In this document: positions 1 through 45,579 of the stretch, piece after piece
How the letters are laid out: every line of letters begins with the position of its first letter
Position numbering within the stretch: the first letter of the stretch is position 1
NCBI GenBank assembly: GCA_017390945.1
Contig: JAFOZZ010000105.1
Span: 1 to 45,579 of the forward strand
DNA: 45,579 nt
Direction: 5' to 3'
DNA from: Akkermansia sp.
Lineage (GTDB): Bacteria; Verrucomicrobiota; Verrucomicrobiia; Verrucomicrobiales; Akkermansiaceae
Made by a program: the position numbers and the translations under genes
Notes under the pieces: generated by a model
What the model was told of the DNA's origin: nothing
The model's input: only the letters and a program-made list of their open reading frames with translations
The model's database searches: none

Positions 1-208
1 CCAGGCTGCCCATGCCTTCATCCGTGGCGTGGTTGCCGACGCCTTCGGTGCTGCCGCTGCTGAAGCTGTGCGTCTGCAGTACGGTGGTTCCGTGAAGCCC
101 GACAACGCTGCCGAGCTCATGAGCCAGCCTGACATTGACGGTGCCCTCGTGGGTGGCGCTGCTCTGAAGGCTGATTCCTTCGCCGCCATCATCAAGGCTG
201 CCCTGTAA
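1..208 (+). CDS. tpiA: Triosephosphate isomerase, C-terminal part (5' end outside window)
   Basis: This is the last 68 or so codons of a gene that enters from the left edge; frame 2 is open from base 2 to the TAA at 206-208. The translation carries the TIM-barrel C-terminal signature: an LQYGGSVKP phosphate-binding segment, then the [12 protein letters not shown] segment and a final short helix, as in bacterial triosephosphate isomerases. The enzyme interconverts dihydroxyacetone phosphate and glyceraldehyde 3-phosphate in the cytoplasm (family knowledge). The catalytic His and Glu lie upstream of the window and cannot be checked. It converges on alr across a strong hairpin terminator. Confidence 0.94.
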
Positions 209-237
209 GGAAACCGCTTCGCAAAGCAATTTAACAC

Positions 238-273
238 GGAAAGGCACGCAAGGTTAAGCTTGCGTGCCTTTCC
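238..273. terminator. Hairpin terminator between convergent tpiA and alr
   Basis: A perfect 15-bp stem (238-252 pairing with 259-273) encloses a 6-base loop. It starts 30 bases after the tpiA stop and lies 25 bases beyond the alr stop, so it probably ends transcription from both sides. U-richness after the stem is modest. Confidence 0.85.
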
Positions 274-297
274 TTGTTGGTAAGAAAGATGGGGGGA

Positions 298-1404
298 TTA
301 GCTTTTATACACGCGGGGAACGCGGCCGGAGATGCTGGTGATGATGTTGCTGGGAATGGTTTTGGCCCGGGAGGTCAGTTCCGCCCAGGGGACATTCGGC
401 CCGAGGATTTCGGCTACATCGCCGGCCTGTACCCCGCTCACGTGGGTGACATCCACCATAATCTGATCCATGGTGACGCGGCCGAGCACCGGGCAGTATT
501 CCCCGTTCAGGTACACGCGTGCCCCGGTGTTGGAAAGGTAGTGCAGGTAGCCATCGCCGAATCCCAGACCGATGGTGGCCACCCTGGTGGGGCCATCGGT
601 GATGTAAGTATGGTTGTAGGATACGCCGTGGTCGCTGGGCAGGGTGCGCAGCAGGGTGACGCGGCTGTAGAGGGTCAGGGTGTTTCGCAGTTCGCGGTTG
701 TGCGGTGAGGGCATGGGGGAGTAGCCGTAGAGAATGCGCCCCAGCCGCACCATATTGGTGCTGGGTGCTTTGTAATTGAAAACAGCTGCGCTGCTGCACA
801 AGTGGCGGTAGGGCAGGTCGAGGCTCACGGACAGCTCGCGCACGGCGGCCTCGTAGGCGCGAATCTGCCTGTGTGTAAAGGCGATATCCTGCGAGGCCGC
901 CGAGAGGTGAGAGTAGATGCCCTCCACATTGAGGTATTCGAACTGCTTGAGGCGCTCGCCCAGCCCCGGCATATCGCAGGGCAGCACGCCGGCACGCCCC
1001 ATGCCTGTATCGACATTGATATGGAGGTTCACCTTCTTGTTATAGAGCTTGCCCAGTGAGTTGAAGTGCTCGGCTTCATCCAGTCCGCTGAGCGCGGCAC
1101 GCCAGCCGTTCTGCACAATCATTTCACGCTCAGCCGGGAAACACGGCCCCAGAATAAAGGGACAGGTGCGGCAGCCCGCAGCTTGCACGCGTGCAGCCTC
1201 CGATGGTGTAGCTACACCGAAAAAGCGAATGTCCTCGTTGTCCAGAGCTTTCACCACGCCCTCGATGCCGTGGCCGTATGCCTCAGCCTTCACGATAGGC
1301 ATGCGGCTGTGATCCGGCATGACGCGGCGTACAACATTGAGGTTGTGCTTCATGGCCTCGGTGTCTACCTCTGCCCAGGCGCGATAAGTGGCGGTTTGCT
1401 CCAT
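298..1404 (-). CDS. alr: Alanine racemase
   Basis: A 368-residue PLP-dependent fold-type III enzyme converting L-Ala to D-Ala for peptidoglycan. The PLP lysine is K39 in [11 protein letters not shown], the VDTGMGRAG segment (131-139) contains the conserved Arg, and the second catalytic base is Y263 in GVSYNHTY. Length is normal for the family. The frame stays open upstream to a TTG at 1440. I choose ATG 1404 because a good promoter (-35 1435-1440, -10 1412-1417) occupies the extension, so the TTG would lie outside the transcript. The -10 ends 7 bases before ATG, so the mRNA is predicted to be leaderless. It is a single-gene unit, and its promoter is separated from the GH36 gene by a three-hairpin stretch. 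Confidence 0.95.
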
Positions 1405-1411
1405 GACTCGT

Positions 1412-1440
1412 ATTCTATACCTTTGGTGGTGAAATTGCAA
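1412..1440 (-). promoter_or_regulatory. Predicted alr promoter, leaderless arrangement
   Basis: On the minus strand TTGCAA (1435-1440), a 17-base spacer and TAGAAT (1412-1417). Only 7 bases (1405-1411) separate the -10 from the alr ATG, so transcription should begin at or next to the start codon. Confidence 0.7.
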
Positions 1441-1455
1441 GCCCTTTGTTCACGA

Positions 1456-1527
1456 AACCGCGCGACGAAGTCGCGCGGTTATATCCGCACCGGTCGGTGC
1501 GGGTTATATTGACCGCTGTTGCGGTCA
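1456..1527. repeat. Array of three short hairpins with a common ATATAAC/GTTATAT spacer
   Basis: Three perfect inverted repeats follow each other: 1456-1465/1471-1480 (10 bp, loop 5), 1485-1492/1495-1502 (8 bp, loop 2) and 1510-1516/1521-1527 (7 bp, loop 4). The stems differ in sequence, but both spacers contain GTTATAT (minus strand ATATAAC). The last hairpin overlaps the GH36 stop codon. It may terminate the leftward GH36 operon, or be a dispersed intergenic element. Confidence 0.7.
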
Positions 1528-3564
1528 GTTTGGGGTGAAAAGCAGCAGCGCGGATTGGAGCGGTCGGCTCCACTGTATCGGCAGCCCTTGTGCCATGAGT
1601 TCGGCTCCGCTGCGGATTTCGCCCTGTATAGGGCAGAGCGGACGCGGGGTGTCCGGCAGCAGTTCTTCGATACGATAATGAGTATCGGGTTGCAGGCCGC
1701 GTACAGGAATAACGGTATGTTGATTGGTATAGGCTCGCTCGGTGGTGTAAGTCAACAGCAGCGCTTGTGTGCCATCTGTGTAGAGCATGGCGCAATCTGG
1801 CCCTTCGTAGGGGCTGACGAGGCGATAGAGCTCGCCCAGCTGCACCAGTGGGCGCAGGCGTTTAGCCAGCTCCAGACGCGCGCGGATTTCGGTTGCGTCC
1901 TCCTCGCTTAACTGGCGTGGGTCGAGCTCGAAACCAAGGCGACCGGCCAGGGCTACATCGAAACGGAATTTGAGCGAGGTGCGGCGTCCGGTGTAGAGAT
2001 TCGGGCTGGCGGTGACGTGTGCTCCTACGGCATTGGCCGGGAAGAAGTGGCTGGCGCTCCACTGCATGCGCAGGCGGTCGTGGGCGTCCGTGTTGTCGCT
2101 CAGCCAGAACTCCTCGTGGTATTGAGCGGCACCGATGTCCATGCGACCGCCACCGGCGGAACAGCATTGGAATATGACATGCGGGTGGCGCTGGCGCAGC
2201 GCGCGCATGATGCGATAGTAGGCCGCGATGTAATCGAAGTAGATATTCGGGTGCGGGGTATCAGTCATCATGCGGTTACTGTCCCACTTGATATAGGTGA
2301 TTCCCGGGTGGTCACGCAGCAGACTGTCCACGGTATCGAGCACAAAGGCTTCCACCTCCGGGCGAGCGAGGTTCAGCACGAGCTGGCGGCGCTGCTCCGT
2401 GGGGACGATGCCCGGCAGGTGCAGCGCCCAATCCGGGTGTGCGCGGTAGAGCTCGCTGTCGGGGCAGACCATTTCCGGCTCTATCCACAAGCCGAATTTC
2501 AGTCCCTGAGTGGCGGCAAAATGGGTGAGCGGCGTGAGGCCATGCGGCAGCTTGTCTGTATCCGGGTACCAGTCGCCGAGGGAGGATGTGTCGTCCTTGC
2601 GCTTGCCAAACCAGCCGTCATCGAGCACGAACATTTCGATGCCGAGCGCGGCGGTGCGCTCCATCATGCTGTTGAGCGTGGGCTCGTGGACATCGAAGTG
2701 AACACCCTCCCAGCTGTTCAGTAGGCAGGTGCGGGGCTCCTGTCCGCGGGGGATAACGCAGCGGCGCAGGTAGCGGTGCAGGCGGCGGGTGGTGTCGCCC
2801 TTGCCGTGCAAGCTGTTGAGCAGAATCGCCTGCGGTAGCTCCAGCGTTTGTCCGGGAGCCAGGGTGTAGGGCGCTTGAGCGAAGTTGTGACCAAGGGAGA
2901 GGTGGCCTTGCCCCTGTGCGTTGTGGGTAAAAGCGAGTGCGTAATTGCCACTCCACGCTAGGGCTGCCAGCAGGCAGTGTCCGCATTCTTCCTGAGCGGG
3001 AGATTGGGTGGCAATGATGATGCCCGGTGTTCCTTCCTGTGCCGTTTTGATGCCGGTGCAGGCTTGCACAGTGAGGGTATTGCCTCGCAGAATTTCCTGC
3101 TGTTGCAGGGTATGCTCGCCCGCCCATACACCGCGGAATGTCGTGGCATAGTAAGCTGCTGCTTGCATGGCAACCGTAGCGGAGCTGGCTCGCAGGATTT
3201 GCAGGGAGCCTGTGGTGCCATTGTGCAGGCTGACCTGTTGGGTAAAGACGCCCTCGGGATGCAGTTGCAGGCGGAGCGTGAGCTCGATGTCCGGGTGGCG
3301 CGGGTCGATGAGGTGGAGCTCCAGCACCTGTTTATCACAGCAGTGGCTGCTCAGTTGCGGGGTGAAGCCCATACTGCCATCTGCAAAAAGGAGTTGCAGG
3401 GCATACTCGCCCGAAAGATGCTGGCGCGGATAGCCGATGCGCGATTGGTAATCCGTGAGGTATTCGGTGCGAATGCAGCCGGTATCGCGGTGGGTGATAG
3501 TGGCGCAGCCATTGCTCCACTCAATGCTGCCAAAGGGGTAATCGATGCGGGCGATGGTGTCCAT
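1525..3564 (-). CDS. GH36 family alpha-galactosidase
   Basis: 679 residues, with no signal peptide, so a cytoplasmic enzyme. It has a beta-sandwich N-terminal domain (about 1-280), a TIM barrel (about 285-600) and a short C-terminal sheet domain. GH36 signatures are clear: VLDDGWFGKRKDD (313-325), the nucleophile D428 in YIKWDSNR, CCSAGGGRMD (467-476), and the acid/base D490 in LSDNTDAHDR. It should release terminal alpha-linked galactose from oligosaccharides such as raffinose-type sugars or host glycans; exact substrate unknown. It is the last gene of a leftward unit, 29 bases after the exported-protein gene, and has no good promoter of its own. Its stop codon is embedded in a hairpin. The symbol aga or rafA would be a guess. 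Confidence 0.92.
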   Translation of the reverse strand: MDTIARIDYPFGSIEWSNGCATITHRDTGCIRTEYLTDYQSRIGYPRQHLSGEYALQLLFADGSMGFTPQLSSHCCDKQVLELHLIDPRHPDIELTLRLQLHPEGVFTQQVSLHNGTTGSLQILRASSATVAMQAAAYYATTFRGVWAGEHTLQQQEILRGNTLTVQACTGIKTAQEGTPGIIIATQSPAQEECGHCLLAALAWSGNYALAFTHNAQGQGHLSLGHNFAQAPYTLAPGQTLELPQAILLNSLHGKGDTTRRLHRYLRRCVIPRGQEPRTCLLNSWEGVHFDVHEPTLNSMMERTAALGIEMFVLDDGWFGKRKDDTSSLGDWYPDTDKLPHGLTPLTHFAATQGLKFGLWIEPEMVCPDSELYRAHPDWALHLPGIVPTEQRRQLVLNLARPEVEAFVLDTVDSLLRDHPGITYIKWDSNRMMTDTPHPNIYFDYIAAYYRIMRALRQRHPHVIFQCCSAGGGRMDIGAAQYHEEFWLSDNTDAHDRLRMQWSASHFFPANAVGAHVTASPNLYTGRRTSLKFRFDVALAGRLGFELDPRQLSEEDATEIRARLELAKRLRPLVQLGELYRLVSPYEGPDCAMLYTDGTQALLLTYTTERAYTNQHTVIPVRGLQPDTHYRIEELLPDTPRPLCPIQGEIRSGAELMAQGLPIQWSRPLQSALLLFTPN

Positions 3565-3593
3565 GAGTGCGGGCTTGTGCCGGTCTGGCTTTT

Positions 3594-4337
3594 TTATTCG
3601 TACTTGCGAGCTTCTCGGCGAGCCATGCGCAGGCGGTGGCGCTCATCGTGGGCTTTTTGCCCCATGGCGGATTCCGGGTCGAGGTCGCGAGCGGCTTCGA
3701 GCGCAGCGATGGCTTCCAGCAATTTAGCCTCGGTAGCCGGAGTGTGGGCGCCTTTGTAGCCGAGGGTATATTGCTTCATGAGCAAGGGGTAGAGACAGCG
3801 CAGGCCGATGAGCTGCTGCTGCTCCTTGGTACAGAAGGGGTGAGCGAGCAGGGCTCGGCATTCATCCACGAGCGGCGACAGCTGCTCCGCTGTGGCTGAT
3901 GCGTACTTGCAGCGGGCGAACAGACGGTACAGGCGGGCGTTGTATCGCAGTGGTTCGGCCTTCTGTTCCCGGTCTGCGGCAGTGGCTGTGGCGGTGGCCT
4001 CCGTGATGGCCTGGCTTTTCAGCCCACGCAGCAGCAAAGTGGCATAGGCGCCCTGCGCATCGGACAGAACAAGGCAGGGCATGTGAGTCACGCCGGCGTC
4101 CATGGCCGCAGCAATGGCTTCGGCCTCCTCCAGGTTGGTACAGCTGGTTTTTACCTCGACAAAACGGCACTCGGGCCTGGCCTCTGGTGCATCCTGAGGC
4201 AGAACCTTCGTTACCAGTTTGCGGAGTTCTGGCGTATTGGTGCCTGCGTGCAGGTAAACCGTGTAGGTGGTGGCAGATGCCCAGGTGCTGCAAATGACGG
4301 CTGCCAGGAGCAGCTTGCATGTGGCGGCGCGGAACAT
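3594..4337 (-). CDS. Exported protein of unknown function
   Basis: 247 residues with a signal peptide (about 1-22, hydrophobic LLLAAVICSTWASA then cleavage after ASA). The mature part begins with a beta-alpha pattern, has cysteines near CRFVEVKTSC (57-66) and a THMPCLVLSD stretch near 85-94. This loosely recalls a thioredoxin-like fold with a proline-containing strand, but there is no CxxC. The C-terminal half is helical, with charged, Ala/Leu-rich segments and a basic tail. I do not recognise the family. It sits 7 bases after the KH/R3H gene and 29 bases before GH36 in the same leftward unit. The context gives no clear function. Confidence 0.8.
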   Translation of the reverse strand: MFRAATCKLLLAAVICSTWASATTYTVYLHAGTNTPELRKLVTKVLPQDAPEARPECRFVEVKTSCTNLEEAEAIAAAMDAGVTHMPCLVLSDAQGAYATLLLRGLKSQAITEATATATAADREQKAEPLRYNARLYRLFARCKYASATAEQLSPLVDECRALLAHPFCTKEQQQLIGLRCLYPLLMKQYTLGYKGAHTPATEAKLLEAIAALEAARDLDPESAMGQKAHDERHRLRMARREARKYE

Positions 4338-4344
4338 AGCTGGC

Positions 4345-4815
4345 TTAGGCGCGGCTGATGGTGATGCGCTTGAAGCGCGAGTCTGTCTCCTCGGAGCTGG
4401 TGGTGATACCCTCCATCTTGGCCAGCTCGTTGTGAATCAGGCGGCGCTGGTAGGCGTTCAGCTTCTCCATGAGCAGCGGGCGGCCTGTTTGCAGCACACG
4501 CTCGGCACGAGAGCGGGCGCGGCGCAGCAGCTTGGCCTCGGCGCGTTCGCGGTAGCTGTCGCAGTCCACGCGGATGCGCGGTGCATCCTCCCACTCCGCT
4601 TGTACCAGGCGGTTCACCAGGTATTGCAGGTCATCCAGCTTGTCGCCATCATCGCCAATCAGGAAACGGGCATCGGGGCTGGAAATCATGAGCGTTACAC
4701 CGTTTTCCTCGCCCTCGGTGGGTGTGGTTTCGATGCTGTAGGTGTACCCCAGCGGAGTGAGGATGGCATGAGCCACCCTCACAGCCATATCGGTAATTTT
4801 CTGCTGAATATCCAT
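4345..4815 (-). CDS. KH and R3H domain RNA-binding protein (Jag/KhpB-like)
   Basis: 156 residues. The KH domain covers about 35-85, with the RNA-binding GxxG loop in FLIGDDGDKL. A basic R3H domain follows (about 90-155) with the defining R-x3-H in YQRRLIHNEL and a C-terminal SRFKRITISRA strand. This is the Jag/KhpB (SpoIIIJ-associated) arrangement without the N-terminal Jag_N domain. Family members bind small and messenger RNAs and influence cell-wall growth in other bacteria. The usual yidC/rpmH neighbours are absent; here the gene lies 7 bases downstream of a Bax-inhibitor-1 protein and is probably translated from the same mRNA. Confidence 0.88.
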   Translation of the reverse strand: MDIQQKITDMAVRVAHAILTPLGYTYSIETTPTEGEENGVTLMISSPDARFLIGDDGDKLDDLQYLVNRLVQAEWEDAPRIRVDCDSYRERAEAKLLRRARSRAERVLQTGRPLLMEKLNAYQRRLIHNELAKMEGITTSSEETDSRFKRITISRA

Positions 4816-4822
4816 GGCGTTT

Positions 4823-5521
4823 TTAGTCGCGATTGCCCAGGAAACGCAGCAGGTAGAGGAAGAGGTTGAGGAAATCGAGGTAGAGTTCTACGGCTCCATC
4901 GATAGCGCCTTTGGCTCGGGCCTCGGCGTCTGTCAGCCATGCGCCTTCGGCCAGAATGCGCTGGGTATCGTAGGCGGTGAAGAGAGCAAACACGATAACA
5001 CCGATGGCAGAAATAACATAATCTGCCGTGGTGCTGCCCACAAAGACGTTCACAATGCCGGCAATGATGAGACCGAAGAGCAGCATCAGCAGGGTGCGTC
5101 CCAGGCCGCTGAGGTTACGCTTGGTGGTAGCACCAAACAGTGCCATGGCACCGAACATGCCAGCCGTGCAGGCAAAGGTAACACCGAGAGACTGCGTGGT
5201 GTACAGGCTGAGCACCGGTCCCAGCACCAGCCCCCACAGCGCGGAGAAGCTCAGGAAAATCACGCCCAGTGCACCAGCGGTAAGCATGCGGCGGAAGAAA
5301 ATCATGATAAGCAGGCATGCCAGAGTGCCCAGGAGGAGCCAGAGGGAATTGCCGGCAGCCCAGGTCAGAGTCTTGTCGGAGCCCATGGCATAGATGGCCA
5401 CACCGGCGGTTACAGTCATCGAGCCGGCCAGCCAGGTATAAACTTTATTGAGGTAAGCCTTGGCAAGAGCGGCATACTGCTCCTGCGTCAGCTGAATCTG
5501 CTGAGGGTATTCTTGTTCCAT
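4823..5521 (-). CDS. Bax inhibitor-1/YccA (TMBIM) family membrane protein
   Basis: 232 residues with seven predicted membrane segments between about 28 and 228. Family signatures are FTAYDTQRIL and the C-terminal LYLDFLNLFLYLLRFLG. The two conserved aspartates within them correspond to the pH/Ca2+-sensing pair known from bacterial YetJ. The family forms inner-membrane calcium-leak channels or quality-control partners (family knowledge); the role here is not known. It is the first gene of the leftward unit with the KH/R3H protein, an exported protein and GH36. A near-consensus promoter ends 6 bases before ATG, which predicts a leaderless mRNA. Confidence 0.93.
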   Translation of the reverse strand: MEQEYPQQIQLTQEQYAALAKAYLNKVYTWLAGSMTVTAGVAIYAMGSDKTLTWAAGNSLWLLLGTLACLLIMIFFRRMLTAGALGVIFLSFSALWGLVLGPVLSLYTTQSLGVTFACTAGMFGAMALFGATTKRNLSGLGRTLLMLLFGLIIAGIVNVFVGSTTADYVISAIGVIVFALFTAYDTQRILAEGAWLTDAEARAKGAIDGAVELYLDFLNLFLYLLRFLGNRD

Positions 5522-5527
5522 GCACGT

Positions 5528-5555
5528 ATCATAGCATTTTGGGGTGAGTTGTCAA
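5528..5555 (-). promoter_or_regulatory. Near-consensus promoter of the BI-1/KH-R3H/GH36 unit
   Basis: Minus strand TTGACA (5550-5555, perfect -35), a 16-base spacer and TATGAT (5528-5533). Six bases (5522-5527) lie between -10 and ATG, so the expected start site is the A of the ATG. Confidence 0.8.
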
Positions 5556-5576
5556 GAGCAAATCAGTGCTTCTCTG

Positions 5577-6230
5577 CTAGCTGAGGCGCCGATGAGACTC
5601 GCGTATTTTGCGCTGTGTCAGTGCTTGTACCTCGGGGTGGAGGCGGGGGAGGGTGGTGGCGGCGAGTGTCGGGTAGCGGAGGTGGAGCTCACAGGCACAC
5701 CATGCAATGGCCATGCGTGCATAGTAGGCGCTGCAATGTACCTGTGGCAACAGCTCTGCCACCAGTTCTGCCTGCTGGCTGGTGGTGAGAAAATGGTCGA
5801 GCAACATGACTACGCCGAAGCGTGCCTCGTACTCGCCAGCAGAATGCAGGTAGGGCATCAGGAATGAAAGGGCAGCGTTCTGGTGTTCGCGCACGAATTT
5901 GTAGGTGATGCAGCAGGAATCGCAGATGCTCCAGTTCCGGATGCTGGGTACAAAATCCTTCAGCGCCGCCAATCTCTCATCCCATGTTGCCTGGGGGGCG
6001 TAACCCGGTAGCATGCCGCGCAGCATGACTGCCTCCATGCAGCGCTCCTCTTTAAGCGCATGAAATATCCGGCACCAATCCTTGCGGGCCGCTTTCTTTG
6101 CCAGGCGCCTCAGCGCCGGAAGTCTCACGCCCCACAACTCATGCTCCCCCGGAATCAGAGCAGCCGCAAAATTCCGATATTCTGGCTCGGCCAGATGTCG
6201 CAGTTCTGTGATAATGTCGGTAGCTGTCAT
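5577..6230 (-). CDS. AlkD-like DNA alkylation repair (HEAT-like repeat) protein
   Basis: 217 residues from ATG 6230. The N-terminus matches the family opening (short helix, then AALIPGEHELWGVRLPALRRLAK), followed by stacked helices typical of ALK/HEAT-like repeats. RNWSICDSCCIT at about 120-131 corresponds to the conserved region around the catalytic Asp. AlkD enzymes excise N3- and N7-alkylated purines without base flipping (family knowledge); activity here is inferred. The frame extends upstream to TTG 6281, but the extra 17 residues do not resemble the family. It lies 62 bases downstream of folE2 and could be co-transcribed. Confidence 0.85.
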   Translation of the reverse strand: MTATDIITELRHLAEPEYRNFAAALIPGEHELWGVRLPALRRLAKKAARKDWCRIFHALKEERCMEAVMLRGMLPGYAPQATWDERLAALKDFVPSIRNWSICDSCCITYKFVREHQNAALSFLMPYLHSAGEYEARFGVVMLLDHFLTTSQQAELVAELLPQVHCSAYYARMAIAWCACELHLRYPTLAATTLPRLHPEVQALTQRKIRESHRRLS

Positions 6231-6292
6231 GCCACGCAAAGTGAGGTGCACAGCTTGCGCCTCATTGTATTTTGTTTGCAAAAAAGGGGCTT

Positions 6293-7081
6293 TTACCCAA
6301 GCGTTCTTTCCACACAGGCGTAGGCACTGTGGTTGTGGATAGACTCGAAGTTTTCGGCCTCGATGCGGTACCAGGAGAAGGCATTGTAGCGCTCGGTGGC
6401 TACGGCAATGTTGCGCACGAGGTCTTCAACGAAGACGGGATTGTCGTAGGCCTTGTCTGTGACGTATTTTTCGTCGGGACGCTTCAGGAGGCTGTAGACG
6501 GGGCAGCTGGCGCACTCCTCAATCATGTCGATGAGGTCCTCAATCCACACGGCGGCGCCGGAGAAGCGGACGGAGTAGGTGACGATGCCGCGCTGGTTGT
6601 GGGCGCCGCGGTCACTCATGGCCTTGGAGCAGGGGCAAAGGGTAGTAACCGGCACCTTAATCGTGAGCGTGAAGGTGCCTGGTTGGTTGCGCTCGGCGTC
6701 AATCTCGAAGCGCACATCGTAATCCATCATGCCCTCCATCCCGGAGACGGGGGCTTTCTTGAGACGGAAGAAGGGGAAATCAATCTCGACGCGGGCGCGC
6801 TGGGCGGGCAGCTTGCGCAGCAGACGAGAGGGAAGGCGCACGGCGGAGTGAACGTCCAGGTATCGGCGGTGCTCATGAAGCGCCTCGACAAAGCGGCTCA
6901 TGTGCGTACCTTTGTATTGCTCGGGCAGGTCGACCATGAGAGCGAGGGTAGCCACAGTGGACTGTGTGCGCTCCTCTTTATCACTCACAATGATGGGGTA
7001 GCGTACCCCTTTTACGCCCACGCGGTCGATGGAAATCTGGCGCGTGTCGCGTTCATTCTGTGTGTCTTTGAGCTCTTTCAT
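6293..7081 (-). CDS. folE2: GTP cyclohydrolase I type IB
   Basis: 262 residues. The family-defining segment TLCPCSKAMSDRGAHNQRG, with its conserved Cys and His, is present near 145-165. KGVRYPIIV near the N-terminus and a C-terminal SIHNHSAYA segment are also typical. The enzyme makes 7,8-dihydroneopterin triphosphate from GTP, the first step to tetrahydrofolate and to queuosine. The IB type works with metals other than zinc and often replaces FolE under zinc limitation (family knowledge). queA lies 28 kb away in the same window, so the queuosine route is plausible. It begins just downstream of a terminator that follows rpsR; I found no convincing promoter. Confidence 0.94.
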   Translation of the reverse strand: MKELKDTQNERDTRQISIDRVGVKGVRYPIIVSDKEERTQSTVATLALMVDLPEQYKGTHMSRFVEALHEHRRYLDVHSAVRLPSRLLRKLPAQRARVEIDFPFFRLKKAPVSGMEGMMDYDVRFEIDAERNQPGTFTLTIKVPVTTLCPCSKAMSDRGAHNQRGIVTYSVRFSGAAVWIEDLIDMIEECASCPVYSLLKRPDEKYVTDKAYDNPVFVEDLVRNIAVATERYNAFSWYRIEAENFESIHNHSAYACVERTLG

Positions 7082-7097
7082 GGTGGTGCAGAACCTG

Positions 7098-7150
7098 GAA
7101 AATAAAAATAGAGGGAGCTTGCAGGCGCTTTCGCAGCATACAAGCTCCCT
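7098..7150 (-). terminator. Terminator after rpsR
   Basis: On the minus strand a 10-bp stem (7141-7150 with 7112-7121) encloses a 19-base loop and is followed by a U-rich tract (7098-7110). It lies 52 bases after the rpsR stop and just before folE2, so folE2 is either separately transcribed or fed by read-through. Confidence 0.8.
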
Positions 7151-7202
7151 TTAATCAACGACAATCTGCCGTCGAGAACTCCTCCATGTGGGGATTAGAA
7201 AA

Positions 7203-7448
7203 TCAGGGGAGCAGGTTCACGGCACGAGCACGGCGAATCTCGCGCGTGATCTTGCGGTGCATCTTAGCGGAAACACCGGTCACACGGCGGGGAAGAATCT
7301 TGCCGGTCTCGGAGGTGAACTTGGAAAGGAACTCGGGGTTGCACATATCGATGGCACCAGCGGGGATGTCAATGCGACGACGGGGCATTGTCTTGTTGCA
7401 GGTGCGGAAACGGATACGACGCTCAACGCTCTTGAATTCGGTAATCAT
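7203..7448 (-). CDS. rpsR: 30S ribosomal protein bS18
   Basis: 81 residues, basic, with the bS18 core TSETGKILPRRVTGVSAKMH (about 46-65) followed by the REIRRARAVNLLP end. The protein binds bS6 on the platform of the small ribosomal subunit. It is 33 bases downstream of rpmG in a leftward dksA-like/rpmG/rpsR group and is followed by a strong hairpin terminator. Confidence 0.96.
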   Translation of the reverse strand: MITEFKSVERRIRFRTCNKTMPRRRIDIPAGAIDMCNPEFLSKFTSETGKILPRRVTGVSAKMHRKITREIRRARAVNLLP

Positions 7449-7481
7449 AATGCTTTAATCTTTCTGGTGGACGGCGGCTGT

Positions 7482-7655
7482 TTAGCGCATCTCACGATGC
7501 AGGGTGCGACGCTTCAGGAAGGGGTTGAACTTAACCTTCTCCAGACGACCGGGGGTACGCTGGCTCTTCTTGTTGCGAGTGGTGACGTAGCGAGAGGGGG
7601 TCTTACCCTCAGCCTTGGCCTCCGTGCATTCCAGGATGATGATATCTCTAGGCAT
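7482..7655 (-). CDS. rpmG: 50S ribosomal protein bL33
   Basis: A 57-residue ORF read directly from the sequence: it begins [17 protein letters not shown] and ends [14 protein letters not shown]. The family pattern [18 protein letters not shown] followed by KFNP is clear. Only one cysteine is present, so this is the zinc-independent (C-minus) form rather than the CxxC form. It lies 40 bases after the DksA-like gene and 33 before rpsR; the rpmG-rpsR order is common in bacteria. The gene is short enough to be missed by length-filtered ORF callers. Confidence 0.95.
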
Positions 7656-7695
7656 ATTCGGTGATTAATGTTGACTTGCGGGCGCCTATGATACA

Positions 7696-8328
7696 CTATT
7701 CTTCGGATTCGTCAAGCGTAAAAACGTTTTCCATGTCATTTTGCAGGCCGGAATAGCCCACATGATCCGATTTTTTAGCCATATAAGAGGCATAAGAGCC
7801 GTATTTTTTCTCAAATTCCTCCTGACATTTCACCGTAAGGCGACAGAACGGACGCACCTGGAGACGCTTTTTGGGGATGGGATCGAGGGAGATTTCGCAA
7901 ATGCCGTAGTAACCGAGGCGGATACGCTCAAGGGCGGCGTCAATCTCAAAGAGCTGCTCGCGGTCTTTGCCCAGCAGGCGGATGGTGAGGTCGCGTACCT
8001 CGGCCTCGCTGCCGGCATCGCCAATGTGCTGGCCAGAGGAAGAAGAAACATTGGAGGCGCCGCTGCGCAGGTGATCGCGTGTTACGTCCTGCATGTTGGG
8101 CAGCAGGCTGTCGCGCAGGTCGAGCAGAGCTTGTTTCTGGGCGGCAAGGAAATCGGGCCACTCGGGGTCTGCCTTGAGCAGGGCAAGGGTTTCCTTCAGT
8201 TTGGCCTTGCGAGCTTTTTCCTCCGGGGTCAATGTCTCCTTTGTCGAGGCTTTCTTGGTGGTCTCTTTGCTCTTGTCGGTTTTCTTGTCACCTGCCTTGG
8301 TGGCAGTGGTTTTCTTGCTTGTAGCCAT
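7696..8328 (-). CDS. DksA/TraR-family protein with degenerate zinc finger
   Basis: 210 residues. A Lys/Thr/Ser-rich N-terminal tail (1-45) precedes a predicted coiled coil (about 45-135) whose tip reads GDAGSEAE, keeping equivalents of the DksA tip Asp (D104) and Ala (A109) but with Ser for the second Asp. The C-terminal finger, YYGICEISLDPIPKKRLQV then PFCRLTVKCQEEFEKK, aligns with the C4 finger. Only C144 and C168 of the four metal cysteines remain: S147 and T165 replace the others, and C162 is extra. DksA proteins enter the RNA polymerase secondary channel and adjust ribosomal promoters with ppGpp. Its place ahead of two ribosomal protein genes suits such a role, which is inference. Confidence 0.88.
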   Translation of the reverse strand: MATSKKTTATKAGDKKTDKSKETTKKASTKETLTPEEKARKAKLKETLALLKADPEWPDFLAAQKQALLDLRDSLLPNMQDVTRDHLRSGASNVSSSSGQHIGDAGSEAEVRDLTIRLLGKDREQLFEIDAALERIRLGYYGICEISLDPIPKKRLQVRPFCRLTVKCQEEFEKKYGSYASYMAKKSDHVGYSGLQNDMENVFTLDESEE

Positions 8329-8385
8329 TGGTGTAATGTGTGTGAGAGTAACTAATCGGCGTGATAGAATCGCAGCGCGTCAGTA

Positions 8386-8414
8386 ACGTCACGCGAACGT
8401 TTGTCTGCTAATAT
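8386..8414 (+). promoter_or_regulatory. Possible promoter of a 28-codon ORF
   Basis: TAATAT (8409-8414) lies 7 bases before an ATG, with a weak -35 ACGTCA (8386-8391) at a 17-base spacing. The -10 is good and the -35 poor. Confidence 0.3.
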
Positions 8415-8421
8415 CACAAAC

Positions 8422-8508
8422 ATGGACTCAATGCAAGAAAAAATTGCGCGTGCATGCCGAAACATGTCGCTTTCCGCGCAGGAGACAAGACATTTTTATT
8501 CTTGGTAG
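8422..8508 (+). CDS. Possible small ORF of 28 codons
   Basis: ATG at 8422, TAG at 8506-8508; the peptide begins MDSMQEKIARACRNMSLSAQ and is amphipathic and basic. There is no recognised family. A TAATAT box ends 7 bases before the ATG, the same arrangement seen at well-supported genes in this window. It is divergent from the dksA-like gene, and its stop coincides with the start of a tandem repeat, so it could be a gene remnant. Coding status is uncertain. Confidence 0.25.
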   Translation: MDSMQEKIARACRNMSLSAQETRHFYSW

Positions 8509-8545
8509 TTTCGAGTTACGAGTTTCGAATGACGAGTTACGAGTT
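8508..8545. repeat. Short tandem intergenic repeat (TTTCGAGTTACGAG type)
   Basis: Imperfect direct copies of a CGAGTTACGAGTTT-like unit, read as AGTTTCGAGTTACG, AGTTTCGAATGACG and AGTTACGAGTT. The rest of the 341-base gap between the dksA-like gene and malQ (8329-8669) holds the small ORF, a weak CCGTAA/TTACGG inverted repeat near 8590-8617 and the malQ promoter. Confidence 0.6.
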
Positions 8546-8631
8546 AAAGCTTGCTGGATAGAGCGGAGCTTTGCAATGGGCTTGTGCTTCCGTAAAATCG
8601 CGTTCTCCGCTTACGGTTGTACTATTTTCTA

Positions 8632-8660
8632 TTGTCATGGTGTATCGGATGTGGTAGAGT
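8632..8660 (+). promoter_or_regulatory. Predicted malQ promoter
   Basis: TTGTCA (8632-8637), a 17-base spacer, TAGAGT (8655-8660). Nine bases separate the -10 from the malQ ATG, giving a predicted leader of only 2-3 bases. Confidence 0.6.
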
Positions 8661-8669
8661 AGTAGAGTT

Positions 8670-10379
8670 ATGCTGCTGCAACGAATGTCTGGCGTGTTGA
8701 TGCCGCTTTTTTCTCTGCGTCGCGAGGGTGATGCAGGGATTGGCGATTTGATGGCACTGGAGGAGTGGATACGCTGGGCTGGTGCACATGGCGTGGGCTT
8801 CCTGCAATTGTTGCCGGTTAACGCCGTGGGCGAGGACGACGCGCCATCGCCGTATTCGGGGATTTCATCGGTAGCGCTGGAGCCTCTGTACTTGAGCCTG
8901 GAGCGTGTACCGGGTATGGAGGCTCCGCTGCCTGAGTACAGAGACGACCTGCCGCCGCAGCAAATGCCCGGTGGCGAGGATTACGTGGACTATGCGCGCG
9001 TGCGTACGTATAAGCGCTATCACCTGGGGCGGGCTTTCGAGCGCTTTGAGTGTGAAGCCGAGTATCAGCCGTTGCGGGATGAGTTTGATGCCTGGGTGCA
9101 GGAGCAGGGGGCGTGGCTGGAGAACTTCGCGGCGTTCAGTGTGCTGAGCCGTGCATATGGCAGCCCGGCCTGGTGGCTGTGGCCGGTACAGGAGCCGGCT
9201 ACGGCGCGTTCGCTGGTGTATAGCAGCGAGGCTTCGCGTCGGGCGCTGCGCTCCATTTGCTGGGAGCAATGGCTCTGTGCACGTGAGTGGGCGCAGGTAC
9301 GCCAGGTGGCGGATGCTTGCGGGGTGGCGCTGATGGGTGATGTGCCTATTGGTATATCGGTGGCGAGTGCGGATGTGTTCTTTGAGCGGCATCTCTTTGA
9401 TATGGACTGGAGTGGTGGCGCTCCGGCTGAAGGTAATTTTGCGGAGGACCCATTCACGGCTAAATGGGGGCAGAACTGGGGCATCCCGCTCTACCGCTGG
9501 GATGTGATGGAGCGCGATGGCTTTGCCTGGTGGAACCGCCGTGTGCGTAAGCTGGCAGAGGTGTTCAGCATGTACCGCATTGACCATGTGCTGGGCTTCT
9601 ACCGCATCTATGCCTTTCCGTGGATGCCCGACCGCAACCCCGAGTTCCTGCCGCTGGGGGCTGATGAGGCTGCCGCGCGTTGTGGGGGGCGGCGTCCCGG
9701 GTTCCGTCCGCGACCGGACGATACGCCGGAGAACCGCCGCGCCAACCTCATGCAGGGGGATTACTTGCTGCGCCGCCTGTTGCAAGCTGCGCCGGGGCTG
9801 AAGGTGATTGGCGAGGATTTGGGCTGCGTGCCCGATTATGTGCGCCCGGATTTGTCGCGTCTGCGTATCACTGGGTTCAAGATTCCGCACTGGGAGATTG
9901 ATGAGCAGCACCGCATCATTAAGGGCGATACCTACAATCCGTGCTCCTTTGCTACGTACGCTACGCATGATTTTCCGCCCATTTGTAATGATTGGAATGA
10001 GTGGTATGCGCATGCACTGGCTGGAACAGCCGCGGCTACGGACTCAACACTGGCACCTAATCGCCGCCGCGAGTTGTTGAGGACGGGGCGCGATTGTGCA
10101 CGTGTCCTCTCCTGGCTGGGTGATTATGCCGGGATGTCCCACGAGCAATGGATGCAGCCCTGGGGGCCGGAAGTAAAGGATGCGCTTTTCCGCGCGTTGT
10201 TCCGCTGCCGCTCGGCTTATGCTGCGCTGATGTGGACGGAGTTGTTCGATGTTCCGGTGCGCCTGAATACCCCGGGTACGGAGGGCGGCACAAACTGGCG
10301 CCCCCGCATGCCCTTTACTGCCGCTCATGCCGCTACCATGCCGCAGAGCCGGTGGATACAGGAGCTGAGCCGCCGATAG
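8670..10379 (+). CDS. malQ: 4-alpha-glucanotransferase (amylomaltase, GH77)
   Basis: 569 residues, cytoplasmic. It opens with the GH77 N-terminal pattern (SGVLMPLFSLRREGDAGIGD, then LLPVNAVGEDDAPSPYSGIS). Catalytic residues fit the family: nucleophile D305 in MYRIDHVLGFYRIY, acid/base E382 in VIGEDLGCVP, and transition-state stabiliser D434 in YATHDFPPI. The enzyme transfers alpha-1,4-glucan segments between maltooligosaccharides and releases glucose, in glycogen or maltodextrin metabolism. ATG 8670 is supported by the family N-terminus and by a promoter ending 9 bases upstream. It is transcribed alone; an inverted-repeat element starts 12 bases after its stop. Confidence 0.95.
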   Translation: MLLQRMSGVLMPLFSLRREGDAGIGDLMALEEWIRWAGAHGVGFLQLLPVNAVGEDDAPSPYSGISSVALEPLYLSLERVPGMEAPLPEYRDDLPPQQMPGGEDYVDYARVRTYKRYHLGRAFERFECEAEYQPLRDEFDAWVQEQGAWLENFAAFSVLSRAYGSPAWWLWPVQEPATARSLVYSSEASRRALRSICWEQWLCAREWAQVRQVADACGVALMGDVPIGISVASADVFFERHLFDMDWSGGAPAEGNFAEDPFTAKWGQNWGIPLYRWDVMERDGFAWWNRRVRKLAEVFSMYRIDHVLGFYRIYAFPWMPDRNPEFLPLGADEAAARCGGRRPGFRPRPDDTPENRRANLMQGDYLLRRLLQAAPGLKVIGEDLGCVPDYVRPDLSRLRITGFKIPHWEIDEQHRIIKGDTYNPCSFATYATHDFPPICNDWNEWYAHALAGTAAATDSTLAPNRRRELLRTGRDCARVLSWLGDYAGMSHEQWMQPWGPEVKDALFRALFRCRSAYAALMWTELFDVPVRLNTPGTEGGTNWRPRMPFTAAHAATMPQSRWIQELSRR

Positions 10380-10390
10380 GTGAGGCGATT

Positions 10391-10582
10391 TGAAGTACGA
10401 AGGCCGAATTTCGAAGAACGATGTACTAGCTAGTCGGCTCGCGCCGAGGGGATGAGCGAAGCAAATGCCAAACCTAACGCCTGCGCTTTAAGGCGCGGAG
10501 CACAAGCTTTCGCAAAGCTTTGCCCCATCCCGCGCCGAAAGGCGCTAAACTCTAAAATTCGTACCTCGTCCCTCGTACTTCA
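10391..10582. repeat. 192-bp intergenic element with terminal inverted repeats
   Basis: The ends are exact inverse copies: TGAAGTACGA at 10391-10400 and TCGTACTTCA at 10573-10582. The similarity continues inward imperfectly (GAAGTACGAAGGCCGAATTT against the complement of AAATTCGTACCTCGTCCCTC). The interior contains further small inverted repeats, such as AAGCTTTCGCAAAGCTT and GCGCCGAAAGGCGC. No plausible protein is encoded. It resembles a small non-autonomous (MITE- or REP-like) element. A half-copy of the end sequence recurs at 45557-45579. Confidence 0.7.
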
Positions 10583-10610
10583 GTATTTCTCGTTCGAACG
10601 GTCTTTTTCC

Positions 10611-10639
10611 TTGCATCCACGCGTTTCTGCGTGTATCCT
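10611..10639 (+). promoter_or_regulatory. Predicted ridA promoter
   Basis: TTGCAT (10611-10616), a 17-base spacer, TATCCT (10634-10639). The ATG follows 27 bases after the -10, so a leader of about 20 bases without an obvious Shine-Dalgarno sequence is expected. The promoter lies just downstream of the 192-bp element. Confidence 0.5.
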
Positions 10640-10666
10640 TGTGTCAGAACAACAACACAATCAATC

Positions 10667-11125
10667 ATGCAACTTAATACAGAAGTTCTCGATAAGAAGG
10701 GGCTGAAGCTGAATCCTGCACCGGCTCCTGTTGGTTCCTATGTGCAGTGCATCCGCACCGGCAATTACCTGCACCTTTCCGGTGGCATCTCCGTGAATGG
10801 CGATGTGGCCGTGTATGGTAAGCTGGGGGCAGATGTCAGCATTGAGGAAGGGCAGAAAGCTGCTCAGGCTGCTATCCTGAACCGCCTGGCTGTGATTCAG
10901 GCTGAGCTTGGTGGCTTTGAGAAGATGACCAAGATTGTGGCTGTAAACGGCTTTGTGAACTGCACGCCCGACTTCACGGACCAGGCCAAGGTGCTCAATG
11001 GCGCCTCCGACCTGCTGGTGGAGCTCTTCGGCCCGGAGGCCGCTCACTCCCGCTCCGCTGTGGGTGTGGTCAGTCTGCCGCTTGGTGTGGCCGTGGAAAT
11101 CAACATGATTGTTGAAATCGCCTGA
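10667..11125 (+). CDS. RidA (YjgF/UK114) family protein
   Basis: 152 residues from ATG 10667; the in-frame upstream extension lies within the predicted promoter and is excluded. RidA features are GNYLHLSGGIS, a long helix with NRLAVIQAELGG, and the C-terminal HSRSAVGVVSLPLGVAVEI, which retains the conserved active-site Arg. RidA proteins hydrolyse reactive enamine/imine intermediates from PLP enzymes such as threonine dehydratase (family knowledge). At about 150 residues it belongs to the longer subgroup whose substrates are less certain. It is followed 24 bases later by coaC and probably shares its transcript. Confidence 0.92.
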   Translation: MQLNTEVLDKKGLKLNPAPAPVGSYVQCIRTGNYLHLSGGISVNGDVAVYGKLGADVSIEEGQKAAQAAILNRLAVIQAELGGFEKMTKIVAVNGFVNCTPDFTDQAKVLNGASDLLVELFGPEAAHSRSAVGVVSLPLGVAVEINMIVEIA

Positions 11126-11149
11126 TTTTAGAGCGAGGGAGAGAGTCAT

Positions 11150-11695
11150 ATGGCTACCATCATTCTGGGAGTGTGCGGTTCCATCGCTGCTTACAAGGCG
11201 GCGGATGTGGCATCGCGGCTGGTGAAGCTGGGGCATGAGGTGCACTGCGTGTGTACGCCTACGGCATTGCAGTTTGTCACTCCGCTCACGCTCATGACTC
11301 TCTCCCGCAATCCCGTTATTACGACGTTCGAGGAGGAGACCGGCTCCTGGGTGCCGGTGCATATTGACCTCGCTCAGCGTGCCGATGTGCTGGCTATTGT
11401 GCCGGCCTCGGCCAACACGATGGCGTGCATGGCACACGGCATGGCGCCGAATGCTCTCACTAGTCTGTACCTGGCTAATCGTGCCCCCGTGCTGATTTTC
11501 CCCGCCATGAATGGCAATATGTGGAATCACCCTGCTACGCAGCAGAATGCCTCAGACCTTTTGGCTCGCCCTAGCCACCGCATTATCGGCCCGGATGACG
11601 CTGGCATGCTGGCTTGCGGCGTTGAGGGGCAGGGGCGCCTGGTGCCGGTGGAGCGCATCGTAGACGAAATACTCAGCGAGCTTGCCGCTCGCTGA
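11150..11695 (+). CDS. coaC: Phosphopantothenoylcysteine decarboxylase-type flavoprotein (stand-alone CoaC)
   Basis: 181 residues, equal to the N-terminal half of the usual CoaBC fusion. Family landmarks are ILGVCGSIAAYKAADVASRL (FMN site), VHIDLAQRADVLAIVPASAN with the catalytic His, PAMNGNMW, and the ACGVEGQGRL loop with its conserved Cys. The enzyme decarboxylates 4'-phospho-N-pantothenoylcysteine to 4'-phosphopantetheine in coenzyme A synthesis. No CoaB ligase domain follows, so coaB must lie elsewhere if this is the CoA enzyme. Related HFCD flavoproteins that modify peptides are less likely given the complete CoaC motif set. A strong terminator follows. Confidence 0.88.
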   Translation: MATIILGVCGSIAAYKAADVASRLVKLGHEVHCVCTPTALQFVTPLTLMTLSRNPVITTFEEETGSWVPVHIDLAQRADVLAIVPASANTMACMAHGMAPNALTSLYLANRAPVLIFPAMNGNMWNHPATQQNASDLLARPSHRIIGPDDAGMLACGVEGQGRLVPVERIVDEILSELAAR

Positions 11696-11719
11696 GTATG
11701 ATATAAGATTTTTTTCGTA

Positions 11720-11744
11720 AAGCCCCGGGTGCCGGGGCTTTTTT
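11720..11744. terminator. Intrinsic terminator between coaC and the convergent lipoprotein gene
   Basis: An 8-bp GC-rich stem (11720-11727 with 11733-11740), a 5-base loop and six T after it; A/T-rich sequence on the other side too. It ends 6 bases before the convergent stop codon. Confidence 0.9.
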
Positions 11745-11750
11745 GTAGGC

Positions 11751-13349
11751 TCATGGCTCAATGCGTCTGAGCACGGGAACGGAGCTACGGCTCAGGTTTT
11801 CGTTGGCCGCTTCAGCGGCGGCTCGGTCGAGGTAGATATGATAGGGAGCCTTGTTGATGGTAATTTCCACGATGCCGTTGGACGTTGCTTCATCCAGCTT
11901 GGCGGCGAAATCCTTAAAGTTGTGCACGGTCTGGCCGTTTACTTTTTCCACCACACAGAAGTTGACAGCTTCGTAGCCCAGCGTGGCCGGGGTGGGAATC
12001 ACCTGCGTCAGGGCGGTTAACTCTGTGTAGCCGGCCTTGTGCAGTTCTTCCTCGCGGTTTTCAATTTCCATGAACTCCACGGGCAGAGTGCCGCGAGCCT
12101 GGCCTTTGAGAGCCTGCATGTAGGTATTGGTAAGCGGCTGGAATACCATGCCACCCCATACGAGGTAGCGCGGTGCGGCATCCGGCTCTTCGGTGGAAAG
12201 CAGAGCCTTGTCGCGAGCATCGGTATTGAGAGCAAGTGCTTTTTCGTGGCTGCTGCCATCGCGGCTGATGGTCAGGTTGAGCTCCTGGCCGAGCGGTTTG
12301 AGGTAACGCAGGGCAACGCCAACCGGTGTCATGCCATAGAGCGGCAGGTCGCAGCGCCCCAGGTTGTCCACACTCATTCCTTCAACGGCGGTGATAACAT
12401 CCCCCACGCTGATGCCAGCAGTAGCCGCGGCACTGTGGGGAATTACCTTGCTGACGTAGACGCCGGTTTGCCCCTCCTGCAACTTGAGATAGTTGCGGAA
12501 TACCGGGTCATCGAGCGTAGCGACTTGCAGACCAATGGAGGGAACTCCCTTGGGGGCATTCTCGGCCTGTGTCAGGAAGCGCTGCAGAAGCTCGGCGTTG
12601 ATGATGGTGAGCTTGCGGCCACCGGGCTCATAGCCGGCGCTCAGGCCGACCAACTTGCCATCCTTCATGATGGGGGCGCCGTAGGAGAAGCTATCGGGTA
12701 CGGCCTGCTCTGCTTGCAGCAGGAGGCGGGGCATACCGGCATCGCTGCTGCCGACCTGTACATGCAGGGGGACGCGCAGCGGCTCCGTGCCGTTGAGGGT
12801 GCACCAGATTTCCGCAGAGTCGCCACGAGTGAGCGGCTCGCCCACTTCGTGAGCCTTGCGGGATTCAAACAGACTGGCATCCGATTCATGTACTACGGCG
12901 AGGAGCCCCAGCCCCAGATCGTTGTCGTAGCGCACGACGCGTGCCGGGACAGTGCGGGAGGAATCCGGCAGGCTGAGCTCGGCATAGGTGGCATTCAGCA
13001 GGGCGGTGCTGTGGGTGAGTACCAGGCCATTGCCCAGGTAGGTGCCGACTACGCGGCGCTGGCTGGGCGGCTGCTTTTCCCACGGGGTGATGAGGTTGTA
13101 GCCCTGGCGGGTAATGTTGACCATGAGCAGTGCCGCCTCGGGGGATTCGGCCTGCTGCGGCTGTGCCGGTGTTTGCGGGGCTTGCTCCGTTGCGGGAGTT
13201 GTGGCGTTTTCCGGAGCGGAGGGCTGCTGCTCTTGCTGAGTCTGTTGTTGCTGCTGCGGCTTGGGGCGAGCTATGACGGTACGCTGCGTAGGTTTGCAGG
13301 CACCCAGCATCAGGCCACTTGCGGCAAGGATAAGGAGAAATCTGTTCAT
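11751..13349 (-). CDS. PDZ lipoprotein with an apparently inactive trypsin-like domain
   Basis: 532 residues. A lipoprotein signal ends at C18 (SGLMLGAC), followed by a Gln/Pro-rich linker (about 30-70). Residues 75-240 follow the trypsin-like pattern of the upstream protease: VGTYLGNGLVLTHSTALLNA against GTGFMVSPGVFMTNAHVV, YDNDLGLGLL against HDADLALIEV, and SFSYGAPIMKDGKLVG against GNSGGPILMGDKVVG. In that alignment the catalytic His becomes Thr115 and the Ser becomes Tyr223; only Asp144 is kept. A PDZ domain (about 265-375) and a second PDZ-like region follow. It lies 21 bases downstream of the HtrA-type gene and is probably co-transcribed. A scaffold or regulator for that protease is my inference. 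Confidence 0.85.
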   Translation of the reverse strand: MNRFLLILAASGLMLGACKPTQRTVIARPKPQQQQQTQQEQQPSAPENATTPATEQAPQTPAQPQQAESPEAALLMVNITRQGYNLITPWEKQPPSQRRVVGTYLGNGLVLTHSTALLNATYAELSLPDSSRTVPARVVRYDNDLGLGLLAVVHESDASLFESRKAHEVGEPLTRGDSAEIWCTLNGTEPLRVPLHVQVGSSDAGMPRLLLQAEQAVPDSFSYGAPIMKDGKLVGLSAGYEPGGRKLTIINAELLQRFLTQAENAPKGVPSIGLQVATLDDPVFRNYLKLQEGQTGVYVSKVIPHSAAATAGISVGDVITAVEGMSVDNLGRCDLPLYGMTPVGVALRYLKPLGQELNLTISRDGSSHEKALALNTDARDKALLSTEEPDAAPRYLVWGGMVFQPLTNTYMQALKGQARGTLPVEFMEIENREEELHKAGYTELTALTQVIPTPATLGYEAVNFCVVEKVNGQTVHNFKDFAAKLDEATSNGIVEITINKAPYHIYLDRAAAEAANENLSRSSVPVLRRIEP

Positions 13350-13370
13350 GTTGAAAATGTCCGTATGGGA

Positions 13371-15218
13371 TTATTTGAGGCAGGCCGGAGCAGGTACGTT
13401 GTAGCCGGCACTGATGCGAGCATTGGCGGCATCGATAACCTTGTTGTCGATAACCAGGGGGCGGCTGGCACCGGCAAACTCAATGACTGTGTACTCCGGG
13501 CGCTGTCCGTCTGCCGGGTAGAGCAACTCGTACAGGTGGCTCAGCCCTTTGACCTCGGTTCCGTTCACCTTGGTAATAATGCGGCGTCCGTAGTCGCTGA
13601 AGCGAGCGTTCACTTCATCCTTCAGTACTTTAGTGAGGACAACGATATCGCTCTTTTCGATTGCGCCACCGCGGTAGAGGTAATCCGAAAGCTCCACTGC
13701 AAAATTGGCGGAGTTGAGGGAATGCGCGGCAATCACATTGCGATGCAACGGCTGAATGACCAGGCCGCCGAAATGCACGTAGCGGGGCAGGGCGTCGTAT
13801 TCCTGTCCCATGATGCCGTGGAAGCCCAGCGGGGTCAGGCGCACCTCCACCTGTTGCTCCGCGCCGTTGCGCAGGATGGTGAATTGCAGAGCTTCGTCCT
13901 TGAAGGCACGCTCAGCCAGCTCATCGAGCTGCACGCGCTCGCCATCCAGTTCAATCATGGCAGAGCTGTCGACTGCGTGGCCATTGACGGCCAGCACGAC
14001 ATCGCCGGGTTGCAGCACACCATCGCTGCAGCTGCCCTTGACCACATCGGCCACCAGGGTACCCATGGCGTTATCGGGCATGTTGTAATGCTTGCGCATG
14101 GCCGGGTTAATCAGCGGCATGAAGTTTGCGCCGAGGGCTACGTATTTGTCGTAGTGGCCGTCCTCAACATCCTTGAGGAATCGCTTAATGACCGGCATGG
14201 GAATCATGTAGCCGGTGGAGTTTGCCTCCAGCAGCCCCTGGAATGCCACGCCTACCACTTTGTCGCCCATCAGGATAGGCCCACCGCTGTTGCCGGGGTT
14301 GATAGCGGCATCCACCTGCACGGTGAGGTGGCTCTTGTTGCGCGGGTGGGCATAGACGGTGGTGTCGATGCGCGATACGATACCGCGTGTGACAGAAAGG
14401 CGGTTGCCGCCAATGGGGTAACCAATGGCGCGAACGGCATCCTCCAGGCGAGGCAGAGTGTCGCTGAACTCCAGGCAGGGGACATCGGCAAAGGCGGAGG
14501 CGTCCTCTACCTCGATGAGAGCCAGGTCGGCATCGTGTGCTACGTACTTAACATGCGCCTTCAGCTTGCGGGCATCTGCGTAGGGGGAAATGTAAATGCG
14601 CTCGGCGTCCGCTACCACGTGAGCGTTAGTCATGAATACGCCGGGGCTTACCATGAAGCCTGTGCCATTCCCTCGGCCAAAGCGGCCGGTCTGCCAGGGA
14701 GTGGCGTAGTCCGGCTTGCGTGTGGCGACCTCAATTTTCACGATGCCTCGGTAGGCTGCGCTCAGGTCAGCTTTGGCCGGAGCGGGAGCCGGCTGGGGCT
14801 CCGCCGCAGGCTGGGAAGGTGCGGGGGCAGTGGCCTCGGGCGCGGGTGCCGGGGCCGGTTCTACTGGTGCGGGTGCCTGTTCGGGCTCCGGATCTGGTGC
14901 CGGGGTGGGGGCAGGAGCGGGAGCCTCAGTAGGCTGGGGCTCAGCGGGCGCGCTCTCGGGCGCGGCGGACGCTTCCTCCGGAGTGGGGGCAGGAACAGGG
15001 GCAGGGGTGGCTTCTTGAGCGGGAGCGGTCTGCTCGGGGACAGGCGCGGGCTCGGTTGTCTGCTCCGGTGCGGGAGTGGGGGCTGCTGCTTGCTCGGGCA
15101 CAATGGGAGCAACAGCGGCAGGGAGCTCGGCAGCTGCGGGGGCTGCGGTGTCGGGTGCCGGTGTATTCGCCAGCACGGGAAGCGTTGCCAACAGGGTGGC
15201 GGTGGCAGTTCTCATCAT
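13371..15218 (-). CDS. HtrA/Deg-type periplasmic serine protease with PDZ domains and a long Pro/Ala-rich linker
   Basis: 615 residues from ATG 15218. A signal peptide (about 1-19) is followed by an exceptionally long Pro/Ala/Glu linker (about 20-148). The trypsin-like domain (about 152-350) has a full triad: H200 in MTNAHVV, D231 in HDADLALIEV and S311 in NPGNSGGP. A PDZ domain follows (about 360-475), then a second PDZ-like region (about 490-610). HtrA proteases degrade or refold damaged envelope proteins. The frame continues upstream to a TTG at 15251, but the promoter -35 occupies that position, so an ATG at 15218 (or 15215) is the start. It is first in a two-gene unit with the inactive-looking lipoprotein. 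Confidence 0.92.
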   Translation of the reverse strand: MMRTATATLLATLPVLANTPAPDTAAPAAAELPAAVAPIVPEQAAAPTPAPEQTTEPAPVPEQTAPAQEATPAPVPAPTPEEASAAPESAPAEPQPTEAPAPAPTPAPDPEPEQAPAPVEPAPAPAPEATAPAPSQPAAEPQPAPAPAKADLSAAYRGIVKIEVATRKPDYATPWQTGRFGRGNGTGFMVSPGVFMTNAHVVADAERIYISPYADARKLKAHVKYVAHDADLALIEVEDASAFADVPCLEFSDTLPRLEDAVRAIGYPIGGNRLSVTRGIVSRIDTTVYAHPRNKSHLTVQVDAAINPGNSGGPILMGDKVVGVAFQGLLEANSTGYMIPMPVIKRFLKDVEDGHYDKYVALGANFMPLINPAMRKHYNMPDNAMGTLVADVVKGSCSDGVLQPGDVVLAVNGHAVDSSAMIELDGERVQLDELAERAFKDEALQFTILRNGAEQQVEVRLTPLGFHGIMGQEYDALPRYVHFGGLVIQPLHRNVIAAHSLNSANFAVELSDYLYRGGAIEKSDIVVLTKVLKDEVNARFSDYGRRIITKVNGTEVKGLSHLYELLYPADGQRPEYTVIEFAGASRPLVIDNKVIDAANARISAGYNVPAPACLK

Positions 15219-15227
15219 CACGCCGCC

Positions 15228-15256
15228 ATTCTGAGCTATCTTATCGTGCAAGTCAA
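15228..15256 (-). promoter_or_regulatory. Predicted promoter of the HtrA-type protease unit
   Basis: Minus strand TTGACT (15251-15256), a 17-base spacer, CAGAAT (15228-15233). Nine bases separate it from ATG 15218. No heat-shock or envelope-stress motif was recognised. Confidence 0.6.
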
Positions 15257-15396
15257 GCCAAAAGCAGTTGGTGCGGTGTCATTATTTAGGAATTCTAAAT
15301 AGATAATGAGCCATGTGCGCTTTCAGAAATGGCTGCTGAAGTTATTGATGATAAGATGGTGTTTTTCTTTTTTTGCGATGCAGTCATGTAAAAAAC

Positions 15397-15425
15397 TTGC
15401 TACAGGGGGTGGCGCTGTGTATTAT
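15397..15425 (+). promoter_or_regulatory. Predicted promoter of the DoxX/MauE-like gene
   Basis: TTGCTA (15397-15402), a 17-base spacer, TATTAT (15420-15425). The -10 ends 9 bases before ATG 15435, which supports that start over ATG 15306. Confidence 0.65.
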
Positions 15426-15434
15426 CTGCGCGCT

Positions 15435-15908
15435 ATGAGAAACAACCGTGCCATTGATGTGTTGCTGAACCTGCTCCGAGTAGGCTTGGGTATCTTCTTT
15501 CTGGTGACCGGTTTGTTAAAGATTGGCGAAATGGGGGAAACTGCGGATTTCCTTACGCGCAGCGAATTGTTGCCGGAGTTCTTCTCCATGCCGCTGGCCT
15601 GTATAGGTATTGCCATGGAGCTTGTGGTGGCGGTGTGTCTGATTTTCTGTCTTTCATACCGCGGAGCCGCCATGTGGGGGAGCTTGATGACGGGTGTATT
15701 CCTGTTGCTTTATGCTCAGGCCTGGGCTCGTGGTCTCTCCCTGAGTTGTAATTGTATGGGCTCGACGCATGAGATTGTGAATTATCCGCAGGATACCGGC
15801 GTGCGTCTGCTGCTGGTGGGTGCCATGCTCCTGCTGGTGTGGGATTCTCGCCGCCGTGAGGCTCTCCCCTCGCGCAAGCCCCGCAAGTTTGATTTTTCGG
15901 ATGCGTGA
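15435..15908 (+). CDS. DoxX/MauE-like four-helix membrane protein
   Basis: 157 residues with four predicted membrane segments. It starts MRNNRAIDVLLNLLRVGLGI and includes FLVTGLLKI, a DoxX/MauE-type first helix. A CNCMG motif before the last helix suits the MauE branch, which is linked to disulfide or quinone chemistry in other bacteria. The frame is open upstream to 15306, but the extra 43 residues are not family-like and the promoter lies inside them. It is divergent from the HtrA-type gene and followed by a strong terminator. The substrate is unknown; with dsbD in the window, a redox role is only a guess. Confidence 0.82.
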   Translation: MRNNRAIDVLLNLLRVGLGIFFLVTGLLKIGEMGETADFLTRSELLPEFFSMPLACIGIAMELVVAVCLIFCLSYRGAAMWGSLMTGVFLLLYAQAWARGLSLSCNCMGSTHEIVNYPQDTGVRLLLVGAMLLLVWDSRRREALPSRKPRKFDFSDA

Positions 15909-15937
15909 TGCTGTTGTTGCAGCTTTTCGCCTGTATA

Positions 15938-15970
15938 GAAAAAGCACTGCCGGATTGGCAGTGCTTTTTC
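15938..15970. terminator. Terminator between the MauE-like and AP2-like genes
   Basis: A perfect 14-bp stem (15938-15951 with 15957-15970), a 5-base loop, with A5 and T5 runs built into the arms. It can act in both directions between convergent genes. Confidence 0.92.
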
Positions 15971-16010
15971 AGTGAGAAAGTGAGGGTGTAAGGAGTGCCG
16001 GTGGTGTAGC

Positions 16011-16268
16011 TTACTTGCGCTTTTTGCGCTTGCGGCCGCAGAAGCGAGCTTTCATCTCCTGCATGATTTTCTTGGCGTTTGCAGGATCTTCCGCGATGCG
16101 GGAGAGGATGGTGTCTCTCACTTCGATTGCCGCAGTCATGGCGCCTTCTTCACCGCCATAGAGTTTGTCTGGAAAGTACTTGGTAAACATGACACCTTTA
16201 CGGCTGATGCATACGCGCCAACCCTGGAAGGATGTCTTTTCAAGTGTGTATCTTGTGAGATTCTTCAT
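16011..16268 (-). CDS. Small AP2/ERF-like protein with a basic tail
   Basis: 85 residues. Positions about 15-55 read as an AP2/ERF-type three-strand plus helix unit: GWRVCISRKGVMFTKYFPDK, then YGGEEGAMTAAIEVRDTIL. This matches the family pattern of Trp/Arg strands, a (Y/F)-F strand end, GG, and an Ala-rich helix. The C-terminus is strongly basic (FCGRKRKKRK), fitting nucleic-acid binding. Bacterial AP2 domains otherwise occur mostly in HNH homing endonucleases; here no nuclease motif is present and the domain is nearly the entire protein. It is a single gene, with a promoter about 55 bases upstream and a short palindrome at the predicted transcription start. Function is inferred as DNA binding only. 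Confidence 0.72.
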   Translation of the reverse strand: MKNLTRYTLEKTSFQGWRVCISRKGVMFTKYFPDKLYGGEEGAMTAAIEVRDTILSRIAEDPANAKKIMQEMKARFCGRKRKKRK

Positions 16269-16304
16269 CTTATTGTTCTTTGCGGCTAAACTGTTGTACT
16301 CCTT

Positions 16305-16317
16305 AGATTTGAAATCT
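16305..16317. promoter_or_regulatory. Palindrome at the predicted start site of the AP2-like gene
   Basis: AGATTT-G-AAATCT, a perfect 6-bp inverted repeat. The predicted leftward transcription start (about 16316) falls inside it. It is a candidate operator, possibly autoregulatory; the evidence is position and symmetry only. Confidence 0.3.
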
Positions 16318-16322
16318 GGCGT

Positions 16323-16351
16323 ATTCTAAACAAAAATGCACGCTATTGCAA
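16323..16351 (-). promoter_or_regulatory. Predicted promoter of the AP2-like gene
   Basis: Minus strand TTGCAA (16346-16351), a 17-base spacer, TAGAAT (16323-16328). It leaves a leader of about 48 bases, unlike most promoters in this window. Confidence 0.6.
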
Positions 16352-16641
16352 GTCTTAATGTTCAAAAAAATTAAAATAACCTTGAATTGGCTTCTTCTTT
16401 ATTGTTAGGATGTTGTCTGAATTGTCTTTTCCGTGGAGGTGACGGGTATTTGTGATATGAGTTTTTTACGGGGGGTGTCAGGGCTGGGAATCCAGTTGCC
16501 AGGCGGCTGTGCGGGATTTCGGTCTTTTGGTAGGCGAGCTATGTGAATGAGCCAGTGGAGGCGAAATGGAATGAAATGGTGACGTGTTACAACATGCCGT
16601 GTCATATTGGGCTGTGTGCTGGTGCGGGGAGTATATTCCGG
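16352..16641. other. Intergenic stretch without recognised features
   Basis: Part of the 430-base gap between the AP2-like gene and tyrS. The first 60 bases are AT-rich. I see no tRNA, structured leader, T-box or credible ORF here; the long reverse frame through this region is the shadow of tyrS extended by chance. Confidence 0.5.
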
Positions 16642-16670
16642 TTGACTTGTCCTGTATCGTGTGCTAATAT
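16642..16670 (+). promoter_or_regulatory. tyrS promoter
   Basis: TTGACT (16642-16647), a 17-base spacer, TAATAT (16665-16670), close to the sigma70 consensus. ATG is 28 bases further on, so the leader is about 22 bases. Confidence 0.8.
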
Positions 16671-16698
16671 GCCGCGACTTTAAAACCTCAAACCGCTT

Positions 16699-17919
16699 AT
16701 GACTTTTTACGAAGAACTCGAATGGCGTGGGCTTGTGAACCAGATTTCCAGCCCCGATCTGATTGAAAAGCTCAACAAAGGCGGGCTGACCTTCTACATC
16801 GGCACAGATCCGACGGCGGACAGCCTGCATCTGGGCCATTATTCCAGCTTCCTTATCACCAAGCGTCTGCGCCAGGCTGGGCACACTCCCATTCTGCTGG
16901 TGGGACTGGCTACCGGTCTGATTGGCGACCCTCGTGGTACTGTGGAGCGTGAGCTGAAGCAGAAGGAGGAGGTTTTCCGCAACTATGAGGCACTGAAGGC
17001 TCAGGTGGAGAAGATTTTCGGCTTCGAGGTGGTGAATAACTACGACTGGATTAACCAGCTGAATGTGATTGACTTCTTCCGCGATTACGGCAAGTACATC
17101 AATGTAGGCTACATGCTGACCAAGGATCATGTGCGCCGCCAGATGGAGAGCGGTATTTCCTACGCCGAGTTCTCCTACATGCTGATTCAGGCTATTGACT
17201 TTAAGTACCTGCACGAGAACCGCGGTGTGGATTTGCAGGTGGCTGGCAGCGACCAGTGGGGCAACATTACCACTGGTATCGAGCTTATCCGTAAGACAAC
17301 AGGTGATGAGGTATATGCTCTCACCATGCCGCTGGTGACGGACTCCCAGGGTAACAAGTTCGGTAAGAGCGAGGGCAATGCCCTGTGGCTCGATAAGAAC
17401 AAGACCTCACCCTACCAGCTCTACCAGTTCCTTATCAATGCTGAGGATTCTCAGGTGATTACCTACCTCAAGCGTCTCACTTTCCTGACGCCTGAGCAGA
17501 TTATGGAAATTGAGGCCGCCCACGCCGAGCACCCCGAGCAGCGACTGGCTCAGCAGGCTCTTGCCCGCGAAATTATCTCTGACCTGCACGGCGCAGAGGA
17601 ATTTGAGAAGGCTGTGGATATTTCCCGTAAGCTTTTCGCCGGTGACTTTAAGAGCCTGAGCCTGGAGGACGTGAAGGCCGGTATGAGCAATGTGCCGCAC
17701 GTGAAGCTTACCCCTGGCGCCCTGGTGGATGTGCTGGTGGGTGGTAAGGTATGCGCTTCCAAGCGCGAGGCTCGTGAGTTCATTTGCAATGGCGCTATCT
17801 CGCTCAATGGCGATGTGGTGAAAGACCCCGCCTTTGAGGTGACTCCCGAGCTGGCTATCGGCGGAGAGGTGCTTGTCATCCGCCGTGGCAAGAAGAAGTT
17901 CTACCTGGGCGAGTTCTGA
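16699..17919 (+). CDS. tyrS: Tyrosyl-tRNA synthetase
   Basis: 406 residues, class I synthetase. The HIGH-type motif is LHLGHYSSF near 37-45, the KMSKS-type motif is KFGKSEG near 221, and a C-terminal S4 RNA-binding domain spans about 345-405 (ASKREAREFICNGAISLNG). The KFGKS form and the length fit the TyrZ-like branch. It attaches tyrosine to tRNA-Tyr. Its stop overlaps the next gene's start (TGATG), so the two are translationally coupled. No T-box is seen. Confidence 0.95.
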   Translation: MTFYEELEWRGLVNQISSPDLIEKLNKGGLTFYIGTDPTADSLHLGHYSSFLITKRLRQAGHTPILLVGLATGLIGDPRGTVERELKQKEEVFRNYEALKAQVEKIFGFEVVNNYDWINQLNVIDFFRDYGKYINVGYMLTKDHVRRQMESGISYAEFSYMLIQAIDFKYLHENRGVDLQVAGSDQWGNITTGIELIRKTTGDEVYALTMPLVTDSQGNKFGKSEGNALWLDKNKTSPYQLYQFLINAEDSQVITYLKRLTFLTPEQIMEIEAAHAEHPEQRLAQQALAREIISDLHGAEEFEKAVDISRKLFAGDFKSLSLEDVKAGMSNVPHVKLTPGALVDVLVGGKVCASKREAREFICNGAISLNGDVVKDPAFEVTPELAIGGEVLVIRRGKKKFYLGEF

Positions 17920-18797
17920 TGAAGCTCCCGCTGGCAATTCTGGCTGTATCGGCCGCAGCATCGGTCATGGTACCGGTGCTGGCCGGTGAGCCGCAGCCCG
18001 GTATGCCGCCGGCGCTGCTTGAGGCGATTGCCGGTAAGGAGCCTTATTGCTCGCTTGTGGAGCAGGGGATGCCCCTGTTGAATACAACGGATGAGGTGGC
18101 GGCTCTGCCCCAGGATGTGCGAGTCGCCCGCGCCGTGGCGATTAAGAAAGTCCTGTTGGCGCAGAAGATTCGCTCTCGCGAGGAACGCTATCGCATCACC
18201 CCCGAGAACTATGCCGAGGGTGCTCGTCTGGCCGCGGAGCTGGGGGCTCCCAAGGTACTGCGGGTGTATTATGAATTGCTGGCAGGCGGGGAGCTGAGTA
18301 CTCGCGCCAGCTACGCTGTGCAGGAAGCCCTGCGCCAGTTGTATCGTGATTACCTGGTGGATGTAACGGCACTGCATTACTTTGTGTCTGGCTCGCACCT
18401 GGCCGCTGCTGAGCTTCGCGCTGCCGCTGAGTGGTTACCCATGGCGGGGCTCTTCAATGCCGTGCAGGGGAGAACCCTGACGCGCGAGAAAGTGACGGCT
18501 GATTTTCGCTCATTGCTGGATGTACTGCCGGCACTCACGGCGCTGTATGCCGGCGTGCAGGACTCCGCTACGGCCGAAGCCGTCTGGCCGCAGTTGCTTC
18601 CGTTGCTGGTGCAGTTTGAAGCCACAACCGGAGCGCGGTACCATGCAGAACCGGAGCAGGTTAATCAGGCGATGCTGCAATATGGGGCGCAGATTGACGC
18701 TCTTTACACCACATTTGCAGCGGAGCGTCGCCGTTTGCAAGAGGCGAATTATTTTGATAATATACCCTTGCGAGTGGTGGATTATCTGATTCATTGA
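17919..18797 (+). CDS. Exported helical protein of unknown function
   Basis: 292 residues beginning with a clear signal peptide (MKLPLAILAVSAAASVMVP, cleavage about 22-23 after VLA). The mature protein is predicted almost entirely alpha-helical and contains Ala/Leu/Glu-rich segments but no cofactor motif or repeat I recognise. ATG 17919 overlaps the tyrS stop, so expression is probably coupled to tyrS. The pairing with a tRNA synthetase looks incidental. Family unknown. Confidence 0.82.
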   Translation: MKLPLAILAVSAAASVMVPVLAGEPQPGMPPALLEAIAGKEPYCSLVEQGMPLLNTTDEVAALPQDVRVARAVAIKKVLLAQKIRSREERYRITPENYAEGARLAAELGAPKVLRVYYELLAGGELSTRASYAVQEALRQLYRDYLVDVTALHYFVSGSHLAAAELRAAAEWLPMAGLFNAVQGRTLTREKVTADFRSLLDVLPALTALYAGVQDSATAEAVWPQLLPLLVQFEATTGARYHAEPEQVNQAMLQYGAQIDALYTTFAAERRRLQEANYFDNIPLRVVDYLIH

Positions 18798-18840
18798 CCG
18801 CGAAATGCGTCAAAAGTGTCGTTAATGCGCTGTTTTAGGC

Positions 18841-18869
18841 TTGCCAAAGCGAGTACATAGCGTTAGAAT
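18841..18869 (+). promoter_or_regulatory. Predicted promoter of the nucleotidyltransferase/NahK-like pair
   Basis: TTGCCA (18841-18846), a 17-base spacer, TAGAAT (18864-18869). The ATG lies 49 bases downstream, so there is a genuine leader (about 42 bases). Confidence 0.6.
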
Positions 18870-18918
18870 AGCGACAGGTACAGTTCTGTGCCATTATCTC
18901 TTTTTACCATAATTTATC

Positions 18919-19827
18919 ATGAAACCTACACTTCTTGTTCTCGCAGCAGGTATGGGCAGCCGTTACGGTGGCCTGAAGCAGCTCGACCCCATGGGTCCCA
19001 ATGGCGAAGTTATTCTCGATTACTCCGTGTATGATGCTATCCGCGCCGGTTTCGGTAAGGTAGTGTTCATTATCCGCAAGGATTTCGAGGAGGCTTTCAA
19101 GGCTCAGGTCGGCGCTCGTTTCGCTGGCAAAATCGAGGTGGACTACGCTTTCCAGAGCCTCGATGATCTGCCCGAGGGTTACACTGTACCGGAGGGCCGC
19201 GTAAAGCCCTGGGGTACAGCACACGCTCTGCTGGCTGCTCGCGATGTCGTTAAGGAGCCCTTTGGTGTGGTGAATGCCGATGACTTCTACGGTGCTGACG
19301 CTTTCGAGAAGGCTGCTCAGTTCCTGACCGCCGCCCCCGGCTGCCCCTGCAAGGAGCACTACGGCATGATTGGTTATCCCCTTAAGAACACCCTCAGCGA
19401 CCACGGCGATGTGAACCGCGGTATCTGCGGTATTAAGGATGGCTTCCTCGACAGCGTGGAGGAGTACACCAAGATTAAGACCGAGGAGGACGGCGTATGC
19501 CGTGGCGACAGCCTCAGCGGCGAGCGCAAGCCTGTTGACCCCGAGGAGCTTGTTTCCATGAACTTCTGGGTATTCCCGGCTTCCTTCATCGACCAGATTA
19601 AGGATCACTTCACCCGCTTCCTGGCCGCTCATGGCACGGAGCAGAAGAGCGAGTGCTACATCCCCACTGTGGTGGACGAGCTCATTCACAATGGCAAGGC
19701 TGATTGCTGCGTCATTAAGACCACCGCTAACTGGCTGGGCGTGACCTACCCGAGCGACAAGCCCGCCGTGGTGGAGAGCATCGCCAAGCTCGTAGAGGAG
19801 GGTGTATATCCCGCCAAACTGGGTTAA
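18919..19827 (+). CDS. Sugar-1-phosphate nucleotidyltransferase family protein
   Basis: 302 residues. The N-terminal LAAGMGSRYGGLKQLDPMGP is the nucleotide-binding signature of sugar nucleotidyltransferases. The metal-binding aspartates are in FGVVNADDFYG (D121/D122). It has a single GT-A-like domain without left-handed helix repeats, so it is not a GlmU-type fusion. The reaction would be NTP plus sugar-1-phosphate to NDP-sugar. The gene lies 21 bases before a NahK-like sugar-1-kinase, which strongly suggests that it uses the sugar-1-phosphate made by that kinase. The base and sugar specificity cannot be read from the sequence. Both genes are rich in optimal codons (GCT, AAG, GAG, GGT), suggesting high expression. 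Confidence 0.88.
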   Translation: MKPTLLVLAAGMGSRYGGLKQLDPMGPNGEVILDYSVYDAIRAGFGKVVFIIRKDFEEAFKAQVGARFAGKIEVDYAFQSLDDLPEGYTVPEGRVKPWGTAHALLAARDVVKEPFGVVNADDFYGADAFEKAAQFLTAAPGCPCKEHYGMIGYPLKNTLSDHGDVNRGICGIKDGFLDSVEEYTKIKTEEDGVCRGDSLSGERKPVDPEELVSMNFWVFPASFIDQIKDHFTRFLAAHGTEQKSECYIPTVVDELIHNGKADCCVIKTTANWLGVTYPSDKPAVVESIAKLVEEGVYPAKLG

Positions 19828-19848
19828 TTTCTGCCGTTCCGAACATTT

Positions 19849-20940
19849 ATGTACGATATCAAAGCAATCGCTGGTCTGTTTGACCTTCGCGGTGACTATG
19901 TTTTTGGTGAGCCCTACGGCTCCGGCCACATCAACGATACCTATCGTGTGGTGGTTGACCAGGCTGGTCTGCGCGTGAGCTACATCCTGCAGCGCATCAA
20001 CAGCAATGTATTCCGCCAGCCCATCCCGCTCATGGAGAACGTGAAGCGTGTGACGGACGAGGCTCTGCGCGTGCTTCTTGCCGAGGGCTGCAAGGAGGCT
20101 TATCGCCGCACTCTTACCATCGTGGCCGCTCGCGATGGCAAGCCCTACGCTCAGGACGACGAGGGTAACGTATGGCGTGTGTACCCCTTCATCGATCGTG
20201 CTCGTACTTACGACATGATTGAGAACCCCGGTCAGTGCATCGAGGTAGCTCGTGCTTTCGGTAATTTCCAGAAGCTGGGTGCTAACCTTCCCGGTGAGCC
20301 CCTGTTCGAGACTATCCCCGACTTCCACAACACGACCAAGCGCTTCAAGAACTTCCAGGCCGCTATCGCCGCCGACCCGCTGGGTCGCGCCAAGAGCGTG
20401 CAGAAGGAAATCGACTGGTACCTGTCCCGCGAGGCTGACTGCCACAAGGTGGTGAACTACCTTGCCAGCGGCGAGCTGCCCCTGCGTGTGACCCACAACG
20501 ACACCAAGCTCAACAATGTGATGCTTGATGACGTGACCGGCGAGGGTATCTGCGTAATCGACCTCGACACCACCATGCCGGGCTCCGCCCTGTATGACTT
20601 CGGTGACATGATTCGTACCTCCACCTCTCCCGCTGCTGAGGATGAGAAGGACACCTCCCTTGTCACCATGCGCATGGAGTACTTCGAGGCTCTGGCCAAG
20701 GGCTACTGCGAGGCCGCTACCTTCCTTACTCCGCTGGAGAAGGAGCTGCTTCCGTTCTCTGGTAAGCTGCTCACCATGGAGTGCGGTATGCGCTTCCTGA
20801 CCGACTATCTGGAGGGTGACACCTACTTCAAGATTAAGCGCCCCGAGCACAACCTGGATCGTACCCGCACCCAGATGGCGCTCGTGGAGTCTATCGAGAA
20901 GCAGATGGACGCCATGATGGCCGTTGTGAAGAAGTACTGA
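19849..20940 (+). CDS. NahK-like N-acetylhexosamine 1-kinase (APH fold)
   Basis: 363 residues of the aminoglycoside-phosphotransferase fold. The nucleotide-binding N-lobe starts with YGSGHINDTYRV; the catalytic loop is VTHNDTKLNNVMLD with Asp218, and the metal site is VIDLDTT with Asp238/Asp240. The layout fits NahK, the bifidobacterial kinase that phosphorylates the anomeric hydroxyl of GlcNAc/GalNAc released from mucin and milk glycans. The N-terminal INDTYRV pattern and the paired nucleotidyltransferase argue against drug resistance or homoserine kinase. The two genes would form a salvage route from free amino sugar to NDP-sugar. This is inference from family resemblance and context; specificity is unproven. 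Confidence 0.82.
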   Translation: MYDIKAIAGLFDLRGDYVFGEPYGSGHINDTYRVVVDQAGLRVSYILQRINSNVFRQPIPLMENVKRVTDEALRVLLAEGCKEAYRRTLTIVAARDGKPYAQDDEGNVWRVYPFIDRARTYDMIENPGQCIEVARAFGNFQKLGANLPGEPLFETIPDFHNTTKRFKNFQAAIAADPLGRAKSVQKEIDWYLSREADCHKVVNYLASGELPLRVTHNDTKLNNVMLDDVTGEGICVIDLDTTMPGSALYDFGDMIRTSTSPAAEDEKDTSLVTMRMEYFEALAKGYCEAATFLTPLEKELLPFSGKLLTMECGMRFLTDYLEGDTYFKIKRPEHNLDRTRTQMALVESIEKQMDAMMAVVKKY

Positions 20941-20965
20941 TAACGCGCAGTATATCAATGTTTTC

Positions 20966-20999
20966 GCCCTGCCTGCGCTTATGCCGGGCAGGGCTTTTT
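20966..20999 (+). terminator. Terminator after the NahK-like gene
   Basis: An 8-bp stem (20966-20973 with 20987-20994), a 13-base loop and five T (20995-20999). It ends 8 bases before the next ATG. Confidence 0.88.
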
Positions 21000-21007
21000 A
21001 ATATCTT

Positions 21008-21709
21008 ATGGATAAAACCTCATTGCAGGAGCCGCTTGGCGCGCTGGAAGCTGTGCTGCGTGTGCCGGAGGGCAACGAGAGGCTTGCTGGGTATTACCTG
21101 CGCATCGGTGGTACGCTCTACAGCACTCGCCCGGCTGGTACGCCGGAGGGACCCGCGCTGTGGCAACTGGAGTCGCTGCCGGTTCCTGCGGTGGATGATG
21201 CCGCTGCGGCGGCTCTGTTGGGGCGCGATGTGCGGCGTGTGATGCTCTGTGCTTGCTCGGAGGATGACTCCCAATTGGCTCTGGTGCTTGATTTGGGGCA
21301 GCAGAATTACCTGCACTTTTACCCCCTCAGTACGGCAGAACCTGCACCTGCAATGGCGCTTTCGCCGGACTGCGGGGATGTGGAAACGCAGCTCCGTTAT
21401 AGGGTGGCATTGCCGCCGGTGGTGACGGTGGGGGCGTATGTACTACGTTGTGTACGTGCCGGTCGCCGTTTATTGGGTGCAGGTGTGGCTGCCTTTTTTG
21501 GTGGCGTTATATCGGCGGTACTGGGGGTGCCGGAGACCCTGGCCGGTTCGATTGCGCTGGGCGGTTTCGTGGTGGGATTGATAGGGATGCGCTTGTTGCA
21601 GCGGAAGAACATGTGTCCGTGGTGCGGTAAGAAGGAGTTTGCTGCCACTGGGGTAACCGGATGCTTCTGCTGCAATCATTGTGGCAACGATGTTAAAATC
21701 AAACTGTGA
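21008..21709 (+). CDS. Membrane protein with a C-terminal zinc ribbon, unknown function
   Basis: 233 residues: a soluble N-terminal region (about 1-150), two hydrophobic segments (about 155-195), and a cytoplasmic-type tail with CPWCGKKEF then CCNHCGNDV, a four-cysteine zinc ribbon. I do not recognise the N-terminal domain. It begins just after a terminator and is followed 3 bases later by an EamA transporter, so those two are likely one transcript. Function unknown. Confidence 0.78.
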   Translation: MDKTSLQEPLGALEAVLRVPEGNERLAGYYLRIGGTLYSTRPAGTPEGPALWQLESLPVPAVDDAAAAALLGRDVRRVMLCACSEDDSQLALVLDLGQQNYLHFYPLSTAEPAPAMALSPDCGDVETQLRYRVALPPVVTVGAYVLRCVRAGRRLLGAGVAAFFGGVISAVLGVPETLAGSIALGGFVVGLIGMRLLQRKNMCPWCGKKEFAATGVTGCFCCNHCGNDVKIKL

Positions 21710-21712
21710 TAG

Positions 21713-22636
21713 ATGCGAGGAGGGCTGAGCGAGAGAGCAAAGGGGCATCTGGCGGCATTGGCCGCTGCCTGTCTTTTCGGGCTGATGAGCCCGGTGTGCA
21801 AGGTGGCCATGAGCAGCGGCGTGGTGGATGGTCCTGCGCTGGCTACGATGCGCGTGTGTGGTAGTGCCTGCATGTTCTGGCTTATCAGCTTTTGTGTGCC
21901 GGGGCAGCGTATACTCCGGCGCGACTGGCTGCCCCTCGTGGGGATGAGCCTGTGTGGCATGGCTCTCAATCAGTTCTTGTATGTGACGGGTGTGCAGCAT
22001 ACATCGCCTACCAATGGGTGCGTGATTGGTACCAGTACGCCCATCATGGCGTTGCTGCTTTCTGCGGTATTCCTGAAAATGCGCATCACCTGGCGGCGCG
22101 GAGTGGGTATAGCGCTGGCGTGCGCAGGGGCGTTGCTGCTGTTGCTGGGCTCGGCGCAAGGGATAGGCGGGCACCTGAAGGGCGATGCCATGTGCCTGTG
22201 TTCGCAGGTGGCGGCAGCGTGTTATTTCGTGTTTTTCGGGCGCTTGATTCGCCGCTACCGCGTCATCACGCTCATGAAGTGGCTTTTCACCATTTCGGCT
22301 GTGGTGGTTCTGCCGATATTTGGGCCTCATCTCGCAGCTCTGGAGTGGGAGGCTTTGCGGCCAGTTGAATGGCTGAGCTGTACTTACGTGGTCTGTATTG
22401 GTACCTTTGTATGTTATTTACTGCTCAATGCCGGGCAGAGCCGCCTGGCACCGCCGGTTGTGGCCTCCTATAACTATGTGCAGCCGGTTATTGCGGCGGC
22501 GGCTGGTATTTTGTGGGGCGTGGATGCGCTCACTTGGCAGAAGGTGGCTGCCATTCTGCTGATTGCAGCAGGTGTGTGGAATGTCACGCGCCATACAGCG
22601 CCAGCTGTCGCGGAAACAGAAGGCTCCGCAGAGTAA
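21713..22636 (+). CDS. EamA/DMT-superfamily transporter
   Basis: 307 residues with about ten predicted membrane helices in two EamA repeats (about 10-145 and 160-295). The N-terminal LAAACLFGLMSPVCKVAM and the second-repeat NAGQSRLAPPVVASYNYVQP are typical. Members export or import metabolites such as amino acids and nucleotide precursors; no substrate can be assigned. The start at 21713 is 3 bases after the previous stop. A hairpin follows the stop codon. Confidence 0.9.
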   Translation: MRGGLSERAKGHLAALAAACLFGLMSPVCKVAMSSGVVDGPALATMRVCGSACMFWLISFCVPGQRILRRDWLPLVGMSLCGMALNQFLYVTGVQHTSPTNGCVIGTSTPIMALLLSAVFLKMRITWRRGVGIALACAGALLLLLGSAQGIGGHLKGDAMCLCSQVAAACYFVFFGRLIRRYRVITLMKWLFTISAVVVLPIFGPHLAALEWEALRPVEWLSCTYVVCIGTFVCYLLLNAGQSRLAPPVVASYNYVQPVIAAAAGILWGVDALTWQKVAAILLIAAGVWNVTRHTAPAVAETEGSAE

Positions 22637-22638
22637 AA

Positions 22639-22668
22639 GACCCGGCATTCCGTATAGGAAGCCGGGTC
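22639..22668. terminator. Terminator between the EamA gene and the convergent exported-protein gene
   Basis: Stem 22639-22646 with 22661-22668 (8 bp), continued inside by TTCC/GGAA. It lies 2 bases after the EamA stop; there is no long T run on either side. Confidence 0.7.
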
Positions 22669-22691
22669 GCGGAAAAGCGTGTTGGTTGCTT

Positions 22692-23483
22692 TTACTTGCT
22701 GCCGTTTTGTTGCGGCTGTGCAGGCTTGAGCGGTTGGCGTGTTTTCGGGTCAACTTCTTCGCCATTGATGTACATGCGAGTCACGACCTGACCTGTGGCG
22801 GGGTCGTACTTGCTGACTTTTTCAATGCGTTCCTGAATCATGCCGCCCTTGCCATCGGAGCGCATGGAGAAGCTGGTGCTGTAGCTCTCGCCACGGAAGC
22901 GACTGGAGCCTACGTTAAGCGGGGCGACGGAGGTGGGCAGCTGAGGTGCCGATTGAGTGGCTGTTGTGCTGCTGAGCGGTGCTACCGTAGTGGGCAGGGG
23001 AGCCGCTGCGGTGGCGGGCTGCTGACTTTCTTTATCACGCAGTGCCATGCGGGTGCAGGGACGCACGTTCATGCCCTGCGGTTCATTGAAAATGAACAGG
23101 TGGTCAATCTTCATCACGGCTTCATCGCCGGGCTTCATCTCCTTGATGGCTTCTACGACCTCCGCAGGCTGGCCGGGGGTGGCACCATTCATTGTGATGG
23201 TGAAGAGGCTGCCTTCCTGCATCACGCCATCGCCGTAGCGCACAAAACGGCGTGCGCCCAGATTTTCCTTCACCTCAAATACTGCTTCCTGTACGCCGTT
23301 TTTCTCCTGGGTGCCCTGGTAAGTTGCACGTACAGCATTGGTAGCCATAAGCTCGCACTTGCCCTGGATGCTCTGCTTGGCGCGCTGGGATACAGGCGCT
23401 CCGGTAATGGAAATGTCTGCCACGGCGGCCTGTGCAAACAATGCCAGACCGGCGGCAATGCTGAGTAATGAGCTGGTATTCAT
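22692..23483 (-). CDS. Exported protein of unknown function
   Basis: 263 residues from ATG 23483, which opens directly into a signal peptide (MNTSSLLSIAAGLALFAQAAVA, split here by cleavage after AVA). The mature N-terminal half (about 25-135) is beta-rich with two cysteines (one in QGKCELMA, one in VRPCTRMA). A Pro/Thr/Ala linker follows, then a charged C-terminal region. The frame also starts at 23504, but that would place seven polar residues before the signal. No family is recognised. It is transcribed leftward alone and divergently from the DUF4236-like gene. Confidence 0.78.
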   Translation of the reverse strand: MNTSSLLSIAAGLALFAQAAVADISITGAPVSQRAKQSIQGKCELMATNAVRATYQGTQEKNGVQEAVFEVKENLGARRFVRYGDGVMQEGSLFTITMNGATPGQPAEVVEAIKEMKPGDEAVMKIDHLFIFNEPQGMNVRPCTRMALRDKESQQPATAAAPLPTTVAPLSSTTATQSAPQLPTSVAPLNVGSSRFRGESYSTSFSMRSDGKGGMIQERIEKVSKYDPATGQVVTRMYINGEEVDPKTRQPLKPAQPQQNGSK

Positions 23484-23549
23484 GTCAAATACATAAGACA
23501 CCAATCCTGCCGCATCTGTTCAATTTTTTGTGCAGGAATCAATCGGCGC

Positions 23550-23578
23550 TTGACTCTGCCAGGGAGGCTTATTATACT
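23550..23578 (+). promoter_or_regulatory. Strong promoter of the DUF4236-like gene
   Basis: TTGACT (23550-23555), a 17-base spacer, TATACT (23573-23578); only two mismatches from consensus in total. The nearest ATG (23592) is 13 bases beyond the -10. Confidence 0.75.
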
Positions 23579-23591
23579 TTCTGCGTTAAAT

Positions 23592-23840
23592 ATGGCCAGA
23601 AGAACTTCACGCTCGCACTCCGCTCCGATGTATTACAGAATACCGATTATCCCCGGTGTGCTGTATGTCTGCATTAGCCGCTCCGGTTTATCTCTTAGCT
23701 TTGGTAAGAGCTCAGTGGGGCGTGCCTCAGTCAGCAAGCGCGGCGTGCGCCTCAATAAGAGCATAGCTGGGTTCAATATCGGTAAGACCTTTTCTTTTTC
23801 CTCGATTGCTCGTCTGTTTGGACAGGGTAAGAATAAATAA
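23592..23840 (+). CDS. Small DUF4236-like protein
   Basis: 82 residues from ATG 23592, basic and serine-rich. The core YRIPIIPGVLYVCISRSG, then LSLSFGKSSVG, then VSKRGVRLNKSIAG resembles DUF4236, whose short beta-rich proteins share a PG-(x)-(R/Y)-(x)-(x)-(x)-S-(x)-SG-(x)-S-(x)-SFG pattern. If the family boundary is followed, ATG 23628 (70 residues) is an alternative start; the promoter allows both. It is the first gene of a short rightward unit with the membrane protein 14 bases downstream. DUF4236 has no established function. A strong promoter suggests high expression. Confidence 0.68.
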   Translation: MARRTSRSHSAPMYYRIPIIPGVLYVCISRSGLSLSFGKSSVGRASVSKRGVRLNKSIAGFNIGKTFSFSSIARLFGQGKNK

Positions 23841-23854
23841 GACGAACTCGAGCT

Positions 23855-24835
23855 ATGAATACAAAGCTGATTTTCTCGCTTGTGCTGGCGCTGGGGATGC
23901 CGGCGTATGCTGCTACTGCTGCGGAGCCTCTGCCGACGGTGGCGCTCGATTCCTGCTTCAATACCGTGCTCATTCTGGCGATTGTGATGGCGGTGCTTGG
24001 CTTTATCGGTTTGCTGACAGCCAGCGCTGACCATGTGGATTTGCACTACGGCATGGGTGATGTGTATCTCTCTGTTCCTCTCGCTCTGGCAACGTGGATG
24101 GGGCTGGGCTCGCTAATGCTGATGGGGGCGCGAGGTGACGATTTGCTGCCCTTCATGCAGCAGAAGATGTGGCTTTCCGGTGCTTCGATTGTTCTGGCTC
24201 TGATTCTGTCGTTCATTCTGGTGCGCCGCTGTAATCCGCAGGCCGGATTTTTCAGCCTGACACTGGCTGCCTTTGGCCGTTTGTTTGTGGATACTCTCAG
24301 CCAGTTGTTCTCTATCCTCGTGGTGCTGGGCGGCCTGTGGGTGATTTTTGGCGGCGGCAAGAAGCAGAATGGCGAGCACGTCTCCTTCATGGGGCGCCTG
24401 GGCTGTGCCTTCGCTTTTGTCTGGATGTTCAACCTGGCCTGGGGTTCCATCCGTACGACTACGCGTGAGACCGTGTCGTCCACCAATGGTTATTTGCTGG
24501 GGATTCTCAATGTGCTGTGCATCGCTGCCGCTGGTTATGCCGGTTACTTGTATGTCAATGCGACTCCGGTCAGCAAGCCCGCTGATTTGGTAGCTGCTGT
24601 GCAGGCGGGCGATGCTGATGCGTGCCGCGCCATCATGGCGGCAAATCCGCTGTTGGAGCGCAATGCCGCTATCGAACACGCCGTAGTGAATAAGCAGCTG
24701 CGTATGCTCAACGTCATTGTGCGCGACGAGATGGATTTGGATTACGCGCTTGATGTGGCAACTCAGAATGACAAAACATCTGTTCAGAGTTTCCTCAACG
24801 AGAAGGCTCGCCTTTCTGCTCCTGCGGAAAAATAA
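23855..24835 (+). CDS. Multi-span membrane protein with a C-terminal helical-repeat domain
   Basis: 326 residues: signal peptide or first helix (1-22, ending AYAATA), then about six membrane segments between residues 35 and 232 (including a GGLWVIFGGGKKQNGEH loop), then a soluble C-terminal domain (about 240-320). That domain has two or three ankyrin-like helix pairs: PADLVAAVQAGDADACRAIM, then IEHAVVNKQLRMLNVIV, then ALDVATQNDKTSVQSFL. No catalytic motif is seen. It is probably co-transcribed with the DUF4236-like gene. Function unknown. Confidence 0.8.
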   Translation: MNTKLIFSLVLALGMPAYAATAAEPLPTVALDSCFNTVLILAIVMAVLGFIGLLTASADHVDLHYGMGDVYLSVPLALATWMGLGSLMLMGARGDDLLPFMQQKMWLSGASIVLALILSFILVRRCNPQAGFFSLTLAAFGRLFVDTLSQLFSILVVLGGLWVIFGGGKKQNGEHVSFMGRLGCAFAFVWMFNLAWGSIRTTTRETVSSTNGYLLGILNVLCIAAAGYAGYLYVNATPVSKPADLVAAVQAGDADACRAIMAANPLLERNAAIEHAVVNKQLRMLNVIVRDEMDLDYALDVATQNDKTSVQSFLNEKARLSAPAEK

Positions 24836-24902
24836 TATCCGCAGGAGACGCTGAAAAATTGCGTTTTTTGGCCAAACTCTCTAGTTGCCTCCAATTTTTT
24901 GC

Positions 24903-24931
24903 TCGACAAGGCATGGGGGCTCTGTTATAGG
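24903..24931 (+). promoter_or_regulatory. Predicted GH35 promoter, leaderless arrangement
   Basis: TCGACA (24903-24908), a 17-base spacer, TATAGG (24926-24931). Six bases separate the -10 from ATG 24938, placing the expected transcription start on the start codon. Confidence 0.6.
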
Positions 24932-24937
24932 TGTAGC

Positions 24938-26851
24938 ATGAAATTGCTCACATCTGTTATAGCGATGGTTGCATTGGCTTCTGTGGTTTCGGCTACGCCC
25001 GAGGCAATGAAGAATCTACAGAAGCCGCAGGCAGGGCAACCTGCCGTGTTGAGCTTTGGCGGCGATGGGGGCCGCGAGTTCCTGCTGGATGGGGTGCCGT
25101 TTCAGATTCGCTCGGGCGAGATTCACCCGCAGCGTGTGCCTCGTTCCCATTGGCGTCACCGTATTCGTTCGGCCAAGGCAATGGGTCTCAATACGATAGC
25201 TTTTTACGTGTTCTGGAATGCTCTGGAGCAGGAGGATGGTAGCTGGGATTTCTCCGGACGCAATGACATCGGCGCTTTCATTGATATGTGCGCCGAGGAA
25301 GGCATGTGGGTGCTGTTCCGCCCCGGCCCTTACGTATGCGGCGAGTGGGATTTGGGTGGCCTGCCAACCTATTTGCTGAAGGATGATGTAACCCCGCTGC
25401 GTTACACCGGCAATCCCAGGTTCATGGAAGCCCAGACCCGCTATCTGGAGAAGATTGCCGAGGTGGCCGTGCCGCGCCTCAGCCGCAATGGCGGCCCCAT
25501 TCTCATGGTGCAGCTGGAGAACGAATACGGCAGCTACAAGAGCCCGCATGATGAGATGGCTTACATCGAGTGGCTTAAAGACTTCTGGACGAAGAAGGGC
25601 GCCGGCCCGTTCTACCTCTCCGAGGGCTCCTCGAATCACCACCTGCGCTTTGTACCCAAGGGCGTGGCCGTAGGTCTGGACCCGGCTGACAATGCGTGGC
25701 AGATGAACAATGCGCTTCGCATCGCTCCGGGGGTACCGGTATTCTCCAGCGAAACGTATCCTGGCTGGCTGCGCCACTGGGGTGAGGGTAACTGGACCCC
25801 GAGCCGCAATGCGCTCAATTCCGTGCGCTGGTACATGCGCGATGGCGTGTCGTTCAACTTGTTTGTGTACCATGGCGGTACAAGCTTTGGCCTGACGGCT
25901 GGTGCCAACAGCAATGACAAGGGCGGAGAATTCCAGCCCGACCTGACCAGCTACGACTATGGCTCACCCGTGGGTGAGAATGGCAACCTGACCAAGGAGT
26001 ATTTCGAGTACCGTGACATCATCAGAAAAGCCTTGCCGGCCGGCGTGCAGCTGATTGAGCCGCAGCAACCGGTGTCGATGGAGATTCCTGCATTCCGTCC
26101 GCAGCGTGTGGCGGACTTCCATGCACTGTCTGCCATTCGTGAGGGAAAGACTTTCGACACGCCGCCCACGCTTGAGAGCCTGGGGCAGAATCAGGGTATT
26201 GGTATATACACCACTGGTATTCCGGCCGGCCCTGCCGCCAGGCTGACATGCCAGGCGCATGACTACGCCCTCGTGTACGTGGGAGATAAGTACATCGGCA
26301 CGCTTGACCGCCGCTTAGGGCAGAACACCATAGAGCTCCCCGCACGCGAGCGTGCTGAGCAGCTGAAGATTGTGGTAGATACCTTCGGTCACGTGAACTT
26401 CTGCTCCTATCTCGAGAAAGACCGCAAGGGCGTCATTGGCAAGGTGACTCTGGGGGACAAGGTGCTGACCGGCTGGAACGTCGCTCGCATGCCGCTCACC
26501 TCCGTACCCACAGGCGTGAAGAAAACCGGACACGCCCGCTACACCGAGAAAGGCGCCCTCTATCGCGCCACCATCGAGCTCTCCGGCGCCGTGCAGGATA
26601 CCTTCCTCGACATGACCGGCTGGCAGAAGGGCTACGTGTGGGTGAATGGCCACCTGCTGGGGCGCTACTGGCACATCGGCCCGCAGGAGCGTCTGTATTG
26701 CCCCGGCGAGTTCCTGAAGCAAGGCCAGAACACCATCGAGATTCTCGATATGCACATGGTCACTTCTACTCCGCCCGCCATCTCCGGCAAAACCGAGCGC
26801 AATATGGAGGTGCGTAAGCAAACAAAGTCCCTTAATAATCAGTGGGACTAA
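24938..26851 (+). CDS. Secreted GH35 beta-galactosidase
   Basis: 637 residues from ATG 24938; the frame opens at 24899, but the promoter and the signal peptide (about 1-19, ending VSA) favour 24938. The GH35 TIM barrel (about 38-370) shows GLNTIAFYVFWNALEQEDG, the RPGPYVCGEWDLGGLP signature (128-143), acid/base E196 in GGPILMVQLENEYGSY, and nucleophile E272 in SSETYPGWLRHWGEGN. Beta-sandwich domains follow, including the ligand-binding-type YVWVNGHLLGRYWHIGPQ near 568-585. It should remove terminal beta-galactose from oligosaccharides outside the cytoplasm, for example from mucin O-glycans (inference). It is monocistronic, ending at convergent hairpins. Confidence 0.95.
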   Translation: MKLLTSVIAMVALASVVSATPEAMKNLQKPQAGQPAVLSFGGDGGREFLLDGVPFQIRSGEIHPQRVPRSHWRHRIRSAKAMGLNTIAFYVFWNALEQEDGSWDFSGRNDIGAFIDMCAEEGMWVLFRPGPYVCGEWDLGGLPTYLLKDDVTPLRYTGNPRFMEAQTRYLEKIAEVAVPRLSRNGGPILMVQLENEYGSYKSPHDEMAYIEWLKDFWTKKGAGPFYLSEGSSNHHLRFVPKGVAVGLDPADNAWQMNNALRIAPGVPVFSSETYPGWLRHWGEGNWTPSRNALNSVRWYMRDGVSFNLFVYHGGTSFGLTAGANSNDKGGEFQPDLTSYDYGSPVGENGNLTKEYFEYRDIIRKALPAGVQLIEPQQPVSMEIPAFRPQRVADFHALSAIREGKTFDTPPTLESLGQNQGIGIYTTGIPAGPAARLTCQAHDYALVYVGDKYIGTLDRRLGQNTIELPARERAEQLKIVVDTFGHVNFCSYLEKDRKGVIGKVTLGDKVLTGWNVARMPLTSVPTGVKKTGHARYTEKGALYRATIELSGAVQDTFLDMTGWQKGYVWVNGHLLGRYWHIGPQERLYCPGEFLKQGQNTIEILDMHMVTSTPPAISGKTERNMEVRKQTKSLNNQWD

Positions 26852-26888
26852 AGAGATAGACGCCAGGAGGTTTCTATCGCAGGATTTT

Positions 26889-26920
26889 ATTGGACTTTGG
26901 CGTGTTCGTCAAAGTCCAAT
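26889..26920. terminator. Convergent terminator between GH35 and the DUF3592-like gene
   Basis: A perfect 11-bp stem (26889-26899 with 26910-26920) and a 10-base loop. A weaker AGTCCC/GGGACT pair (26826-26831/26844-26849) overlaps the GH35 stop; both contain the same AGTCC core. Confidence 0.72.
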
Positions 26921-26931
26921 TTGCTGTTGTC

Positions 26932-27429
26932 TCACCGTTTTTTGATAAGGTAAAAGCCGGTGGCGATGAGGAAGATGGTGAGGGCGGAGAAAAGGGTGAG
27001 GGCGAAATATTGGAGGAAGGGAACGCCTTTGCTGAGGACGGATTTTTCCGGGTGTGTGGGGTGGAGGTAGACAGGGACGCGGCCGGAGGCGATGGCTTGC
27101 CGGTACATGGCGTCCGTGAAATTGAAGCCGGCGTTGGTGACGTAGTAGGCGCGGCCATTGTATTCAATATCTACTTTGGCTTCGTAGTGGCGGCCTTTGC
27201 CTCCTCGGATTTTCTGCCGGACGCCGGGTTCCATGTGTAGCACGTGGCCGGTGATGGATGGGGTGTCCTCAGTCGTGTTGATGTAGTAGATGTTGCAGGC
27301 AGAGCCGCGTATGGGGATGAGCAGGAGGATGAGGGCTAGCCCCCAGGTGCACCAAGCTGCCCAGGTGTATTGTCTGCGGATTTCCTGTTTGAGGTAGTTG
27401 TTGTTTTCCAGCCAGTCGAGTTTTGCCAT
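26932..27429 (-). CDS. DUF3592-like two-helix membrane protein
   Basis: 165 residues: a first membrane helix at about 25-41, a beta-rich extracytoplasmic domain (about 45-135) with ITGHVLHMEPG, AKVDIEYNGRAYYVTNAG and VPVYLHPTHPEKSVL, and a second helix at about 139-160. The YLHPTHPEKSVL end of the soluble domain is typical of DUF3592, where a (V)-x-Y-x-P-x-(D/H)-P segment precedes the last helix. Function unknown. It is downstream of the dsbD terminator, so it probably has its own promoter; I did not find a convincing one. Confidence 0.75.
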   Translation of the reverse strand: MAKLDWLENNNYLKQEIRRQYTWAAWCTWGLALILLLIPIRGSACNIYYINTTEDTPSITGHVLHMEPGVRQKIRGGKGRHYEAKVDIEYNGRAYYVTNAGFNFTDAMYRQAIASGRVPVYLHPTHPEKSVLSKGVPFLQYFALTLFSALTIFLIATGFYLIKKR

Positions 27430-27441
27430 GATGAGGGATAG

Positions 27442-27476
27442 AAAAAGCCAGCGGTACGAGGGGGTACCGCTGGCTT
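27442..27476 (-). terminator. Terminator after dsbD
   Basis: A 13-bp perfect stem (27464-27476 with 27445-27457), a 6-base loop, and on the minus strand a run of T (27442-27446). It lies 13 bases after the dsbD stop. Confidence 0.92.
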
Positions 27477-27489
27477 GGTGAGGGTTAGA

Positions 27490-30400
27490 TTACTTCTGGA
27501 GCCCCAGCTGCTCTGTGAGGAAGCCATCCATGTAGATGGGGGTGAGCAGCTCGGTGGTGATGGCAGGCTCCTTGCCGGGCATGTAGAGCACGTTTACCGG
27601 CACGGAGGAGCGGTTCAGCCGGCGCATCTCGGCGTCAATCTCCGCATCGGGGCGGGTCTTGTCGGCTCGCATGAGCACTACTTTGCCCTGCTCGAAGAGG
27701 GCGCACACGTCGGCGGTGTAGGCGGTCTTCTTGTTCATCTGGCAGGTGGCGCACCACTTTGCCGTGAAGTCTACGTACACTGGGTGACCATCGGCCAGCG
27801 CTTTGTCCATGAGAGCCTTGCTCCAGGTGTTCCATGCGGGGTGTTCACCGGTAGCTACCTCGTAACCACTGGCGGCTGTGTCTGCGGCTACAGGCGAGGT
27901 AGCAGGCGCCTCGCTCACGGGGCGGGGCTTGGAGCCCCAGATGCCCACGGCAATCAGCAGCACGGCAATGACGCCACCAATCCAGCGGGTGGTCGCGTTC
28001 TGGTAGATGGGACACCAGCGGCCATATACCCAGAATGCGGAGCAGAATACAACCAGCGACATGAGAATCCACGGCTGATCTACGCTGAACTCCTCCGGCA
28101 GGAAGGCCAAGTAGACGTCGAGCATCCAGGCAGCAGCGGCGAAGAGGAGGAAGGAAAGCGCCTGCTTGAGGGATTCCATCCAGGCGCCGGGGCGGGGCAG
28201 GATGTTGACGAGGGAGGGGAAGGCACCCATGATGATGTACGGGAATGCCAGCCCCAGAGCCATGAAGGTGAGGGCAAGAATCATCCATACACCCGGCAGG
28301 GACATGGCGGCGGGCATGGCGGCACCCAGGAAGGGGGCGCTGCACGGAGTGGCTACCACGGTGACGAGCAGACCCTGGAAGAACGAGCCCATGAGCCCCT
28401 TCTTCTGTTGCAAGCCCTGGCCGGCACCTGTTGCGCCTACGCCGATTTCAAACAGACCGAACATGCTCAGACCCAGCACGAGCAGGAGTAGCATGATGCA
28501 GTAGACAATCCACTCATTCTGCATCCAGACAGCCCAGCTACGGGTGTCGGAGCCGGCGTCATTCCACAGCGTCTGAGCCCACTGCGTCCAGGGGGTGTTG
28601 GCCAGTACTTCGAGGTTGGATACCACGATGAGAGCCGTGGCCAGCAGCCAGAAGGATACCAGAATGCCGATGACGAATACGAGCGAGTGCATGAATACCT
28701 TGCGGCGCTCACCGCCGCCCAGCTCCACGAAGCTCATAATCTTCAGGCCAATGACAGGGAATACGCAGGGCATGAGGTTCAGGATGAGGCCGCCCAGGAA
28801 GAGCGAGCCAAAGATACCCCAGATGCCTGCGGGGATGCCGCTGGTGCTGGCGGGCTGAGGCTGAGCCGGGGTGGTGGTCACGGCTGCGGTTGCGGCAGCA
28901 GTGGCGCTGACGCTCAGCCTGGCGTGCTTGCCATCGAAGGTCAGGATGCCGTTGAGCTCCGGCACCTCCTTGCCTACGAGTGCTTCGTCCTTCACCGGAG
29001 CCATGCTGTCCTTATTGTCATTGCGCGGCAGGGTGAGGCTGTAGCCAGTGGCGGTTTTGGTAAGAGCCTGAGCAGCAGTGGGGTTAATGCTGTTGTCGTC
29101 GGAGAAGAAGTAGGCGCTCTTCACCTCGCCATCGGCAGTGAAGTTCAGCACCACGCTATCGGTGGTCTGCGTGATAGTAGCGGTGGTGGCGGTGTCGCCC
29201 AGTACCTCTACCTTGCTTTCCTCAGCTGCCCAGTTGGCGGCAGCGGCACCATCGCCAGCGGCAAGGGTGACCGTGGCGGACTTGGTATCCGGAGGATTGC
29301 AGCCTGTGTCGCTGCATGTCTGAGCGGTGCTGCTTACGGTGAAGTCGGCCTGCTGCGGGGCAGTGGCCTCGGGGGTCACCTTCCATACCACTGTGGGGGT
29401 GTTGTAGGTGTAGGCTACACCCAGCATGCCCTCGTGGCGGTCAGGTGCCTGCCAGTAGGGGCCTTCCACCTTGAAGCCGGCGGGTGCAGTGAGCTCGGCT
29501 GTCATGGGCTCGCCCACGGTGGCGGGGTTGCGGAAGTAGGCGTGCCAGGGTTGGGGAATATCGCCTTGCAGGGCAATGTAGAAAGCGGAGCCCGACTTGT
29601 AGCTGGTCACGCTGGCCTTGGCGGTCACGCTGAAGGTGCTGCCCTGGTTGCCATCCATACCGCCGAACAGGCCTCCACCAAAGGAGGGCGTGGTGGCAGA
29701 GGGCATCGGAGTAGTGTCCTCCTCCGTAGCTTCGTCTTCGTCGCCTTCTTCCTCTTCGGTGTCAGCTTCGTCGTCGGCGTCTTCCTCGTCAGCCTCCTCA
29801 TCGTCGGCTTCTTCTTCGTCCTCTTCTTCCTCCTCCTCGGTGGTGGTCTCCGTGGTGGCGGCGGGGGCGGGCTCTACGCCGGGGAAATCCACCTTCACGG
29901 CGGTGTGCTTGCCATCGAAGGTCAGGATGCCGCTGAGGATGGGCAGCTCTTTGCCTACCAGGGCTTCATCCTTTACGGGGGCCATGGTGTCCTTGTTGTC
30001 ATTGCGCGGCAGGGTGAGGCTGTAGCCTGTCTCGGTCTTAGCCAGGGGCTGAACCACAGAGGGGTTGATAGAATTGTCGTCGGAGAAGAAATAGGCCGTC
30101 TTCACTTCGCCCTCGGCGGTGAAGTTCAGCACCACGCTCTCCGGTGTCTGGGTGGCGGTGACCTCGCAAGCCGTGTCACCCAGCACCTCTACCTTGGTTT
30201 CCTCAGCGTCCCAGTTGGCGGCAGCGGCGCCATCGCCTGCGGTAAGGGTAACTGTGGCGGTCTTGGTGTCCGGGGGATTGCAGCCGGTGTCGCTGCATGT
30301 CTGGGCGGTGCTGCTGATGGCGAAATCTGCCTGTTGCGGCGCTCCTGCCTCGGGGGTCACTTTCCACACGACGGTGGGGGTATTGTAAGTGTAGGCTACA

Positions 30401-30729
30401 CCCAGCATGCTCTCGTGGCGGTCAGGTGCCTGCCAGTAGGGACCTTCCACCTTGAAGCCGGCTGGGGCGGTGAGCTCCGCCGTCATGGCCTCGCCAATAG
30501 TCGCAGGGTTGCGGAAGTAGGCGTGCCAGGGCTGGGGAATATCGCCCTTGAGCGCGATATAGAAGGACTGTCCCTCCTTGTAACTCCCCACGCTGGCCTT
30601 GGCGCTCACGCTGAAAGTGGCGGCCTGCTGTTGTGCGCCGCCGGGGGCAAAGGAAAAGCCCTCCAGCTGAGCCTGCACGGTGGCAGTCAACAGCGCTGTC
30701 GTCATTGTCAGAAATCTTACAATGTTCAT
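27490..30729 (-). CDS. dsbD: DsbD-type thiol:disulfide reductant conductor with duplicated N-terminal domain
   Basis: 1079 residues, nearly twice E. coli DsbD. A signal peptide (1-20) is followed by a DsbD-alpha-like domain (about 38-280) with the cysteine pair C145/C150 in CSDTGCNPP. Next come a highly acidic linker (about 295-340), a second nearly identical alpha-like domain (about 365-607) with C472/C477, and a DsbD/CcdA membrane region (about 635-932) with C655 in NLMPCVFP and C796 in ATPCSAPF. A C-terminal thioredoxin domain carries C993/C996 in KWCATCQMNKK. The protein should pass electrons from cytoplasmic thioredoxin through the membrane to periplasmic clients. The duplication may give two output modules. 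The promoter ends 6 bases before ATG. It is monocistronic. Confidence 0.92.
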   Translation of the reverse strand: MNIVRFLTMTTALLTATVQAQLEGFSFAPGGAQQQAATFSVSAKASVGSYKEGQSFYIALKGDIPQPWHAYFRNPATIGEAMTAELTAPAGFKVEGPYWQAPDRHESMLGVAYTYNTPTVVWKVTPEAGAPQQADFAISSTAQTCSDTGCNPPDTKTATVTLTAGDGAAAANWDAEETKVEVLGDTACEVTATQTPESVVLNFTAEGEVKTAYFFSDDNSINPSVVQPLAKTETGYSLTLPRNDNKDTMAPVKDEALVGKELPILSGILTFDGKHTAVKVDFPGVEPAPAATTETTTEEEEEEDEEEADDEEADEEDADDEADTEEEEGDEDEATEEDTTPMPSATTPSFGGGLFGGMDGNQGSTFSVTAKASVTSYKSGSAFYIALQGDIPQPWHAYFRNPATVGEPMTAELTAPAGFKVEGPYWQAPDRHEGMLGVAYTYNTPTVVWKVTPEATAPQQADFTVSSTAQTCSDTGCNPPDTKSATVTLAAGDGAAAANWAAEESKVEVLGDTATTATITQTTDSVVLNFTADGEVKSAYFFSDDNSINPTAAQALTKTATGYSLTLPRNDNKDSMAPVKDEALVGKEVPELNGILTFDGKHARLSVSATAAATAAVTTTPAQPQPASTSGIPAGIWGIFGSLFLGGLILNLMPCVFPVIGLKIMSFVELGGGERRKVFMHSLVFVIGILVSFWLLATALIVVSNLEVLANTPWTQWAQTLWNDAGSDTRSWAVWMQNEWIVYCIMLLLLVLGLSMFGLFEIGVGATGAGQGLQQKKGLMGSFFQGLLVTVVATPCSAPFLGAAMPAAMSLPGVWMILALTFMALGLAFPYIIMGAFPSLVNILPRPGAWMESLKQALSFLLFAAAAWMLDVYLAFLPEEFSVDQPWILMSLVVFCSAFWVYGRWCPIYQNATTRWIGGVIAVLLIAVGIWGSKPRPVSEAPATSPVAADTAASGYEVATGEHPAWNTWSKALMDKALADGHPVYVDFTAKWCATCQMNKKTAYTADVCALFEQGKVVLMRADKTRPDAEIDAEMRRLNRSSVPVNVLYMPGKEPAITTELLTPIYMDGFLTEQLGLQK
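28909..29637 (-). repeat. Second copy of the 729-bp in-frame duplication in dsbD
   Basis: It encodes residues 365-607, which repeat residues 38-280 with few substitutions and no visible length change. The offset between copies is 981 bp, equal to 327 codons. Confidence 0.9.
29890..30618 (-). repeat. First copy of the 729-bp in-frame duplication in dsbD
   Basis: It encodes residues 38-280. Stretches such as GDIPQPWHAYFRNPAT and GPYWQAPDRHE are identical in both copies. The near identity suggests a recent duplication or ongoing gene conversion. Confidence 0.9.
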
Positions 30730-30735
30730 GCCAGA

Positions 30736-30764
30736 AGTTTAGCATGATTCCCCTCACGCGGCAA
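30736..30764 (-). promoter_or_regulatory. Predicted dsbD promoter, leaderless arrangement
   Basis: Minus strand TTGCCG (30759-30764), a 17-base spacer, TAAACT (30736-30741). Six bases separate the -10 from ATG. Confidence 0.6.
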
Positions 30765-30788
30765 GCTCGAAATATGCTGATATTCGCA

Positions 30789-31343
30789 TTATTGCTGTAA
30801 ATATCCTGCTAAGCCCGTGGGAATCCATTCCTCGGGCGGTAATTGCCCCTCTGAAAGTGCCTTTCGTATGGCTGAGGACGAGGCCGGGTGATTGCCGGAT
30901 ATGAAGATAGCGCGCGTGTTTTCACGTGGCTGCGGAGCCGTGCCTCGGTGGTAAACAATAAAGGAAAGGTGCTCGCAGAGGTAATCATAGCGAGCCCAGC
31001 GGTGCAGCTGCTCCCACTGGTCTGTCCCCATGAGCCAATAGAGCTCGGCCTGCGGGTAGAGCTCGCGGCAGGCCTCCACCACCCGCCAGCTGTAGCTGGG
31101 GGGCGGGAGCGTGAGGTCCAGCTCGCTTACCTCCGCCTGGGGAATACCCGCTACGGCGATGCGGAGCATCTCCACGCGTTGCTTATCGGTAAAAAAGTGC
31201 TGCCGCCCGGTCTTGAACGGAGAGCAGGCGGCAGGCAGGAAAAGGCTGCGATCCAGTCCGGCGGCGGTCACGGCTGCTTGGGCGATTGCCAGGTGGCCGG
31301 TGTGCACTGGGTCAAACGACCCGCCGAACAGGCAGATTTTCAT
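30789..31343 (-). CDS. nadD: Nicotinate-nucleotide adenylyltransferase
   Basis: 184 residues from ATG 31343. The nucleotidyltransferase signature KICLFGGSFDPVHTGHLAIA contains the GxFDPxHxGH ATP-binding motif. YWLMGTDQWEQLHRW and the C-terminal SGNHPASSSAIRKAL (the ISSTxIR-type motif) complete the NadD pattern. It makes nicotinic acid adenine dinucleotide in NAD synthesis. The start overlaps the stop of the M23 lipoprotein gene (TGATG), so the two are translationally coupled; a GTG one codon upstream is an unlikely alternative. Confidence 0.94.
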   Translation of the reverse strand: MKICLFGGSFDPVHTGHLAIAQAAVTAAGLDRSLFLPAACSPFKTGRQHFFTDKQRVEMLRIAVAGIPQAEVSELDLTLPPPSYSWRVVEACRELYPQAELYWLMGTDQWEQLHRWARYDYLCEHLSFIVYHRGTAPQPRENTRAIFISGNHPASSSAIRKALSEGQLPPEEWIPTGLAGYLQQ

Positions 31344-32026
31344 CACAGACCTTCGGTGTCTTTGTAGGGCAGGAAGCAGCCGATGGGAAGCTTCACATAC
31401 TTCTGCTCGGGCTTCAGGCGGCGATAGTGGTTGATGAACGCTGTCAGGTCGCCGTAGTTCTTGGCGGTCTTGGGGATACCCTGCTGGCCGCAGTTCACCA
31501 GAATATTGAAGTGCAGTTCGGCGTGCAGGTGGGCAGGGAACATACCACGGTTGGTGCCGATGGTGCCTACCTGGTCGCCACGCTTCACGAGCTGACCCAG
31601 CTTCACATCGATGCGATCCAGGTGGCCATAGAGCGTCTGGCAGCAGAGCACACGGCCGCTGCGGGGTTCGCGGAAAGCATGGCGCACAATCACCACCTTG
31701 CCCCAGCGGCCGCGAGCATCAGCGGCGTAGGTGACGAGGCCGTGACCGATGGTGTACACCGGGTCGCCCAGGTCGGTGTTGCCACCGCCGTTGCCGTTCC
31801 AGTCCTCACCCAGGTGGCGCGGAGTTTTCAGGCGCAGACCACGAGCTTTGTAGTAGCCATCACCGTTGGGCTTGCCCACCGGGTAGTCAAAGCCATCAGC
31901 CAGGGGCACGAGCGCCCACTTGCCATCAGCCGTTTTCTGAGCCATGGTTACACCGCATGATGTGCTGCCCAGAAGAACGAACAGCGCCATCGCCATAAAG
32001 CAAATCTGTTGGTATACGCGCACCAT
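31343..32026 (-). CDS. M23-family metallopeptidase lipoprotein
   Basis: 227 residues. A hydrophobic signal ends in a probable lipobox at C24 (LLGSTSCG). The M23/LytM fold spans about 48-175: zinc ligands H71 and D75 in RHLGEDWNG, a conserved His in LYGHLDRID (H135), and the H-x-H motif H166/H168 in PAHLHAELHF. M23 enzymes cut peptide bonds in peptidoglycan, and the HxH and first-motif ligands are intact, so it is probably active. It heads a two-gene unit with nadD, an odd functional partner. The promoter ends 6 bases before the ATG. Confidence 0.9.
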   Translation of the reverse strand: MVRVYQQICFMAMALFVLLGSTSCGVTMAQKTADGKWALVPLADGFDYPVGKPNGDGYYKARGLRLKTPRHLGEDWNGNGGGNTDLGDPVYTIGHGLVTYAADARGRWGKVVIVRHAFREPRSGRVLCCQTLYGHLDRIDVKLGQLVKRGDQVGTIGTNRGMFPAHLHAELHFNILVNCGQQGIPKTAKNYGDLTAFINHYRRLKPEQKYVKLPIGCFLPYKDTEGL

Positions 32027-32032
32027 GCTCTC

Positions 32033-32062
32033 AGCATATCATATAGAGCCCATGTCTGGCAA
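32033..32062 (-). promoter_or_regulatory. Predicted promoter of the M23 lipoprotein/nadD unit
   Basis: Minus strand TTGCCA (32057-32062), an 18-base spacer, TATGCT (32033-32038). Six bases separate the -10 from ATG. Confidence 0.6.
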
Positions 32063-32129
32063 GCCTCAAAATTGCCATATTACACTCACTTTGCCGCCGC
32101 ATGACACAAAGTGATGGCTCGTTGCTATC

Positions 32130-33593
32130 TTAATGGTTGATAACAGCTTGTTTGAGTAGTTGCACGATGCCGTCGTGACCGTTTGCCTCAGCGGCTTTCA
32201 TGGCGGTCATGCCATTGGCCGCTGCGTGTTGAACATCGGTTTCTTTCGTGCTCAGCATGAGCCTGACGCATTCGGTGTGCCCTCTTGATGCGGCCGATAT
32301 CAGAGCCGTATATCCGTATTTATTGGTCGCATTGACATCAATTCCGGGGGCTGCCAGCAACTGTGCTACACAGTCCGTGTGGTTATGTTTGACCGCTTTC
32401 ATCAGCGAGGTTTCGCCTGTTTCGTCCGCCATGTTGACATTGACTCCCGGTTGCTCCAGAATGACTTGTACGCAGGCCGTATTCCCCAGTTCACAGGCGC
32501 GCAGCAGCGGGATATAGCGGCGGGTGGACGAGCCGCCCGGCAGGTTAATGTCGACCTTGCCCTTGCTGAGAATCTTGCGGATTTTCTCGGCATTGCCGTT
32601 TTCCGTTGCATCCACAAGAGTAGCGGGACCGCCTATGGCTCCGGCAGCGCGCAGCAAATCGGCGCATTCCTTATGCCCCTTATCCTCCGCAATCCAGAGC
32701 GGTTCTAATCCATGGTCGGAAGGTTTGTCTACCTCAATCCCCGGTGCCTGCAACAGCAGTTTCACAATCTCCGGGGTATTGTTATACACGGCCAGGGTGA
32801 GCGCGGTGAATTTGCCGGAGCTGCGGTTGACATCAATGCCCGGGGCTGCCAACAGCAGCTTGACGCATTCGACATGGTTGTAGTATGTCGCCTGCACGAT
32901 GGGTCCCTGGCGTTCATCGTCGGTAAGGTTGACGTCGATTTTCGGGTGGCTCAGCAGGAGCTTCACACATTCCGTATGCCCTTGCATCACGGCAAAACAA
33001 AGGGCGGTCGATTTTGCCCCGCTTAAGCCGTGCATCAGGTTGACATCTGTCTCTTTTTTCTCCAGCAGCAACTTGAGGCTTTCCGGCTTGTTGTTGCCGG
33101 CGGCAATGTGAATTGCGGCGTTGCCGATACGGCCATCCTGTTTGTTGACATCGATATCCGGGTGAGCCAGCAGGAGCTTGACACACTCGGTGGAGTCTGA
33201 CATGATGGCTTTTATGAGCGCCGTTCTTCCCATGATATCGGCCTGATTGACATCGATATCCGGGTGCGCCAGCAGAATCTTCATGCATTCGGTGTGTCCT
33301 TCATCTGCGGCCATGTGCAGGGCTGTTCTGCGCCCGTTGGTGTCGCATATGTTGATATTGACGCCGGATTTGAGAGCCTGTTTCAGCTTCTTGACGTTGC
33401 CATCAGCCGCCGCGCGGATGATGGTCAGGTCGTCCTCATTCCGTGCCATGTCGCTTTCGGACAGCCTGCCGCGCAAGGCTTCCTCGGCAGGAGGAACGAT
33501 AATCGGCGTCATTGAGGAGCTCTCTGTATCGGCGGCGAGGGTGCTGCTGCCAATAAGAGCGAATAAGGTGGTGGAGAGTACGTTTTTTATCAT
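32130..33593 (-). CDS. Exported ankyrin-repeat protein
   Basis: 487 residues. A signal peptide (about 1-20, ending TLA) is followed by roughly twelve ankyrin repeats from about residue 55 to the end. Their consensus resembles G-H-T-E-C-(V/M)-K-L-L-L-(A)-H-P-D-I-D-V-N with DxxGxTAL turns. Two halves (about 55-320 and 325-485) each begin with an ATENGNAEKIRK/AAADGNVKKLKQ-type capping unit, suggesting duplication of a block. No enzymatic domain. Ankyrins bind proteins; with a signal peptide this would act in the periplasm or outside. The partner is unknown. It lies 13 bases downstream of a small membrane protein gene on the same strand. Confidence 0.88.
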   Translation of the reverse strand: MIKNVLSTTLFALIGSSTLAADTESSSMTPIIVPPAEEALRGRLSESDMARNEDDLTIIRAAADGNVKKLKQALKSGVNINICDTNGRRTALHMAADEGHTECMKILLAHPDIDVNQADIMGRTALIKAIMSDSTECVKLLLAHPDIDVNKQDGRIGNAAIHIAAGNNKPESLKLLLEKKETDVNLMHGLSGAKSTALCFAVMQGHTECVKLLLSHPKIDVNLTDDERQGPIVQATYYNHVECVKLLLAAPGIDVNRSSGKFTALTLAVYNNTPEIVKLLLQAPGIEVDKPSDHGLEPLWIAEDKGHKECADLLRAAGAIGGPATLVDATENGNAEKIRKILSKGKVDINLPGGSSTRRYIPLLRACELGNTACVQVILEQPGVNVNMADETGETSLMKAVKHNHTDCVAQLLAAPGIDVNATNKYGYTALISAASRGHTECVRLMLSTKETDVQHAAANGMTAMKAAEANGHDGIVQLLKQAVINH

Positions 33594-33606
33594 ATGGTGT
33601 GTTGTG

Positions 33607-34038
33607 TTAAACTTGCGTCATTCTTTCGGCACGGCGCAGCAGATAAACGAAGAGCAACGGCGCCGGAGCCACGGCAATTCCTAGAATATAAAGTTTGATA
33701 TTAAACAGGATATGCAGCATTCCTATCGAAAATGTCGAAGGCTCCATATTTTCCATATACATTGAAAATATCGAAATCGGAAGGTAAAAATAGGAAATGC
33801 CAAGAACAAATATTATATCCCGATTCAGCGCCGATATGTTTTTTATGTAAGAAAATAGCTTGTGCCCCCATGCCATCAGAAAAGACAGAATAAGAACGGC
33901 GCAGCATATCAAGCCCCATGTTATCCCTTCGCTGAGATGATGCCCTCTGGGAGAGAAATACACCAAAGGAAGATATAATAATACCACCCACAAGGATACA
34001 CTCAGAAGGGAATATAAATACATTCTGCGCGTTGGCAT
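33607..34038 (-). CDS. Small four-helix membrane protein of unknown function, AT-rich
   Basis: 143 residues with four predicted membrane helices (about 8-28, 39-58, 72-95 and 108-134). No family recognised. The DNA is visibly richer in A and T than the neighbouring genes (AAA, ATA, ATT and TTT codons are frequent), which may mark horizontal acquisition. It sits 13 bases upstream of the ankyrin gene on the same strand and is probably co-transcribed. The start is the first ATG; a convincing promoter was not seen. Confidence 0.68.
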   Translation of the reverse strand: MPTRRMYLYSLLSVSLWVVLLYLPLVYFSPRGHHLSEGITWGLICCAVLILSFLMAWGHKLFSYIKNISALNRDIIFVLGISYFYLPISIFSMYMENMEPSTFSIGMLHILFNIKLYILGIAVAPAPLLFVYLLRRAERMTQV

Positions 34039-34066
34039 AATCAGAAATGAAGCAGATAAAGTTTTT

Positions 34067-34549
34067 TCAGTCGGTGTTCACTTGTTTACTCAGCATCTGC
34101 GCTATGGGGTGAGTTTTGGCGCGGTGTGTGGAGTAAGCGCAGATAAAGAGGATGATTACCAGCTCAACCAGGCAGAAGAAGCCGAAGAGCGGAGCCGCAA
34201 ACATGGACATGGGAAAATTGAATGGCCCGGCGCTGGAGGCCGTGACATCTGCCGAGCTGATAAGTGCCACGGGAATCCAGGTGATACCCCAGGTGAGAAG
34301 GATATAGCGCTGCGGTCTCCACTGACAGTTCCAGCTAATCCATGCCAGGGCAAAGGCGCCGGCTATGGCTACATATTGCGCGACAGCCCACGGCAGGCGG
34401 CCATCCATCACGGCGGCTTGCCAGTCCCACAGGAGGGGAGATTCGCCGTGCTCGCTCCAGGCCCAGCGGTCGAGGTACAGGTGCACGCTGGTGGCTATAA
34501 TGGCCACCAGTACCAGCAGGAGAAAGGAAATACCAAGACGCTTCTTCAT
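34067..34549 (-). CDS. Small four-helix membrane protein of unknown function
   Basis: 160 residues from ATG 34549. The frame extends to 34621, but the predicted promoter lies inside that extension, and MKKRLGISFLLLVLVAIIA is a typical first helix. Four hydrophobic segments at about 5-24, 50-72, 80-100 and 110-140 are predicted, with a basic C-terminal tail. It may belong to the same leftward unit as the AT-rich membrane protein and the ankyrin protein (28-base gap). Family unknown. Confidence 0.7.
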   Translation of the reverse strand: MKKRLGISFLLLVLVAIIATSVHLYLDRWAWSEHGESPLLWDWQAAVMDGRLPWAVAQYVAIAGAFALAWISWNCQWRPQRYILLTWGITWIPVALISSADVTASSAGPFNFPMSMFAAPLFGFFCLVELVIILFICAYSTHRAKTHPIAQMLSKQVNTD

Positions 34550-34574
34550 TACTGTGTGGTGGGGCGAAACTCTC

Positions 34575-34603
34575 CCTATAATATAGACGCATGCCGAGGG
34601 CAA
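34575..34603 (-). promoter_or_regulatory. Predicted promoter of the small membrane protein unit
   Basis: Minus strand TTGCCC (34598-34603), a 17-base spacer, TATAGG (34575-34580). It leaves a leader of about 18 bases before ATG 34549. The -35 lies in the loop side of the 34591-34621 inverted repeat. Confidence 0.45.
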
Positions 34604-34621
34604 GTTGTTGAGCCTCGGCAT
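34591..34621. terminator. Inverted repeat after queA, possible terminator
   Basis: A perfect 9-bp stem (34591-34599 with 34613-34621), 13-base loop, 27 bases after the queA stop. On the minus strand the T-rich sequence precedes rather than follows the stem, so termination is uncertain. It overlaps the promoter of the next leftward gene and could also act as an operator. Confidence 0.45.
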
Positions 34622-34648
34622 GGAAAAAATGAAAAAAAGGAATGATTA

Positions 34649-35626
34649 TCAGAGAATCAGCATGCAATCGCCATAGGAGAAGAAGCGGTAGCGCTGCTCC
34701 ACAGCCTGGCGGTAGGCCTCCATGATAAGCTCCTTGCCCGCGAAGGCACACACCAGCATAATGAGCGTGCTCTGCGGCAGGTGGAAGTTCGTGAGTAGGC
34801 CGCCCACCACCTTGTATTCATAGCCGGGGTAAATGAAGATGTCCGTATCGCCGCTGCACGGGGGCAGGGGACGGCCATGGCGGGTGGCAAGTGTCTCCAG
34901 CACGCGCACACTGGTGGTACCCACGGCCAGCACGCGGCGGGCGTTCTCGATAGCCTCTGCCGTGTCGGCAGGCAGCGTGAAGCTCTCGCGGTGCATGTGG
35001 TGGTCCTCGATGAACTCCGCCTTCACCGGGCGGAATGTGCCCACGCCCACATGCAGGGTGACGAAGCTGTGCGGCACCTGTGCCAGAATCTCAGGCGTGA
35101 AATGCAGACCTGCGGTGGGAGCGGCGATGGCGCCCTCGTGCTCGGCGTACACCGTCTGGTAGCGCTCCTTGTCGGCGGGCTCGCTCTCGCGGTTCATGTA
35201 GTGGGGCAGCGCCAGGCGGCCATACACCTCGGGGTCGATGAACTTATCCCAGCGGATGTAGCGGTAGCCTTCGTCGTCGATGCTTTCCACGGTGCCGGTG
35301 GCATCGCCTACCTGTACCGTGCGGCCTACCTTCATTTTCTTGCCGGGGCGCACCATGCACTTCCACACTAGTTCCTGAGCCAGACCGGCGCGGACGAGTT
35401 CGATGCTGCCATCATTGCTGAAATAGCGGGCGGGAACCACCTTGGTGTTGTTCAGCACAAAGTGGTCGCCGGGCTGCACGTACTCCAGTATATCGCTGAA
35501 GTGGCGGTGCTCGATGAGGCCGGTGTCGCGGTGTACCACGAGCATGCGGCTCGCGGCGCGGTCCGGCAGCGGGCGGTCGGCTATCAGTTCTTCCGGCAGG
35601 TGGTAATCGAAATCGATGGTGCGCAT
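34649..35626 (-). CDS. queA: S-adenosylmethionine:tRNA ribosyltransferase-isomerase
   Basis: 325 residues, matching the normal QueA length. It opens FDYHLPEELIADRPLPDRAA, then FVLNNTKVVPARYF; the central APTAGLHFTPEIL and the C-terminal GLLTNFHLPQSTLIMLVCAF are QueA signatures. It transfers the ribosyl moiety of SAM to 7-aminomethyl-deazaguanine in tRNA to form epoxyqueuosine. It lies between gltX and the small membrane genes, after the gltX terminator, with no strong promoter seen. tgt, queF and queG/H are not in the window. Confidence 0.95.
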   Translation of the reverse strand: MRTIDFDYHLPEELIADRPLPDRAASRMLVVHRDTGLIEHRHFSDILEYVQPGDHFVLNNTKVVPARYFSNDGSIELVRAGLAQELVWKCMVRPGKKMKVGRTVQVGDATGTVESIDDEGYRYIRWDKFIDPEVYGRLALPHYMNRESEPADKERYQTVYAEHEGAIAAPTAGLHFTPEILAQVPHSFVTLHVGVGTFRPVKAEFIEDHHMHRESFTLPADTAEAIENARRVLAVGTTSVRVLETLATRHGRPLPPCSGDTDIFIYPGYEYKVVGGLLTNFHLPQSTLIMLVCAFAGKELIMEAYRQAVEQRYRFFSYGDCMLIL

Positions 35627-35644
35627 ATCTGTTCGGCGGGGGAT

Positions 35645-35675
35645 AAAAAGCAGGGCGCGACTCGCGCGCCCTTGC
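35645..35675 (-). terminator. Terminator after gltX
   Basis: Stem 35665-35671 with 35653-35659 (7 GC pairs, extended by AGCA/TGCT with one bulge), a 5-base loop, and on the minus strand a T5 run (35645-35649). It lies just before queA. Confidence 0.85.
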
Positions 35676-35694
35676 TTGTGAATTGATTGCTTGC

Positions 35695-37050
35695 TTAGCA
35701 GGGGAAGACAGAGATGCGGCGCAGCACCTCATCGCGCCCCAGCACCTGCATGATGACGTCGATGCCGGGACCGGCGTGCGTGCCAGTCAGTGCCATGCGC
35801 AGCGGGAACATCATAGCACCCACCTTCACGCCGTTCTCCTTGGCCAGCGGCTTAATGACCTGGAAGGCGGCCTCGCCGCTCCATTCCTCGATGCCGTTGA
35901 AGGTGTCGACCAGGCGGCTGAGCATCTCGCGGGCGTTCTCCTGAAGCTTGGCCATGTTCTCCTGCTCGTACTCGAGCGTCTGTACCCACTTTACCCAGGC
36001 CGGTACTTCGCTGAGCAGCTGTACCTTGGTCTGTACAGCGGGCAGTAGCTCGCGCAGCTGGGCGGTGTCCTCCAGCCCGGCGGCGGTGCAGAAGGGCATG
36101 GCCAGCTCGATAAACTTCTCTGCGCTCAGGCGCATGATGTGCTGCTGGTTCATCCACTTGCACTTAGTGATGTCGAACTTGGCGGCGGCGCGGTTCACAT
36201 TCTCCAGCGAGAAGAGGTCGATGAGCTCCTCCTTGCTGAATACCTCGTTGTCGCTCTTGCTGCTCCAGCCGAGCAGGGCAATGAAGTTGATAACGGCATC
36301 GGGCAGGAAGCCCTCCTCCGGGTAGTTACCCAGCTGGGCGCCTACGTCGCGCTTGCTCATCTTGGAGCCATCCGGGTTCTGAATGAGCGGAATGTGGGCG
36401 TACACCGGCGGCTCCACACCAAAGGCGTCGAAAAGCTGCAGGTGCTTAAAGGTGTTCATGATGTGGTCCTCGCCGCGGATGACGTGGGAAATCTTCATCT
36501 CGATGTCATCCACTACGTTCACCAGGTGGAAGATGTAGGAGCCGTCCGTGCGCTTCACCACCATGTCAGGGGTGTTGTCCTCGTTGGTGTAGTCCACAGA
36601 GATGTCGCCGCATACGAGGTCGTGCAGGGTCATGACGCCATCGCGCTTGAAGCGGAAGCGCCATACGGTACCCTCGCTTGTGCCGGGAATCTCATCGCCG
36701 TTCTTGTCGCGCTTGTTGGGGGCAGGGCACTCATACACGCGACCCATCTCCACCAGCTTGTTGAAGTAGCGGTCGTAAATGTCCTTGCGCTGGCTCTGGA
36801 AGTACGGCTCGCAGGGGCCGCCCTTGCCTTCGCCTTCATCCCAATCCAGCCCCAGCCAGCTCATGCCGGTGAAGATAGCCTTCATGGCGTCTTCCACGTG
36901 GCGCTCCTGGTCGGTGTCCTCAATACGCAGGATGAAGGTACCCCCCATCTTGCGGGCAAAGAGATAGTTGAACAGAGCGGTACGTGCGCCACCGATGTGC
37001 AGATAGCCGGTGGGTGACGGTGCAAAACGTGTGCGAATGGACGTTGACAT
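35695..37050 (-). CDS. gltX: Glutamyl-tRNA synthetase
   Basis: 451 residues from ATG 37050, slightly shorter than the usual 460-490. Motifs: RFAPSPTGYLHIGGARTALF at 8-27 (HIGH box) and KMSKRD at 230-235 (KMSKS box). The helical anticodon-binding domain follows to the end, terminating DEVLRRISVF. It charges tRNA-Glu and, in bacteria lacking GlnRS, also tRNA-Gln for amidation. The frame is open upstream to 37146, but the promoter (37057-37085) lies inside that extension. The mRNA is predicted to be leaderless. It is divergent from ppa, with the two promoters only 32 bases apart. Confidence 0.95.
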   Translation of the reverse strand: MSTSIRTRFAPSPTGYLHIGGARTALFNYLFARKMGGTFILRIEDTDQERHVEDAMKAIFTGMSWLGLDWDEGEGKGGPCEPYFQSQRKDIYDRYFNKLVEMGRVYECPAPNKRDKNGDEIPGTSEGTVWRFRFKRDGVMTLHDLVCGDISVDYTNEDNTPDMVVKRTDGSYIFHLVNVVDDIEMKISHVIRGEDHIMNTFKHLQLFDAFGVEPPVYAHIPLIQNPDGSKMSKRDVGAQLGNYPEEGFLPDAVINFIALLGWSSKSDNEVFSKEELIDLFSLENVNRAAAKFDITKCKWMNQQHIMRLSAEKFIELAMPFCTAAGLEDTAQLRELLPAVQTKVQLLSEVPAWVKWVQTLEYEQENMAKLQENAREMLSRLVDTFNGIEEWSGEAAFQVIKPLAKENGVKVGAMMFPLRMALTGTHAGPGIDVIMQVLGRDEVLRRISVFPC

Positions 37051-37056
37051 GCGCGC

Positions 37057-37085
37057 CTTATACACCATATCCCCGTTTTTTTCAA
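37057..37085 (-). promoter_or_regulatory. gltX promoter, leaderless arrangement
   Basis: Minus strand TTGAAA (37080-37085), a 17-base spacer, TATAAG (37057-37062). Six bases lie between the -10 and ATG 37050. Confidence 0.75.
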
Positions 37086-37117
37086 GCCTTAATTCAAGCT
37101 GTTTTTGCCTTTTTCGG

Positions 37118-37146
37118 TTGACTAGCGCGCGCGAGCCTGCTAACAT
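37118..37146 (+). promoter_or_regulatory. ppa promoter
   Basis: TTGACT (37118-37123), a 17-base spacer, TAACAT (37141-37146). Eight bases lie between the -10 and ATG 37155; the expected leader is 0-2 bases. Confidence 0.72.
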
Positions 37147-37154
37147 GGTACAGT

Positions 37155-37646
37155 ATGAGAGTCGTTGAAGCCAGAATTGAAATTCCGATGGGGAGCCGCA
37201 ATAAGTACGAGGTGGATGTCAAAACGGGGCATATCAAGCTCGACCGCGTACTCTATTCCTCTGTGTATTATCCGGCTGAGTACGGATTTGTGGAGCGTAC
37301 TCTGTACCTGGATGGCGACCCGCTTGATATTCTGGTGTTCACCTCATCGCCCACCTTCCCGGGCTGCTACGTAGACTGCCGCATCATCGGTGGTATGGAT
37401 ATGATAGACTGCGGCGAGCCGGATGTGAAAATCCTTGCCGTCAATGTGGGCGACCCGCGCTACGACCACATTTTCAGCATCGATGACCTCCCGCCCCATT
37501 ACTTGCAGGAGATTCAGAACTTCTTCCGTACCTACAAAACACTTCAGAACAAAGTGACGGAAGTCGGCGAGTTCTTCGGGGTGGATAAAGCCGTGGCAAT
37601 TCTCGATGAATCGTTCTCGCGCTACGTGGAGAGCCTTCGTCCCTGA
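37155..37646 (+). CDS. ppa: Inorganic pyrophosphatase, family I
   Basis: 163 residues. Family I signatures: IEIPMGSRNKYEVDVKTG at the N-terminus, YPAEYGFVERT, and the metal-binding YLDGDPLDILV motif with three aspartates; then DVKILAVNVGDPRYDHI. It hydrolyses pyrophosphate from biosynthetic reactions to drive them forward, in the cytoplasm. It is monocistronic and divergent from gltX. No Shine-Dalgarno sequence is possible given the promoter position. Confidence 0.95.
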   Translation: MRVVEARIEIPMGSRNKYEVDVKTGHIKLDRVLYSSVYYPAEYGFVERTLYLDGDPLDILVFTSSPTFPGCYVDCRIIGGMDMIDCGEPDVKILAVNVGDPRYDHIFSIDDLPPHYLQEIQNFFRTYKTLQNKVTEVGEFFGVDKAVAILDESFSRYVESLRP

Positions 37647-37729
37647 GAGCGTGGGGCAGTGCGTGGCCTGTGCAACGGCGCAGATGCGTACGATGGCAGA
37701 AAAGTTTTTTCTGTTGCCTCAATATAGGC

Positions 37730-37758
37730 TTGAGTGGTGCGGGTAAGTATTGTATAAT
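37730..37758 (+). promoter_or_regulatory. hom promoter with perfect -10
   Basis: TTGAGT (37730-37735), a 17-base spacer, TATAAT (37753-37758). Eleven bases separate it from ATG 37770, so the leader is about 4-5 bases. There is no room for an amino-acid-sensing leader or riboswitch. Confidence 0.8.
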
Positions 37759-37769
37759 GCGGCGCGCGC

Positions 37770-39089
37770 ATGATAGGTGAAACGCTTCAGTTGGGTCTGG
37801 CCGGTCTTGGTACTGTAGGTTCAGGGGTATATGAAACCCTGTGCCGTAATCGTGAATTGCTCGAGGCCCGAGCACAGATTTCGTATGCCATCCGCAAGGT
37901 TGCTGTGGGCAATCTGACCCGCAAGCGAGATGTGGAAATTGACCTCGCTCTGCTGACGAATGACTGGCGCGAGCTGGTGAATGACCCCGATATTGACATC
38001 ATTATCGAGCTTATTGGCGGTACCGATGAGGCGTACCAGCTGGTGAAAGCGTCCCTCATGGCCGGCAAGCCGGTGGTGACAGGCAACAAGGCGGTGCTGG
38101 CCGTGTACGGTAGCGAGCTCTTTAAGCTATCCGCCGAGAAGAATGTGCCGCTGTATTTCGAGGCTTCCTGTGGCGGTGGTATTCCTATCATACAGAGCCT
38201 TCAGAACTCCCTCATCTGCAACAAAGTGCAGAGTATTGCCGGTATCATTAACGGTACGAGCAACTATATCCTCACCAGTATGAAGGAGCAGGGCATTTCG
38301 CTCGGCGAGGCGCTGGCTAATGCGCAGAAACTCGGCTTTGCCGAGGCCGACCCCTCCTTCGATATCAATGGCTGGGACGCCGCCCACAAGGCGCTCATTC
38401 TTGCCATGCTGGCCTACGGCACCCCGCTGTCGCCGGACAAGATAAACGTGCACGGCATCGAGAAGGTGGAGACCGTGGACATGGCTATGGCCGAGAAGAT
38501 GGGCTATGCCATTAAGCTGCTGGTGGTTATTAAGCACCACGAAGACCAGGACGCCCTGGAGCTCCGCGTGCAGCCCAGCTTTGTGCCGCAGGAGCACCTG
38601 CTCGCCTCCGTGAATGGCGTGTTCAATGCCATTGCGGTGAAGGGCGACATCGTGGGCGAGACGATTTTCTACGGCCGTGGCGCCGGTAAGAATCCCACCT
38701 CCAGCGCTGTCATCGGCGACGTGGTGCTGGCCATGCGTGAGTGCCGCCTGAATGGCTACCACACCGGCTTCCAGCCCTACACGAAGGACCTCTCCGTTCT
38801 GCCGATGAACGAGACGGTAACTCCTTACTACGTGCGCTTTGTCATTCATGACCGCCCGGGGATGATTGCCGCGATTGCCTCCATGTTTGCCAAGTACGAT
38901 GTGAGCATCTCCGCCACAAGCTCGAACTTCGGCTTCATCGACGAGGAGGGCGTGCAGCACAATCACCTCATCTTCATGGTACACGCCTGCAAGTGGGTAC
39001 GCCTTAAGTACGTACTGCGCGAATTGCGCGAGAATCACATCATCGACCACATGCCGGTCGTGTTCCGTATCGAAACCTTTAACGATTAA
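37770..39089 (+). CDS. hom: Homoserine dehydrogenase
   Basis: 439 residues. The NAD(P)-binding LGLAGLGTVGSGVYETL is at 8-24, the catalytic-lysine segment VTGNKAVLA is near 110, and substrate-binding IINGTSNYILTSM and GFAEADPSFDINGWDAAHK follow. A C-terminal ACT domain (about 350-439, YYVRFVIHDRPGMIAAIASM) suggests threonine feedback. It reduces aspartate semialdehyde to homoserine for threonine and methionine. It lies 8 bases before lysC, so pathway steps one and three are co-expressed. Confidence 0.96.
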   Translation: MIGETLQLGLAGLGTVGSGVYETLCRNRELLEARAQISYAIRKVAVGNLTRKRDVEIDLALLTNDWRELVNDPDIDIIIELIGGTDEAYQLVKASLMAGKPVVTGNKAVLAVYGSELFKLSAEKNVPLYFEASCGGGIPIIQSLQNSLICNKVQSIAGIINGTSNYILTSMKEQGISLGEALANAQKLGFAEADPSFDINGWDAAHKALILAMLAYGTPLSPDKINVHGIEKVETVDMAMAEKMGYAIKLLVVIKHHEDQDALELRVQPSFVPQEHLLASVNGVFNAIAVKGDIVGETIFYGRGAGKNPTSSAVIGDVVLAMRECRLNGYHTGFQPYTKDLSVLPMNETVTPYYVRFVIHDRPGMIAAIASMFAKYDVSISATSSNFGFIDEEGVQHNHLIFMVHACKWVRLKYVLRELRENHIIDHMPVVFRIETFND

Positions 39090-39097
39090 TATACTAT

Positions 39098-40318
39098 ATG
39101 GCACTGATCGTACAAAAATACGGTGGCTCTTCCGTGGGCACCATTGACCGCATCCGCAACGTCGCCCGCAGGCTGATTGAAACTCAGCAGGCCGGCAACA
39201 AAGTGATGGCCGTTATCTCGGCCATGAGCGGTATTACCGACAAACTGATCGGCCTGGCTCAGGAGGTGATGCCGAATCCGCCCGAGCGTGAGCTGGACGT
39301 GTTGCTTGCTACCGGTGAGCAGCAGTCTATCGCTCTGCTCTGCATGGCTATTACTGATATGGGGTTCAAGGCTCGCAGCTTCACAGGTGCTCAGGCGGGC
39401 ATCTGCACCTACGGCAGCCACACCCGTGGCCGTATCGAGAGCATTGACCCCAAGCTGGTGCTGCAAGCGCTGGATGAGGGTTGCATCGTTGTGTGCGCCG
39501 GTTTCCAAGGCGTGTCCGCCGATGGTTCTATCTACACCCTCGGCCGCGGCGGTTCCGACCTCTCTGCCATTGCCATGGCTGCTGCCGTGAAGGCCGATAT
39601 CTGCCAGATTTTCACAGATGTGGACGGCGTCTACACCTGTGACCCCCGCGTGGTGAAAGATGCCCGCAAGATTCCTGTCCTTTCTTACGAGGAGATGCTG
39701 GAGATGGCCTCCAGTGGCTCCAAAGTGATGCAGGCCCGCTCCGTCGAGTTCGCTAAGAAGTTCGGCGTAGTGTTTGAAGTCCGCAATTCCATGAACAATA
39801 ACCCCGGTACCATTGTGCAAGAAGAAAATTCCGCTATGGAGAGCCTCGTCGTACGTGGCGTCTCAATCGAACGTAACCAGGCTCGCGTAACCGTGTCTGG
39901 CATCACCGCCCCTGTGGCTTACACCGCCCTGATTCTCTCCGCCCTCTCCGAGGCTGAGATTAACGTCGACATGATTGTGGCCAACACGGCTCACGACGGT
40001 CAGGCTCGTCAGTCCTTCACCATGAACATGAGCGACCTCGGCGCTGCCCAGGCTGCCCTGAAGCCCCTGCTGCCGCAGCTGGGCGACAAGGCTCGCCTTG
40101 AGACGGAGGCCGGTCTGGCTAAGCTTTCCGTGGTGGGTGTGGGCATGCGCTCTCACTCTGGCGTAGCTGCCACTGTGTTCCGCTCCCTGGCCGATGCCGG
40201 CATTCAGACCGGCATGATTGCCACCTCTGAGATTCGTATTACCACCACGGTGGAGGCCGGCGACATCGAGCAGGCTGCCCGTGTGGTTCACGCTGCCTTC
40301 CATCTCGACCGCGCCTGA
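39098..40318 (+). CDS. lysC: Aspartate kinase
   Basis: 406 residues, a stand-alone kinase of the LysC class. IVQKYGGSSVGTIDRIRNVA is the N-terminal ATP-grasp signature; FTDVDGVYTCDPRVVKDA is the second. Two ACT domains fill the last 150 residues, so feedback by lysine and/or threonine is expected. It phosphorylates aspartate at the head of the lysine/DAP, threonine and methionine pathways. An in-frame ATG at 39836 lies just before the regulatory domain, where some bacteria start a separate beta subunit; no ribosome-binding evidence supports that here. Confidence 0.96.
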   Translation: MALIVQKYGGSSVGTIDRIRNVARRLIETQQAGNKVMAVISAMSGITDKLIGLAQEVMPNPPERELDVLLATGEQQSIALLCMAITDMGFKARSFTGAQAGICTYGSHTRGRIESIDPKLVLQALDEGCIVVCAGFQGVSADGSIYTLGRGGSDLSAIAMAAAVKADICQIFTDVDGVYTCDPRVVKDARKIPVLSYEEMLEMASSGSKVMQARSVEFAKKFGVVFEVRNSMNNNPGTIVQEENSAMESLVVRGVSIERNQARVTVSGITAPVAYTALILSALSEAEINVDMIVANTAHDGQARQSFTMNMSDLGAAQAALKPLLPQLGDKARLETEAGLAKLSVVGVGMRSHSGVAATVFRSLADAGIQTGMIATSEIRITTTVEAGDIEQAARVVHAAFHLDRA

Positions 40319-40344
40319 TTGTTCCCCTCGCCGAGCGAACCGTT

Positions 40345-41967
40345 ATGCAGTCACCCAGCGAGCATCAGGCCCCTGAGATAGAGGAATTGAATGACGACGA
40401 CCTTGAGTTCAAACCGATAGTGAAATATACCGCTATCGGTTTGGCGGTCGTGGCGTTGCTTGGGCTGGAGTATGCCACCTACCGCCTCGGCTTCAGCAAG
40501 GGGTTCAACGATGGCGTGACGTCCGAGGTCGTGAGCGAGGCTGTCAATACCGCCGCTGTCAACAACCTCACCCACTTCATGCAGGCCGCTACGGCCGATG
40601 ATGAGACGCTGCTGCAAACGATTCGCAACCGCAAGTCCGGGCTGGCCTGGATTAAGAACCCGGAGGTTCTCCGCGAGGCAGAGTGGATGCTGGCCGTGGC
40701 CATGATGAACCGCGGCCGCGTGTCGCCTGCCGGTGACATGCTGGTGGAGCTTTTCCCCCGCGAGGTGGAGAAGCCCCTGTGGGCACTGCGCGCCACGCTT
40801 GTGGCACGCGCTTATACTGAGGAGGGTAAGCCCAAATCCGCTGCCTCCTACTACCGCTATGCGGCTCGTACCTACGGCAAGCTGAAGATGCCCAAGGAAC
40901 AGCTTGCCGCCTATACCGAGCTGGCCGACATCATGGCCTCTGCCGAGATGGAGTCCGCCGCCCTGCTGGAGCAGCTGGATAAGCTGCAGAAGGAGGTGGG
41001 TGAGCTGGGCGAGCCCGGTAAGATGTTGCAGGCTAACCTGCTGGCTTGCATGGGGCGTCTGCACCGCGTGGCCGGTAATCACGATGCGGCGCTGAGCTGC
41101 TTTGAGCGTGCGCTGTCCAGCGTGCCTGTGGACAAGGTACCCCAGCTGGCACCGGCTGCGGTGAGCCTGGGCTCCGTGCTGCTGGAGAAGGGCGATGTGG
41201 AACGCGCCCGCCGCCTGCTGAAGGATGGCCTCAGCCGCCTGGGCGACCACCCCGGCGATGCCGATTACCTGGCCTCCGCTCTGCGCGACCTCGCTCGTAT
41301 TGAGGCCGATGCCGGTAATCTCGATGAAGCTCTGGCGTACCTCTACAGTGCTGAGGGCGCAGCCATGGGCCGCATTGAAAAGGAAAGCCCCTACTGGCAC
41401 TACCTGTATGACCAGCGTGGCTGGATTCACTACACCCGCGAGACCTGGGACGCCGCTCTGGCCGACTTCAACCGCGCACTTTCGGCAGAGTCCATGACGG
41501 ACCCGTACCGCGCCCAGCCGCTGGAGGGGGCAGGCCGCTGCTGCATCACCCTGGGGCGCCCTGAGGAGGCCGTGGCTTACCTTCAGGATGCCGTGCTCAT
41601 GCGCACCCGCCACAATGCAGCGGACAAGCCCGCGCTCGGCCGCGTGTACATTGCTCTTGCTCAGGCCTTCGATATGGAGGGCAAGGCTCGCGAGGCCGCG
41701 GACAACTACGCCTTGGCGCTGCAAAATCTGCCGGTGGATAACAATGAGGAGAGCGACTACTTCATTGCCGCCATGGGGCGTGCCTATGCGCTCTCCCAGC
41801 TGAAGGACTGGCCCAACGCCTTGCAGGCCTGGGCCGCGCTGGATGGCAAGGCAAAGCCGGACTCGCACCGCGCCAACGAGGTAAAGGAGCAGATGCTACT
41901 GTGCCGCAGCCACGGCGCTGCGCTGCCCGGCGAGGCCGAAGGTGCGGAGGCTGGTGCCTCTGAGTAA
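40345..41967 (+). CDS. Membrane-anchored TPR protein with WIKN motif (first of pair)
   Basis: 540 residues. A short acidic cytoplasmic tail (1-26) and one membrane helix (about 28-45) precede a long helical periplasmic region. KSGLAWIKN at 97-105 is shared with the next protein. TPR-like repeats run from about 110 to 525; good examples include GNHDAALSCFERALS, GNLDEALAYLYSAEG and ETWDAALADFNRALSA. No enzyme motif. TPR arrays usually hold multiprotein assemblies. It begins 26 bases after lysC and is followed by its apparent relative and by murJ, which suggests an envelope role. The exact function is unknown. Confidence 0.85.
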   Translation: MQSPSEHQAPEIEELNDDDLEFKPIVKYTAIGLAVVALLGLEYATYRLGFSKGFNDGVTSEVVSEAVNTAAVNNLTHFMQAATADDETLLQTIRNRKSGLAWIKNPEVLREAEWMLAVAMMNRGRVSPAGDMLVELFPREVEKPLWALRATLVARAYTEEGKPKSAASYYRYAARTYGKLKMPKEQLAAYTELADIMASAEMESAALLEQLDKLQKEVGELGEPGKMLQANLLACMGRLHRVAGNHDAALSCFERALSSVPVDKVPQLAPAAVSLGSVLLEKGDVERARRLLKDGLSRLGDHPGDADYLASALRDLARIEADAGNLDEALAYLYSAEGAAMGRIEKESPYWHYLYDQRGWIHYTRETWDAALADFNRALSAESMTDPYRAQPLEGAGRCCITLGRPEEAVAYLQDAVLMRTRHNAADKPALGRVYIALAQAFDMEGKAREAADNYALALQNLPVDNNEESDYFIAAMGRAYALSQLKDWPNALQAWAALDGKAKPDSHRANEVKEQMLLCRSHGAALPGEAEGAEAGASE

Positions 41968-41995
41968 TACTTGTTATTAAATTGCATACCGTACT

Positions 41996-43636
41996 ATGTA
42001 CCGCCGCTACAAACCCCGCCGCAAGAATGGCAGCCCCGCGTTGCCGCTTACCGCTGTTGGTCTGACTCTGGCTGCATTGGCTCTCTGGGGGCTGTTCTCC
42101 AAGGGCTCTGATATTGTTCGTTTCTTTAAGGGCGAGACCATTTACGTGCACGACAACTCCGAGGCCAACGAGAACCTGGAGCGTCTGCTGGCCGACCTCG
42201 CTGGCGATAAAGCTCGCCTGCTGGAGCTGGCAGAAGACCACAAGACCCGCCTGGGCTGGATTAAGAATGCCGATACCCGCCGCCAGTTCCTCTGGGTGCT
42301 CGTGAGCCGCCTGGTGGATAAAGGTCAGTGGGAGGAAGCCGTGCGTATTCTGCCCGAGGTGGAGGCTCTGGCTCCTGTGGAGGGCCTGGAGCGCCTTGCC
42401 GAGGCTGCGCTGGAGCACGAGAACTACGACCTGCAACTGCGCCTGGACCGCCAGCTGCAGGAGAAGGTGCTGGACAGGCCGCAGGAGACCCCGCTGCTGC
42501 TGCGCTCCATCCGCCGCTCCGCCCGTACCTACATCCGCATGCACAAGAATGACGAGGCGGTGAAGGTTATCTCCCGCCTGGAGATGGCAAGTGTGCTGGC
42601 TCGCTTGACGGAGCCTACGCTGGCTGCGGATGCCGCTGATTTGCAGATGCTGCGTGCCGAGGTGAGCGGGGTGAAGGAGCACGCTCTGCAAATGGTGCGC
42701 AATATCCTGGAGCGCGCCAAGTGGCCTGCTTGCCCCGCTACCGCCAAGCTCATGCTGGAGGAGGTGGCTAACACCCTGCGCGACAACCCGAACTTGAGCC
42801 AGTCCGCCATGAAGGACGTGGAGTTTAAGCTGCTGCGCTGCCGCGATTCGATGCTGGAGTTCCCGGACCGCGAGCACAAGCTGCCGCTCTGCTACACGAT
42901 GCTGGGCGAGCTGCGCTTCCGTATGGGCAATTACAGCGGCTGCGCCGAGGCTCTCAACCTGGCCAGCGCCTTTGCCTCCGGCTACGGCGAGATGACGCCT
43001 GAGCTGGAGCTGCGCCTGTGCCGCATGCGTTCCCGAGCCAATGAGGCCAGTGGCAATATCTCTGCCGCGCTGGTGGATTGCCGCTACCTGCTGGAGCATG
43101 AGAAGGACCAGGTGGAGGTGTTCCGCTGCCTGAACTTCCTGGCTGCCCAGGCGGAGGGTGCGGAGAAGATTGCGCTGCTCTCCCGCTGCTGGGATATGAT
43201 TTCCGCCAATGCTGAGCTGGCGAAGAAGAGCCCGGTATCCCGCACCGATATTGCTCGCGAGCTTTCCGCCTACTACACCGACCAGAAGGACTACAACAAC
43301 GCCATCAAATGGGTGACGGAAAGCGTGAAGCTGGCCGAGCAGAGCAACCCCGACCTGACGGATGGCAAGCTGCTGCGTGCTCGTATGGAGCTCGCCCTGG
43401 TGGAGCGCAAGACCGGCCGCCACGACTGGCCCGCCGTGGTGAAGCTGCGCGATGTCGTGCGTGCTATCGAGAGCATGAGCGAGGAGGACCGCGCCAAGCT
43501 CGATGCTGTGGAGCCCAAGCTGTACCGCACCGCCGTGCGCGAGTTCGCCCGCACCTACCTCTTTACCGGCGATACCAAGCTGGCTCGCCAGGTCATCCGC
43601 AAGATTAAGGAGTCCGTTCCCGATAAGGTGCGCTAA
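41996..43636 (+). CDS. Membrane-anchored helical-repeat protein with WIKN motif (second of pair)
   Basis: 546 residues. A basic N-terminus (MYRRYKPRRK) and one membrane helix (about 16-33) precede a periplasmic helical solenoid. HKTRLGWIKNADTRRQFLWV at 82-101 matches the first protein around WIKN, at nearly the same distance after the membrane helix. Repeats are less regular than in the first protein (examples: KGQWEEAVRILPEVE, GNYSGCAEALNLASA, QKDYNNAIKWVTESV). No catalytic motif. It lies 28 bases after the first protein and 30 bases before murJ. A common origin followed by divergence is likely (inference). Confidence 0.83.
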   Translation: MYRRYKPRRKNGSPALPLTAVGLTLAALALWGLFSKGSDIVRFFKGETIYVHDNSEANENLERLLADLAGDKARLLELAEDHKTRLGWIKNADTRRQFLWVLVSRLVDKGQWEEAVRILPEVEALAPVEGLERLAEAALEHENYDLQLRLDRQLQEKVLDRPQETPLLLRSIRRSARTYIRMHKNDEAVKVISRLEMASVLARLTEPTLAADAADLQMLRAEVSGVKEHALQMVRNILERAKWPACPATAKLMLEEVANTLRDNPNLSQSAMKDVEFKLLRCRDSMLEFPDREHKLPLCYTMLGELRFRMGNYSGCAEALNLASAFASGYGEMTPELELRLCRMRSRANEASGNISAALVDCRYLLEHEKDQVEVFRCLNFLAAQAEGAEKIALLSRCWDMISANAELAKKSPVSRTDIARELSAYYTDQKDYNNAIKWVTESVKLAEQSNPDLTDGKLLRARMELALVERKTGRHDWPAVVKLRDVVRAIESMSEEDRAKLDAVEPKLYRTAVREFARTYLFTGDTKLARQVIRKIKESVPDKVR

Positions 43637-43666
43637 TCCTCTCATCCCCCCGCGCTACTTACTGCC

Positions 43667-45523
43667 ATGTCGTCCCTTCACAAAAAGAGCCTTATTGCCA
43701 CCGCTGCTATCTTCTGCTGCCGCTTTACCGGCCTGCTGCGCGAGGTGGTGTACACTGCCTTGTTCGGCGCCACTGGTGCGTTGGATGCCTTCCTGACCGC
43801 CTTCCGCGTGCCTAATATGCTGCGCGATATGTTCGCCGAGGGCGCGCTCTCCCAGAGCTTCACCAGTGTGATGAGCAAGGTGGAGAAGCAGGAGGGACCG
43901 GGCGCTGCGTGGAAACTGGCCAATCAGGTGGTGGCTCAGCTGGTATCGCTCATGCTTTGCATTGTAGCGCTGGGTGTGTTGCTTTCCGGGCTCTTCATGC
44001 AGTGGCTTTACCCGGAGCGAGCCTCGCTCGTGCTGGAGAGTCCGCCTGCCGCAGCCGCGCCGGCTGCCGTGGTGCAGGGTACTTACAAGGGCATGAGTGA
44101 GGATGCCGATGGCCGCGCAGTGGCTACCTTTGCCCTCACGGCACCGCTGGAGGGCGTGAGCACGGAAAGCGTGGTGCGCGTGAGCGCGCTGGAAAAGCTG
44201 GAGGCCGGGCAGCAGGTACAGCTGGGCACGGAGCGCGCGGCGGATACCCTGCTGGTGGAGAAGCGCGATTTCCTCGGCCTCGCTGCCGATTTGTGCCGCA
44301 TTATGTGGCCGTTTATCTTGCTGGCCTCTTTGTCTGCTCTTTGCATGGGCGCGCTTAATGTATTCGGTGTCTTCGGCTTGCCGAATCTGGCCAGTGCTGC
44401 GTTCAACCTGACGACTGTCGCCGCCGGTAGCCTCATTGGCTGGTGTATTGACCCCTCATTCGGGCCGGATGCCTTGTACGGCTTTGCCATTGCCGTCGTG
44501 CTGGGTGGTGCGGCTCAGGTGCTGGTGCAGGTGCCTGCGCTGCGCCGCAAGGGCTACCGCTGGGCCTGGGTAATCGGCGTTCAGCTCAAAGCCGGCAAAT
44601 TTCTCGTTACAGACCCTGCGGCACGCCGCATTTGGCTGCTGATGATTCCCGGTGTCATCGCTGCCGGTATTACGCAGACGAATATCTTTATTAACACAGC
44701 CTTTGCTCTTTATCTGCCCGGCGGTGCTGTTACGGCTATGTCGGGCGCATTCCACCTCTGGCAGCTGCCGGTAGCTCTCTTTGGCGTGGCCGTGGGCATG
44801 GTGGTGCTGCCCGGTGTGTCGCGCATGACCCTGGAGCAGGGCGGCGAAGCCGGCCGCCATATCGCAGAGCATCTCGCGCAGGCCATGCGTTTTGTGGCCT
44901 TCTTTGCCATCCCCTCCGCCGTGGTGCTGGGTATCTGGGGGCAGGAAATCGTGAGCATTTTCTTCCAGCGCGGCCGTTTCGATGCCGCCGCCTCCGCCCT
45001 CACCGGCCAGGTGCTCGGTGCCTACTGCTTCGGCTTGCTTGGCTATGCCGGTATGAAGGTGCTGCAGCCCGTCTTCCTCGCGCTGGAGAAGCCCTGGGCT
45101 CCCGCCGGTCTCGCGCTCGTGGCCGCCAGCATCTCCATCACGCTCAACTATTGCTTCGTGCATGTCTTTAAGTTTACGGAGGCCTCGTGGCTGGCACTGA
45201 CAACTTCTGTTGTCACCACGCTCAATTTCTTCTTCTACTTCTTCTACCTGCGCCACCTGCTGGGTACTATGGCCACCCGCACTCTGCTGCCCGGCCTCTT
45301 GCGCATTGCTGCTGCCGGCGGTGTGCTCGGCGTCATCTGCTGGCAAGTTCGCGGCCTCTTCTTCACCGGCTTCCTCACCTGGGACTTCTTCTCTCGCCTC
45401 GGCGCTCTCGCCCTCGCCGGTGCCGTGGTCGGCGGTATTTACCTCGCCGCTTGCTTCCTCTTCCGCGTCCCTGAGCTGGAGGCCTTCGCCAACCGCTTCC
45501 TGAAGAAAAAGCGTAAGGCCTGA
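43667..45523 (+). CDS. murJ: Lipid II flippase MurJ with an extra periplasmic segment
   Basis: 618 residues; typical MurJ is about 510. The first helices carry CRFTGLLREVVYTALFG, then GALDAFLTAFRVPN and FAEGALSQSFTSV, matching the conserved Arg/Asp-rich lipid II pathway. Later YAGMKVLQPVFLALEKPW is also MurJ-like. About fourteen membrane helices are predicted. Residues about 118-200 form an Ala/Pro/Glu-rich, predicted extracytoplasmic segment between the third and fourth helices that E. coli MurJ lacks. MurJ moves lipid II across the inner membrane for peptidoglycan assembly. It follows the two WIKN proteins by 30 bases and ends in a hairpin overlapping its stop codon. Confidence 0.94.
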   Translation: MSSLHKKSLIATAAIFCCRFTGLLREVVYTALFGATGALDAFLTAFRVPNMLRDMFAEGALSQSFTSVMSKVEKQEGPGAAWKLANQVVAQLVSLMLCIVALGVLLSGLFMQWLYPERASLVLESPPAAAAPAAVVQGTYKGMSEDADGRAVATFALTAPLEGVSTESVVRVSALEKLEAGQQVQLGTERAADTLLVEKRDFLGLAADLCRIMWPFILLASLSALCMGALNVFGVFGLPNLASAAFNLTTVAAGSLIGWCIDPSFGPDALYGFAIAVVLGGAAQVLVQVPALRRKGYRWAWVIGVQLKAGKFLVTDPAARRIWLLMIPGVIAAGITQTNIFINTAFALYLPGGAVTAMSGAFHLWQLPVALFGVAVGMVVLPGVSRMTLEQGGEAGRHIAEHLAQAMRFVAFFAIPSAVVLGIWGQEIVSIFFQRGRFDAAASALTGQVLGAYCFGLLGYAGMKVLQPVFLALEKPWAPAGLALVAASISITLNYCFVHVFKFTEASWLALTTSVVTTLNFFFYFFYLRHLLGTMATRTLLPGLLRIAAAGGVLGVICWQVRGLFFTGFLTWDFFSRLGALALAGAVVGGIYLAACFLFRVPELEAFANRFLKKKRKA

Positions 45524-45556
45524 GTTACATTACCGCTGATAGGCGGAAATGTAACT
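45523..45556. terminator. Hairpin after murJ
   Basis: The outer stem is 9 bp (45523-45531 with 45548-45556); CCGC/GCGG (45533-45536 with 45543-45546) continues inside after a single mismatch. The first base is the last base of the murJ stop codon. There is no T run. Confidence 0.7.
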
Positions 45557-45579
45557 AGGTACGAAGGACGAATTCCGAC
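45557..45579. repeat. Partial copy of the inverted-repeat element end (cut by window edge)
   Basis: GTACGAAGGACGAATTCCGA closely matches the left end of the 192-bp element at 10394 (GTACGAAGGCCGAATTTCGA): two mismatches in 20 bases. It is probably the start of another copy of the same family; the remainder is outside the window. Confidence 0.6.

Follow-up and report, generated by a model that had tools for sequence, protein, structure and literature searches.

A predicted DsbD/ScsB-type electron carrier of Akkermansia with two tandem periplasmic output domains

The window analysed here, a 45,579-nt stretch of Akkermansia DNA, contains a dsbD-type gene whose product is best explained as a DsbD/ScsB-type transmembrane electron carrier with its periplasmic output domain doubled in tandem, the two copies (N1 and N2) being parallel, equivalent outputs of one membrane/thioredoxin unit rather than two client-specific domains. 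We put the probability of this joint reading at roughly 0.6. The doubled output domain on one channel is new and is a variant of the known DsbD/ScsB family plan, whereas the mechanism is one that we infer. The two-N DsbD of the window is a real, old and shared variant of this architecture. In the literature searched, we found no description of tandem DsbD N domains, of such a two-output architecture or of DsbD in Akkermansia.

Anatomy and fold of the gene product

The gene lies at 27490-30729 on the minus strand, as do all window features described below, and is an uninterrupted ORF of 1079 codons with the order N-N-TM-Trx. A Pfam search of the 1079-aa protein found DsbD_N (PF11412) in two stretches (70.6 bits; cut-off 25), one DsbD_TM (PF02683; 78.6 bits; cut-off 27.1) and one Thioredoxin_7 (PF13899; 49.7 bits; cut-off 27), in agreement with the sequence-only reading, which had proposed a pair of redox domains alongside a single membrane unit and a single thioredoxin domain. 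The NCBIfam model for DsbD (PRK00293) matched below its cut-off (111.8 bits against 330), and cDsbD chains were among the PDB sequence matches.

A signal peptide read from the sequence (residues ~1-20, 30670-30729, ending ...TVQA-Q; residues 2-20 are helical in the model) precedes N1 (residues 37-285, 29875-30621), which carries the active-site motif CSDTGC (C145 and C150, 30280-30297). A linker (residues 286-363, 29641-29874) joins N1 to N2 (residues 364-612, 28894-29640), which has its own CSDTGC (C472 and C477, 29299-29316). These are followed by a single DsbD_TM unit (residues 626-930, 27940-28854) with C655 and C796, and by a single thioredoxin-like domain (residues 946-1079, 27493-27894) with the motif WCATC (C993 and C996). 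Both N cysteines were invariant in all 64 copies examined, and the membrane and CxxC cysteines in all 45 proteins. The protein thus has the features of the DsbD/ScsB family, namely a membrane unit with two conserved cysteines, a thioredoxin-fold domain with CxxC and an immunoglobulin (Ig)-fold N domain with a cysteine pair; canonical DsbD has a single N-terminal output domain, and since two copies are present here, we file the protein as a family variant.

In the AlphaFold model, N1 and N2 were well ordered, whereas residues 290-362 of the linker had a pLDDT of about 30 and are predicted to be disordered. A model of N2 reached pLDDT 95.6, and its best solved relative, matching over the whole length, was the ScsB N-terminal domain of Proteus mirabilis (6c29; Foldseek E 9.6e-11; VIA Z 16.2, 223 residues, 3.8 A). 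DsbD N domains with a single Ig unit, along with further Ig-like folds, came next at Z 8-9 and covered the first half. Each N unit resembles the double-Ig ScsB-alpha, so that the window protein has two redox units with four folds of Ig type in all. ScsB shares with it the alpha-TM-gamma plan and the tandem-Ig alpha domain; however, the window protein has two complete alpha units with an acidic linker between them, and identity to ScsB-alpha is 16-18%. According to the title of Furlong 2018 (cited in PMC9675693), the ScsB N-terminal domain is a tandem immunoglobulin-fold domain that primes ScsC. No PF13462 match for a ScsC-type partner was seen in the window genome, which is 87% complete; any relatives of ScsC could belong to models other than PF13462. 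The DsbD proteins of E. coli and Neisseria also share the N-TM-Trx order, the Ig-fold N domain with a cysteine pair, the two membrane cysteines and the CxxC thioredoxin domain, but E. coli nDsbD has one Ig unit with C103-x5-C109, whereas the window protein has two double-Ig units with Cys-x4-Cys.

Residues 38-280 recur as residues 365-607, each with CSDTGCNPP, as had been read from the sequence. N1 as a query retrieved N2 at E 1e-138, and a DNA repeat search gave one gapless block of 300 nt with 87% identity and another of 253 nt with 82%, both repeated at the same distance of 981 nt, so that the repeat is far beyond chance. The earlier description of the copies as near-identical was too strong: they agree at 205 of 243 residues (84.4%) and, when the DNA intervals that it had named were aligned (28909-29637 and 29890-30618), at 82.2% of bases, with dN 0.12 and dS about 0.68.

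The sequence-only reading had also worried that the repeat might be an assembly artefact. The window genome is a draft of 225 contigs, 87% complete, which leaves room for such an error. However, N1 and N2 differ at 18% of bases, so an assembler cannot have made the second copy by duplicating one unit, and several distinct species, assembled independently, share the two-N architecture. Within what sequence can show, an artefact is ruled out, and we regard its probability as negligible.

Distribution and origins of the doubling

In a survey of 76 Akkermansia genomes, two N units in one ORF were found in nine (the window's, G051, G068, G063, G072, G071, G066, G040 and G052), and about sixty others had a single N. 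In G022, the gene was present as two halves on two contig ends, both breaking in the acidic run. The two-N group of the window includes five related assemblies with the one-ORF form and a sixth, G022, split between contigs. The G063 N-N protein was also found in Akkermansia sp. RGIG5191 from sheep cecum (L032). One draft, G067, contains two nadD-dsbD pieces (G067:C33 and G067:C57; L071 and L009), one of them close to G068; these probably represent two strains binned together, and G067 was left out of the two-N count. Two-N and single-N dsbD genes lie on one contig of G072 (G072:C28, 36860-38938 and 397459-400710), and the single-N gene closely matches G036 at the same contig offset; this contig is possibly chimeric.

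A nadD-type nucleotidyltransferase gene (30789-31346) adjoins dsbD in the window and marks the orthologous locus in the two-N genomes and in their nearest single-N relatives. Among single-N genomes, G024 and G067, which are close relatives, and even G032 likewise have it beside dsbD, so that the locus is the same and the copy number differs. On the other side, a gene with a weak DUF3592 match, below the cut-off (26932-27429), is kept beside dsbD in close relatives. The single-N DsbD of G024 (L031/L035) has nadD on one side and a DUF3592-like gene on the other, and its N unit is 72-74% identical to the N units of the window; unlike the window protein, it has one N unit, no acidic linker and a length of about 780 aa. 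The sequence-only reading had held that its view would fall if related strains all had a single domain at this locus; the two-N ORF was present in five relatives, and the nearest relatives were single-N. Three genes upstream of dsbD in the window lies a gene for an exported-looking ankyrin-repeat protein of 487 aa (32130-33593), with an M23 peptidase gene and nadD in between.

The membrane-domain tree placed the window-related two-N genes as one group inside the genus (inner two-N group support 82/79). G024 and G067, with their single-N genes, fell outside it, the G024 DsbD being the nearest outgroup. In the N-domain tree, the N1 units of the window, G022, G051 and G071 grouped together, as did their N2 units (bootstrap 92-93), which indicates that the duplication predates these species. 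The duplication is common to a clade of about seven species and silent divergence is large; a recent duplication, as suggested by the sequence-only reading, was therefore rejected. The window's group was separate from the other two-N genes: the four G040/G052 copies formed a clade far from the rest (100/100), and the two G066 copies paired together (81/81) inside a group of single-N genes. On the N-domain tree, the doubling most simply arose three times, and apparently at least that often; a single ancient origin, followed by many losses and by homogenisation more than once, is, strictly, an alternative.

Outside the genus, no two-N DsbD was seen among the family matches listed, diverged copies of the domain being missed by PF11412; each of four long ORFs examined from the phylum had one N.

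Constraint and exchange between the copies

The sequence-only reading had proposed gene conversion to explain the likeness of the copies. At third codon positions, four of the six species (the window's, G051, G068 and G063) had an own N1 and N2 more alike than any N1/N2 pair taken across species, and codon usage alone predicts less third-position agreement than was seen in own pairs; in G071 and G072, however, own copies were not closer than cross-species pairs. Run-length tests for conversion tracts were marginal (best p about 0.03), and the DNA tree was poorly resolved. A topology with all N1 as one clade was neither established nor firmly excluded (AU p 0.08), and grouping of own pairs was rejected for G051 and G068 but not for the window's pair. 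Because the run tests were marginal and the tree poorly resolved, we rejected strong conversion tracts and claim partial, patchy conversion between N1 and N2 as the best summary, so that the proposal holds in part.

Both copies are under purifying selection (dN mostly 0.05-0.24 and dS mostly about 1 or more among N1 and among N2 orthologues). The only columns strictly separating N1 from N2 were the last eight of the unit (residues 242-249), at the exit into the linker, and the active-site hairpin and facing loop contained no N1/N2-separating residue across seven species. The copies of G040/G052 diverge in the latter half of the active-site loop (GEPKPY versus NAPTPY), which could reflect some specialisation.

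The linker was correctly described as mostly Glu and Asp: its core (residues 297-341, 29707-29841) has 33 Asp/Glu in 45 residues and contains imperfect 15/18-nt repeats. An Asp/Glu-rich stretch (at least 60% Asp/Glu over 25 residues) separates N1 from N2 in all ten two-N genes and in all three lineages, whereas none occurs between N and TM in the single-N homologues examined. Eleven single-N homologues have a C-terminal acidic tail, which the two-N genes do not, so that acidity by itself does not mark the two-N genes. The linker ends in an F-G-G-rich stretch resembling the one that follows the signal peptide and precedes N1, suggesting that the mature N-terminus was probably where the repeated segment started.

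Proposed electron flow and modular variants

DsbD is the standard model of transmembrane thiol-electron transfer, with one domain per step. By analogy with E. coli DsbD, a single membrane/thioredoxin unit could feed both N units of the window protein. Cytoplasmic thioredoxin would pass electrons to the membrane unit (C655/C796), which would pass them to the C-terminal thioredoxin domain (C993/C996); this domain would reduce either N1 or N2, each through its Cys-x4-Cys pair, and N1 or N2 would then reduce periplasmic clients of the thioredoxin fold. In E. coli, the thioredoxin-like C-terminal domain reduces the N domain, which in turn reduces DsbC, DsbG and CcmG (PMC7347389). Both copies would cycle, with the thioredoxin domain serving both, and equivalent outputs would provide each membrane unit with more reduced output domain, acting over a longer range, a gain in capacity or reach.

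We favour parallel, equivalent outputs because the catalytic faces cannot be told apart by N1/N2 class, although general constraint, and not equal function, could explain why these faces have diverged so little. The sequence-only reading had also raised the idea of two clients, in which N1 and N2 diverged toward different periplasmic partners. Both copies are complete and have been conserved since before the species split, and small active-site loop differences exist in G040/G052 and in G051, G071 and G022; however, no class-specific residue lies near the active site, and patchy conversion would erase specialisation. TlpA-type thioredoxins (Thioredoxin_8), the possible clients, had a median of 6.5 per two-N genome versus 5 in the others (p 0.14), an excess that was not significant and was inconsistent between lineages, and we rejected it as a correlate of the doubling. 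Two distinct clients therefore seem unlikely.

A special form of parallel, equivalent outputs concerns place rather than chemistry. N2 is separated from the membrane unit by only about 20 residues and would serve the membrane surface, while N1 sits on a 78-residue, strongly acidic arm, disordered in the model, that could bring the same chemistry to sites distant from the inner membrane, such as the peptidoglycan or the outer membrane. The acidic N1-N2 linker of all ten two-N genes, disordered in the model, and the short N2-TM linker are consistent with this, but single-N homologues also have acidic stretches, as C-terminal tails, and we advance the idea tentatively. More speculative still is that Akkermansia repeatedly evolved a long-arm DsbD with one membrane unit and two outputs, in which the acidic tether extends periplasmic reach, linker and doubling co-evolve, and conversion keeps the copies interchangeable.

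Finally, the doubling may be neutral: drift would have fixed the extra copy, which would persist only because both copies still fold. Single-N relatives manage without a second copy at the same locus, and conversion and slippage-prone repeats would make such events easy. However, all catalytic residues and a low dN/dS have been kept in both copies over long times, and three lineages show the doubling together with one type of linker; neutral doubling is thus improbable, slightly more so than two clients. A natural two-output DsbD, apparently with at least three origins within a single gut genus, offers a direct test of flux limitation at the output step, of the tether as the determinant of periplasmic reach, and of what gut Akkermansia would need the doubling for.

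The N unit also occurs by itself. In G041, a separate gene (L069, 1434-2222) encodes a complete signal peptide and an N domain with an intact cysteine pair and its own stop, and the N-domain tree indicated that this free-standing domain was derived within the genus. Family relatives outside Akkermansia usually have one DsbD and one or more separate N-domain-matching genes of about 270-370 aa (L087-L091; family and phylum). These genes show that the N unit can stand as a module. G041 also has the highest Thioredoxin_8 count in the genus (17). A different domain order, N, thioredoxin domain and DsbD_TM, was observed in the DsbD homologues L056, L057 and L058 (G002, G043 and G030) and L059 (G013); L056-L058 have extra hydrophobic segments between N and the thioredoxin domain, and an acidic tail at the end.
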